Assembly: GCA_020740775.1 (NCBI GenBank)
Contig: JAHEWK010000025.1
Location: 1 to 64,000 of the forward strand
Reading direction: 5' to 3'
DNA from: Ilyonectria destructans
Taxonomy: Eukaryota > Ascomycota > Sordariomycetes > Hypocreales > Nectriaceae
DNA: 64,000 bases
A program made the position numbers and the translations under genes. The first letter of the stretch is position 1. Every line of letters begins with the position of its first letter. Under the pieces are notes generated by a model that worked only from the letters and a program-made list of their open reading frames with translations, was not told the DNA's origin and searched no databases. Shown piece after piece: positions 1-64,000 of the stretch.

Positions 1-25
1 CGCCTTGGAGCTTCGCTCCACATGA

Positions 26-2659
26 ACCAACGGGTATTACCTCACATCTCGGACAACAGAGGCTATTATTACAGTCTTCAAATCCTTCTTCAAACACCTA
101 GAAGTTCAACATAGCATTAAGGTTAAAGTCATCGAATGCGACAATGAGATCACAGAGGTCAAACCACAAGTCGGAAACTTCATACGGAACAGAGCTATCA
201 TTATCGAGCCCTCAGCACCATACAGCCAAGCACAAAACGGCGGTGCCGAACGCTCAGGGGGTGTGATAAAGGATAAGGAAAGAGCTATGCGAACAGGCGC
301 CAGGTTCCCTCATCAGCTATGGCCAGAAATCGGCAGAACGGCAGTCTATCTATACAACCGAACGCCAAACTATAAATCAGGCTGGAAAACACCATACGAT
401 CAATTGCATACTGCGATAGCCAGAACTAGAGGAATTCCACAACCAGCGAAACAGCCCGACCAAACACATCTAAGAGCATTTGGCTGCAAGGCCTATACCA
501 TGACCCCCGAGGCACAACAAAAGTTTAACCGCAAGATGCGGCTCAAGCCGAAAGGATGGATCGGTTTCCTGGTCGGATATAGATCCTCAAACATCTACAG
601 GATCTGGGTCCCTTCGATCAATCGAATAGTGAGCACCCGAGACGTCATTTTTAATGAAGACGAGGGCTGCAAAGGAGACTGGGAAAACTTCAAGGACGAC
701 CTCTTAGAGGCAGACCTAGAAGAAATCGCACGAATTGCATCCCTTCAACAAGATGAACCGATTGATCAGTCAGAAACTGAAGACTGCATTGAGGTGGATT
801 TTCCTGAAGAGGAAGACCTGATTGAAGTCTCAGGGGATCGCCTCATAGTGGCGATTGATGAAATCTCGCAGGCAAAGAGGGCAGAATATGAAGACTTCCT
901 CACGCCTCCAGATACACCGCCATCTGCCCTACTCGCACAATTACCTCAAAATGTGTTAGAGCAAGGGAATAAAACGATCACATGGCAAGCAGCTTTTCTA
1001 GCTGGAACCAAATCTCCTCTGCAAATCTCAACAGAACGGAAGATCCGTCAGGGGGTAAAGGTGCATAGAAATGCACTACCTCCGGCACCAATGAAGCATC
1101 AAGATCTCATAGGACATCCATTGGGAAACCTCTTCCAGAAGGCTGAAGAGATTCATCTTCAAAGTCATAAGGAAATGAGGTCATGGACTGAGATCCGAGC
1201 CAAGGACCCTCGAGCATCTGATCAACAGGTCCTAGGCTGTATGTGGGTGTACGTCTATAAAACAGACAAACACGGTTACTTTCAGAAATGCAAGGCCCGG
1301 CTAGTGGTTCGAGGAGACCAACAAGCAAAAGGGCAGCTGCAAGACACATACGCAGCTACCCTAGCCGGAAGGTCCTTTCGGACCTTGATAGCTATTGCAG
1401 CAAAATTTGATCTAGAAATGATCCAATACGATGTGGTCAACGCATTCGTACATGCTCCAATTGATCAAGACATCTTCATGCAGATGCCTCCAGGCTATAA
1501 GAAGGCAGGAACTATCCTAAAGCTCAACAAAGCTCTATACGGACTGAGAGTCTCCCCCCTACTGTGGCAGAAGGAGCTTTCTAGGACCCTCTTAGAGCTG
1601 GGCTACAAGCTAGTTCCACACGAGCCTTGCTGCTTCAGAAAAGAAGGAATCCTCTTCTTCGTATATGTCGATGATGTCATTTTGGCCTACAGGAAAACAC
1701 AAGAAAACAAAGCTAAGGACCTGATCAGACAACTCCAATTGAGATACAAACTAACAGGCGGCAACCCTATACAATGGTTCCTTGGAATGGAAGTCATAAG
1801 GGACCGACCTATGAAGAAGATCTGGCTATCCCAAGCAGCTTATATTGAGAAAATTATAAACCTAGCTAATAAAGGAACAGCTACAGTACCAATGACTCAG
1901 TTCGAGCTGCGGCCAGCAATAGGGCTAGCAACCCCAACAGAAATTCAACGTTACCAGCGCAAGATCGGATCAATCCTCTATATCGCTGTCAATACCCGAC
2001 CTGACATAGCCTTTGCCGTCTCCAGATTGGCCAGATTTCTCACCAATCCAAGTCAGATACACCAAGAAGCGGCTGACCGCGTCATCCACTACCTCACACA
2101 CACAAAGAACCTAGCCCTATCCTTCGGAGGGCCCGGCGGTCTCAGCATTGCTAGCGATGCCTCTTTTGCTGACAACACAACTGATCGGAAGAGCTCGCAG
2201 GCATATACCATCAAGCTGTTCAACGGACTGATCGGATGGAGAGCCAGCAAACAAGACACGGTCACAACATCAACAACAGAAGCAGAGCTCCTAGCCCTAG
2301 CACAGGCAGCTAAGGAATCTCTCTTTGTGAGCCGACTGCTCAAAGAGCTGACAGTTCAACTGGATGACTTGACTATCCAGATTGACTGCGATAACACTCA
2401 GACTATCAACCTCGTGACAGCTGAGATAGCTACTTTGAGGACCAAGTTGCGGCATGTTGATATCCACAATCACTGGCTCAGACAGGAGGTTCAAAGAGGA
2501 AAAATTCAAGTCAAATACGTCAAATCAACAGATATAGTCGCAGATGGCCTGACGAAAGCGCTTCCAGCCGGAAAATGGAACCGCTTTTTATATCAACTTG
2601 GATTAGAAGACGTTAAGAAGAGGCTCTGGAAAGACGAAGAAGGGCTTCAGACTCAATGA
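26..2659 (+). CDS. Copia Pol polyprotein, C-terminal part (integrase end, RT, RNase H)
   Basis: The frame is open from base 26 to the TGA at 2657-2659; an in-frame TGA at 23-25 closes it upstream, so the full element may carry a stop in integrase. Near the start is the NGGAERSGG segment, which holds the conserved integrase glutamate. Reverse transcriptase follows, with NAFVHAPIDQDIFMQMPPG, KALYGLRVSP and the catalytic YVDD box. Near the end, DASFADNTTDRKSSQ and ADGLTKALP are the Copia RNase H signatures. The order integrase-RT-RNase H defines Copia rather than Gypsy. It would reverse transcribe element RNA in cytoplasmic particles and integrate the cDNA. The frame after base 26 looks undamaged. 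Confidence 0.85.
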   Translation, partial: TNGYYLTSRTTEAIITVFKSFFKHLEVQHSIKVKVIECDNEITEVKPQVGNFIRNRAIIIEPSAPYSQAQNGGAERSGGVIKDKERAMRTGARFPHQLWPEIGRTAVYLYNRTPNYKSGWKTPYDQLHTAIARTRGIPQPAKQPDQTHLRAFGCKAYTMTPEAQQKFNRKMRLKPKGWIGFLVGYRSSNIYRIWVPSINRIVSTRDVIFNEDEGCKGDWENFKDDLLEADLEEIARIASLQQDEPIDQSETEDCIEVDFPEEEDLIEVSGDRLIVAIDEISQAKRAEYEDFLTPPDTPPSALLAQLPQNVLEQGNKTITWQAAFLAGTKSPLQISTERKIRQGVKVHRNALPPAPMKHQDLIGHPLGNLFQKAEEIHLQSHKEMRSWTEIRAKDPRASDQQVLGCMWVYVYKTDKHGYFQKCKARLVVRGDQQAKGQLQDTYAATLAGRSFRTLIAIAAKFDLEMIQYDVVNAFVHAPIDQDIFMQMPPGYKKAGTILKLNKALYGLRVSPLLWQKELSRTLLELGYKLVPHEPCCFRKEGILFFVYVDDVILAYRKTQENKAKDLIRQLQLRYKLTGGNPIQWFLGMEVIRDRPMKKIWLSQAAYIEKIINLANKGTATVPMTQFELRPAIGLATPTEIQRYQRKIGSILYIAVNTRPDIAFAVSRLARFLTNPSQIHQEAADRVIHYLTHTKNLALSFGGPGGLSIASDASFADNTTDRKSSQAYTIKLFNGLIGWRASKQDTVTTSTTEAELLALAQAAKESLFVSRLLKELTVQLDDLTIQIDCDNTQTINLVTAEIATLRTKLRHVDIHNHWLRQEVQRGKIQVKYVKSTDIVADGLTKALPAGKWNRFLYQLGLEDVKKRLWKDEEGLQTQ

Positions 2660-2683
2660 GAAGTCATTGAATCTGAGGGGGTG

Positions 2684-2851
2684 TGTCAGATATGTCAGAG
2701 GCAAAAGTTGCCACCTATCGCCACCTATTGCCACAAGGCTTAGCAATCAGCTTCTAGCTGATTCTACATAGAAGAGAAAGGGTATATAAAGCTTACTCTA
2801 AAACCTCAAGAGAGAGAGATAATACACAATTTTTCACCCTAATATTTGACA
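2684..2851 (+). repeat. Copia 3' LTR (family A)
   Basis: This 168-bp repeat begins TGTCAGATATG and ends ATATTTGACA, giving the TG...CA ends of an LTR, directly after the purine tract that ends pol. It contains a TATATAAAG box near 2783. The reverse complement of 48396-48570 is closely similar along its whole length. Confidence 0.88.
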
Positions 2852-3129
2852 CGTCGTAACTACGACGTAATCTTAATGAAAACTAAGGGACTTGCTATGG
2901 TATTTTATATTACGAATTCCGCTACTAAATTAGATATAGTTACCTATGTAGAGATGCCTTACCTTCGCTGCTGATGTTTTCCAACAGCTTTATGAATCTG
3001 CGGGCCATCCCAGGCTAAATCTTGCTAAATAAGATTCCTAGCGCCAGGCCGTAGTGAACGAGAGTCGTCAGTTTCTAATAAGAGCGGCGAACCGAATCTT
3101 TTCTAAGAGACAGCTTTCAGCCATAGAGG
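2852..3129. other. intergenic, no gene seen
   Basis: AT-rich sequence between the Copia LTR and the esterase remnant. I see no supported gene, repeat or RNA here. Confidence 0.5.
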
Positions 3130-3767
3130 TCTGCTACTCCCTACTTAGTTGCCGACTGCCATCCCATTGGATTCGTCACGGAGCGCGCGCCCGGCCAGAA
3201 AGCCAAAGACATTGAGTCGGTAGCCGACGGCGATAAAGACAGCTTGCAAGTTTCCAGTGGAGATGAGCTCTGTAGGATCCATGCTTTCTTCCTGGCTAGG
3301 GTCGCCTACTTGGAACCATCCGCCATGGAACCAAATGACGACTGGCCATTTCGGGTGAGGAACCTTGGGGTCGGGAACGGGCGTCTAGATGTTCAGACGG
3401 AGACAGTCTTCGTCGTAGATGTGAATTGGGACATGTTCGCTGACCGTTTTGGAGTAATTGGCCTGGGGACATACCGGGCCAAATGCAGTGGCATCGTAGG
3501 GAGTGCCATCAGGCGAGGAATAGCTGTGAGAGTCGGAGAGAGGCTGGGGTCTGCGCCATCTCAAGCTACCAACGGGTGGCTTGGCATAAGGAACGCCTGC
3601 AAATCTGCGTGATTGGCATCGAATTGGAGACCTTTGATTGCTCCAGAATTCCCTTGTAGGACGGCTTTGCATTCGGACGTGGTGTAAGAGATGGAGTTGC
3701 CCATGGTGTTAGACGCCAGCCGTTGTCTGAGATGCAACTTCCCATCACCACAGTGCCCCAAATGCAA
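3130..3767 (-). pseudogene. type-B carboxylesterase/lipase N-terminal fragment, broken
   Basis: On the minus strand, pieces of an alpha/beta-hydrolase of the carboxylesterase type-B family appear in order. A GAIKGLQFDAN segment lies near 3640. FAGVPYAKPPVGSLRW follows in another frame, so a frameshift lies near 3605. Then YDATAFGPVCPQ and EDCLRLNI are followed by TAG at 3385-3387, where the family has Trp (TGG to TAG). After the stop the same frame continues with WPVVIWFHGGWFQVG (oxyanion-hole region) and AVGYRLNVFGFLAG. Similarity fades near 3140, before the catalytic serine, so the 3' two-thirds are missing. It is a non-functional gene remnant, divergent from the neighbouring regulator. Confidence 0.8.
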
Positions 3768-4028
3768 ACGGACAACAATTCTCTTATCAAGCAGAGCAGA
3801 AATGGATCACACGGATGATCGGACCTTTCGGGACATCAGCAATTTGCTCCGCGAGACCATCACCCTCTAGCTGAAGCCAGCGTCGACTTCGCAACCGGCC
3901 TCTGATTCGCCAGATTAAACGACGAGCGTCAGCCCTTCTAGCGAGGTGATAAGAGTGGAACCATTTATTCCCTTCATCCCCGCGGTCCATTCTTGACTCG
4001 TCAGTCCGTCCCACACTGTACACTGCAA

Positions 4029-6022
4029 ATGGATCCTTCCGTCTCCCGGCGTCGTCGTGTCGAGCGCGGGAAGCGGTCGAAAAACGGTAAGGCCCCTTGT
4101 ACAGCTTCGGACGCCGACTCCCGATTGATGAAGATTGGCTCCTCTAGGCTGTCGCACCTGCATCAAGAAGCGCGTCAAGTGTGACGAGCTGCATCCAGAA
4201 TGCGGCCGCTGTGTCCGCCTGAAGCTCCAGTGTGAATGGGCTCCGCAGCAGCCTTCGCTTGCGCTGAGGCGGCGTGGCCAGGGCCCTATCAAGGATCGCG
4301 ATGGCTGGACGCCCGAGGTCATTCTGCCGAAGCCAGTTGGGGACGAAATGCCGCAGGAGACTGGCGATGCCGTGGTTCCGTTGACGAGTTCCGCAGATAT
4401 TCCTGCGTCTACGCAGCTCAATCACAGCTTGGAGCCCGAGTTCTTTGACATAAACCAACCCCTAGATGAGTCAGGCGTTATGGCCATGGACATGGGCGCG
4501 GCGCTGGTGTCACCGAGCTTTGGTCTAAGTGAAGCCATCACGTCCATGATGTTGCTAGACTCATCCACCGGCCTCACTCCGAATCTAGCAAACTCGGATG
4601 ATTGGGCCATCGACGCCAACCGCCAGCAACACATCTACAACCCTCTCCAGTTCCCGCTGTCAATTCCCTTCCATCCCTTCAACTCGGCCAACTACCCCAC
4701 GGCGACAACAGCTCTCTTCTTTGCCAACACAATCGGAGTAGAGTACGCCCCGTCCAACGGCAGCAGTGACATGCAGGCCGTATCCTTCCACCGAGTCGTC
4801 TTTGCACCGTTGAAGTCGACGCGCACTCCCGCTGTATCTGCACACGCTCTCTTCCTCAACCGCGCGCTGGAGAATTGCATGCCTCTGCACTTTCTTCTCG
4901 CCGTTTCCCACAGCGAGCTCGCCATCCACCAAGGCACCGGCCTCGAGACGCCGCAGGAGTCTTGGACTCACTTCCAGCGCGGCTCGAAGCTCTTTCTGCA
5001 GGCGCTGGATCCGCTCTCGCAACCCGACCATGTCGCCATGATGCTGTCTTTCTTGTACATGTACATGTTCTGGATGCGTCGCAGTCCGCTCAACGTACAG
5101 AAGCTACGAGAACTGAGCGATTCGGTCCTGGCCTACGTAAAAAGCTACAACCTAGATGACCTCTGCGCCAACGCCAGCGTATCCGCGTCTCCACACTCTC
5201 CAACGTCGGACCAAGTACTCATCGCCAGAATTCTCACCTATCTATACGACCGAGACGGCTTCTGTGATTTCTTTGGCTGCGGTGGTGCGTTCGCCAGCTA
5301 TGTGAGCCAGAACCACGAAAAGCGGCACCGCATTTGGCGACTGTCACGCACTACATTTCCGTGGACGGACGAGATCCCCACGACAATGGGCCTCTCTCAG
5401 GTGCCAAAGATTCCAGACTCGGCTGTTTTGAGTGTTTATTTCGACTTGATTGCCATTCACCACGACATTAATTGCTATAGCCAGGCTCCCGAAGACCAAA
5501 CCCTGGCGGCAAGGGTGAGGATCAAGAGGAACCTCGACCGGATACAAGAGGTGCGTCGTCGTCCACTCCGTTTACGCTTACTAACAAATGTAGGAACAAG
5601 CGTTTATTTCACAGCTCGTTGCCGATTCCGAACGGCAAGGCTCTTCGCCATTCCTCATGGCGCTGGTGACCGTCACCTTCTTCCATGCGCTTCAGATCTA
5701 CTTCTATCGCAGCCGCAACTCGTACTTCGGCGAACGCCCAGTTCCCTCCGAAATACAGTGGGCTTTGAGAGAGCTAGTCGCAGCGGCATACTACACCATG
5801 GCCACAGGGCCGGTGCAGCTTCTGGAGCGGTTTCAGTGGTCGCTCTTGATAGCAGGCATCGAAACGCATGACCCGGTGCACCAGGAATGGATTTCGACGA
5901 CCATCTCAGACCCGAGCATGAAACACGCTCTTCACATGATTCAAGAGGCCAAGACTATATCCTGCATCTCAATGCAGACATTGCGGCAGATTATTGAAGG
6001 TTGTTCCAGTGCAGGCGTCTAG
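4029..6022 (+). CDS. Zn2Cys6 fungal transcription factor
   Basis: Three exons are supported: 4029-4086, 4148-5550 and 5594-6022, with introns 4087-4147 (GTAAGG...TAG) and 5551-5593 (GTGCGT...TAG with a CTAAC branch site). The phases agree and give about 629 residues. The binuclear cluster starts near residue 21: CRTCIKKRVKC, then CGRCVRLKLQC, preceded by a basic tail (SRRRRVERGKRSKNG) that suits nuclear import. The long middle and C-terminal part is the helical fungal-specific regulatory region, with no clear enzyme motif. The target genes cannot be read from sequence. It faces a broken esterase gene head to head, so the two may once have been a regulator-target pair (inference). The gene looks intact. 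Confidence 0.88.
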
Positions 6023-6568
6023 GGTATGTGGGCAACCCCCAGGCAAAACATGACGCACTATGAATAGATATCACGAGAATTAGAATTATGATGTACGTTA
6101 AGCAATGTTTATGACATTATGAGATTTGCACATTCAACAATAATTCCGCACTCTGGTGATGAAAGCTTTTTCATTTAAGCAAATGTACTCCGTAATTTCA
6201 TGAATAACATTCAGGACGCCTCTTACAAAGAATAGTCTAATTCAAAGTATTCCACCATCCGCCATCCGCAATTCCGTTCCGTATCTAGTCTTCAGTTTGC
6301 GCCCGGGGGACAGATCTAGATGCCATCCAAGAGTCATGTCACTCCCCCTTATCACGCATTCATGTGTGGTTCTCTTTGACTTTTCACTACCACTCATCAA
6401 CCCAGTCCATCGTTTACGCTTTGACAGAGAACCACAGCCCCCGCAAGGATTCACCATTCTCGTCGATTAATCTAGCCAATCAATCGCGTCGACTTTATCT
6501 AGGGAGAAGACGCGAAGCAAGTGTCAACGAGTGATCCGAACTCCCGCCTTGAAGATACGTCTCCCTAC
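6023..6568. other. intergenic, no gene seen
   Basis: AT-rich 3' flank of the regulator gene. Short open frames occur but none has recognisable motifs or splice logic. Confidence 0.5.
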
Positions 6569-7413
6569 CAGGGTTGAAATCCATGACACTCCACGACACA
6601 TTCGGAAATATGGCGTGGATATGGATGCTGACTAATAATCGCTAGGTGGAATGGGTGGATATGGATCTATATGGATCCATTTCCACATTTGTCGAAATGA
6701 ATCCACGTAATAGTAATCTGCTAACATAACTCGGACAAGTAAACATTTTTCTCATTGCTCCATCAGAATTCTATCTAACGAGCTGATCAAGCCAGCACGC
6801 AACCAACTACGTAACGTCTGACAAAGTCCAATCGTACTAGCATCTAGCCTATTACGGTTCTTTGTGACCATACGGCCAGTAGTTGAGAATAGCCTCTCGC
6901 ACTCGGCTGACATAGGCGGCGCAGTAAGCAGATCCAAGGCCATCCTAGACAACCTAGGGTATTTAAGCCGCCTTGTGTGCCAGTAATCGTAAGGATCTGT
7001 GACAAGGGCATCAGAATCATCGATATCGCGTTGCCACTGCTCGTACTCATCAAGATCCTGACTGGTGATTGAAGACCCGGATGATGGAGCGGGCGACTCA
7101 TCAACAGAAAGCCCACCAGTTGCCAGTCCTCTCTTCTGTGTGCGCCATGCCGTGAATCTGTTCCTCGAGGTCTTTAGCCGCTTACTTGCAGGCAAATTGA
7201 TCTCTGAATCATCAAGCTGAAGATCCTTGTACTCGCTCTCCCAAAGATCCTGGACTATCTCTTTGGCCTTTGTAATCCACAGTCGTCTTTCCTCATCGGT
7301 TCCCCACAGATCATCAAACAACGCCCACCGGTAAGCAGGGTGGAGAGCTGCGGCGCCATAGATGAGGGGGCTATCGTTCAAATGCTCGTAGTATTCGTTC
7401 AACTTGAGCCAAC
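6569..7413 (-). mobile_element. hAT transposon remnant, cut by a Gypsy LTR
   Basis: The low-coordinate end has a hAT-type terminus, CAGGGTTGAAATCC from 6569, followed by subterminal GGATATGGAT-like repeats (6630-6680). The minus-strand transposase C-terminus follows and stops abruptly where the Gypsy LTR begins at 7414. The N-terminal part and the other terminus are absent. The possible target duplication CTCCCTAC (6561-6568) cannot be verified. Confidence 0.75.
6752..7413 (-). pseudogene. hAT transposase, C-terminal fragment
   Basis: The open frame on the minus strand ends at 6752. It contains LIYGAAALHPAYRW, typical of the RNase-H-like core end, and the hAT C-terminal dimerisation signature LDLLTAPPMSAECERLFSTTGRM. 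It is truncated at its N-terminal side by the LTR at 7414, so catalytic aspartates and zinc finger are missing. It is distinct from the complete hAT at 7628-10440, whose equivalent signature reads SIPAMSAEPERLFSGAKITL. Confidence 0.85.
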
Positions 7414-7581
7414 TGTGACGGTACAAGAGCACGAACGAGGTCAGGTGCGACTTGGGTAAAATGATTGTTTACAAGGAGAGAAAGAGATTCCTAAGGAAAG
7501 CTCTGACTTAAGCTATTTACACAATATTCATAAAGTGAGACTATTCATAAAGTATGAAAGTCACATGATCGTTCCCTCACA
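7414..7581 (-). repeat. Gypsy 3' LTR
   Basis: A 168-bp LTR, TGTGACGG...CCCTCACA on the plus strand. By eye it differs from the 5' LTR at about five positions, mostly transitions. A third 168-bp copy is at 40406-40573. Confidence 0.9.
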
Positions 7582-7619
7582 TATGGTCTCCCCTTACTCC
7601 ATCTCTTCTGATTCTTCCA

Positions 7620-7627
7620 CGCCTTGC
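7620..7627. repeat. hAT target duplication, left copy (CGCCTTGC)
   Basis: Identical to 10441-10448 on the other side of the element, as expected for hAT insertion. Confidence 0.93.
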
Positions 7628-10440
7628 CAGTGTTGCTAATAATATAAACAATACGTATATTGGCAATATGGACCCCCTCGCAATAATATCGTATTGTCAA
7701 GAGGCTATATTGTATTACCCAATATGAACAGGACCCATATTGTATTGTATTGCCAAGAACCCAATATATTGGCAGTGTGACAATACATCCAATATATTCC
7801 ACGTGACCTCATCATTAAACTGCCTCAGCGAAAATCTCGTCACCTTGAAAATCTCGTATCCCAAACCATGACTTCAGGCACTCCAATGCTTCAATTACAT
7901 CACTCCCAAGTCGATTTCGACGGTCTGTAAGCGTTATCTTTGCCCCAGAGAAGAGTCGTTCGGGCTCCGCAGACATTGCAGGAATTGACAATATATCCAC
8001 GGCCATCTTGCTCAGGCTCGGGTAGTTTTTCTGCTGTGTCTCCTCTAGCCACCATGCAAGGGCGCTCGTAAAACCATAAACCCGTTCAGACTTGCAATAA
8101 CGCTCGTATTCGTCCGTGATGAGTGACGGCTGCAGGTGCTTGTTCCGCCAATTCAAGAACTCGTTCGTGGTCGCCGATGGGACCTCGCAGAGTGGAAGAG
8201 ATGATTCCACAGGTCTATATTCGTTCCACAGCGTCTCAAGCAACTTCTTCGACGACTCAACCCACTCCTTTTTCCAGTTCTCCTGGATGTAGTGCCATTT
8301 ATGCGAAGGGTGGAGCACGATAGCTGCAACGTAGGCAGGTGATTCATCAGTAAGGCGATAATACTTGTCCAGCTTCGCCCAGCCCGAGTTATACATCGGT
8401 GCCATCACCGGATCGTCGACATTTGCCTCCTTGCCGGCTTCAAATTGTGCCAATACAAAGTCCATAGCCAGGAGGACATTGTCGAGTGTTGCAAACGATG
8501 ACTCGAGAGCCTTAGTCGTCATCTTCAGCTTCTCTAAGAAGAACTTGATCTTCTCCAAGATGGTCCAGTCCTCTGAAGAGAGCTCGTCTCCAGCGCAATC
8601 TGCATCCATCCATTTGTTGAAATAGCCGTCAATTGCGTCTCTAAGATTCAAGGCCGCTCTCAACATGGTATACCACGAGCTCCACCTTGTGTCGTTGTCT
8701 CGCGCAAGCTTACGGTTATGGCTGATAGCAAGAAACTTTTGGATGCGCTGAACATTCCGTTGGATGTAAACGACGAAGTTGTGAAGCTTGCCAAGAGGTC
8801 CCTTCTTCCGCCACGCTTCAATATGCTTTAGTGTCACACTATACACACCTGGATCGTCGCGTTCGAGCTTCTCATTGTCGGTAACAAAGAGGAAGGCTTT
8901 AGCGGCGAGATTGATGATATGACCTTGGCAGCGGAGTCGGTGAACTTTGGGATCGTATCGGATGTCATATCGGCGAAGGAGGCCTGTGGGATCTTAGAAC
9001 CAGTCAGTAGAAACGGTGAGTTGTACTGACCAAGCGAAAGGGATCTCATCATTGTGTCGTTATTGCCAGCATTGTCCATCACGAAATATCCGAGTTTGGA
9101 AGCAAAGCCCCATTCGTCAACCACTTCCAAAATGGCCGCAGCGAGGTGAGAACCGTCGTGCTCACTGTCGATGTCTTTCAACGCCAAAATATGGTGTTCC
9201 AGCTGACCGTCTTCAGTGACATAGTGGCCGACTACGCCCAAGATGGCCAAAGAGTTGGGAGAAGTCCAAAGATCGCAGCTGATGTGAATTCTTGACTTCG
9301 CCGACTGTATGCGCTGCTTGACCTTCTCCTTCTGGTCTTCATACTGCCGCATGATCCATTTCCTAATGGTCTCGTGCGTATCTGGAAGCCAAGTATCGAT
9401 ATCGTCATTGATGTAGGCCAAGAGTGCCCGGAACTCTGGGCATTCGACAAGCCGAAATGGGAGAGAGCAGGCCGTAATAAACCTCACGTACAACACTTCG
9501 AGCTGGTCAGGGTCGATCGAATCTCCGGATTGATCGTTGAGCCGACGGCGTTTGCGGGGATTTTCTTCTGCTGCAGCGCGAGCTTGTTCGAGAATCGTTC
9601 GTATCGTTGTCACTTTAGCTGTTCGCAGGGCTCCTTTTGGTAGACCGTGGCCGTCAGGAGGAGGGTCCATAAGATGTTTTGCAGGAGCCGCAGTACCCCC
9701 AGAACAGGCATATGCTCTGTCACAATGTTTACAACGCCACTCTTCTTTTCCGGTCCGCGGATTGTAGTATCTCGTCTCCATCTCCTCGTCTGGCATATGA
9801 GAGAAGACCCATGACGTTCTGGGTTTGGTGGAGGAGGTTGTGGAGGCTGTGCGAGGTCGAGATGACTGGCATTTGGGCGTTTGGCTCTGGTCTAGGTCAT
9901 TCAACTGCCGGCTGGAAAACTCCGAAACGTCGACTGAGATTGACGACTCTCTTCGTTGCGACCATTGGTCAAAAGGGAGGCGTTGTTGAGGCATGGCGGT
10001 ACGGTTAGTCAGTAGGCTCGACAATGATAAAGAAAATGGGCAGCGGTGGCGATGGCAAATATTGACAGGCAACCACCGGGATGCCCAGCCCAACGTCGTC
10101 CGTACCGGCTATGCCTTCCCTGGCGCGTGGAAGAAACGCGTGGTCGCGTGTTAGGTATGACTGTCAACAAAGACGTGTGTTGAAGTGAATGCCAGCCAAT
10201 AAAAAGCCAAGTATCGCTGTGGCTGGTATAGGGTAAGGCCTGTCTGGCTACCGTCAAGAGGCGAATTCGCTCCAGGATTGACAACCCAATATAAATAATA
10301 TATTGCCAATATGGACATCCTCATATTATATTGTCACAATATCAAAATCTTCATATTATATTGTTACAATACGAGAAAGTCGATATCATATGGGGTATAT
10401 TGCAATATATTACTTTATTGCCATACTATTAGCAACACTG
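7628..10440 (-). mobile_element. complete hAT transposon nested in Gypsy pol
   Basis: The terminal inverted repeats are CAGTGTTGCTAATA at both ends (perfect over 14 bp, then imperfect). The 8-bp target duplication CGCCTTGC is at 7620-7627 and 10441-10448. Both subterminal regions (7640-7800 and 10285-10430) are dense in ATATTG/CAATAT words, plausible transposase-binding arrays. One intact spliced transposase gene lies inside. Nothing is visibly broken, so it is a candidate autonomous and recent insertion. Confidence 0.93.
7815..9994 (-). CDS. hAT transposase, intact, one intron
   Basis: Exons are 9994-9031 and 8983-7815, with a 47-nt intron (GTCAGT...CTGACTGG...CACAG). The phases agree, giving about 710 residues. 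The start chosen is the ATG at 9994 (MPQQRLPFDQW); an in-frame ATG at 10093 would add 33 residues of non-family sequence. Features in order are a BED-type zinc finger (about 80-130: WRCKHCDRAYACSGG...H), the core with HISCDLWTSPNS and YFVMDNAGNND, the spliced RCQGHIINLAAKAF block, and the C-terminal dimerisation region SIPAMSAEPERLFSG. It would cut and paste the element by a DDE mechanism in the nucleus. Without the intron call the gene would look frameshifted. Confidence 0.9.
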
Positions 10441-13400
10441 CGCCTTGCTTAGCCCGGAGGCGAGCACTTTGCATTTCTTGTTTCGTGGGTCTAGGTTTGT
10501 TCTTGTAGCGCTTCTGGAACTCTTTGATGGCTATGTGAGCGTTGACGACGTTGTGCAATGGTTCCCATGTTGCTTCTTCAAGGTCAAAGCCTCTCCATAG
10601 TATATGGTACTGGAAGCCCTTTCGTTTTGTGCGTTTCGAGTCCAGTATTGCTTCAATCGCCCAGAGTTTCTCCCCTTTTGCATCTAGCGTTATTGGTGGG
10701 GGCGGTAGGTTGTGTTGGCCGGCGAGCGGGTCGTTTGGTGATGGTCGTAGGAGGTTGGTATGGAATGAATTGTGAATTGAGTCTAATTCGTGGGGCAATT
10801 TTAGCTGGTAGGAGTGGGCGTTGAGCACGCGCTCGATTCGAAAAGGGCCAATGAACTTGTGATCTAGTTTTGGGATGGGTCTGGCTGAATTGATGTTGCG
10901 TGTGCTAAGTAGCACCATGTCTCCAACTCGATACGCTGGCGCCGGCGATCTATTTGCGTTGGCGAATTGCTCTTGTGAGGCTTGAGCTGAAAGTAGGTTT
11001 GTCCGAAGTAGATCAGTGATCTCTTGCATCTTGGCGGCGAAGTTGTTGCCCTCGTTGCAGCGTTCTGCCAGTTCTTTGGGTGCTGCGCGTGGTATTGCTC
11101 GAGGGGGACCAAAGCTCATTCGAGGGTGGTAGCCCGTGTTCGCAAAAATGGGGACATTCCCGTTGAGTCGTTGACAACGTTACGGGCTGCGAATTCTGCC
11201 AATGGGAGCCACTCGTCCCAGTCGTCCTGAGCGAAGCTGACGTACTGGCGAAGGTATTGTTCAAGGAATGAGTTGGCATTTTCCGTCTGGCCGTCGGTTT
11301 CCGGGTGATAGGCTGTAGAAAGGCTAATGTTGGTCTGTAAACGGTGGCACACTGCTTTCCAGAATTCCGAGACGAAAAGTGGTCCTCTGTCGGAGACGAT
11401 TGAGTCAGGTAGTCCATGGAGTTTCCACACATCTCGTACGAAGAGCATTGCCAAGTCATGTGCTTTCATATCGGTCCTGCAAGGCGTGAAATGCCTGTCC
11501 TTTGACAGCCTATCAACTACCACCATAATTGCGTTGAATCCACGGGCCGTAGGTTGAATGGGGCCGATGAAGTCAACAGATAGGTCTCTCCATCTTTGCA
11601 AGGGAATTGGGAGAGGTTTCAGCGTCCCCTGATACCGCAACTGGGAGTTCTTGTTTCTCAGACATCCGTGGCAATTGCGTGTGAATTGTTTCGTATCGGC
11701 GTTAAGCCTTGGCCACCAATAGGAGCGTGAGATGAGTTCGTATAACTTGTTTTTCCCGGGGTGGCCTGATTCGACGCTGTCGTGGGCGAGTTGGGTGAGA
11801 AGTGTCCGTAATTCGCCTTCGGGTACGTATAGTTTCTCTCGGAAGTATAATCGGCCTTCATGTATCGCGCATTCCGATAGGGAAACTTCCTTTGAGTGAG
11901 GGATGCCATGAGGTTTGAGCATCTCGTCCCTGATTTTCATCCACCATTCGTCATCTTCGTAACCCTTCTCGAGGAGTCTCGTGATCTTGTGGTCGATTGG
12001 TTCTGGTTGAATTTCGTCGAGAATAGCTGGGCAGAGCGCAATATCTTGTTCCCAGCAGAGGTTTGCAAAGAGCTCTGAGAGCTCGGGGTCAAGCTTCATT
12101 TGTTCTTGTACGGAACGGTCGATGTTGTGAGGTTTAAGTAGGGATTGTTGTTGGTACTGGATGCGGTCGTCATTGTCGTCTTTTGGTAAGTCTTGCGATC
12201 TCCGTGTGAGTGAGTCAGGTTTTCCGTTCTCTTTCCCTGGTATCGACTTGATAGCGAATTGGAATTGCGACAGGAATTCGCTCCACCTGACTTGACGTCT
12301 TGAAAGTTGCTTGGTCGTCATGAAATATCGAAGGTTGGCATGGTCGGTAATAACTGTAATCGGGTGGTGTGTGCCTTGAAGTTCGGGTCTCCAGCATTCA
12401 AAGCAGCGTACAATAGCTAAAAGTTCTTTATCGTAGATCTCATAGTTGCACTCGGCGGGGTCGTACTTTTTGGACATGAAAGCCACTGGGTGTAGTACTC
12501 CCTGATCGTCTTTTTGGGAGAGGATACCTGAGGACACGAAATCGGAGGCGTCGCATTCTACAAATACTTCTCTTGCAGGGTCAAAGTGTCTGAGGATTGG
12601 GGCTGAAGTGAAACTGTTTTTGAGCATATCGAATGCCTCCTGGCAAGACCGAGTCCAGTTCCACTTGGCGAGCTTCCGCGTCAAGGCAACAAGTGGTCGT
12701 ACGATGCGTGAAAATCCTTTGATGAATCGTCTGTAAAAATTCGAGAAACCTAAGAATGCTTGGACATCTTTTATGTTGACAGGGGTTTCCCAGTTAACGA
12801 GACAGTCGACTTTTTCTGGGTCCATTTGCACTCCAGTGGTTGAGATAATCATGCCCAGGTATTTCACTTCGGTGGTCTCGAATTCGCATTTCTTGACGTC
12901 AAGTTGTAGGCCTGCAGCTTCGAGTGCTTGAAGTACTGATTTGACGTGGAGTCTGTGGGAGGCGAGGTCATTCGAATAGATGAGAATGTCGTCGATGTAG
13001 GCGGTGCAATATCTGTCAAGGAACGGGCGTAAGACTTCGTTGATTCGAGCTTGAAAAGTAGCTGGGGCGTTTGATAGTCCGAACGGCATCACCATGCTCT
13101 CGAAGAGGCCATACCTTGTGTTGAATGCCGTCATCCACTCCTGACCCTCCTTGATACGTATTCGATTAAACGCTGCGACGACATCAAGTTTGGTGAAGTA
13201 TTTGGCTTGGCTTAGCTGGGAGAGGGTTTCCTGGATCAATGGCAGTGGGTATCGGTTCTTGATGGTTATGGCGTTAAGCGCTCGGTAGTCCACGCAAAAG
13301 CGAAGGCCCCCTCCTGGTTTCTTCGCGAATAACACCGGCGAGGCTGCTGGTGAGGTGCTAGCGCGTATGAAACCCTTGTCAAGATTCTCCTGAAGGAATT

Positions 13401-14480
13401 TCCGGAGGACGAGGAGTTCGTCTTCGGACATCCCGTACAGAGGTCCATGGGGTGGGGTTGTGCCAGGTTGAAGTTCAATTTCGTGGTCGCAGTCTCGGTG
13501 GGGGGGAAGCTTATCTGCCTCGGACTGGTCAAAGGCTTTGAGGAATTCGTGGTAGTGACGGGGGACTTTTGTTGCTGGATCGATCAAGGTTTTAGGTTCG
13601 AGAGCTTTGCGTATATCTTCGAGTGATGCCCCTGAGAGGTACATGTCGGCAGCCATTTCTCGGGTTCGGAGGTCTTGGGTGTGTCGGTTCTGGCGTTGAG
13701 GGGGAGAGTAGTTATCTTGAAATCGGAGCTCTCGCTCCATCTTTTGCGTGTTGGTGAGTGCGGAATCGAATCGGGGTGTTCTGGCCTCTGCGAATGTGGA
13801 CACTTCGGTGATTACCCCAAGTTCCGCCAGTCTTCTGTCTATATCGTAAAGTGACAGTGAGAATATATCCACCTCGCGTTTCTCAGCCAAGAAATGAAAC
13901 GCGGCTGCGCTAATTCTCCGGGGAAGTGATGGGCGTGGAAGTGTTGACGTAGTAGCCGAAATCGACAAGGGGCGGGCTCCGGGAACTGGCAATTGGAGAC
14001 ATCCTTTTGTCAAACAGTACGTTCGGCAGTGATCAGACTTGAAAGTTACGATGTTCTCGCTCCAATTGACGTAAGGGTTGTGATCAGTCAACCAGGGTTT
14101 TCCGAGGATGATGTCGTACTTCCCGAGCTTCGTCACGTAAAAGAGCATCTTCTCCTTGTGCCCTTTGATCTCCATGTCAAGTTTCGCCACGTGAGTGATA
14201 TCGCCAGCCGAGGAAGGTCTTCCATCGACTACATTCAGCCGGCGACGAGTTCTGAGTTTGTATAGTGTGAATTTGTTTGTGTGCGCAAAGGACTCGTCTA
14301 TAAATCCTTTTCCGGTAGCACCAGAGTCAAGCATGGAGTTGGTTTTGATTGAGCTTGCATTATTGTCTTCAGTTAGAGTACATGGTAATAGCAAGTGGGC
14401 TTGGTTGGTGTCCAGAGAAGAGAGTTGTAAGTCGGCCTTTTTCTTGCGTCTCCTGCGGCGACTTCCGTCGGAGACTATGC

Positions 14481-14487
14481 TTTTTTT
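14481..14487 (-). other. candidate -1 ribosomal frameshift site, gag to pol
   Basis: On the coding strand a run of seven A lies exactly in A_AAA_AAA register with the zinc-knuckle frame of gag. The next zero-frame codons are GCA then TAG. The pol frame is the -1 frame and is open from this point. This is a canonical slippery heptamer. I did not verify a downstream pseudoknot. Confidence 0.7.
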
Positions 14488-15346
14488 CGCTTGTTGTTCC
14501 AGGGGGCCGTGGGACAAACGTGGGGTTTATGGTCCGGAGAATTGCACCAGTTGCAGAGTCCATGGGTGGTGCAATAGGCCCTACGTGCTTCCTTTTCTTC
14601 AAGGGTTTGGGGTTTACGTCCGGAAGCCACGTCTTGGCCCCCCAGGAGACGGCGCTCAAATCCATGGCGTCTCCTCCGTTCGCAGTTGTCAGGGTTTGGG
14701 ATCCAGATGCGGCGGAGACCGTGCCAGTAGAGGTATTGTTGTTGTTGCTGAGCTTCTTATAATAGTCGCCATTGAGCTGGCGACATTCGCTGTCGCATTG
14801 CCTGACGAGTTCGATGAATTCCGCCAAAGTGGTAGGCGTAGCTTTAAGGACCACAAGTCTCCATATGATATCGGGGTGGAGAGCACGCTTCAAGTGAGAG
14901 ATCAAGGATTTGTCTTCGAATTCGGTGAGCTTGGCGACGGCAATCCAGTTAGGCAGGAAGCTTGCGAGTGGCTTATGGCCTTGTTTCATGTCGAATATCT
15001 CCTTTTGCGCAGTGGCGGCTGAGTCAATATCACCGTAAACTGTCTTCAAGGTTGCGATAATAGCTTCGACGTTCGCAAACTTGGCTATTCCGTGTGATAC
15101 GTTGTAGCTGACTTGGGCGTGGGCGTCTCCACTAAGGCATGAAATGACGAACCCCATTCGTTCTGTTTCGTCTGTCCACCAGTCTCTGTTCATGTGTAAT
15201 TTGAGCTCGAGTTTCTGTAAGAATTCTGGCAAATCCTTCGGGTTGTCTCCATTGAATGGATCTGGTTTGGGGTGTTCGGCGGAGCGTTGGCGATGGCTTC
15301 CTCCTGTGGCAGCTATTGCCTTGTATGCCTCTATCTGTCCTGCCAT
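14488..15346 (-). pseudogene. Gypsy Gag with zinc knuckle, frameshifted
   Basis: It starts MAGQIEAYKAIA at 15346 and carries the retrotransposon Gag capsid pattern (PDPFNGDNPKDLPEFL, then FEDKSLISHLKRALHPDI, then TLAEFIELVRQCD). The CCHC knuckle C-NW-C-NSPD-H-KPHV-C lies in a different frame. The break is at a run of six C on the plus strand (14638-14643), consistent with a one-base indel. After the knuckle the frame reaches the A7 slippery site and a TAG. Gag would form the particle and bind element RNA. Confidence 0.8.
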
Positions 15347-15514
15347 GTGGGAGATTGTATCGTCCTTGTCGGTCTGGCGGAGGGAGAGAGGTGAAAACTT
15401 TGCTTGCAGGGGTGTTGGGGTGAGGTTTTGGTTCAGTGGTGACGTTTGGAGGGGAACTGGCGATAATCACGTCGAGGACAGTGATATGCCGTATCGTGGT
15501 ACTGGTAAACAATA

Positions 15515-15682
15515 TGTGACGGGACAAGAGCACGAACGAGGTCGAGTGCGACTTGGGCAAAATGATTGTTTACAAGGAGAGAAAGAGATTCCTAAGGAAA
15601 GCTCTGACTTAAGCTATTTACACAATATTCATAAAGTGAAACTATTCATAAAGTATGAAAGTCACATGATCGTTCCCTCACA
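15515..15682 (-). repeat. Gypsy 5' LTR
   Basis: A 168-bp LTR matching 7414-7581 and 40406-40573. It abuts the interrupted chromodomain gene at 15683. The internal edge reads TATTGTTTACCAGTACC on the coding strand; I do not recognise a standard tRNA primer site there. Confidence 0.9.
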
Positions 15683-16441
15683 CTGGGGGCGATTTGCTTC
15701 AAGCTCCTTTGGCGGCTCCTTTGCTTTGTAAGGGCCCAGCTTGGACCTGAGTGTTGACTTTACCACCGGCTTGGAAGGTGCTTCACGAGCACCTGCAGCG
15801 GTGCCAGAGAATCGCCTGGTTGGGTCCGGGTCGGAAACCCCACGATTCGGCGATTTCGTTGGGGTCTTTTTGGGCGCTTGGCCATCCAAGGCCGCAAGTT
15901 GACGCTGAGAAGGGTTCTCCAAAGACCCGCGCCGGCTGGGTGGTGGATTTTTGGTGTTCGGTGTAGAGGCGACCTTTTGATCTTCACTCTCGTCTTCCCC
16001 CTTGGGGTCCCTTTCAAGGTCCGCCAGATAATCTTCAAGAGACTTCTCGTACACAGACAGCTCGAGGCCTCGTTCCGCACGCTTGAGATTTCGTTTCTCG
16101 TGGCGCTCCATTTTGCCGTAGAGCCTGGCAACAACGGCCTCTCTCCAAGCGGTGATGCTCTGCTTTGATTTGCGCTGATGGCCCTCCTTCTTTTTACTCT
16201 CTTCCCAATCTGCTAGCATGACGTGGCCGAGGTTCTCCTTCGGCTCCCATGAAGCCTCCCAGAGAGGGTAGCCTTGCCAATCGATGAGATATTTTGTCGT
16301 CCCGTCTACTTCCCCTTCTGCAAGGACATCGTTGACTAGCCATTCCTGGTCGGAGTCAGGCTCCTCCTCAATTGTTGATGTGACTGAATCCGCTTCATTC
16401 TGTTCATCCATACCCATGGACTCAGAGGGTGAATTGCTCAT
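15683..16441 (-). pseudogene. chromodomain protein gene, truncated by the Gypsy LTR
   Basis: The frame starts at 16441 (MSNSPSESMG) and reads about 253 residues into the LTR, where a foreign tail and stop follow. A chromodomain lies at about residues 33-80 (EWLVNDVLAEGEVDG, YLIDWQGYPLWEASWEPKENL), with the aromatic cage pattern of methyl-lysine readers. The rest is basic, low in order, with Ser/Pro/Lys-rich stretches. The original 3' end is not found on the far side of the Gypsy element. Function is unknown; it could be a heterochromatin protein or itself transposon-derived. It is divergent from the gene at 17222. Confidence 0.72.
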
Positions 16442-17221
16442 TGCGGCTGATAGAAACGAAAATTTAAAACGGCCAGAAATTAACTATACCCGGTAATAGA
16501 TAGCCCGACGTCCGTGGCTTGGGTTCTTGCTGAATGCGGCTGGCACAGTGTACCAAGACGTGGCCGCTACGCCTGGTGGGATGACAAAAAAAAAGGACCG
16601 AGGCGAGGTGTTGTTCAAGCCAAAATGGTCACGCACGTCGATAAGTAAGCCCCATGACCAAACAGTCACTACCAAGCGTAGTCACCCTGCCGTAGCCAGG
16701 TAGTCGGGTTGGCCGGGTTGGCAGGGACTGTGATGGGGCCAGTGCGAGTTGTTCTCGGTTGTCGCGAGGAATCTCGATAAGAAACGGGACGAGTAAAACA
16801 CGGAAGTGCGTCTTGTCTTTGCTCTGTGGCGTGCGTTGTGTGACTTTGGGCAAAGAGGAAGAACAAGAGGCGAATGATGGGCTAATGGGGATGACAACGT
16901 GGGGTTTTGAGACTGCGACCGGATGAGGGTGATTACCACTTATGAGAGTGAGGTTGTTGGCGAAAGGAAGCGTGAAGTTCCCCCTTGTTGTCTCGCTGAG
17001 GGCAGGTGCGTTTCTCACGCGACGGCACGTGATGTGTGGCTCTGTGACGAGAGTTTAACCCTTTGCGTAGGTGCTACCGATTAGTACTAGCGCGCCTTGG
17101 CGTCGGACGCACGGGCCTGAGCTTGCTGAGGTAAGGTTTCCCCCGCATCGCGCTCTGTCGCGCAGACTTGACGTCTACAACAACACATTCGCCCCATGGA
17201 CTGTTCGCCTTTTCGTCCACC
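16442..17221. other. shared promoter region of divergent genes
   Basis: About 780 bp between the chromodomain gene (minus) and the PD-(D/E)XK gene (plus). I see no gene. It probably holds both promoters, but I cannot point to a specific box. Confidence 0.4.
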
Positions 17222-18285
17222 ATGGCATCTTCAGCCATAGCATACTACGGCATGTCCTCGAAATATCGCAAGGTCACTCCCCCCGAACGCACATCACTCC
17301 CCACGCCGCCCGCATCCACCGAGAAACTTGCTCGCGACGCAGGCGAGGTAATGAAGCGCATTCGAACCATCTGGGAATCTCGCTCGCCCCTCTCCACCTC
17401 GCGTCTTGCGCACTTTAGCGTGTCCGAGCCGTTGTACTTGCGGCTGAAGGGCGACCTCGAGCAGCAGATCCGTGCCTTTGACTACGACCCCAGCACCAGC
17501 ACGCTGGTTGTACGAATGCCCAGCTACTTCCATGACACGCTCGCCACCAAGGTTAGCCGGGCCATCGAGCGCGCGCTGGAGCGAGTCACCACCGAGCATG
17601 TCATGGACATGATGTTTATCGCCTCGCACAAGGTCGAAATAGAACAGCAAGGCTTCGAGGCAAAATTGCGTCGCTACCCCGATGCCTTCTGCTGGCACAA
17701 CGACATGGAGTACCCCGGTGTTGTCCTCGAGGTCTCGTATTCGCAACGGCCCAAGGAGTTGGAGGATGTTGCCGAGGACTACATCTTGAAGTCGTGTGGC
17801 ATGATCCAGGTCGTTATTGGCTTGGATGTCGCCTACAATAAGAGAACCCGAGCTGGGGGGTTGGACAAGACGGCGGTTCTGTATGTTTGGCGGTCGGAAA
17901 CGGTGGAGCTAGACGGGAAGAAGACTCTAACGACCAAGAGATCAACGAGAGAGGTGCGTGTGCATGATGTGTGGACAGAGACACTGGAACTGACCATGGA
18001 TGACGGCAGGTGTTCCGTGACGAAGGCGGCAACATTGTCAACCCGGAGAAAAAGCTCGAGATGACACTTTCCGACTTTGCTCCATCAGACGTCCTCGGCG
18101 AGAGCAGCTCGCACCCTGTGGCCCTAACGCACGAACAGCTCTTTCACCTCGTCGAGGCGTCGGAAGCGCGCCACCAGATGCTCGAGACGCGCCGGATGCG
18201 CCTCCAGGTGACCGATGAGATGAGGGAGATGCCTCAGAAGAAGAGAGAGCGGACTCCTGACTGTGAAAGGCCTCTAGTGAGTTGA
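17222..18285 (+). CDS. PD-(D/E)XK nuclease-like protein of unknown function
   Basis: Exons 17222-17953 and 18010-18285 flank a 56-nt intron (GTGCGT...GCAG); phases agree and give 335 residues. The start is the ATG at 17222 (MASSAIAYYGMSSKY). Residues about 150-190 contain RRYPDAFCWHN, then GVVLEVSYSQ, spaced like the D...ExK/Q core of Uma2/PD-(D/E)XK restriction-like folds. Fungal proteins with this core are common multi-copy genes of unknown role. The C-terminus is a charged helix (EASEARHQMLETRRMRLQ). Codon use and GC content resemble host genes. The nuclease-fold call rests on the short motif alone. Confidence 0.72.
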
Positions 18286-19513
18286 TTCAACTAACTAGTC
18301 CCTATGCTGTTTACTTTCAAGATGAAGAAAGGAAAGAATCTAAATACAAACTGGGTGCGTGAAGACGCGTTATATCTTCTTTAATATAGAAGATTCGAGA
18401 ATCAACTCGATGGCGCTGTGGAGAAGAATTCGGGCTTGGCGGCAGAGCCGCCAGCCAAGTGGGCCTGACCCGTTACACAAGTAGACATGGCAAGCAAAAA
18501 TTGGCCGAGTCAGTTGTTGGGGGGCTTCTCGCTAACCGCGTGATGAATGGGCCCCGAGACGAGCTACGATATCGCTGAGGACATGAAGCCAGAATAGCCA
18601 TATCGGAATGACATACTAGGTTCGGACTTGATCATATATGTCACATCTAGTGATGGGGATCCAAGATGAAAGCTCTTGATTTTCTATCTAAACGATGGTC
18701 TTTGGGTTAGTCTTTTATAGATGGCAAAAATTACGTGCCATTTCGTGTGATCTTGTTACTCTCCTCCCTACTGACCCGTGACCACTACCACTACCACTAC
18801 CACTACCACTACCGAACGGTTCAGCAGCGCCACCTATGCCTCAGAGCTTAGCTCCATGCCAACCGGGCTAACCTCGGCAGGTCACCTTCTTCAGGACTGA
18901 AAGTGGGACCTGTCCCATTTTTGGGGCCGGACAACATGCGGGAAGAGCATGGGGCAATGCGGTGCGGGCGAGCGATTGGGCGGAGATTGTAGAGAGGAAG
19001 TTAAAGGTATCTCTCGAGCTCTTAAGTTTCGAGAATCTTCGGTGGCCTCTGATCTGCCGCCATTCAAGAGGGGGTACAGGGTGTTAGTTAACAAGGATCG
19101 TTTAAGTCCTAAAATAGCCATTAGATCATTCTTTATGGACCGTCATCAGTGAGCCGAAAACGGCCACTGTTGCGACGTGGCCGGCCAGAATCAGCACCTC
19201 CAGAATCGGCCACCTCAGAAGTTGGAACCAGATTTTTATCGTTTTACAGAGGCCCAGAAGAAAGGCTGGTGAGGGCTCATCGTCGCAGACAAAGGGGTTT
19301 GGCATGACTCATAGGCCTTCGCTGTATCCAAATTCTCTTCATGTGGGCGGGGTTGACTGAAGAGGTGATTGATGCACATTGCCTCTTGCGTCTGTGGCTG
19401 AAGAGAGCAAATTCTGCTCCACAACAGCCTAGAGCTCTGTAATACAAGAATGCGCCAGCCCTGCCGTCGCTGTGTTACTCCCAACATCTTCAGGCCTTCC
19501 AGCACTTTCCAAT
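18286..19513. other. intergenic with a short tandem repeat
   Basis: About 1.2 kb without a supported gene. It holds the ACCACT microsatellite at 18780. Short frames at 18891-19152 lack motifs. Confidence 0.5.
18780..18813 (+). repeat. hexanucleotide microsatellite (ACCACT)n
   Basis: About five and a half perfect units of ACCACT in otherwise non-repetitive intergenic DNA. Confidence 0.9.
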
Positions 19514-19789
19514 ATGTCGTCAGGTCTGGAATGGACGTATAATCCATGCCTCAGTTGTGGCACCCAGACAGAGGGAGCAACTTACTGCTCTGATTCCTGT
19601 CGGCTGTCAGAATACAAGAAGACGCCAGCGTCGATTCACAGTTCGAGCTCGCCTTCTACGCATATCACACAGTCTTCCTCAACGTCGCCAGCCCAAGATG
19701 CCGGGGTATCGGCCAAGACAGAGAAGGAATTGAGAGCGTACAATATGTCATTGGACCAGTCGAAGATGAAGAGGAGAGCATCGCGTTGA
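19514..19789 (+). CDS. Ecl1-like small zinc-binding protein
   Basis: A 91-residue frame starts MSSGLEWTYNPCLSCG. The N-terminal CLSCGTQTEGATYCSDSCRL has the C-x2-C...YCS-x2-CRL layout of the fungal ECL1/2/3 (life-span regulatory factor) family, small nuclear zinc proteins linked in yeasts to stress and chronological life span. A Ser/Thr-rich linker follows, then a basic end (KMKRRASR). The upstream ATG at 19472 is less likely because family members start just before the zinc motif. No intron is needed. The family call rests on the cysteine motif alone. Confidence 0.58.
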   Translation: MSSGLEWTYNPCLSCGTQTEGATYCSDSCRLSEYKKTPASIHSSSSPSTHITQSSSTSPAQDAGVSAKTEKELRAYNMSLDQSKMKRRASR

Positions 19790-21108
19790 AGCCGAAATAT
19801 CTCCACTCCATTCGCGGGGCGGGAACAGGTGCCCACAATTGAGAAGAGCTACTGCGGGGGCGTTTACTGCTTAATTCAGACGGGTGGGTCAAGCCATTGA
19901 AGCAACTTCTACAGCGCACATGCCTCCAGCAGAGGGGCGCTCTTGCTGTGGGCTCTGATTCTGACAGAGATAAATTGAAGTTCGATGAAGGGAAATAAAT
20001 TTGGACAAGCCGCTGAACTCCACCGATCTAAATAATATCGCGCACGGCCACACTCGACGTTGTGAGGCTGCTCCTGGGAGCTTGGCCGTGGCCCATTTTT
20101 CTCTGTCCCATCTCTTCACATGTGAGGGCCCACACCATGATGTCACCGTACCAGATTGAGGCAGATGGTCTCGGCCCTGGCTCCGGCCTGGGTGGGCATC
20201 AAGAAGGACAAGCCTTTGCACAATTCATTACGATGAACTCCGCCAGCCAGCACCATTCCAGAGTCAAGACGGCCAAGGAAGAGGGCACAGATCGGGAAGT
20301 ATCTCTGCACAGCATTCCAGCAGCGTCTGGGACCGGGCCGGCACCGGTTTGCCGCTCGGAAACAACCAATGAGCGCGCTCAGTTTCTGCAGAGGCTCAAA
20401 CTGATCACAAGGGCTATGTAGGAGGCAACTGCCGGAATCGACTATTCGAGCTGGCACGATCGATTCCGTCCTCGGGAAGCCTCCGATGGGCTGGCGTCCT
20501 CCGCTCGCTGTCGTTGCGGAGGCCGGTAGCTCTAGCTCCTGCCCCACATGTACCCCTACATGCCAAACAGTAGGGTGACTTCGGTGATACCCGCAAGGGG
20601 AACCACTCGAACTTTTGGTTTGGGATATTTGGGACGGGGTCGGATGGTATGAAGAGTCGATAGCATGTAATTTGGGGACAAGTTTTGAAGAAATTTGCGA
20701 AGCCTTCGTTGCCAACCCTGGGTGATGCGAGAGTTAGGCAGGTAATAGGTACCTCTTCCCATTTATTCCGGCACCATAATGCACACAATGTTGCTAACGC
20801 TCCGCCGAGGCTGTGACCGCAGATCTCGATCTTTCGGAGGTTCCGGTTCGCGATCAGGCGACCAATACTCTCATATAGCTTATCCTTAAGCCTGTCGAAA
20901 TCATGTAGGAATCCTTCATGAACGAGCACCGTCGCGTCCGGAATCCACTCAGGGTTTGTGAGGTGATAGGAGCCATCCGTCAGTAAGTTCGCGAACAGTC
21001 CGACCCATCGCGCTGATTTCTGGCAGTTCTCCCAGGTCATTGGGAAATCGGTTCCCCGGAATGCTATGACCAGAGTGACGTCCTCATTGTCGCCCTCACG
21101 GATGCCTA

Positions 21109-21184
21109 CCCGTAGGGTCTTACTAAGTGGCTCCGCCACTTAGTAGGGCCGAAAAATTTGGAACAGTCAGAAAAAGTTGGAACA
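21109..21184 (+). repeat. pogo terminal inverted repeat, left
   Basis: Pairs with 23896-23971; contains the internal 10-bp stem and TCC loop described for the element. Confidence 0.92.
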
Positions 21185-21419
21185 GTGTGACCCCCCTAAA
21201 ACCACAGCCAAAAATGGCCGCCGATGCTGCAATTGATTCTGACAGTCGTTCAAGCAATTTTATTACTGAGAAAATAGATATCCTAGGAGCTGAAAGTCTC
21301 GCGAAAATGACTATGTCATCAAATGCCGTGAAAAATGTGCCCTTGCGCCGGAATCGCAGCCCGCGTGCAGACATGTAACCAACTTAGCTAGGTCTTTGAG
21401 GCCGCCCTGCCACCGCAAT

Positions 21420-23804
21420 TTATATGGCATCGTGTCTGTGAGAGCCGTCACGATTCCTGAGGCTGTAGCGGAATGTCTCTAGGTCCTTCATTATATGCTT
21501 GTACGTAGGCTGGCGATGTTGTGTGCGGCGTTTTGGGCATGGTGTTTCTGGCCCCTCATCCACTTCTTCCGACCAACTGAGCGGCGGCGAGGATCGTTCC
21601 CATGGCTGCAAATCTTGTGATGCCGTGATAATTTCGATATCATCGTCATCACCTGACTCACCTCTATCGTATATATCATTTTCGGGCTCGAGGAAGTTCT
21701 CGTTGGTGTCGTCTTCGTCGTTGAAGTCGCCGAAGTTGGTGGGGCTGAAGGAAGCATCACGTTCCAAGTCACGGCGTAACGCAGTCAGCTCTGTGGCCTC
21801 AGAAAGAGGTTTGGCTGCATAGTGAAGCTTGCGGATAGCTGCTTGAATACGAGGATCAGGCTTGGTATCGATGATGAAGCCGTCATTGCGTTGCCCAAGG
21901 AGGTCGAGATACTTTTGGCTGGAGTTTTCCATGTCTAGAAAGTGATCCTTCCGGCCAGTTAGCTCTAGCCACTTCTTAAATACAGGGACCTTCTTCATAA
22001 CGCCGTCAACTTCAACTTCTTTATTAGAAGATCGCCATTCTTCCCTCAGCTTATCCATCTCTTTCTTCAAGGTTGCCCGGTGGCCTCGTAGCTCGCGGCG
22101 ATGACTCTTTTCAGCCTCAACTCGGAGGGTCTCTTCCTGTTGCTGCCGGATCTCAGCTAAGCTCGAACTCGTGATAAAGCGGCCTTGGGGCTTGACTGAC
22201 TTGCCGCGGCGACGGACTCGTGATAAGCGGTCGATGCGTTCTGCGCGGTTATGACAGAAGGCAGCAACTTTGGCGTTGAGAACAGCAGCTTCGTGAACAA
22301 CTGAGCAGACCTGCCGAAGGGCAGCACGTGACGGCGAGCTCAGCAACTGACTGTATTTAGCATCAAGATGCTGTACGGTATCTGAGGCTCCTTGGAATCG
22401 CGTTTCTGGTGGGAGAAGTGACTCGTAGGCAGGGTCAACAGCCTCACGCTGCTTTCTCTGTGCCAACACCAACTTCGTGATTACCGGTATGCTATTTGGC
22501 GGGAAGAGACCGGTTTTCTCGAACCCTGACATGATGTTATGTGTGCTGAAGCCAGCATCAAAGATCTTTTGGAAGGCAGAGACGAAATCGATGCGGTTGA
22601 AGGCAAGGTTGCCTTCCTGAAGAGACTTGCGGATAGCTGCTTGGTGTGCGTTCTTTAACGGCTGAAAGACACCAACATCCATCGGCTGCATGATGTGGGT
22701 TGAATGCGGTGGCAGCATCACGATCAGGATGTCAAATTGGATGCAATATTCGATAAACTGGAAGGATGAGTGCCCTGTGAAGCCATCGATGACTAGAAGG
22801 CGCCAGATCTTCTCCTCTTCAGGATGGTAGTTAGGCGGCTCATTGACTGTGACTTCAGCAACGCCGTCAACACACTTCCACTCATCACAACCAAACCAGT
22901 CATTAAGTGTGACCCCGAGTCTCGAAGCTTGTGCTGACTTCATCCAGGAAACCCGGTTGAACTCGTGAAGCCAGTCAAATGTGACTTCGACGTTGCTGAA
23001 CGCTGTGTCTGTCCGTACGAACCGCATATTATCATCAGCTTCAACAGCGGCGAAGTTTTCCGTGGGAAATGACTTGAAGATAAGCCAGGGAGGAATAGAG
23101 TCTCCTACTGCGTTTCCTGCGCCGATGAGGGTGCAAGACTCACGATTAGCTGGATCCAGAACTTCAGGGCGAGAGGCACGCGTTGTGCGCACAATGAGGA
23201 CCTGTACGGTCTCTCGAAGGCAGCCGATTCGAAGGCCGGCTTCATCTTCATTCCAGATCTCTGAGGCGCCAATTCTCTTGGTTTTAATGAGTTCCTCAAG
23301 ATCCTTGAAGAACGTAGTCATATCAGCAATATCTGTCGATTCGAATGACTTCCGCGACTTCTCAACAGCCTTCAGGAACGAGCCACGAAGCTCTGGGTGG
23401 TCTTTGCGAAACTGGGGATACCAGGCCTTTGAGACTGGAGTCGATTCCGGGTCTCTTTGAAGCCGGAAGCTATTTGCAGCCGCCTCAACTTGCGGCTTGG
23501 AGGCAGGAAACCCGGCGCGTTCCATCCACCAAACGTACGCCGCGATGGCATCGCCTTCAGCAGGCGTCAACAACGTCGGGCGGCCTCGAGGCCGGGATGT
23601 ATCGAAAGAGTTGCTTTCCAGCTTCTTCAGCTGCCTATGGACTTCACTTGTGCTGACTTCATAGATGCGTGCGGCGGTACGAAGAGAGAGAGGGTTTTTC
23701 CTGACCCGAAGGCGGGCGTTGATGGCTCTCTGGCGCAGGATCTCGCGGGCGGCCTTTTGGCCTTGGATTTGCTTGATGGTATCGGCAGAAATCATCATGA
23801 ACAA
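21420..23804 (-). CDS. pogo/Fot1 transposase (DDE_1), intact
   Basis: A 794-residue uninterrupted frame. The N-terminus has a helix-turn-helix (LSLRTAARIYEVSTSEVHRQL) and a CENP-B-like second DNA-binding region. The catalytic core shows the three acidic positions: EIWNEDEAGLRIG, RLLVIDGFTGH and MQPMDVGVFQPLK. A long charged coiled-coil C-terminus follows (RVEAEKSHRRELRGHR). It would cut and insert the element at TA sites. The start may be ATG 23804 or the next Mets a few codons on. No introns needed. Confidence 0.92.
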   Translation of the reverse strand: MFMMISADTIKQIQGQKAAREILRQRAINARLRVRKNPLSLRTAARIYEVSTSEVHRQLKKLESNSFDTSRPRGRPTLLTPAEGDAIAAYVWWMERAGFPASKPQVEAAANSFRLQRDPESTPVSKAWYPQFRKDHPELRGSFLKAVEKSRKSFESTDIADMTTFFKDLEELIKTKRIGASEIWNEDEAGLRIGCLRETVQVLIVRTTRASRPEVLDPANRESCTLIGAGNAVGDSIPPWLIFKSFPTENFAAVEADDNMRFVRTDTAFSNVEVTFDWLHEFNRVSWMKSAQASRLGVTLNDWFGCDEWKCVDGVAEVTVNEPPNYHPEEEKIWRLLVIDGFTGHSSFQFIEYCIQFDILIVMLPPHSTHIMQPMDVGVFQPLKNAHQAAIRKSLQEGNLAFNRIDFVSAFQKIFDAGFSTHNIMSGFEKTGLFPPNSIPVITKLVLAQRKQREAVDPAYESLLPPETRFQGASDTVQHLDAKYSQLLSSPSRAALRQVCSVVHEAAVLNAKVAAFCHNRAERIDRLSRVRRRGKSVKPQGRFITSSSLAEIRQQQEETLRVEAEKSHRRELRGHRATLKKEMDKLREEWRSSNKEVEVDGVMKKVPVFKKWLELTGRKDHFLDMENSSQKYLDLLGQRNDGFIIDTKPDPRIQAAIRKLHYAAKPLSEATELTALRRDLERDASFSPTNFGDFNDEDDTNENFLEPENDIYDRGESGDDDDIEIITASQDLQPWERSSPPLSWSEEVDEGPETPCPKRRTQHRQPTYKHIMKDLETFRYSLRNRDGSHRHDAI

Positions 23805-23895
23805 ATTTGGTATGGATTACACCTCGTGGTGTCGATGAAATGATTGATTTTACGTAGTGAAGCGTTGATATTTACGACAGCTTGCGGTGGTGGGG

Positions 23896-23971
23896 TGTTC
23901 CAACTTTTTCTGACTGTTCCAGATTTTTCGGCCCTACTAAGTGGCGGAGCCACTTAGTAAGACCCTACGGG
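23896..23971 (-). repeat. pogo terminal inverted repeat, right
   Basis: Inverted copy of 21109-21184 with one visible mismatch (T/C). Confidence 0.92.
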
Positions 23972-24154
23972 TAAGTGGGCATGGATATGAGTATTCCACG
24001 TACTTAACTGTACCTTGCGGTCACTAATTGGGGAGCCACTTAGTTCTTTAAGTCCCACCCGGCATCGAAACTGAAAACCGTCGCTGTTCTCATATGCAAA
24101 CGCAGCATATCGGGCCAGATGCTCGTAAGGTCTGATATCGTCAGGGTTGGCCAT

Positions 24155-26427
24155 TGTTGGAGTTAGGAGCCTCTGATGTGAAATTGTCAAATGCGGGGAC
24201 CAGCATGGGTGATAAGACTGTACTCCCACACCAGGTTTATACCTTTAGTGGTTTCAGTCAGTCAGGTTAATAAGGTTACCTCCAAAAGAGAGTTGTGGGG
24301 AATGGATAATCACATGCATGATATTACAGTTGCAATAACATGTTAGAAATGATTGCAGCCTAAATTAATGTAGCTAGTCTAGCTAGTCTCGTTTGGCAGA
24401 GGCGGGGCGTGACATCACAGGAGGCTTCGGTACCTGAAGACGACTCCGGTAAGAAAGCTTCGAGAGCTTCAGGCAAGCTTTCAGAGAGCACGGCCTTGCC
24501 GAAGGCTGGTCTGGACTCGGCCCGGACGTTGTTTGCAGTGTGGCTAACAGACGGACCGTCTGACAGACCGTCTGACAGACCATCTTCAGAACGCAGACCG
24601 ACCGACCGGCAATTGTCATCAGACCGACCGACCGGAGCTGCCGGTCGGATTGGGTGGTCTGAGTTGGCCTGGGTTAGGGGTTTCCAGGGCTCCCATTGGC
24701 CGACTCAGCCTTAACGCGCCCGTACCACCCCCACTCTTTTTGCGGGTGCGAGTTCGCAGTGCCAAATTAAGTGGGGTGTGGCAAGGGTAGCCAATGAGGG
24801 CATCAGCTAATCAGACCCAGACCGACCAGGTTGCTCACCCAGACAGACAGGCCGGTCTGGGTCGGTCGGTCTGTTAGCCACACTGGTTGCTTGTGGAGTG
24901 GCGTAGCGTTTGGCGCCACGCTAAAGCCAACTTGTATTTCTGGTAAACTCCGGGGAGGGAAGTATGGCATAACTCGAGCGAAGTGATCAACATAGAATGC
25001 TGAACGACTTTCAGGTTGAACATCACTATAGGAGTAGCGCTCTAGGGTTGGAGGCTGGAGCGGTTGAGTGTCGCGAGATTGGATTCGATTCCTAGTAGAT
25101 CTGACTATACCTTCAAGTTAGCATAACATCTCGTCGGGTCCTCTTCTGTACAATTTAGCACCTAATGTGCAATCTCCAGCCTGGTAGCCCCCGTCGTCGA
25201 GAAGAAAATTAAGAATGAGCAAAACGCCGACCATCGCTATGGAGAGAGCGATGAGCGCCAGGGTTTCGGTGTATTTCCAGATTTCCGCGGCGCGAAAGCA
25301 TCAATGTCTTGGGCAGCGTCTATTACATCAAACACGAGATGCTACTGGCACAACAGGTAGACAGGCGAGTTATTTGCTAGAATAGCTACTGATACGATTG
25401 TTATCACACGAGGTGTTGGTCTTTCCTGTGGCTAAAGTGGCCCTGTCCACTCCTGGCCTGTGCACCACTGGGGCAGCAACGGCACCGATGTATCGTTGAC
25501 GGCGGAAGCCATGTGAAAGTGACAGATACCAATCCTAACGCCACGGGCCGCTGATATCCAGACGTCATGCAAGCGTGACATCTGCTGCTCTTAGCGCTTG
25601 AGAGACGAAAACCTTCTGGGTGGGTCCATGAATCGTAATATCGTGGGCCACGGTCGCTTCATAGGGATGAAGCATTCAGAGGACAAAAGTTGAAAGGGGC
25701 GTGGATTGATTTTGAGCCAGGTGGCACTCTTCCGTTCGCATTCCCGGAGAGCCCGGTGCGGGGAAGCAGGTACTGGGGCTGCTACACTGTCACCGACGCT
25801 CTCCCTACATAGTACATGATGCATTTTGGATGCCATTTTGTGGCTTGCGGAAGGCCGGCACATCGCCCCGGCGGAGCTATCCGGTGCCGGTTGTGTTTGC
25901 GCTACTGTCCGTTCCCCCGCATTCTGCAGTTGGGCCGCTGGGTGCCGGCATGGTCCTGGGTCAGTGACGAACTATGGCGAGAAGACAGTGTTTCTAGCAC
26001 TGACGAGAATCCTCGGCCATCAACTTTGGTTATGTGCCGTTGCCGTCGTCTCTACGCCATAGTGCCGGCCTGACCTTAGCATCCGGTGACAGGGCTGAGA
26101 TGGTATGCTACTCGACAATTCAGCAGCAAAAGGAACCCGAATCCCAACCGACTTTGCGCAGAGCATGCGTCCTGTTAGCCTTTCATGGATCATTATTTAC
26201 AAAGAAGCTCCTCCGTATGCTCCCATCTCCCCCATAAGTGTTTCGTTGCGAAACAATTATCGGCTCCTAAAAAAAGCCTGCTTTGAAACGAGAAAGTAAG
26301 AGAAATGACCTTTTATTTTATGCAAGCTGTCAGGAATTCGTGACCGGGCCACCCAGGAGGAAGTCGAGGTCACTGCCGTGCCCATTCTGCGACCGTTGCT
26401 CTTTTTCCGCCAGCTGGTCAAGAAGCG
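24155..26427. other. intergenic with a MITE; no host gene seen
   Basis: Between the lipase start and the second regulator. Apart from the MITE at 24536-24885 I find no frame with recognisable motifs. A frame rich in Ser/Lys/Asp runs into the MITE from the left (24409-24535) but is unsupported. Confidence 0.45.
24536..24885. mobile_element. hAT-type MITE, 350 bp
   Basis: The ends are CAGTGTGGCTAACAGAC and its inverse. Flanking 8-mers GTTGTTTG (24528-24535) and GTTGCTTG (24886-24893) match at 7 of 8 positions, fitting a slightly decayed hAT duplication. The inside is built of GACCGACCG and CAGACCGTCTG words and has no coding capacity. An inverted sister copy lies at 55173-55772. Confidence 0.88.
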
Positions 26428-29243
<2,816 letters not shown>

Positions 29244-29459
29244 CGAGACGGAAGATGGGAGACAGGACGGGCGAGATGGTGTTGATGACCAGAAGCAGGG
29301 TGAGTCGTGCTCGGAAGATGGATGGCCAAACAGGGTTGACCGGTTGACCAGCCCCGGAGGCCAAAATGGTGCCGAACCCCAGTCGATGGTCTCATTTTCG
29401 AGGTTGCTGGTGCGGGGGTGTCGCTTGTCTACTTTGTAGGGCTTGCTCTGGCGGACCAT

Positions 29460-30244
29460 GGTCGTCCAGTACAGAATTAGTACACCGAGTTGGCGCCTCG
29501 GCCAGCCTGGCGATTGGAGCGCACCCCAGGACGAGCTTACGAAGAGGAGAAGGCCCCGCATGATGGAGGACATAATTTCAATTGCGTATTTAAAGTTCGT
29601 TAGTGGCATATGTGCCCGTAATTTTTTCTAAAATTTTACAAGTTTTGCGCACGATAAACATCACCCCCCCTCCTGTACACGGAGGCAAAGTGCACGGCTA
29701 GGACGCTCTGCGCCCGCAGAAATAACATAGTAGCAATCGGGGCGGCCGTGGGGGTCAGTAAGGTATTTTGAAGCGCACAGGGGCCCAAGCGAAGCTGAAC
29801 AAAATCTCACCCCCTTCCGTCCGCTGTATGTATTCCGGTGCCAGTGGGTTCATCGGTCTATGCGGGTCGGTAGATAAGCCGACTGGAATGCAAGGCTGGT
29901 AGCTTCGTGGACTGGCCAAACGAGGGTCCAAGGGTCGGCACAGACATTTCGCTTAGAGAGGATGAATATTGAAGTATCTAGTTAGCGGTCTACTTAGAGC
30001 AGCGGCTTGGAGCGATGCCTATCTCAGAAGTGAGCCGCCACGAATCGGGTAGGAATTCATGTGGGCCTACTCCGTAGTAATGCTACCGGTAGTTATGTTC
30101 TGGGAAACCTGTCCCTGGTGGGACAGGCAGTGGCATCTAGTTCATTTACAAGGGAAGACTGGTCTGTACAATCAGGTTGATTATTGATGTGCCACAATGT
30201 CGAGTTGGATACCAATTCATATTTTGTCAGGTTTGGAAAGAGTA
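29460..30244. other. intergenic, upstream of the regulator
   Basis: Contains the promoter region of the minus-strand regulator. I see no other gene. Confidence 0.4.
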
Positions 30245-30649
30245 CAGTGGGGCTGCGAAAGTTACGACACCCCCCAAGTCAACCCGGTGTCACAGTACCT
30301 CCACCAAATGAAGGCCTCAGGTTTATTTAATTCTAGCAAAATTAAATAAATATCAAGTAAATATTTATATATATCAATCTGTAGCCTATTGAATGGGGCT
30401 TCCAGCGGCATCTTCAATATTTTGTATACCAGCCATGTGCGTGAACTACAGCCTGCATCCTGCGTTTCATCAAAAAGATCAGGTTTGGCAGCACCTCCAG
30501 CTTAATCTCTTCCCACAGCTCAATCGCAGCTTCAATAAGCTGCTGCTTGGATTCCTCGTTTTTTGGCATCGTCGAGAGCTCAGGATATCGCTTGCAGATC
30601 CTTGTTTTGAGTATTGCCCATAGATTTTCAATGGGGTTGAGATTCGGGC

Positions 30650-30845
30650 TGTGACGGGAACGTCCGGAGCGCTGGACCCAGGGTGGGGTCGATACGTAGC
30701 TAGGGCGCACGGGGCAGGCCACAGGGACTATCATACGCATCTACGCGTCTATGCGCCTGCCCGCTTTCTCTCTTTCCTCTCCATCGTAGTATTCTTGCAA
30801 TACAGTGGCATTACCTCTTGAGTTGATCTCATCTGGCCCGTGACA
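30650..30845. repeat. solo LTR inside the Tc1 element
   Basis: A 196-bp repeat begins TGTGACGGG and ends CCCGTGACA, with 5-bp duplications CGGGC at 30645-30649 and 30846-30850. It splits the PYSP-NLNP motif of the transposase exactly; removing it with one duplication restores the motif. Family unknown; no other copy seen. Confidence 0.85.
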
Positions 30846-31169
30846 CGGGCTGTAGGGCGGCCAGTCTATGATCTCGGCCCTTCTGTTCTCGCACCATTCT
30901 AGCAGCCAGCTCATCATCAATCGCGACCGAAAAAGAGGGGAATTATCGTGCTGAAAGTGGCTATTTCTAGTGACAATTCGAGCAAGGTATTGCTGCAGGC
31001 ATTCAAGCAGAACTCGCGCCATAACGCCGCCACGATCAGAATCCGGATCGCCGTAAAGAGGGACTATTGGAAGGCGCCTGCGATAGTTGAAGGCGCTGAA
31101 AAACATCTGCGAATGCTTCGTTGGAGTGACTCGGGTCTGAGCATTCTTTCTGAATAGTCTCTCATGCTA

Positions 31170-31648
31170 GTGAGTAGGGGATTTACTGTCTTTCGAGATG
31201 TTGGTCATTTGATCAGATCCTTGCCGCGGCTAGGGCTAAGACTGCTGCAGCTTCCTCCAACAGGAAAAGCTGCACTGCACAGGGACTAGTGGCCTGACCC
31301 ATTGGGACCATAAAAGAGCTTTGGATGTGTAGATAGAAGCAAGGAAGAAGCATCCCTCTTTAAAGATCATCACTAGGATAGCTGTCTGGCTACGCCCTCA
31401 GTCATGATCAGTCTTCAGCTCAATTTACAGTCTTTCTAGCCCATTTCTTCAGTCTCTTTTAGTGAACCGTTTGATCAAATGGTACTGAATGCAGTAGCCA
31501 TTGGTCCTATTCATTTGATCTATCTTTCCTGCCTTTGGTCCCGACCCCTATCTGCTATAGCAAACACATCACTCCTTCAGTCATCACACAAGCTGCTTTT
31601 GGGTGGGTTGTGTGTTTCTAGTGTCTCTTGTCCCCGCCCACCACTCAC
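31170..31648. mobile_element. small TA-flanked MITE inside the Tc1 element
   Basis: The ends GTGAGTAGGGG and the inverse of CCACCACTCAC form short imperfect terminal repeats, with TA at 31168-31169 and 31649-31650. No coding capacity. It interrupts the transposase between the first Asp motif and the FQHDNSP region. Confidence 0.6.
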
Positions 31649-32311
31649 TAGGAACGGTCAGGGAGGTCACAATTGCAAAGAGATAACATGCCGGCTTACA
31701 GAAGCACCAAGTGCGTCTCTGGCCCTTGCCTCGGGCTACGATAACTTTATCCGAGAAGGTCCAAGACTCCCAGAAATCTGTAGACATATGCATGTATCGC
31801 CTAGCAAAGCGAAGGCGTTTTCTGGCCGTAGCCTCGCCGATAAAGGGCCGGCTAAGTGACTTGAAATGCATAATGCCCTCGCTTCTTAGGAACGCTAGAA
31901 TCGTCTTCCTAGAGCAGCTCAATCCTGCCTCCTCAATCAATTCCTTGATTTGGATATAAGGGTCATTGTCTATAACTCTCAGTATTTGTATTTTTTCCTG
32001 ATTTCCTAGCTTGCGCGGCCGGCCGGGCCTGAGTTGATCTTGACCACTCTTTTAGTCTCGATACTGCCGTACCACACCGTAAATCGCGTGCCGACTTAGC
32101 CCCTCTTCGCGTGCGATTGCGGCGGCGGACACACCCTAATTGTACCTCCAAACAATCCTCGTTCTCGTATGAGGTGAATGATGTACTTGCGACACCATTC
32201 TGACTTAATTTGGCTGCGCAATGAGTCGTTGAAGTTGAGTGTTGATTATGGTGTAGGTAGAGGGAAGTGGGGTACATGAAAATGTGTCGTAACTTTTGGC
32301 CCCCCACTGTA

Positions 32312-33559
32312 TGAGACCTCTGCGACAGCGGCCTTCACTGCCCGCCCCCCGGTGAATTGCTCCCCGAATTGACTGAACCTCACAGCCCACCCATCAAAGA
32401 ACTGAGGCAAGAAGCTGACTTGGTGATCCTCCTCTTCTTGGGCGTTGCTTAATTACCACTCAACTGCACACGTCACAAACTTCACAAGTGCCAGTCTAAT
32501 TAGTGGCTAGCTGGAAAAAAGGTCTGTTTAGTATATCCATCCGTGTTAATGCACATGATAAGCGAGTGGCTCAGACAAGCGACTGGCGCACCTAACCATA
32601 CCTTTACTACCAAATATCAAAATAAAACAACATAACCATACCTCTCCTACCCGTGGTGGCTAGGCCAAGTCTCCAAGCGACATGGAGCGAGCGGCACTTT
32701 TGCTTAGGTCTAACAGCCAACCGTGTGTAGAAAGCTTAATATCGAGCAATTAGACTGCCGTGATTGGCCGCATCATGGCATGGCTAACCAACCTCCATTA
32801 CACTGGCCGTCTAGGGTAGCACAGTTTGTAATACCCCATCATTAGGATCCAGGGCTCGGAGTGGCGCCGCTTGCACTTTTTTATTTATTTCTTCATGAAG
32901 ACATTGTCTATAGGAACCCTGGGAGATCTAATTACTTCGTACATGGGGCTTCGTTATGGAGCACCTGCGTTTTTGAGTTTCGGCGTCCACTTCTCCAACT
33001 GGCATGGCGTCTTACTGAGCGGCGCTCAACTTGCCGCCTCCGAAATTGGCCCGACGCCTTGGTCAGACGGAGAGAACAGCGGAAATCTCCACCACAATCG
33101 GAATCGGAAAGCCCTCTGCGGCCCCGATCATCTCCGCCCGAATTGTCCCACTTTTGCCTGGTCTCTCTTGTCTCAAACCGTCGACAGCAGCGCCGGCCAA
33201 GGTGGTGGGGACCCGCGGCGCCTTGGCGAACTGTTATTCTTTGGGGAAGGGTTGGGGTCTGGGGACATGTATCAGAGCAATTCATACAATATACCCTAAC
33301 TTTTCACCCTTCCGGTAAGCCCGTCGATAGATGTGCAGGAAACACATCGCAACGCCTGCTGTTGGGTATGAAGGTATGAATAGAAACCTCGTGGAATGCC
33401 GCAATGTCGCCTAGCACCAGTAGAATGCCCTTCTTTTGCTCCCATCCTCTTCTAAAATAAAGAAGAAAAAATCTCGCCATGCCCACTTGGTGGGGAGTGT
33501 CCGAGAGGGGCGCAAACGGTGAGAGAACGTAAGCCCACTCTCGTGGGCTTTTTAAGAGA
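32312..33559. other. intergenic, no gene seen
   Basis: Overlapping open frames at 32861-33379 on both strands lack motifs and intron logic; I do not support any of them. Confidence 0.45.
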
Positions 33560-34975
33560 GGTAAAAGCTGCAGCTTGAACTCTCGCCCTGAACCTTCACC
33601 ACTGCCGCCTCGATGTTGGCACCATGATCGAGAAATGCCTTAACCATCTCGCAGTTTCCTGTTAACGCTGCCGTCATCAAAACAGTTACTCCTTCGGGGC
33701 CCGGCTCTTCAATGTTGGCGGTGCCGTGACTACCGTGATATTTGCCGTGATCGCGGCTATATGTAGTGCTGTGAGTCCACCACTCGTCCTAGCGGTGAGT
33801 GAGGAGGGCCTTGACGGTCTCCGAGCCACCGTTATGTGCGGCGATCAACAACGAGGTCCTACCCTCATTGCTCACAGCATTTGGATCTGAAGAAGGATGT
33901 TGGCCAGCACAGGGGTCGCCTGCTCTGCCGCCAAAAACAATGGCGTCTAGCCATTCTCCCGTTTATTAGAAGGGCTAGCCCCGTGATGAAGGAGCAGGTT
34001 GACGACATCCACAGCGTCTTCCTGTACCGCAATGTGAAGAGGAGAATCACCGGCGGGAGTTCGGCTCTTCAGATCGGCTCCTCGTTCGATCTCTACTTTA
34101 CAGTTGCGATAGCGTCTTGATCTTGCGCATTTAGTGAACGTCGGCGACAACTGGCTGCCTCGAGGATTGCGACATGTAGCGGCTCCCAACCGTCTCCATT
34201 TGATTGAGTAAGGTCGGCACCGTTGTCAAGCAAGAGGGCTACCGCCCTGAAATAAGCACGGCCTACTGCTGTTTCTAATGCAAAAGATCCGTCCGCGCTC
34301 ACAGCATTGACATAAGCTCCGCTCCTTAGAAGAAGATCTGCAACCTCAACAGAGTTCTGCCCCGCGGCGTGGAGAAGCGGCTGCCGCCGATGGATATCCT
34401 CTGTTGATACACAGGCACCGTGATCGATCAACGTCTTGGCCACCCCCACAGCATTCACCAGTGCTGCCCGCGATAGTGGGGTGTAACCAAAAGAGTCCTT
34501 CAGCTCGGGGTCGACTCCATCTATAGAGAGGAAAAGCCGGACAATGCCCTCCTGGTTCTGCTCGCTGCAAGACTAAGTAAACGTTTGGAGTGGCATACAG
34601 CGCCAACGTCGATCTGTTGCAAGGAGCTAAGATATGATTGGTTGTAGCAGACCCGCAATAGGGGCTCCGCTTCAGCGTACTAAACGGCTGACCGCCACGG
34701 TTCCCTTTGAAGAAAAGCAAGGCTCTTTCAATCTCTCTACCGTATGCGCTTATTGGGCAAAATCGCGCACACCGTGATACGATCCCAGCCGCAATGCATG
34801 GCGAAGCGTCCCTTCGCTTCCTTATTCGGCTGCCCATTCCAGGGGGGAATCCTCCGTGGGCTGGCACAGGCCTAGACCCGAGGCTCATTTCAGCATGTTG
34901 AGTCCCGTGGATCGCCTTACGGCCATAGGGCGGAGAGCCATGACCATGACCTTTGCGGGCCTGTCCATTGGCCAA
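33560..34975 (-). pseudogene. ankyrin-repeat protein gene, decayed
   Basis: Ankyrin units are scattered over three minus-strand frames. Examples are VAKTLIDHGACVSTEDI, VEVADLLLRSGAYVNAVSADG and AVALLLDNGADLTQSNGDGWEPLH (34458-34150), then AGDSPLHIAVQEDAVDVVNLLLHHGASP (34080-33970). Further units with stops between follow, such as GRTSLLIAAHNGGSETVKALL and CEMVKAFLDHGANIEA (to about 33600). Frame changes and stops separate the blocks, so it is a relic. Such proteins mediate protein contacts. No partner domain (NACHT, heterokaryon type) is visible upstream. Confidence 0.8.
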
Positions 34976-35263
34976 CCGGAGCTCAGCTCCTCCTCGCTCC
35001 TTGGTTTCAGGGCTGATCCCCCCTTAATAGGACGCTCCTAAAGTCAGCCTCAGATTAGACTTAATTTGGACCGCTCCAGAAGAGCCTGCCTAGCGTACGG
35101 TCGCAGTTGATCCGAGTCTGGATAAGCGCTAGCATGGTGTCTGGTCTTGGTGTCTGAGACAGCTAACCAAGGCTGTTGCCAGTCCCGGCCAAGCTGTGTT
35201 GTATTCTGGGGAAGCTATCTGAAGCTTGAGAGTGAGGGCTTGAACGTTGTCGCAGCCCGATGG

Positions 35264-35269
35264 TATAAA
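35264..35269 (+). promoter_or_regulatory. TATA box (TATAAA)
   Basis: TATAAA lies 139 bp before the ATG at 35408 and is followed by a long CT-rich leader (35280-35400), a common layout for strongly expressed fungal genes. Confidence 0.6.
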
Positions 35270-35407
35270 GTGGCCTTGTTCTCCTCGTCCTGGGAGTCTG
35301 TCCTCACTCACTCGACTCTCATTCCAGTCTACTTCTTCCTCTCTACTTCTTCTTCATTCAAAGACTCTTCCACCTATCCCCCTAATACACACATCACATC
35401 CGTCAAG

Positions 35408-35971
35408 ATGCAGTCCAAGATGCTCCTGGCTACCCTCCTGGCCATCGTCGCCTCAGCCGACAACTTCATGGCCCACCCCAACATGAAGCGCGATATCGAG
35501 GCTCGCGCCACGGCCACGGCCACCGGTATCCTCTCCGATGAGTGCCAGAGTGCCATACTCGACGTCTACAGCGACGTGCCAACCCCCCCCGCGGCCATCG
35601 TCTCCGACCTCCTCGAGAACCCCCAGACCGACCCGTGCAGCCTCCACACGCCCGCCAGCCTCAGCAAGGAGTACGCCAGCTACAGTTCTGAGGTCGTGTC
35701 CTGGTACGACGACAACAAGGACGCTCTCTCCTCCGCCCTGTCCGAGTGCCCGGCCCTCAGCTCGTACGCCACCGGCATCAACGTCTGTGAGACCGGCAGC
35801 GGCTCCGGCTCCGGCTCCGGCTCTGATGCCACTGCCACGGGCACCAGCGGCTCCGACAGCGCCTCGTCCACCTCCGAGAGCAACTCCGACACCACCGGTG
35901 CTGCCTCGCACCAGTCCGGCATGGCCATGGCCGCCGTGGCCGTTGCCGGCTTTGTCGTTGCTATCCTGTAA
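35408..35971 (+). CDS. secreted GPI-anchored Ser/Thr-rich protein
   Basis: A single exon of 187 residues. The start is the ATG at 35408 (MQSKMLLATLLAIVASA), giving a signal peptide; the longer frame upstream is leader sequence. The mature part is a small globular domain with spaced cysteines (DECQSAILDVYSDVPTPP, DPCSLHTPASLSKEYASYSSEV, LSECPALSSY, INVCETG). It resembles fungal GPI-anchored and infection-structure-specific small proteins. A GSGSGSGS and Ser/Thr linker and a hydrophobic tail (MAMAAVAVAGFVVAIL) indicate GPI attachment. Third positions are strongly C-biased, so it is probably highly expressed. It is likely at the cell surface; the precise role is unknown. It is intact. Confidence 0.87.
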   Translation: MQSKMLLATLLAIVASADNFMAHPNMKRDIEARATATATGILSDECQSAILDVYSDVPTPPAAIVSDLLENPQTDPCSLHTPASLSKEYASYSSEVVSWYDDNKDALSSALSECPALSSYATGINVCETGSGSGSGSGSDATATGTSGSDSASSTSESNSDTTGAASHQSGMAMAAVAVAGFVVAIL

Positions 35972-36305
35972 AGGCCTAGTTACCTGTACAAAAACGAAGC
36001 TGAGAATTATGTTTCACCGTTTGTGGCACCAGCCGTCGAGCCGACTCCTTCGGAGTGCCATCAGATCTGGGGGGATTGGCTCTGAGCGATTTGCCATTAT
36101 TATAGCTCCTTTTTACAAACACCCTTATTAATTACCTCAGTCACTCAGACCCACTGGGCGCGCTTAACAGCGCGACGCCTTCCCTAAAGGGGTAATGGCT
36201 CCCAGAGGGCCTGAGCCCAAAACTTGAAATTTTTGTGGAATAATGCTTCGTCACCGTGACTACATCGACAAGACTGCGTAATATTGAGAACGTGACACGA
36301 AACCA
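35972..36305. other. intergenic 3' flank, no gene seen
   Basis: Terminator region of the GPI gene running up to the truncated helicase fragment. No motif is clear. Confidence 0.4.
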
Positions 36306-37287
36306 TCAACTCGTCTCTACGACGCCGCGATAAGTTCTTGATACGGACATCGACATGGAGCCGCCCACGTCACCTCTTTCCTCCCTCCCGGCGATGAGCA
36401 GCCCGCCAGCCTTCGTCGAAAGCTGGCTGTAATGCTTCCTGAATGACTCACCCCATTCCCACACCACATGTGCCTCATCTATGGCTACAAGTACAAGCTT
36501 GCTTCGAAAGGCTGGATCGTTGAGTACGGCTTTGAATCTTGCAGACAGTACAATCTCGGGACCAACGAGGACGTGAGTATAGTCGCCTCTCTTGATACCG
36601 TCAAGCAACGCCTTTGAGTTTGTGCTTGCATTGAGGATGCATGGCTTGCAGCCTGGAATGCGAGATATTGCGGCGGCTTACATGGAATGAAGCAGGTAAA
36701 TGATATGAGCAGCTTCCTGTGGCAGATGGCATGTCACTGACCTGGTCTTCTTGCAGAAGCATCAACGGCATGATCATGATGCAGATCCCTCCAGTAAGTG
36801 CTGGCACAGCCTGGAAGACAACACTCTTGCCCCATCCAGTGGGTGCAATCAAAATCAAGTCATCCTCTTCGACTACAAGCCTGCGAATTGCCTGAACCTG
36901 TTCCACGCGCGGTCTGAAGCCCACTATGCACTCAATTTTGGACCTCAACTGCACGTCATCCATGTGTTTGGCAGCAGTTTCCAACATCCTGCGATCCACA
37001 AGATGTCCAGCACCATCAATATGTGAATGTCGACTCGAACAAGGCTGGAAGGAGGAATTAAACGCATGGGCTCGTTGTCGGCAGACTTCGCGTCTTTCTG
37101 CACAGTCAGCATTGATGTCAATTAAACCAACGCGGATGGGGGGTTGAGGTACCAACTGGTCGTAGTCACTTGCTGATGTCGAATCTGGGGTAGGGACAAA
37201 CCTGAAATGATCTTGAGTGCTATTTCCTAGAAAATTCACCGACTTTACTAGGTTTGGACTGCAGGGCAAGTTGTTGGCTTGATCCAC
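36306..37287 (-). pseudogene. RecQ-like helicase fragment
   Basis: The minus strand reads FRPRVEQVQAIRRLV, a Walker A motif ILIAPTGWGKSVVFQAVPAL, GICIMIMPLMLLQEDQ, an intron (GTCAGTGACATG...ATGTAAG), then CKPCILNASTN, YTHVLVGPEIVLS and the DEAH box LVAIDEAHVVWEWGESFRKHYSQL. These are helicase motifs I to II of RecQ-like proteins repeated in many fungal genomes, often subtelomeric. It ends at 36306 with no motifs III-VI and no second RecA domain, so it is a truncated copy. Whether it is a gene relic or part of a mobile repeat cannot be decided here. Confidence 0.75.
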
Positions 37288-39727
37288 GATATACCAACTT
37301 GTGAAGAATTGATTACCCGGATTGACCGTGAGGCTGAGAACAAACTTCAGGATAGGCTAAGCATGATCGATTCTCAGTCCAGACTTCAGTCGGTAGCGAG
37401 ATCACTCACCATGACTTCGACGGCTGTGACTTGAGAGCTTAAGCCTCGAAGGAAGAACGGGGGAGTTGCAGTCGAAGTTATCTGCTCTGGCCATGGGTTG
37501 ATGGCCAGTCCACCCGGTGTTGCCACAATGCAAGCTCGCGAACAAGGGTGATTCGCTCCTCAGCGGACGGAACAGGTGCCTGAGGAAGCGCCTGCCTAAC
37601 GTAGGGCATAAGTGTACCTTGAGGAGAACTTCTGCGAAGGCGAGAGTGGAAACGAGAAGGCACAAGATCTTGGCTGTGCGATCATGTCAGGATGGTGGCG
37701 CCATAAGAGGCGCAGGAATGCCGAAGGAAATCGTCGGACTGGGATTCACTGGCACGCGTGAATGCTGCCTGGAGAAGGACGCTTGATTGAAGTTGGCGAA
37801 GTGGAACGCAAAAGGCAGGACGGAGACACTGGGATAAGGGCTGAAACTAGGAAGCCAAGGCAATGGCATCAAATCATTGGCCCTTATACGACTGATCCTC
37901 TGATGGCTCCATCCTGCCGCCATGAAGAGCTGAAGAAATCAAGTACCATTCTGATCATCCCCCTCCCCCCTGCTGCACTGTCATCCTCGGGCCAGGGCGT
38001 TTCATCACTTGCTCACGCGACTCATGCATCATGGTCAACCTACCCTTGAGTGTGCCTTGCCTATGCGTGGCAAATAACCGGCGATGCTGAAGGAACGGAT
38101 GAGGTGAACTTGCGTCTTGACGTCGATTAGAAGACTAGAAGATTCCACTGGCGTGGCAGGGCTTCGCGCCATGAGAGGGAGGACTCAGGGGCCACGCAAA
38201 GATGTTGGTTGATCGCGGTTCTTTCGTGCACCCCAGTTTCCTCGTCGAGAAGGCTATGCGAAGAGGCTGGTGATATTCCAGGCACCAGGCCGGCCGGGCG
38301 TGGAAAGGGGCTTGCATGGTCTTAGGAGTTCCTCTTGGTGACCAGCACCTCGGCTGCACATGGGACATTAGGCAGAAGAGGCTTAAAATCATGCAGTTCT
38401 AAATGTGAAGCTTCGCCAACAAAGGTCCGGTGACTCATTGAGAAGAGTCGAATCTCGTGATTCTTGGACGCACGTAGCCCGTAACCCACATGTCTTCGAC
38501 CACCTTAGGCAGCGGCCTTTCACGCCTCCTCGGGGGCGAAGCTCTCGAGGAGGGTCGCCGGGATGAGGCCCCCAAAGTATCGGTACAGAGTCGCCAGCTG
38601 CTGGATGCCTCAAACCACAATCTCAGTGCTTTCCAAACACCCTCATTTCTGATCGCTGACCGGGCTTTGCGTCAGCAGTGGGCCTCAGCCCCAACCAACC
38701 GCTCTGGATGCCACCGAACGTGCGGTCCATGGCATCGAAACCTGTTTATGTCAAAGTTAGTGGGGTCGGAACTGCGTTTCCGGTCGAAAACTGATCGTGG
38801 CAAAACTGAAGTCATCCAATATGTCATTCCTATTGGCCACAGCTCCCGTCGATCCCGTCGATCTGGCCAGTCCGGCCCCAAACGCACTATCAACCTTTTA
38901 TCGTCGTTCGTTGTGTACCCGACTGCCGTTTGAGTATCATCTGCGTCCTGCTCATCGACCTTAGCGGCTTTGGTGTTCTCCCTGTCTTCAACCTGCTCTG
39001 CTCGTTACGTCCTTCCTTGTTCTCCATACCCTCGCCACTGTCATCCTCGGCTATGCTTGTTGTTCGGCGTCAATCTGCTCTTCGGGATTTTCGTTTTGTT
39101 CGATTTCCTCTTCTAGTTCTTCCTCTGGGTGCATTTGGTCGGGCCGATGCTTATGTTTTGCTGTTGCTCTTGCCGTTGTCCTGCGGATTTCCCTCGACGA
39201 TGGCGGGGCCATAATGATGCAAACGTCCAATCCCGTCGGTTTGAAATACAGCAAACAACTTGGCTTTAAATATCTTGTTGCCACTTCGCAAATGGCGGCA
39301 CTCGATTCACCCAGGCACATTATTTTGCTCAACTCTGATCGAGATCTTGACCAACTTCACCTCTTGGCTCTTCCCATACTTGTGGTACACCCCCTTGATA
39401 CCGCCTTTTCCCATCGCCTTCCATCCCTTTCCGTCCCATACACACCCATACAATCCAGAAGCACTGAAACGGCAAATATCAGTGCCGATCATTAGCCATT
39501 GGTCATGGGAAGCATGAAATAACGCCAACCACCTAACAGAAAGGGGAGGGGAGGGAAAAAGTAGACAATCAGTGGCCAAACAATGACGAGGCCAGTCGTT
39601 TGCTGAACATCACCCCGGACCAAGCTGCCCCGTTTATGAAGACCAATAGCCAGCCATTCACCACTAAAATTTCAAACTTGCAGCAAGAGCTGTCTTTCTT
39701 GTGAACAGACTGTCCTTTTCTGAGACC
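37288..39727. other. intergenic, no supported gene
   Basis: About 2.4 kb with several overlapping short frames and no family motifs or splice-consistent model. A Glu-rich frame at 39051-39212 (minus) and a Gly/Lys-rich one at 39307-39579 (minus) are noted but not called. Confidence 0.4.
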
Positions 39728-39973
39728 ATGTCTTCCAGACAAGAAGGCACCTACTCCGTATCCAACCCCAATTCCCCGCCCACTCCAATCGACCTGCCAA
39801 CCTACTCCCGCTGCATGTATCAACACATCAAGAGACAAATGGAGGCCGTGTCCCGTTCCTCGCATCTGCGCTCGCAACATCCAAACCACACTCCGGCGCC
39901 GATGCAAAACAGCACTTCGAGTCCGAACGAGGGAGGTTCAGGAAAACCCGCTGGAGGTCAGGAACTGCCGTGA
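39728..39973 (+). CDS. small conserved-looking fungal protein, function unknown
   Basis: An 81-residue frame starts MSSRQEGTYSVSNPNSPP. The stretch PPTPIDLPTYSRCMYQHIKRQMEAV has the Pro-rich then helical look of a short family of uncharacterised Pezizomycotina proteins. The C-terminal half is Ser/Pro/Asn-rich. A pyrimidine-rich leader precedes it. I have no functional assignment, and it may be the end of a larger spliced gene. Confidence 0.4.
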   Translation: MSSRQEGTYSVSNPNSPPTPIDLPTYSRCMYQHIKRQMEAVSRSSHLRSQHPNHTPAPMQNSTSSPNEGGSGKPAGGQELP

Positions 39974-40405
39974 ACGATGCTTTCCGACTTACGGTGGCAC
40001 TCTTGTTGGTTAAAGCCGCCAAAGGAGTCTCGCAGGAAACAGGTAGCCCCGATTTATGCCCTTCCAGAACCATCCTCGTTCTACTCCTGCCACCTTGGAC
40101 GGTGAGCCTGCGCATTCCAAGCCATGATTCCTGCTGGTTGGATGTCGCCGTTCGACGAGCGTAAGAAACAGAACGAGCTACTCTAATCTTACTCGCGAAG
40201 AAGCATCAAGATACTGACGAATGACGCACAAGCGTACTTGGCTTGAGATCGGAAAGCCCAAACGCCTGGACCCCCCGAGGCCTCGACCTCCGATCTAAAA
40301 TCCGGCGAAGGCAGCAGCCAGAATTGCTGCCACCACCAGCCCGTATCGCGACGCCCGAATATCAAGCAACGATACAGCCGCCGACGTTCCAGTGGCGCTC
40401 GTCTT

Positions 40406-40573
40406 TGTGAGGGAACGATCATTTGACTTTCATACTTTATGAATAACTAGTCCCACTTTATGAATATTGTGTAAATAGCTTAAGTCAGAGTTTTAAGAAT
40501 CTCTTTCTCTCCTTGTAAACAATCATTTTATCCAAGTCGCATTCGACCTCGTTCGTGCCCTTGTCCCGTCACA
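40406..40573 (+). repeat. solo Gypsy LTR
   Basis: TGTGAGGG...CCCGTCACA, 168 bp, the same family and length as 7414-7581 and 15515-15682 but in plus orientation. The flanking 5-mers (GTCTT and TTAGC) differ, so it is not a simple intra-element recombination product. It abuts a hAT transposase fragment. Confidence 0.85.
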
Positions 40574-40776
40574 TTAGCCTCAATGGAGTGTTCGCACACT
40601 TCCTCGACCCCCTTGGCAAGAAGAAGATCCTCCTGTCTATACCGTCCATCAACGGGAGCCATACGGGCGAGGCTTTTGCAGACGGCGTTGGGGGGATCAT
40701 CAAGGAGTTTGGCCTCGAGGAGCGCGTGGGCTACTTCGTCCTGGATAGCGCGGGCAATAACAACAAGTGGATGTAG
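40574..40776 (+). pseudogene. hAT transposase fragment, middle part
   Basis: The frame reads SLNGVFAHFLD, then ILLSIPSINGSHTGEAF and VGYFVLDSAGNNN, the core segment that in hAT proteins holds the second catalytic Asp region. It starts directly at the LTR edge and stops after about 65 codons. It is a relic of a different hAT from the one at 7628-10440. Confidence 0.8.
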
Positions 40777-41172
40777 CTAAAAACCGCCAAGCCCTTGACA
40801 TCACCAAAAGGACCGTAATTTTTACGGATCTCGGTATTCATCGACGGCCAAGGCCTGCACGGGCATAAAAATAGGATAAATAGGCTCGTCTAATTGAGCT
40901 GAACAAAATGACACCAGCCTCGAGCCGTGCATCTGTCTCGTTGTTGATTTGCGAGCGTTTCTGGTCATCGCTTTTATTTTCAAGTGATGACCTTCTATGG
41001 GGTGGTTTACAAGCCCTAAAAAGGCCGCCAAGTTACGACCAAAACAGGCCAATTTTACTGCACTTTTAGGGGGTCTAGGCTCAACACTATAAGCAAAAAA
41101 GTCGTGATAGTCGGCTCAATTCAGGGGTAACTAGCAAAACAGTCGCAAAAAGACTGCCAAAAACACCACGTT
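40777..41172. other. noncoding, probably Crypton 3' flank
   Basis: Contains AAAAAAGTCGTGATAGT at about 41095-41112. A near copy, AAAAGTCGTGATAGT, occurs in the fourth-exon-side intron of the Crypton gene (about 42492-42507). No gene seen. Confidence 0.4.
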
Positions 41173-43980
41173 TCACGGCTTTGCCAGCCATCTCCGGTCC
41201 AGATCCCCGTTCTTTATAGCCTTCCGCACCTTATCAAGAGACCAGTTGGCGCACAGCTCCTCAATTTGCATGACAACGAGTGAGTGTACGCCGACGTCGC
41301 GCTCGCCCCCCCGCTCTCGCGCCTTCTGCGCGATGAAGTCGATTATCGCCTTCCTGCTGCAGAAGACGGACTTCTGGTGTTTGGGGCGCCAAGCAGAGCC
41401 GTCGTCGGCCTCCAGGGACTCGATAGAAGGCATGCCCGCCCTCCCGTTCTTCCACACGGTCCACAGATCGCGAACGTTTCTGAGGTCTAAAGGAAACTCA
41501 AAGTGTGGTATTTGCGGCTCATCCGCCGCCGCCGCCGCCGCTCCGGCCGGCGGTGGCAGATGAGACGCAGGGGAGGCTAGGCCAACGGCTCCCTGCTTTT
41601 CCACAAGCGTAGGAGCGTCGGGGAGAGGAGCGGCGGCCCGCAACGAGGGAGCCGGCGTCGTCAAACGTGCCGGCGCGCCGCGGCGCCCTCGTTTCGGCAT
41701 TTCCAACCGCTGTGAGACCGTGCTAAGCCCAGGGCTGATCGTGACAGTATAGCTGATTTTGGATAGCTCAAGTATCTGTCTCGACAGCTTGTTAAGCTCT
41801 ATCGTAAGTTGATAGAACATCCTATCTACTGTTAAGTTCACAGCGAGCTGTTGGCTTTGTAAGGAACGCAGTTTCTCTGCAACGGCAGGGATGGCTCGAT
41901 CGATGGTGGCCACATAACTCTCTTCCTCAGCCGTTCGGCAGGCGTCTTCAACTTGTAGCGCGAACGCTGCAAAATCACGACTTTTGAAGACTGGATCGCG
42001 GAAGACAGGATGCCGGGGATAGAGCTTCCGCAAGAAGACGGAATCCTATAACAACACTTCGCGCAGCCAGCCCAAAAGCTCGAGAAACGCGCCGGCAGCC
42101 TTGTTCGGTTCAACGGCTAAAGAAGCAGTATCGTGTGCTTCTTTCCACCTATCGAGATCGGGCCAGATGCGTCGTAAAAGATCGCGTGGCGGCTTGATCG
42201 TGTCGCGCGCGAGAAAGTAGGAACCTGACCAGTCAGGGTCAAAATCGGCTGAGGACCTCATAAACTCGAAGGGTAGTGATGTAAGGTAGCAACCCATCAT
42301 CTGGTCACCGTTGTTCCATCTCCCGGCGCGCCGTATCTGTTTTGTATGGAGATCAGCATATAAACGCGGTACGGTAATGCGGACCGAAGAGCGCAGTTGA
42401 ACGGCCGAGCGGAAGGGCTACTCCAGAGGTTTACGGGAAGCTCATAAAGCCTACCGGCAAAAAAAAATCAAAAAAAATCAACACCAAGGCTAAAAAGTCG
42501 TGATAGTTCGCAACTATCCGGCGCGCCACCTCATCCACTCGAGATGTAGAAGGCCGCCATACCATTCATAACAAGGCTAAACCGGCCGAAAATATAACGA
42601 ATCGAAAGCTCTTAACACACCTGACCTTCAGGGACGCCTGCCATATCGGCGTTCTGTGCTGCTGCGACCCGGGGAGCGTGCGAAACTTTTGAGGTGGAGA
42701 TTCCGCACCGGCTGTACAGCTTGCTCGTCCACGACCGCGCCGTTTGGGCTGAAAGCGTCGCCTTCGGATCCGTGGCGGAGCGACGTAGGACCTTGAGATC
42801 GTACCACTCCTCACTGCGTTCAAAGCTGGGAAACGGCTCCTTTTCCTCCACCTGCCAACGCCAAAAGAAATAAAACGCCAGCGCCCCGATAAGACAAGAC
42901 CGCACGTCACGGTGCCGCAGGGCGGCCCCATACTCCATTCTCCCGTGTTGATTCGTCTTGCCCTGGTTCATGACAATCACTAAGGCGTATGTCGGGAACT
43001 CCCGGCTCTTCTGGCCCTCATTGGGAAGCTCAAGGCGAAAACAGTCAGGGAGCTCCATTGGCAACCGATTACTCTGCCTCAGGAGCATGTGGTTGCCCAG
43101 GAGGAAGTCGACCTGCGTCCGAAAAAGCGCAGAGACGTCGTCGTCGCTCTCCCAGACTGCAGACGTGTGATCGGGGATCTGCGCCGGCGTGTAGACGTCT
43201 TTTATCGTGCCCTCAAGGCGGTCGCGATACTCGGACCGCTTGCGGCTCCAGACGACGGCGAGAATGCTCTTCTTCAGCGCCTTGAGCGCGATTCCCTGCG
43301 GCCGAGGCGCCGGGTTCATATTCCTGCTCTTCTGTTCCTCATACAGCCTTTGTATGGCCGAGATATAGCCCCGGACCGTGTTGTACTGCAGCCGGAGCTC
43401 CTCCTCGTTAAACAAAGGCTCGTCGAGAGCAGGAGACTCTTCTTTTGTAGCCGCCTCGCCGGCAGGCGACGTGGCCACCACGATCGTATCTCCCGAAACG
43501 AAGAGTCAGCGACACGGCGTCAAGGGAAGGCCAGCCAGGGGGGGGGACCGGTACCTGAAGCAAGTCGCCGCCTTTTCACGGCGGCGACGTCTTCTACAAC
43601 GCAGGCAGCAGCCGCCTTGCGCCTCCTTTGCTTTGTCACTCGAACTCCTTTCTTCGGGGCTCGAGTGACGACCTCCTCCTTCATAAAAAGGAGTAGTTTG
43701 CCCTCATCAACCAGGTCGCCAGGTAGCTGCTGGCCTGGCGGCCAGGAGAGCTTCTTGTTGACCCAGTCTTCAGGGATAGGCGGCCAGTTACTGGCGCACC
43801 AGTTCTACAGTGGCGTCAGTACGTAAACCAAGGGCAGGGAGCAAACAATCTGACCTTCCATTCGGCCTGTTTTGGCGCATAGTTCTTGACCGTGTTCTTG
43901 GGCGCCGTCCCTTCCAAGTCGAGCAAATAGAAGTCCATGGCGGCGCGCACGCGAGCATCTTCAATAGCGATAGAATCCAT
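41173..43980 (-). pseudogene. Crypton tyrosine recombinase with GCR1_C domain, one stop codon
   Basis: Exons 43980-43855, 43804-43555, 43489-42621 and 42336-41173 join in phase (introns 50, 65 and 284 nt), giving about 803 codons. The recombinase part shows RDVRSCLIGALAFYFFWRW (first Arg region), then HAPRVAAAQ (H-x-x-R), and across the third intron RRAGRWNNGDQMMGCYLTSLP with the likely nucleophile Tyr. The C-terminus carries a GCR1_C DNA-binding domain (VRDLWTVWKNGRAGMPSIESLE...SRKAIIDFIAQKARERGG). This combination defines fungal Cryptons. One in-frame TAG at 42046-42048 interrupts it (TTATAG, probably from TTACAG). Otherwise the frame is clean. Confidence 0.88.
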
Positions 43981-44404
43981 AGTAAATAGATGACAAGATA
44001 CGAGGTCGGCTGGGCCCGGGAGGGTCGTCGTTGTGGCGCAATTGCAGTGCTGTTAAGGCGGACGACGGAGGTGGTGATCGACGCGATTTTGGTGGGATTA
44101 TTTGCGGCCATTTTGGAAGGGCGGCGCATACAAAGGCAAGTCAGCTGACCTTCGGTTTTGTCACTTTTTTCTGGTGGCCCCGCGCCGTTTGTATGGGGTT
44201 TTTCGCGCAAAGGCGAAGGGCCTGTGGGAAGGCGCGACCTTCGATTCTGGGGCCAGTTTGGCGCCAAAATGGGCGGACCCACAGGGTCTTTGAGCGACCG
44301 AAAAACCGGTCCACGACACCCCTGCACCTGTTACACCAATTTTCCACAACCTCGCAATTCTCTACCCCTGCAAAATCAACCACAACACTCTAAATCGGCT
44401 CAAA

Positions 44405-46060
44405 TCAATTGGGACTCTGTTCTTGAGACATTGCTACTTCTATTTGACATCCTCGCGCGTTATGGCCTATCTTGCCGCAGACGCCACATCGCCGTGCCTT
44501 CGTTTCTGGCCTCCGCTTCCGACCACCATTTCGACGGCTTTCCTCTTCTAACTACACATTTACCTCCTTCTGATCTTGCAAATCTTGCCCTTCAGCTAGA
44601 GTTAGACTTCCTCCGTCTCTCAAACGTTTCTTTTTCGCCCGTCGACGTCGACTAAGTATCTCATTCTCTTGTCGAAGGATCTGGTTTTCCGACCTCAGCA
44701 ACGCGATCTGATGCATGATTCCTTGGGTCCCCTTTGCAAACTGGTCGACAGCATGCAGAATCGATGTCGGAGAGCTTCCTTGGTGTAGAGAGATTCGGTT
44801 CTTAATGAATTCAGATTGTGAGCTCGCCTCTGTCGGGTTGTGTGGCGTCTGGGAAACCCAAGGTGCCGGTAACTCGTCGACCCCTTCGACCGGTGTTGGC
44901 GTACGTAGCTTCACATCCAGCCTAGAAATCACACTTTCCGAGTTCAAAGGTACAAGGCCTGCTCCTCGAAAACCCCCTCGGATGTTTTTTTCTGTCATGG
45001 ACTCTTGGAATGCGGCGAAAAATGCAGGAAAGAAATCCTCCTTGGTGATGTGCGTCGTACCAGCCCGCATCTTCTTCTCGATTTGTCGCCCGTATGCCTG
45101 CTTGAGCTGGCCAAAACACCCAACATCGAGAGGCTGAAGGATGTGGGATGAATGAGAAGGCATACAAAGTGTGACGATCTTGTTTTTCTTGCAGTAGAGC
45201 TCAAAGCCGACCGAGAGGTGACTTTCGTGGCCATCTAGGATAAGGAGGCGATATTCGCCAGTCGTGCGCGGCTTGGTGTGCTTATCGAAATGCTGAACCC
45301 ATTCTAGTCCTCTCTAGTTCGTTGTCCAGCCATTTTCGGTCGTGGCGATGACCCAGTCTTGCGGTAGAGGGCTATCTTCGTACCATGTCGAGAGGTGATA
45401 TTGACCCGCAACAATGATGAATGGCGGCAGCCACCATCCTTGGGAATTGATGCCCTGAACCACTGTAATCCATTCCCGGTTTCCAGGCTGAGCCAATTTC
45501 GCGTTAGAACGTCTTTCAGCGCTTGTGACGACCATGCCTGTCGAGATAATTCCCATCATAAAGCCAGTCTCGTCGAAGTTGTAGATATCCGACTCCACGA
45601 TACCATATTTGGTGATAATATTCTGCACAAGCGTAAACCAGCTAAGAATGACCTCTGGATCTTCGCATTTGGCTCTTTGGTAGTCATATCTCCGAAAAGA
45701 ACGCGTTTTTAGCTCTAGTTGTCGTTTGACAAAGTTGGAAGCCCAGCGCTTGCCGACGGGAGGCGCGTCGCGGTCGGCGAGCCGTTTATTGGCCATATCT
45801 TCCACGTCGCGAAGGCGGGGAGGAAACGATCGCAAATCCAGGTCGAGAACGTATTGAACAATTGTCTGTTCCTCCAGATCCGTTAATTTTCGAGGTTTGG
45901 GCGTGTAGTCGCGTCTTGCAGGGACGTGGTCGCGTCGACGACGCAAGGTAGTGTTTGAGACTCTATAGATCGTTGCAGCGCGATACACCTTCAATTGGGG
46001 GTCATTTTGAAGCGCCTGAAGGGCAAGAATAACATTAGCTTCGTAATTTGACTGTGACAT
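44405..46060 (-). pseudogene. pogo/Fot1-like transposase with two in-frame stops and CCHC tail
   Basis: It starts MSQSNYEANVILALQAL at 46060. An HTH/CENP-B-type N-terminus (YRAATIYRVSNTTLRRR) is followed by the DDE core: IYNFDETGFMMG, LLILDGHESH and LQPLDVGCFGQLK. A TAG at 45314-45316 interrupts between the first and second acidic motifs; a second TAG at 44552-44554 precedes the tail, which reads RRCGVCGKIGHNARGC, a CCHC knuckle common at the end of fungal pogo transposases. Both stops lie in one otherwise continuous frame. I did not find convincing terminal repeats. Confidence 0.85.
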
Positions 46061-46245
46061 GTTTTGTGGTTGAGGAATATGGGTTGAAGTAAGGAAAAGA
46101 CAATTCGGGTGGGGAATTGACCGCATGCTTGTTTTGACCGCACGCTTATTGTTTGATCCGTCACGGTCAATTCGATCAAATGGATAGTGTTCAAAGCAGT
46201 GATGATGATGTTGATGATTGCTTGGGCCCCGTTGGGCCCCGGCCG

Positions 46246-46278
46246 GTCAGAGAGGGGTTTTCTGACACCCCCTCTGAC
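46246..46278. repeat. hairpin-forming inverted repeat near MULE 5' end
   Basis: GTCAGAG-A-GGGG...CCCC-CTCTGAC pair across a short loop. A GGGCCCC doublet lies just upstream. Probably part of the MULE terminus. Confidence 0.5.
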
Positions 46279-46404
46279 TAAGGTCAGGATATCAGTCTAT
46301 CAGAGGTTTCGTAGTACAGGGTCTCAATCCAACAATTCCCAAAAATATGATCTGGATCGGTTCTGGATATCCAGGAGGCAGCACGCCTTCACCTCTGGAC
46401 GGGA

Positions 46405-48118
46405 TTGGAGCGACCCTCAGATCCAGCTCCAATCCAATCCAATAATATCACTGTCTTTGATGCCCTAAAGGAGTTCTGTATTGAGAATCGGATGGGTCTC
46501 ATTACGTTACGAAGTCAAAAGGATAAGGCGAAGACAAGAACGGTAAAATATGAGCTTGTCTGTGATAAGAGTCGGTACAATCCAAGGGAATCCACTGCCA
46601 AAATACGGAATACGACTACAACAAAGTTGGCCGCCAACTGCCCGTTCAAGATTATCGTTCAATCTCTCCAGACCAACAATTACGAATGGTCCATGAGAAT
46701 TGTCAGTCCTCTTCATCGAGATCACGGCCGATCGAAAAGTCTTACCGAGCACTACCATTGGAGAAGGTTAACAGAGGAACAAATGAATCTTCTGGTAGAT
46801 CTCTGTCTTGACAAGACGATTTCCTGTCGATCCGTTCATAAGCAACTCTGTCAAAAGTGGCCAAAGATTCCTATTCGCAGAACCGATATTTACAACTGGC
46901 GATGGAAAGTCAACCAGACCAAACGTCAGGGCTACGGCCCCGCCAACGACTTTGTACGGACGCTCTCTGAGTCGAAGAAAGTCTGGATATGGGGGCTAGA
47001 CTGGATTGGGGACGAATTCCGCTTTCGAAATGCTGCTTGGGGATATCACAAAGGTGGCAAAATGTGGCAACAATTCTCGTCATGTCTCCAGATTGATGCT
47101 ACATATAGTACCAACTGCTATAAAATGCCTTTGGTTACTGTTGTGGCCGTATCCTCAGAGAAGACATCTATGCCTATCTGTTATGGTCTACTCAATAACG
47201 AGCAAGTTGCTAGTTTTGAGTGGTTTCTCAAGCAGGTATCTAGATTCCAACGAGCAGGCATCATCAGTCCCCCAGAGGTCGTTATCACAGATAAGGACGA
47301 TCAATTGCGTAATGCAATCCGGCAAATCTTTCCCAATACGCAACTTCAGCTGTGCGTCTTCCATATCAACAGCAACGTGGTCCTATACATCAAGAAGTGG
47401 TGGAAGAAAGCCACGACTCACTGGACTCTGATCTGGACGATGATCAAGACAATGCAGACGCAGCTGATGTCCAAGAGCTGGAGCGTGGGAATACCAAGGT
47501 CAAAGACATGAAGAATGCAAAGCTTGGTCCTCTTCCCAAACGAGTATTAAATACTCGTGCCGGTCTGTACCTCCTCCGGAGATATATGGTATATACCAGA
47601 TCGGAAGAAGACTTCAATCAAGCTTGGAGGCAAATTCAACAGACCTTTCCACACCAGGAGCGAATTCTTAGATATCTCAAGGATACATACTTACCCTTGA
47701 AGAGAGAATGGGCTTGCTGCTATACTCGCTATTATCGAAACTTCGGATTGATTACTACACTAAAGACCTACCACCTATCCCTTCGGTCTGACCTCCCTGA
47801 TGTTGAAGCAGCAACGGCTAGTCAGACAGACGATAAACGTCAGCTGTATAAAGACAAAATACAGCGGGCAAATACCACTATTCGGAACCAGTTCTCGGGA
47901 AGAGAATGGCTTGGCCAGTTGCCCTTAACTGTCACTCGTTGGGCATTAGACCAGCTGGACGAGATCCACAGGCTTATGGAATCAAGCGAGGTCTCCAAGA
48001 AGATGTTGCCACCTTGTACAGGCTCTACGAAAACTCCAGTCGGGTGCAAAAGTTCCGACAACGCCCGGATCACCCGAATTTCCTCAATAACACCACAATC
48101 TTTAAACAGCTCTCTTAG
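46405..48118 (+). pseudogene. MULE (Mutator-like) transposase, frameshifted
   Basis: An N-terminal DNA-binding region (ANCPFKIIVQSLQ...HRDHGRSKSLTEHYHWRRL) precedes the MULE core: LQIDATYSTNCYKMPLVTVVAV, PEVVITDKDDQLRNAIRQIFP and LCVFHINSNVV. The frame shifts near 47405 (an A run after KKWWKK) and continues with ESHDSLDSDLDDDQ, WRQIQQTFPHQERILRYLKDTYLP and RWALDQLDEIHRLM. It ends against the Tc1 remnant near 48120. No good start Met lies in the first frame. The zinc C-terminus is absent. Closest in type to fungal Hop-like MULEs. Confidence 0.82.
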
Positions 48119-48189
48119 CATCAATTAAAGTCATAGAAAATTAAATCCTAACCGAAATTAAAGCCCAGAAGTTGGAGTTTACTAGAATT

Positions 48190-49486
48190 TATATCAATAT
48201 TTGTATACCATCCATTTGCTTCTACAACTGCCTGTATTCGCGCAGGCATCGAATTTATCAGGTTTTCGAATACCTCATCATCAATCTCAGCCTACAGCTC
48301 CACCGCAGCATCAATTAAAAGATTCAAAGAGGCAGAGTTCTTTGAAAGGTCTCCAAGGTGCGGATATTTCGCGCAGATCCTCTCTTTTAGGATAGTGTCA
48401 AATATTAGGGTGAATCAAAGTTGTGTATTGTGTCCCCCTATATCTTGAGGTTTCAGAGCAAGCTTTATATACCCTGTCCCTTCTGTATAGAATCAGCTAG
48501 AAGCTGATTGCTAAGCCTTGTGGCAATAGGTGGCAATAGGTGGCAACTTTCGCCACTGACATATCTGACAGATAGCCCATAGATTTTCAATGGGATTTAG
48601 ATCAGGTGAATAAGGCGGCCAAGTTGGCAGAAAAGCCCCTCTCTTTGCGCATAGCTACGCAGCCACCCTTGCACGAGACGAGCTTTATAAGTTGGTCCGT
48701 TATCGTGCTGAAATGTCATTCCTTCGTCAATGATTTCAGGAAGATGCTGCTAAAGGCATTCCAAGATAATCCGGCTTGAGACGCCTCCTCAATCAGCTCG
48801 AGGGTTACCATCTAAAGGGACTAAAGTTGTGGCCCTAATAAGGCTTAATGTACCAAAGAACATCTTAGAATGCCTTATCGGCTTCCTCTTGCCCTGTACG
48901 TTCTTTTTCTTAAGTCTCTCGCCCTAGGGGCAGTCAGAAAAGTAATCGTAAGACCGAGGGTCTAACTTATATATCTACAGAACACCCACTTCTGCCTTTC
49001 GCTATCACCACGAGCAATTGAGACTTCGTCAGAGAAAATCCAAGTATGCCAAAAGCTCTCATCTTCATCAATATACCGCTGCACAAATGCCAGGCGATTT
49101 TGGGTTACAGTCGGGCTCAGAAATGGCCGCCAAAGTGCACGGTAGTGTTGGACGCCTTCTTTCCGCAGCCACCGCATTAAAGTTGATCTGTGGCAACGCA
49201 GACCGGCCTATTCAAGGATTTCTATATATATGCTGAAAGGCTCTTTCTCAATGATTCGAAAGATATAATTTTTATCGCGGGTTGATATAATAGTCGGACG
49301 CCCAGAGCGCGGATTGCTCTTTGCACTTTTTTGCTGTTTGTAGCGCCGGACAACGCCAAAGATTGCATGTTTGGATATGCCTTCCTCTGCAGCAATTTGA
49401 GTGGCTGGAATACCAGAATTATATTTATATACAATCTTCGTCCTCCGATGAAGACTGTGATGTGATTTGGCCCTGACCCGAGGCAT
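48190..49486 (-). pseudogene. Tc1-like transposase, second copy, with LTR insertion
   Basis: It starts MPRVRAKSHHSLHRRTK at 49486, with an HTH (IPATQIAAEEGISKHAIFGVVRRY) and GRPTIIS. Then, after a stop, come RSTLMRWLRKEGVQHYRALWRPF and TWIFSDEVSIARG (first catalytic Asp). The 3' part reads NPIENLWAI and ends ARIQAVVEANGWYT near 48210. A solo LTR (48396-48570) splits it. Related to the Tc1 remnant at 30245 but not the same copy. Stops and shifts make it dead. Confidence 0.85.
48396..48570 (-). repeat. solo Copia LTR (family A) in the Tc1 remnant
   Basis: The reverse complement starts TGTCAGATATGTCAG and ends CCTAATATTTGACA, matching the LTR at 2684-2851. The 5-bp duplication GATAG flanks it (48391-48395 and 48571-48575). 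It is the scar of a full insertion followed by LTR-LTR recombination. Confidence 0.93.
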
Positions 49487-50349
49487 GATGGTTGCGTTAT
49501 GATTGAGTGAAGTTGATGAGGCCTAATGTGATGTCTGCGATCGCGATCGCAAAGGCGGGGAAAATCGGATAATTACGGAGGCCTATAGGGCACACTGTTG
49601 CAAAACTCCCTGTCAGCTGTCTTTAGTGCCCATCCCCCACTATTAGGCCAGAAATGACCCCACACCTTACTAATCCAGATACTTCAGCATAAGTAGTAAG
49701 CAGGTACTGCGGACCAGCTGCGGGCCCGCGCGATTCGTATCCGTCCAACCTGCTGTTTGAATGCTACGAAGTGGCAACGTGCTCCAGTGATGTTGTAGAA
49801 CCTCGATCTACACAATACGGTCCAAGCTATTTAGTTCTTTCCAAGCAATCACTAGCGAACTATAAGGCATTGTAATCAACCTGATTTTCATTTGCTATGG
49901 TTGTAAGTCGAAATGGCCGCTGTGCCGGATGTAAACTCCCGGTACTTATCCAGCCTTCAAAGTGGCCTCAACCTCCAAATTTGACGGCGCTGTGGACGTG
50001 TATATGCCAGCGTCCCTTTCACAATAGCCTCAAATTTTCATTCAGAGACTCAAATTGCGATCCCCATTTGAGCTGGTATTTTTTTTGCTCAAGGATTCTT
50101 CACACCAGGTGTCAACCGCCTATGTATGAGCACACAGCTTGGTAAGCCAGCAGCGGCTCAGCGCAGTGTTCCCGAGTCGGGTCAGCAGAGGACTAGCGTG
50201 GCGATCTCACGCTCAAGAGAGTCTAGTGATCACCATTCATCGTAGCAAAGGGCAACATTGTTATGTTTTGTAAACAATAAAATCTCGTTCCCAATGTCAA
50301 CTTGTTTCATTCTTTGCTTCTCTTGGCCCAAGGTCTCTCCTTAAACAGA

Positions 50350-51823
50350 ATGGAACCCCTAGACATTCCCCCTGAGTATGTCTACTGCGTCAAAGCCGGG
50401 AAGAAACATCATGATCTCTTTACCACGATATACGCTGGCGAAAACTATTGTGGCCGTTGCGGTTTAGCCAACCCCTTTCAATCCCAAGGTCGGGCCAGGT
50501 CCAGAACTCCAGCCCTTCCGGGCCCCTATGATGAGGTGGTTGAGGTCGAAGACTCTCCGCCACAGCCAGCCAGTCCAGCAAGTCAGCTTATGCGTGACAG
50601 ACCAAAACCAGTATCGTCTTCCGGTATTGGGTACGCGCAACTACTGCCCAACACGGTGCCTGTCTCCAATGGAGTGACTGCGAATACACGGGCACGCCTA
50701 TATCCCTCTAAGCCGGCAAGCGATACTCCCTATCCGCAATTCATGGCGGTCGCATCGGCGGCCAGTCAGGCCATTCAAAACACCAAAGGCAGCACCAGAA
50801 AGCCTAAGCGGCAGCGCACTGGCTACCAATGGGTTCACATCAGTCTCCTGCTCGTGAGCTTGGAGACCAGGTACTTCAATGGCCTTGCGATAGAGGTCCC
50901 AGAGACGGTGCTGCCTCTAAAGGATACAGTGATCAAGTTTAGCGCGGCCGACCTCCTTACCTGGCCTTCATTCACTCGGGTCTTATTTGAGCACCTGCGT
51001 CCACTCCCAAGCACCATCGATCCAACCAACAAAGAGCTTTGGAACCTTTCTTACGCTTCGTCCTTTTCTGGCAAGAAAATCGTTACCGTTCCCAACACCG
51101 ATAAGTACACGACGCCGTCAAGCATGCTCGCTTCTGGACACTTTTCGAACAACCAATCTGGGCAGGTAAAGGTGCTCGTTGTCCTGACATCGACCGATGT
51201 CGTTGACAAGCAGGAGCCAATCACCCCGCTGAGGTCAGACGAGTACTTAACGCCTGTCAGGAAAGACAAAAAAAGGAAGGTCAAACAGGAGGACTCAAGC
51301 CCAGAGCTGAAGAAGCGTATCAAGCAAGAGAGGCAGATCAAGAAAGAGAAGGGTGTAAAGAATGGGAGACAAGTCAAGCAGGAAAACGCAGTTCCAGCTT
51401 CCTCCTACTCGAACCCGGCGGTTGATGAGGGCAGCACAATCGTCGACAACATTGTTGTGCAGGTGGATGCAGCAGATCTGAGCGATCTGGAGGATCCCGT
51501 TGACGATCTAGTTTTCGACAGCGTCTCCGACGTGGAAGGGGATGAGCGTGAGGCAGACCAAGGCCCCGAGATCGAACGTGGGAATGACGCAGGTTTTTTA
51601 ACAGAGTTCGTAAGAATCCCGGCCAAATTTTCACCCAGAGAAATACTGACCTCAGAAGATAAACCTGCAGTCGGCAGTCACACCAGAATCTATCGAACAA
51701 GCTCCAACACAACAATTTGAGGATAATGCCGTCGAAGGAATCCCCCCGGCCCACTCAACACGTTTTAGGGGCACGAAGATCCCCATGACCTTTGCCTCTC
51801 GACCTAGAAAGAGGAGAGATTGA
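50350..51823 (+). CDS. gene A of copy 1: zinc-motif, SUMO-consensus-rich accessory protein
   Basis: Exons 50350-51609 and 51656-51823 (46-nt intron GTAAGA...CTCAG) give 475 residues. The start is the ATG at 50350 (MEPLDIPPEYVYC). The N-terminus has C13-x7-H21-x12-C34-x2-C37-G, the same spacing as gene A of copy 2. Residues about 165-295 form an ordered domain (WVHISLLLVSLETRYF...VLFEHLRPLPSTID). Then comes a Lys/Glu-rich tail with VKQEDS, IKQERQ and VKQENA, all fitting the SUMO-site pattern (hydrophobic-K-x-E), acidic stretches and a basic end. It looks nuclear. Function unknown; probably a transposition partner. It ends 9 bp from the end of gene B. Confidence 0.82.
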
Positions 51824-51832
51824 CTATTCAAG

Positions 51833-53555
51833 CTACCCATCAGAGGTGCCAGCGTCCTCCTCGTCATCACTTATTCCCTCAATGTCATTTCCATTTTCGT
51901 CTTCAACGCCAAGTTCAACAAGCGGCTGTTCTGCTGGTTCCAGATCTGCAAGCTCCTCTTGATGGGCTTGATTTGCTCGTGCAAGTAGTGCTTCCTATAC
52001 ATAGTTAACTGGATACTTTAATGCGCAGATAGACATAGCATCTTACATATTCGGCAACTCCCCCGGTCGGTGCTCTACGGTAGGCTAGCGTAGGACGTTG
52101 TCCACTCTCTATGTGCCGAATGATCCTGTCGCGAAGGGCAAGGTAGAAGCGCTTCAATGGGCGCAACTTGTCAGGCTCCTGGTGATCGCCGAGGACTACA
52201 TTATGGTAATCCATTTCGTTAAGAACGTCGCGGCACCATTCCTTTGTCTCTGGCTCAAGACATGTGCTGATGTCGATGCCAGCCAGTGGCTGTGCCAGCT
52301 CGCCTAGAACTGTACGGTCGATGGGGATTCCCCAATTGCAAGCCTTGCTTGGGTCAGGGTAATGGTAATTCATCCAAGGTTGGCCCTGCACAACATGAGA
52401 CCGGTTCTTCTGAAGGCGAATTTTGTGTAGATTCCACGCCTCTACGAAATCGAAGAGCTCTTGACGCAGCACATCTTCGAAGACAGCGTAGATAGCAATC
52501 TGGTCCTCGAGCATATCGCCGTCAAAGTCCCCATCTCTGGCAAGCTCCCCAAAGTAGTCCACCCACTGCCGTGAAGAGACGTGAAGCATGCTCTCCCACC
52601 ACTTCTCGATCTTGACGTTCTTCGTACTCGGTGCCGCCTTGTAGGAATCCTTCATCCGCTTGCCCTGCTGGAAGACTTGGCCATTCCATTCCACGCGCCC
52701 ACCAGCAGCTAAGGCAAAGTTCCAATGGGCTGCTGCGACCAGTGGCGTTTCGCTACCCCGGTCTGCCTGCAAGTACCATGGGCGCAAGCCATAAGCGTCG
52801 CATGCAGCCAAATACTGCTTCAACACACTCAAGGCGGTGCTGGCTGAGTGGCCAAGGTAGAATCAGACAATATTGCGGGAGTATGCATCAATCGCGGCGT
52901 ATATCTCGAAACCGTATGCCTTCAGCTTGTCATGGCCGTCAATGCACCACTGGTAGTTCGGCCCCGGGACGAGGAACTGCCCTTTCTTCCTTCGCATCAT
53001 CCTTCGGCGCATCTCGACATCGTTTGGGAACATGACTTTGTACATTTCAAACAGGGGATCCCTGGGTACCCAAAGCTGCTGTTGTTGGCGTAGATATGAC
53101 TGGAGAAACCTTCGACCGTATCCTGCAATGGCATTAGATCGTTGAGCCATCTCGACAATAACTTGCTCTGTCTTCTCCAACAAAGCAAGGCGTTCCTCGT
53201 CGCTGTTTATGCGACGTAGCCAGCGACGGTCCCGGTGGAGTCTGATGCGTTTCAAACCTCTTTTAGTGATAGGCCAGCCTTGCCTCTGAAGAACACTCAA
53301 GGTCTGCTTCTCGGTAAGGCCAACACGGAAGATAAGTTCGTGAATAGCTTCCATGAGCTCTGGAGTCTCAATAGTGCGTGATTGTTGACGCGGAAGTCCC
53401 CAGCTGGCCACCCGCCGCGAGATTGTGCTAAGGTTGACAGCGACATTGTAATGTTTCCGCAGCTTATATCTGATCTGGCTTCGCGAGACGCCATTGAGGT
53501 ACAGCAAGCTGACATAGTCGCGATATTGATCGATTGGGTTGGGTGGCCGAGCCAT
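51833..53555 (-). pseudogene. gene B of copy 1: integrase-like DDE transposase, one stop
   Basis: Exons 53555-52047 and 51994-51833 (52-nt intron GTAAGA...GTATAG) give about 556 codons from MARPPNPIDQYRDYV. Two HTH-like regions are followed by the retroviral-integrase-type core: YQWCIDGHDKLKAYGFEIYA (first D), WYLQADRGSETP (second D) and NVKIEKWWESM (catalytic E). The C-terminus is acidic. A TGA at 52863-52865 follows DAYSRNIV where copy 2 has a Trp two residues on; TGG to TGA is likely. Apart from that codon the frame is open. The start at 53555 is preferred to an ATG at 53585. Confidence 0.85.
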
Positions 53556-53910
53556 GACAATAGGTAGGGATGAGAACCAAGGCAAGGACGAGGTCGTGGT
53601 GTTTAATGCAAGGGGATTTGTGGCTGGAACCCCTATTTGAGCAACGCGATCGGCGCGGACCGTCGCGCTTTTGCTGCTGCCTCGCTGCGGACTAGATCAA
53701 CTAGTGGGATGGCGGACACCACTCATTAGGAATAGCTTGGACGCGGATCAATTCAAGAACGCCTCAAGTGGCCTATTGATAAATGAGTTTTCCGCTCTGT
53801 TCTCATTATCGTCACCAAGGAAACGAATTGGGCTCTTCTAACTGTCACCAAGGTGCTTTTAATCAGAAGCGTAGTGCAACATAACTGTGCGCCGTCGACT
53901 TACATTAGTC

Positions 53911-54727
53911 ATGGCAAACGTAGACGCTGTACGCGCGTCTGGTGGACCGCAGTCCAACAGCGACAAAATTGTCAACAATAAGGGAAGAGTCCAGTCCAGC
54001 ACCCGCAAATCCGCGAGCAAGATCACCGTACGGTCCACCCGGCTACTCTGCACATGGTATCGTTACTGATTACATTTGTTTGGGTAGAAGAAGAGGGCAC
54101 AAAAGAAGAAGGCACCTCCGATCGGCTCGGCGCGTGACTTCCCCTGCCGCCCCTGTGTTACCCGCGCTACCAAGAACCCTGGGCATGAGTGTGCCTCTCA
54201 GGATAGTAAGTGGCTATTCTGTCGTAGAAGCTTTTCCAGGGTAACTTATACGGACAGATACTGGTGCTGCCTGCTGGGACTGCGCAAAGAACGGTCACAC
54301 GTGTCGGCCAGTGAGTAAACAATACCGACTCTCTACAAATCAGATGCTAATCAGTTGCTATCAAAGGTCCCCGCTGGTGCCGTCTCTGCTGTGCGTGCCT
54401 TCTGGGAATTGAACCGGCTGATCGACGATGTAAATAAGGATCCCGACGATGCCTGGCACTCTGCAGCACAGCGCGCAGCACAGCAACTACGCGCTTGCGG
54501 TGCTGCTGACCGGTGTCCTGCTGCCGCTCTAGCTCATTCTCCCGCCTTGGCTCGCCTTGGTGAATCAGCCGAGCCGACACTCGAGGAGCGGAAGGTTGCG
54601 GCGCTGGAGGCCATCGCTGAGGCTGCTCGTCTCTGGACTGTAAGTTTACTGAGTCGGTATTTAGCAGCTCAATAAGCCGAACGAGGAAGGTACAGAAGTG
54701 GGAGAGGAATCGGATAAGGAATACTAG
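53911..54727 (+). CDS. gene C of copy 1: six-cysteine (DUF3716-like) protein
   Basis: Five exons fit: 53911-54027, 54088-54205, 54258-54310, 54367-54639 and 54677-54727, all GT-AG and in phase, 203 residues. The last intron is only 37 nt, so the end is less certain. A basic N-terminal region (KKRAQKKKAPP) precedes C-x2-C-x11-C and, after an intron, C-x2-C-x6-C (FPCRPCVTRATKNPGHEC; CWDCAKNGHTC). A helical region (VRAFWELNRLIDDVNKD; LEERKVAALEAIAEAARLW) and an acidic end follow. The pattern resembles fungal DUF3716 proteins and gene C of copy 2. Probably zinc-binding; role unknown. Confidence 0.72.
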
Positions 54728-55172
54728 GCGTTGATATCATCCAACAAAATAGAGCTGTTAAGGGGTTTATTTGAAGTGGAATGTTTTGGTCGAACATTAG
54801 TGAGACTTCTAAGCGCTGATCCGCAGCGGCCACGCTGTAGTTCGTTCTGTTGACCGTTTGGGCATGAATTCAACAGAATTGAGTACGGAAGTACATGGCT
54901 CAATGTACTGTGGGGCAAAAGCCTTGATCTTGTGGACCCCATTTTGCGTGTTCAGGCGTGCTTTTGGGGTTTTGCAACAGTGACCTCTATAGGCTGCCAT
55001 AAAGGGGTGGGCACTTGAGCTCGGCACAGTGTTCCCGTTAACTCTTTTGGACGAGCCATTCAAAACCTGGCCGCGGCATTGATTAGGGAAATTTAGTCAT
55101 TTTGCGGGATAAGTAATCACAGCGAAGATGAATCAATCAAGCACAGTATCCTCAGCCTCGCTACATTCGGTA

Positions 55173-55772
55173 CAGTGTGGCTAACAGACCGACCGACCCA
55201 GACCGGCCCCTTCGGTCTGTCGGTCTGGGTTTGTCGAGGCTCCCGGTCTGTCGGTCTGCGTCTGTCTGGGTTAGCAACCTGGTCGGTCTAGGTCTGAGTA
55301 GCTGATGCCCTCATTGGCTACCCTTGCCACGCCCCACTTAATTTGGCACTGCGAACTCACTCCCGCAAAAAGAGTGGGGGTGGTGCAGGTGCGTTAAGGC
55401 TGAGTCGGCCAATGGGAGCCCTGGAAACCCCTAACCCAGACTGACTCAGACCACCCAATCCGACCGGCAGCTCCGGTCGGTCGGTCTGATGACAATTGCC
55501 GGTCGGTCGGTCTGTGTCACATATCAGCCCTGCCCCACTACAGCAGCTGCCTACCAGGCAGCTGCTACTGCCTAAACAGGCAATGTTTTCATTTGTGTAT
55601 AAAGAGCTGCACGACTCAGTGCATCTTGTCATTGAGTTCTGGCTCCTTAGATAATTCTCATCAATTCACTGGTGCCATCAATGATCCCTGTGGAGCCAAT
55701 TGTCTGACAGTCTGCGGTCTGAAGATGGTCTGTCAGACGGTCTGTCAGACGGTCGGTCTGTTAGCCACACTG
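55173..55772. mobile_element. hAT-type MITE, second copy, carrying a solo LTR
   Basis: The ends are CAGTGTGGCTAACAGACC and its inverse. A perfect 8-bp target duplication ATTCGGTA flanks it (55165-55172 and 55773-55780). Without the 195-bp LTR and its 5-bp duplication it is about 400 bp and aligns in reverse to 24536-24885 over most of its length. Confidence 0.93.
55515..55709. repeat. solo LTR (family B) nested in the MITE
   Basis: TGTCACATATCAGCC...CCAATTGTCTGACA, 195 bp, with duplication GTCTG at 55510-55514 and 55710-55714. The sister MITE at 24536-24885 preserves the empty site, which proves the insertion. A diverged relative is at about 63523. Confidence 0.92.
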
Positions 55773-56292
55773 ATTCGGTATGTAGAGAGTTCCCGCGGCT
55801 GCCGGAGCGTGACCGCTTAATCCGCGTTCTGGTTCGGGAGGTTCGACGGCAAGATGGAATAGATGGCGAGCCAGTCAACCCAAGCCAAATTGATGGCCAG
55901 GATCGTTCAATATACGCCGAAGTGGTAAAGACGGGAGGGAACACACGTTGGAGAAGAAAGCGGACCACTCCGCTCTATTATCTTGCCACAACGAAGGTAG
56001 GTCCCCTAGCCCGCCTCCTTTGCTGTGGTCAAGCTATAGCAATATGTTAGTCAGTCCTCGCCTCATTCGCGACATCTTTCTCCCAGCCATAATGCTGGCT
56101 TGCCACGGTTGGCCAGAGCCCGGCTCTACCCTTCCTCCCGGCTCTTCGTCGCAAGCGTCTCTCACATCGCCGAGAGGCGCGGCTCACAGACCCTTTCGGC
56201 TAGGACACCGCGCTCTTGAACTCAAACCGGCCGCCATATCCGTAATCTTCTTCCCCACTAGCCGCCCTCCATGCGCAAACATGTCTAGATGC

Positions 56293-57297
56293 TCACCATC
56301 CCCCCGTGTTCCACGAGCCCATCGGATGGTTCATCTCAAACCAGGTTTCGCGAGGTGATGGTGAACGCCGGAGCTGTTGTTCTTCCTCTTGTCGACGTCT
56401 GTCTCTTTCCAGGTCAGAGCGGATACCCACAAACTTGAACATTTGATGTGCGGGTGCGGCCTGAGCTTTTTCCGGGCAGACCAGCTTTCGACTGGCCGTC
56501 ATTGTCAAATAATCATCACTGATGAACTGGAAGAGGAGCTCGTGATCTTCATCCAAACTCTTCAAAGGATACGAGGCTTGGCTTGCTTGTGTTGGAGGAC
56601 AGAATGGGGCAAAATCGCAGCCGCAGTTGGCATTGAAGTATAAATGCCCCTGAATTTCGGTGTGGTTATCGGATGGGTTTGTGTCTTCGGAACGGGGATC
56701 TTCTTCGTGTAGAGTGTAGAATTCGACATATTTTGTAGGATATAATTCGGGAAATTCGGGATTGTAGCAATGATCCACATGGTCGGCGGAGAATAGATGG
56801 AACGTCTTGCCAGCGATAGGGTCAAGAGGGCGACAACCTCTGAACTCAGCTTGTCGCAGAAACCCATAAGCTGCTTGTACCTCTTCCTCCCTATTGCTCT
56901 CGAGCTCTCGTCGACGTTGTTTCTCTGTTCGTTCGCGCTCTTTCGTATCCCGTAGTTCCCGCTTCCTCTCTTCGCGTTCGTCCCTCAGTTCGTAGTAGAA
57001 ACCTGCATCAGATCCGTTATATGACCTCTCAGACAAGGTATCTGCTCCGTCGGGATGTAGCTGACACTCGCATTCTGAGTCGTCGTCGTCGCATTCGCAA
57101 TTGGCGTTGATCATATTACTGCCCCGCTCACTGTTTTCATCCGCTTCAAGGTCTGAGAGATCTTCATCGAAGTCTTCCGGATATACGACTCGGTCCTCTT
57201 TGATGGTGAGGACGACTAAGCGGTAGTACCATGCAGGGAGCTCCCGTCTTGGGCAGACGGAACGCTGATCGGGCGACTGAGTCCGCTGCCGCTTCAT
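56293..57297 (-). CDS. conserved-looking acidic/coiled-coil host protein, function unknown
   Basis: A single frame of about 334 residues. The start is taken at ATG 57297 (MKRQRTQSPDQRS); 57315 is possible. It opens with a basic segment and RRELPAWYYRLVVLTIKED, then an Asp/Glu-rich and Cys-containing stretch (NANCECDDDDSECECQLH). A long charged coiled coil follows (LRDEREERKRELRDTKERERTE), then a folded-looking part (GKTFHLFSADHVDHCYNPEFPELYP, then EIQGHLYFNANCGCDFAPF), and it ends RSPSPRETWFEMNHPMGSW. No enzyme motif is seen. The ordered ends and lack of stops argue for a real host gene. It lies between the two three-gene transposons. Confidence 0.75.
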   Translation of the reverse strand: MKRQRTQSPDQRSVCPRRELPAWYYRLVVLTIKEDRVVYPEDFDEDLSDLEADENSERGSNMINANCECDDDDSECECQLHPDGADTLSERSYNGSDAGFYYELRDEREERKRELRDTKERERTEKQRRRELESNREEEVQAAYGFLRQAEFRGCRPLDPIAGKTFHLFSADHVDHCYNPEFPELYPTKYVEFYTLHEEDPRSEDTNPSDNHTEIQGHLYFNANCGCDFAPFCPPTQASQASYPLKSLDEDHELLFQFISDDYLTMTASRKLVCPEKAQAAPAHQMFKFVGIRSDLERDRRRQEEEQQLRRSPSPRETWFEMNHPMGSWNTGGW

Positions 57298-57558
57298 GCC
57301 TGGAGTAGGACACAATGTTGATCAGAGGTTTGCACCAGGAAATCAGAACAGTCGGGAATTTCGAGGAATCAAGGAGCTGTCTGGTTAGTGCCATTTGGGT
57401 ATCCCTCTACGGGTCTGTGCAATTGTTGGCGCGAGGGGCGAGGACCACAGGCACAGATCTCGCCCACAGTGGTACCAGTAAAGCTTTTTGCACAGGCGAA
57501 GGCGCGGAAATACAGTTCTGCCGCTCCCGAAGTTTGGGTCAAGAAGGTCGCTGGGGTA

Positions 57559-57597
57559 CGGAAGGCTATATCCAGGACTGGGTCAAAACCCATTTTC
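57559..57597 (+). repeat. copy 2 terminal inverted repeat, left
   Basis: Pairs with 62877-62915 with one mismatch. Shares the core ACTG-nnn-CAAAAC-C/T-C with the ends of copy 1. Confidence 0.88.
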
Positions 57598-57832
57598 CAT
57601 CGATTTTAGTCAATACAGGGACCCTACCCCATACCCCATGTCGCCCACCCCACCTCGGTATATGGATTAATTCATATCGAAATATACCATACTACGTATT
57701 GAAAATACAAAATGATGTGCGCGAACGGCCCGGGCATGGACGGCCACGTTTGCCCCCGTTTGCTCCCGGACAGCATCGTCCGCGCACATTTATGTTTCCA
57801 TCGCAATACACTAAATCTATTATCCTTTCGTT

Positions 57833-59032
57833 ATGCCTCCAATACTCGTGTACTGCCCAGCACGGGTCCGTACTCAACATGCCACGATCTTACGGGATAA
57901 CCCTTCTTGGGTCTCCTGTCCGCATTGTGGTAGCCCCCTAGCCGATAAGCCCTCCGACGATGCCTCTGACGATGACCTTGAAGAGGTAGACTTCCAGAGC
58001 CTACCCGATCGGACCCGAAAGGCCTTTTCAGCGACTGAACGCCCCCAGCCAGTACTGTACGCCTCAAACGCCGAGTCGCAAGCGGCACTTACTCATCGAG
58101 CCGGCGCAACCAATTTCTCATCTGCTCTTCGAGAGGCGGATAAAGCCCGTCAGGCCAGTATTCGGAACGATAAAACTAAGGCCGAACGGAGCAGTACGGA
58201 GCTTATACAGCCCCGTAAGATCGGAATATCGTTGTACTTGTACGCTGGGAATTACTGTACGGCCGAGTCTGGTGGTATCGAGACCCTTGAGTGGTTTGAT
58301 GTCATGGCCGTACATAGGTTTCCGATGGCCGTACAGTTCAATACGGCCCTGGAAGCAGATACACACCAGCAGTTAATGTCCGCCCTTATCAAACGGTTCT
58401 TTTCTAACTCAGGGGAATGGGCAAAACTAGCTGAACGGGAGTGGACGGCTATTCCTATCGATGGGAAGGCAGCAAGCCTAAACTTGAACGTTCGGTTCTG
58501 TGAGGCAGCGTACGAGTCCACTCAGCTCTGGACATTCCTGCTGCAGACGGGACTTCTGCCTCGGTCGGAAATCCGCCTACACCTACGTACCGGCGTCTCT
58601 GCCAACCAACCAGAACAGGACAGAAAGGTCAGTACGAAGGGTAAAAGGACCGTACTGGCCCATCCACAAGGACGCAAGCGCGATACGCCCGAGTCACGTA
58701 CCAGTATTACAGTCAAGACCGAGAAACGCTCCACTTCGACAGCTAAACGAATCAAGACGGAACCGAGCGGGCCAGTACGGAAGAAGGATAAAAAGGCGTC
58801 TGGTAAGGCCGAGGCTAGCGAGTCTGCCCAGCAGGAGCTAGCTAAAGCAGAGGTGGACATACCCGTTCAGGAGATAATAGTTGCGGATGAGCCTGTTCGG
58901 TATGGATCTGAAGGAGGTAACGAGGATTGCAAAGACCCCTTTGAGGATAGCCTCTTGCAGTCCGACCCCTTCGTGGTATTTAAAGGTACACGTTCGTACG
59001 CGAAGGCTTCTGAACGGGCATCTTTAGAGTAA
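57833..59032 (+). CDS. gene A of copy 2: zinc-motif, SUMO-consensus accessory protein
   Basis: A single exon, 399 residues, starting MPPILVYC. The N-terminal C8-x7-H16-x12-C29-x2-C32-G spacing equals gene A of copy 1. An acidic segment follows (DDASDDDLEEVDF). The central domain, about residues 125-260, begins KIGISLYLYAGNYC and contains FSNSGEWAKLAEREW and LWTFLLQTGLLP. The C-terminal third is Lys/Ser-rich with VKTEK and IKTEPSG, matching the SUMO-site consensus, and basic runs suited to nuclear import. No catalytic motif is seen. By position and conservation it is a transposition partner of gene B, for example a DNA- or transposase-binding factor (inference). Confidence 0.85.
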   Translation: MPPILVYCPARVRTQHATILRDNPSWVSCPHCGSPLADKPSDDASDDDLEEVDFQSLPDRTRKAFSATERPQPVLYASNAESQAALTHRAGATNFSSALREADKARQASIRNDKTKAERSSTELIQPRKIGISLYLYAGNYCTAESGGIETLEWFDVMAVHRFPMAVQFNTALEADTHQQLMSALIKRFFSNSGEWAKLAEREWTAIPIDGKAASLNLNVRFCEAAYESTQLWTFLLQTGLLPRSEIRLHLRTGVSANQPEQDRKVSTKGKRTVLAHPQGRKRDTPESRTSITVKTEKRSTSTAKRIKTEPSGPVRKKDKKASGKAEASESAQQELAKAEVDIPVQEIIVADEPVRYGSEGGNEDCKDPFEDSLLQSDPFVVFKGTRSYAKASERASLE

Positions 59033-59038
59033 AAGTTC

Positions 59039-60706
59039 CTACTCTATAGCCAGCCCCGTTTCTGAATTTACATCCCATTCGTTCTCGGAACCGTCCGTTC
59101 TCCCGCGTACATGCCCGTCCAGATCAAATCCTCGCATCCTTAATGTATCCTCTAAGTGTTGGATACCTCCGGTTGGCGGCTCCTGGAGCTGTAATTGAGG
59201 GTCGACTCCGGATTTGTGGTGGTCTTCAAGTTTTCCCCGTAGGTAAACGTATGAGCGATAAAATGGGATCTTGATACCGTTTACACGGCGCTGTTCGCTC
59301 CCTTCCCTGGCTGAACAGCTAAGTACGGACTTGCAAAGCCCTAATACCTCGGTAGAGAGATACGACGATAGATCGAATGATCTGTGACCAAGAAGCTCCT
59401 CCATCTCCTCTAGTACGGCCGGGATGATTGGTTCCCTATAATCCTGCGTACGGGACTGTTCAGGGTGGTGATAGAGGACGTATGGGACCCCAGGAATAAC
59501 GTGAGGTCGGTTGGATTGTTTGCGGATGTAATGATTATTCCATACCCGTACGAAGCCGCGCAGGTCCGTATCTAAAGGTTCCATATATATATAGAGTAGG
59601 GCAATCTGGTCGTAGATTTTGCTTGGTTCGAAAAGCCCGATTGTATGTAGGGTGCCAAAGACAGTCTACACATATTAGTACGGGGGCGTTTAGGGACGCC
59701 CGGAGGCGCTTAAGAGTGTCCTTACCCGCCAAAACTGCGAACGGCCTTTACAAAGACGATTCCACCAGCTCTCGATCTTAACATTATGGATGCTCTTGCC
59801 GTATACAAAACAGTCCTGAAACTGAATTGGTACGGCCTCGCCCGTAAGTGGTTGTACCCGTTCGCGCCCAGTCTGACTCGAGTGGTACCAATGGAGGCCA
59901 GCAACAACCGGAGTTTCTTTCCCACGATCAGCTCGTATAATCCGAGGCGTAAAGCCAAGTTCGCGAACGACCGCGAGGTATTGGAGCCCAACGCCGATGG
60001 ACGTATGCGTACTAAAGCCGACAAAAAACCAAGGGATATATCTCGAGTAGGCGTCGATCCCAGCGTAGATCTCAAAGCCGTACGGCCTTAATTTATCGTA
60101 CGCATCGATAGACCAGATGAAATTTGGCCCAGGGCAGGTCCAGCCCGTACGGCGCCGTCTAAACTCGTCCCGCCGGTCCCGGAAGCTCCGTTCGTGGACC
60201 TCTTTGTAGGCAGAGTAGAGGACATCTCGGCTTATAGACAATCCTTGTTGGCGCAGCTCTGTTCGGAGGTATTCCCGCCCGTACCCTGCCAAACGGCTCG
60301 TTGGGTCGACTGCTTGGGCGATATGAGTAATGGCTTGTTCTCGTAAGGTAATATTTTCCTCTCGAGTATGCCGCTTGCGAAGGTCCATCTCTTGACGTAG
60401 CCGTACGAAGCCGGTTAGGGTAATAGAAAACCCCTCGGAATGTAGTACCTGGAGTAAGCGCTCGTCCGTAAGGTAGTGTTCGAAGAAGTGGAAGCGTAAA
60501 CGGTCCCGGAGGGCATCGGTCACATCCGTACGGCCCTCGCGTTGGAAGCCCCAAAGTCGAAGGAAGCGCTTTAGGGTAGATACGGAAACAGAGACGTCTA
60601 GGTCCGTCCGGAGCCATTCGCACAAGGCCTTATCCGTCCAGCGTAACTGCCATTTCTCGTAGATTTGATGTTGGTAAGGCTCAAGATTGATCCTAGCTCG
60701 GGGCAT
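59039..60706 (-). CDS. gene B of copy 2: integrase-like DDE transposase, intact
   Basis: Exons 60706-59726 and 59665-59039 (60-nt intron GTAAGG...GTGTAG) give 535 residues. The N-terminus (MPRARINLEPYQHQIYEKW) and SVSVSTLKRFLRLWGF look like HTH modules. The catalytic core of retroviral-integrase (rve) fold shows FIWSIDAYDKLRPYGFEIYAG (first D, about residue 200), RIIRADRGKETPVV (second D) and HNVKIESWWNRLC (E). The D-KL-x-x-YGF and N-x-K-I-E-x-WW motifs recur in uncharacterised integrase-core proteins of fungi and animals. It would cut the element ends and join them at TA. Not Tc1, pogo or hAT by these motifs. Confidence 0.88.
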
Positions 60707-60719
60707 ATTATCGTTGCGT

Positions 60720-60775
60720 TCGGGGGCGTTAGCATGCGTTCGGGGGTGTTACGAGGCGTTCGGGAGCGTTCGGGG
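60720..60775. repeat. GCGTTCGGGGGCGTT-type direct repeats before gene B
   Basis: About four near-tandem units of GCGTTCGGG(G/A)G(C/T)GTT lie just upstream of the gene B start. They could be transposase- or regulator-binding sites. Confidence 0.6.
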
Positions 60776-61166
60776 GTGTAAAAGATATTTCGATGGATAT
60801 ACAGTCGGATGTTAAGACATGTACGAGGAAGAGAAAAGAAGACAGCGCAAGGTCCATTTCTGACCCGTACGGGGGAGAGCCCGCCCGCCGGACTATCTCA
60901 AATACCGAAAGACCAAAACGGTTATGAACAGGAGCTCACCCTCCCGAACAGGCCCGTTCGTCATCCCCCCCACCCAAAAAAAAACCCCGAAAATCTCTGT
61001 CTGAAAAGCAAATGGCGCCGTACGGTGCTCACCCATCCGAACGCACCCGTACAGACAAGAACGGGAAGCCAAAAAAACCTTGCCGAAAACGTGATACCGA
61101 CCGCCCTGTGCGAAGCCAAACGGGGCCGTTCGCGGGTATAGTATCCTGAACGCCAACGGAAATGAC

Positions 61167-62249
61167 CTACTCGGAACCAGAATCTAGAAAAAAGTTAGAT
61201 ATCGTCCGGGAATGTACAGACCTGTGCGCGCCCGTACGGGGATGAGCGGGGATATACATACCAGACTCCTCAGACTCGTCGGCGACCTGGCTGAGGACGT
61301 CCGCGAGCGTACGGAGGTGCCTACGGGGGACGGAACGGATGGCGTCAAGAATGTCTTCGTCGTCGTCTAGGGCCGTACGCTTGCGGCTGCGACCGCCCGA
61401 GGCCTTACGGCTACGCTTCTTGCCCCTAGGCTTGGCATCTCCGTCCTTGACTAGAAAAGACATGAGAACGGGAGCGAACGGGAGAAAGCGGGGGAAAACG
61501 GGGGCAAACGGGGGCGTACGTACCATAGAGACTGCACCGCTTAGCGGCGGAGTTGTAGCGACAGTTCGCGCAGGAGCCGCTGATCTGAACGCAGCTTTCG
61601 AACGGTCCTAAACCCTTCCGGCAGGAAGCGCACGCATCCGTTCCGGACCGTAAGTTGCCGTACAGATGGTGGAAGGCCGCATCAGAATTAGCACCCCGCT
61701 TCAGATTGAGCGAACTGGAGATTTCGGCTCCGTCCACGCCCGGACGGGTACGGACGCCCATCTCACGCTTGATCTAAATGTGGACGTCAGCGTACAGGTC
61801 TAGACGAAGCCGTACGGCTACGAGCGGGAGCAAACAACAAACCCTGAAGTAGTTCTGGGCAAGGGCACGAACGGCGGCGGACACGTTCTTAGAGATATCT
61901 ATCGAACGGGTCAGAACGGGTGTAAACGGATAGAAACGGGCGTGAGCGGGAAAGTACGCTTGAGGACCCAAGCGGTCAAATGCTCGCCAACGGTCTCGTT
62001 CGGCTGCGGATCCTCAAGCTCTACGTTCGGGAGCCGATGGCCGCGAACGCGAGTGTCCGGGGGCGTCCAGCTAGGATGGTTGGGGGGAACCCAGGGCTCG
62101 AAGTCGTCCGCCTCCGAGAGGGCGTGTTCGCTAACGTCCGAGAGCGAATCGCTTCCGTCCGGGCCAGGAAGGGGGTTACCGGAACTGGGGCCGTTCGGGG
62201 CCGGAGCGGGACCGGACGCTCCCTTTCCGGAGCGAGTTCCCCGAGGCAT
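61167..62249 (-). CDS. gene C of copy 2: six-cysteine DUF3716-like protein, five exons
   Basis: Exons 62249-61958, 61898-61843, 61773-61524, 61450-61262 and 61183-61167 are all GT-AG and in phase, giving 267 residues from MPRGTRSGKGASG. The N-terminus is Pro/Gly/Ser-rich with an acidic patch (LSEADDFEPW). The middle carries C-x2-C-x8-C-x6-C-x2-C-x8-C (CASCRKGLGPFESC; CANCRYNSAAKRC), typical of fungal DUF3716. A basic block (RGKKRSRKASGGRSRKR) and an acidic, helical end (LADVLSQVADESEESD) follow. Introns are short and packed with CCCGTTC/CCCCGT words. Probably a nuclear zinc-binding protein; role unknown. Confidence 0.8.
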
Positions 62250-62876
62250 ATCGTTCAGGAGTATTCGGGAGCGTTCGGGCGCGTTCGGGAGTTGGGGCGT
62301 ACGGAATTGTACGAAAGTGGCTATCGACAAACCGGGGCTATACGCAAATGTTAGTATGTGTACGGAGCCGAACGAATGTGTGAAAAATAAAGAAAAAAAT
62401 ATGGGGAAGTTAAGGTGGGGGCCGGAAGGCCCCGTACGGGACCGTACGAGATCCGAATTTCTCAGGGAAGGTGGGGAAAAAAGGTTTTGGGGCAACTGCG
62501 GAAACTGCTGAAAAACGCCGGTAAGGCAAGAACCAGAACAAAGGCAGGGCAGGCGCCCAGGCACGTGACTGCCAGGCAGGGGAGCAAGCCAGCCGACCGG
62601 TTGCAATTGAGCGCCTGCACGGAAGCGATCGTGAGAACCCATTTCTGGACGGTTCGGAACGCGAAAAAGACGCTGCGTATTGACCTGATCGCTCCCGATC
62701 GGCCGGCGTATGTAACAAGGCGGTATTGTGATGGCGCGGGCTGGAAAACTGGGATATGAGAAAAGACCCATAAATCTTAGAGTTTCCAGCGATTTTATTG
62801 GCTACTACCAAATTGGGACTAGCGGATTGCATCTATCCAGTGGTGGTCCGAGCGCACGGCTGCCGTGGATCTATCC
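62250..62876. other. noncoding arm of copy 2 between gene C and the right end
   Basis: Carries the likely gene C promoter and GCGTTCGGG-type repeats near 62270-62300. Frames here have no motifs. Confidence 0.5.
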
Positions 62877-62915
62877 AAAAATGGGTTTTGACCCAGTCCT
62901 AGATATAGCCTTCCG
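62877..62915 (-). repeat. copy 2 terminal inverted repeat, right
   Basis: Inverted partner of 57559-57597; TA follows at 62916-62917. Confidence 0.88.
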
Positions 62916-62917
62916 TA

Positions 62918-64000
62918 GACTGGGGTCCCCCAGGGCTGGCATCTTTCTTCTGATCGTCCACACACTCGGATTCATCGCTGGTTCCCGGATCTGCGTCGTC
63001 CGCTTCGCTGGCCGCTCTGCCGCCTCTAGAAATGCATTTTCAACGACCGAAGCGTATCTTGGACCCATCTATTCGGCGTCATTCCACGCGTCTAAGGTAC
63101 ACTGGCGTTTTCGTGGTAAACTGGGCCGTTGGATGATCCTCTTCTGCGGTGGGGCGGAAGTCAAATCCTCCCGGACAATACGGGTCCGATTTGGTTGCGC
63201 CGGCGGCACTGGATGAAGTGTTCTCCGCGGCAAGTCGAATTATTCAGGCTCCGTCGTCCCCGTTGCGGAGCCGTGCCAACGTGCATTGCAGCCTTGATCA
63301 GGGCTGCAGCCCATCACTGCCGCCTGCGAATTCAGACCTCACTACATATGGACGGGATTGTGGACAACTGGCCATGGCCAAATTGTCCGCGTGCCGACTT
63401 GTTACGGGGCGTCCCTCGCGCCGCTGGATCGTCCTGTTACTGAGGAGCAGATGTGGCGGTGGATGTAGTCCAGAAGTGGGCAGGGCAGCGGGGTACCATT
63501 GGGAGCCACCCTTGTGTCCTTCTGTCAGACAATTGGGTCCACTGGGTCCACCTTTGGCATCAGTCAATTGATGAGAATTATCTTGAAGAGCTCGAGCTAG
63601 ATGCACGTTAGTGCGCAGCTCTTTGTACACAAAGAAGAGTCCTGCTTTGTGGTGCAGAATCCTTGGAAACGAGGCTGTTGGCGATGCCTGATACAGCCTG
63701 TGTTTGAGCTTTGACTTCAACGGGGGTCATAACCCCTGTCAGTTGACTTTTCGACCCTGGCCATCCCGTGTGGGCTCGGCTAAGATCCATGCCCTAAGGG
63801 GCACAGTCAAGGGGGTTGCCCGAGACAGCCACACAAGAGAGTAGGTATGCATCCTCATCTTCCACGACGCTCTCTATCACGCCTTTCGGGTGCCAGATCG
63901 AGAGCACCAGCTACCTGTTTTCTCGCGGCTTCCGATCGCGGGTATACGCCTCTGACAGATGGAATCTACGGACAAGTGCGGCAATGCCGTCTGCACAACG
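62918..64000. other. right flank; no clear gene
   Basis: The first 100 bp may continue the frame interrupted by copy 2 (see findings). The rest holds the LTR-B relative and no supported gene. Confidence 0.4.
63523..63650 (-). repeat. diverged relative of LTR family B
   Basis: TGTCAGACAATTGGG, then TTGATGAGAATTATCT and GCAGCTCTTTGTACAC match the inverted family B LTR of 55515-55709 in order and spacing. The far boundary is unclear (a TGTCA at 63737-63741 is one option) and no flanking duplication was found. Confidence 0.6.

Follow-up and report, generated by a model that had tools for sequence, protein, structure and literature searches.

Genetic organization of two transposons

We identified two transposons in the window (i.e., the whole stretch of 64,000 nt analyzed here): E1, at 49574-55001 (5428 bp), and E2, at 57557-62917 (5361 bp). 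E1 is bordered by 37-bp inverted arms that are 81% complementary (49573-49609/54966-55002) and E2 by 40-bp arms that are 98% complementary (57557-57596/62878-62917). This bears out the two elements with long inverted ends proposed in an initial annotation of the sequence. The bounds given there have been revised, since 49588-54987 cuts E1 inside its repeat and 57559-62915 leaves E2 without its terminal TA. The features are as follows.

49574..49609, plus strand: left terminal inverted repeat of E1, beginning TACGGAGGCCTATAGGGCACACTGTTGCAAAAC
50350..51720, plus strand: gene A1 (E1), 456 aa, open, single exon
52005..53555, minus strand: gene B1 (E1), IS3-like rve transposase whose frame is interrupted by a stop codon, leaving ORF pieces at 52863-53585 and 52005-52832
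53911..54675, plus strand: gene C1 (E1), six-cysteine protein; predicted exons 53911-54027, 54088-54205, 54258-54310, and 54367-(54642 or 54675), the end of the last exon being uncertain
54966..55001, minus strand: right terminal inverted repeat of E1, minus-strand reading TATGGCAGCCTATAGAGGTCACTGTTGCAAAAC
57551..57556, no strand: CTGGGG, left flank of E2, found again at 62920-62925
57557..57596, plus strand: left terminal inverted repeat of E2, beginning TACGGAAGGCTATATCCAGGACTGGGTCAAAACCC
57833..59032, plus strand: gene A2 (E2), 399 aa, open, single exon
59039..60706, minus strand: gene B2 (E2), 535-aa transposase with an open frame; predicted exons 60706-59726 and 59665-59039
61167..62249, minus strand: gene C2 (E2), 293-aa DUF3716 protein; exons, with splice sites set by eye, 62249-61958, 61898-61843, 61773-61524, and 61450-61167
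62878..62917, minus strand: right terminal inverted repeat of E2

The splice sites in the B and C genes are predictions made by eye. Because B1 carries an in-frame stop, the E1 copy in the window is broken; a copy 98.8% identical to E1 (L050) has an open B frame. In E1, A1 and C1 run rightward and B1 leftward, and in E2, A2 runs rightward and B2 and C2 leftward. The three-gene plan initially ascribed to both elements holds insofar as each has A, B, and a cysteine-rich C, but C1 lies on the strand opposite B1 and C2 on the same strand as B2, and it is not demonstrable that the two C genes are the same gene.

Further inverted arms (77 to 84%) surround E2 at 55592-55710 and 63522-63633 of the window, as if E2 had been inserted within an older element. 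The right flank of E2 (400 bases) matched itself alone in the genome and is thus single-copy, so that no empty site was usable for E2.

Transposase B

B proved to be an rve-type D,D,E transposase, as initially annotated. It matched Pfam rva_4, with E values of 3.2e-28 and 9e-23 for two relatives whose frames are open, and residues D201, D260, and E312 of the 535-aa B2 fit a DDE site on the basis of motifs. The transposases of Ginger1 and Ginger2 are likewise of the rve type. The best NCBIfam model was the IS3 family in all four B sequences scanned, with matches (E = 5.5e-8 to 4.4e-4) below the model cut-off. Upstream of the B core, a Pfam scan detected no HHCC-type family up to E = 1; weak Clr5 and HTH matches and a few chance-level ones were seen there. 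A search of solved structures with the B sequence gave TnsB as the best match, which was not significant (E = 0.019).

Termini, target duplications, and classification

All six families read (E1, E2, 548-aa, L051, C35, and L024) start with TACGG or TATGG, the left end being altered in two E1-family copies. Several families also share an inner terminal motif resembling ACTG..CAAAAC, as judged by eye, and the terminal repeats of the L051 family are 35 bp long (100%). We chose 56 copies of four families from the same genome and scored the 45 with both ends found, 11 having one end missing. An exact 6-bp duplication outside the TA was present in 22 of these 45 copies, versus about 0.01 expected by chance on simple arithmetic. 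The duplications were distributed over the 548-aa family (11/20), the E2 family (8/11, one being a 1-kb derivative), the E1 family (2/6, one being a derivative), and the L051 family (1/8).

Neither window copy has an exact 6-bp duplication at its junction. E1 is flanked by GATAAT and AAGGGG, and E2 by CTGGGG on the left and GA plus CTGGGG on the right; the E2 flanks may represent a 6-bp duplication that an additional GA separates from the right end. Inexact flanks were also found for the C26 copy of the L024 family (TCGTCC/CGTCCC), the C35 element (GGCTAG/GTAATA), and the C16 copy of the E1 derivative (GGTACC/GTTGAC).

The TA reported outside the ends is in fact the start of the repeat itself (TAYGG..CCRTA), and the exact duplications lie beyond it; TA target duplication was therefore rejected. 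The TA-duplicating families (Tc1/mariner-like, PHISTA, and ESTA) were set aside, the TA lying within the repeat, as were Ginger1 and Ginger2, since the duplication here is 6 bp and not 4 to 5 bp. The TA that borders both E1 and E2, and a partner-gene set that the initial annotator knew from no family, might suggest that these integrase-like transposons form a new superfamily that duplicates TA at the target. This reading is highly improbable given the position of the TA and the 6-bp duplications outside it, and the termini equal those in print for IS3EU (PMC12730594).

According to published passages, IS3EU elements have TA..TA termini and usually 6-bp duplications (PMC10045372), and those of rust fungi have TAYGG..CCRTA termini, repeats longer than 30 bp, and 6-bp duplications (PMC12730594). 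The elements described here agree in their termini, in repeats longer than 30 bp, in the 6-bp duplications of sister copies, and in an IS3-like rve DDE transposase without an HHCC domain. Thus, they can be assigned to a named group, IS3EU, contrary to the initial annotation, which could name no superfamily; the termini, the 6-bp duplications, and the best NCBIfam match of B all fit, the comparison being with published descriptions of the superfamily. The partner genes differ, being alpha-kinase and TET/JBP genes in the published passages and A and, in part, DUF3716 here. A literature search found no report of Ilyonectria together with IS3EU.

Other systems were compared through passages of the respective papers. 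GingerRoot of Selaginella, placed in the same lineage as IS3EU, has 6-bp duplications and mostly TA..TA termini, as here, but its host is a plant (PMC10045372). Ginger1 and Ginger2 are described with duplications of 4 bp and 4 to 5 bp, respectively, versus 6 bp here, and Ginger1 with an HHCC domain upstream of the core, none being seen in B (PMC10045372). Styx of Zymoseptoria differs in its length (7.9 kb) and its further DUF3577 gene, and its GATA and CCHC genes were set beside A and C by description (PMC10853768); the Pfam scans of the present elements extended to the A, B, and C proteins and one adjacent ORF.

We also examined 47 rows of flanking 6-mers, compiled by hand from element copies and the window sequence. 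Twenty-five had no exact duplication, and among these, five 6-mers matched between copies, versus 0.3 expected. The matches link three 548-family copies (C15:53776, C18:137783, and C30:325830) in a closed cycle and two L051-family copies (C16:888424 and C38:51875) in a swap. Recombination between copies or misjoins in the assembly would leave such a pattern.

Partner protein A

Protein A was confirmed in both elements as first described: both A1 and A2 have a zinc-like CHCC module, C-x7-H-x12-C-x2-C-G, together with a basic tail that bears consensus sites for sumoylation, of which A1 has four (psi-K-x-E). A motif derived from the A proteins themselves, H-x(11-14)-C-x2-C, occurred in six of six A N termini tested (one from a derivative fragment) and by eye in a seventh; it also turned up in 14 of 2051 shuffled ORFs and in 4 of the 153 ORFs of the window, these four probably including A1 and A2. 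The tails are usually rich in sumoylation motifs, only marginally so in A2 (P = 0.048), and the C35 A tail is not enriched (one site; P = 0.36). A low-confidence structural model suggests a ubiquitin-like (beta-grasp) core at about residues 158 to 282 of A1; the prediction for A2 was unusable (pLDDT, 31), and hhalign comparison of the A families gave weak matches. The closest database matches are Ilyonectria robusta proteins, with 95% identity for A1 and 98% for A2, which points to this genus (Hypocreales) as the probable source of the window.

Of the 121 B loci, 104 had an A match at a distance of 6 kb or less, and 105 of the 128 A loci that remained after merging had a B locus nearby. These tallies come from hand-compiled lists of A, B, and C loci, in which fragments were merged and B groups were assigned by identity to the queries. 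The 17 B loci without an A match belong to the E2 sister group (8), the 548-aa group (5), and the E1 family (4); for the E2 sister group, the A of the C35-type subgroup was not among the queries, although an A gene is present in the C35 element. A is convergent with B in every family read.

Gene C and DUF3716

Both C proteins have six cysteines, as the initial annotation recognized, in the order C2C..C..C2C..C, but the DUF3716 likeness that it gave to both was recovered for C2 only. C2 matched Pfam DUF3716 (PF12511) with an E value of 6e-11 for the spliced model, its scores being 44.6 and 42.5 bits versus a cut-off of 22, and C1 gave no DUF3716 match up to E = 1 in a Pfam scan whose filters drop most weak matches.

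In a tree of 22 B proteins, which includes only some group members and is rooted at the midpoint only, E2 and the other DUF3716-bearing families entered formed one clade of eight rows (support, 98/96). E1 fell outside this clade, beside the 548-aa family and relatives from Fusarium, Clonostachys, Xylariales, and Claviceps; the grouping of E1 with the 548-aa family had support of 91/93, under the firm-support mark of the tool. The tree bears on whether C1 and C2 stem from a single gene, with later divergence and an inversion in one of the lineages; the three-gene plan would then be ancestral. The shared cysteine order and the position of both genes upstream of B favor such an origin. We nevertheless consider it doubtful, as C1 lacks a DUF3716 match, the strands relative to B are opposite, the exon layouts differ, and the B of E1 groups, in an unrooted sense, with a family that is without DUF3716.

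One B group has DUF3716 within 6 kb at 43 of its 49 loci; eight rows of this group make up the clade that holds E2. Among the 47 B loci of the 548-aa group, A was near 42, a DUF3716 match near 1, and both near none. The two accessory factors initially proposed thus fared differently, A being near most B loci and under selection, and DUF3716 being regular in one B group only; B homologues without A and C, which had been named as evidence against the proposal, were partly found, in that the 548-aa group generally keeps A without DUF3716. Of the 57 DUF3716-type matches listed for the genome (two loci being entered twice), 50 have a match to the IS3EU transposase at a distance of 6 kb or less. The seven others (C2:631705, C4:1035133, C3:98184, C74:1607983, C26:157158, C26:163348, and C38:142332) are possibly host genes or parts of other elements.

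An IS3EU element at C35:23351-28638 (L143, L029, and L142) has two DUF3716 genes that flank B and A, one on each side. A homologue search with C2 returned two matches, both from Ilyonectria. A literature search that did not cover Repbase entries found no published link between DUF3716 and transposons; PF12511 is named in a passage on strain-specific genes of Colletotrichum.

Selection, activity, and derivatives

The dN/dS ratios were 0.25 to 0.33 for A and 0.11 to 0.23 for B exon 1 (three pairs each), 0.17 to 0.33 for C2 exon 3 (three pairs), and 0.24 for the last exon of C1 (one pair). The A, B, and C sequences tested are under purifying selection. Two E2-family loci are identical across 3981 bp, which indicates recent activity. 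Four other pairs differ mostly by C-to-T or G-to-A changes, chiefly in CA and CG contexts (351 versus 5 others in the clearest pair), a load that resembles RIP; a control pair of open copies had no such bias (132 versus 127 in reverse, with 100 transversions). The RIP-like load was observed in the E2-family copies L023, L021, L022, and L019 (contigs C33, C47, C19, and C16, respectively).

The 1-kb E2 derivative has GGCGTG on both flanks. Two loci hold an E1 derivative whose deletion removes a portion of B together with the beginning of C1 and leaves A open; GGTTAT flanks one of these two copies on either side. Since derivatives without a whole B carry duplications, they appear to have been mobilized in trans. 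A nonautonomous element of 1616 bp at C31:54701-56316 (L146) has 50-bp repeats and TCATTG on both sides, and of A and C only the initial parts remain. It is one of 11 places that scored equally or almost equally in the search with A, and the only one that was read.

Proposed mechanism and significance

We propose, with a probability of roughly 0.9, that E1 and E2 belong to IS3EU as DNA transposons of the cut-and-paste kind, with B as the transposase, A as its partner, and C as a dispensable component. From the ends and duplications, B would excise the element at its TA ends and join it to target strands 6 bp apart. Based on linkage, selection, the zinc-like module, and the fold hint, A would be the constant working partner of B: its zinc-like module may contact terminal or target DNA, its core may multimerize or bind B, and sumoylation of its tail may tie it to host chromatin. 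C, in its DUF3716 form, would be a dispensable accessory in one lineage, perhaps a second DNA-binding or antisilencing factor. Copies that keep A and have lost B by deletion would have been moved in trans, as would those reduced to the beginnings of A and C.

Instead, A and C could be passenger cargo of IS3EU that aids survival of the element, for instance by antisilencing, and stands outside the transposition machinery. Rust IS3EU elements are described in published passages as carrying, for example, TET/JBP and alpha-kinase genes, and DUF3716 is near a single locus of the 548-aa group. We regard this as unlikely overall, because A keeps its position and convergent orientation beside B in each family read; this constancy argues against cargo for A and not for C. 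A more specific form of the main proposal, to which we give somewhat less than even odds, is that fungal IS3EU is a two-component system: B would need A, with its zinc module, ubiquitin-like multimerizing core, and sumoylated tail, and one clade would have gained DUF3716. It would also include a single doubling of DUF3716 to both element ends, a role of the domain in transposition or antisilencing, and a largely transposon-borne distribution.

The transposon type itself is already known, and the link to DUF3716 is the new part. A transposon that had seemed to be unnamed is now placed in IS3EU, and a second gene (A) is seen to accompany the transposase in families that have diverged. DUF3716, a functionally uncharacterized domain of fungi, gains a setting near IS3EU transposases. 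The partners of an ordinary transposon type merit testing, and a genome with identical, RIP-like mutated, and trans-moved copies is a good system for testing which genes are needed.

The B protein of one further locus (L049) has 93% identity to a Fusarium solani protein and, along 68% of its length, 95% identity to one from Verticillium dahliae. Such closeness across distant hosts may reflect horizontal transfer.
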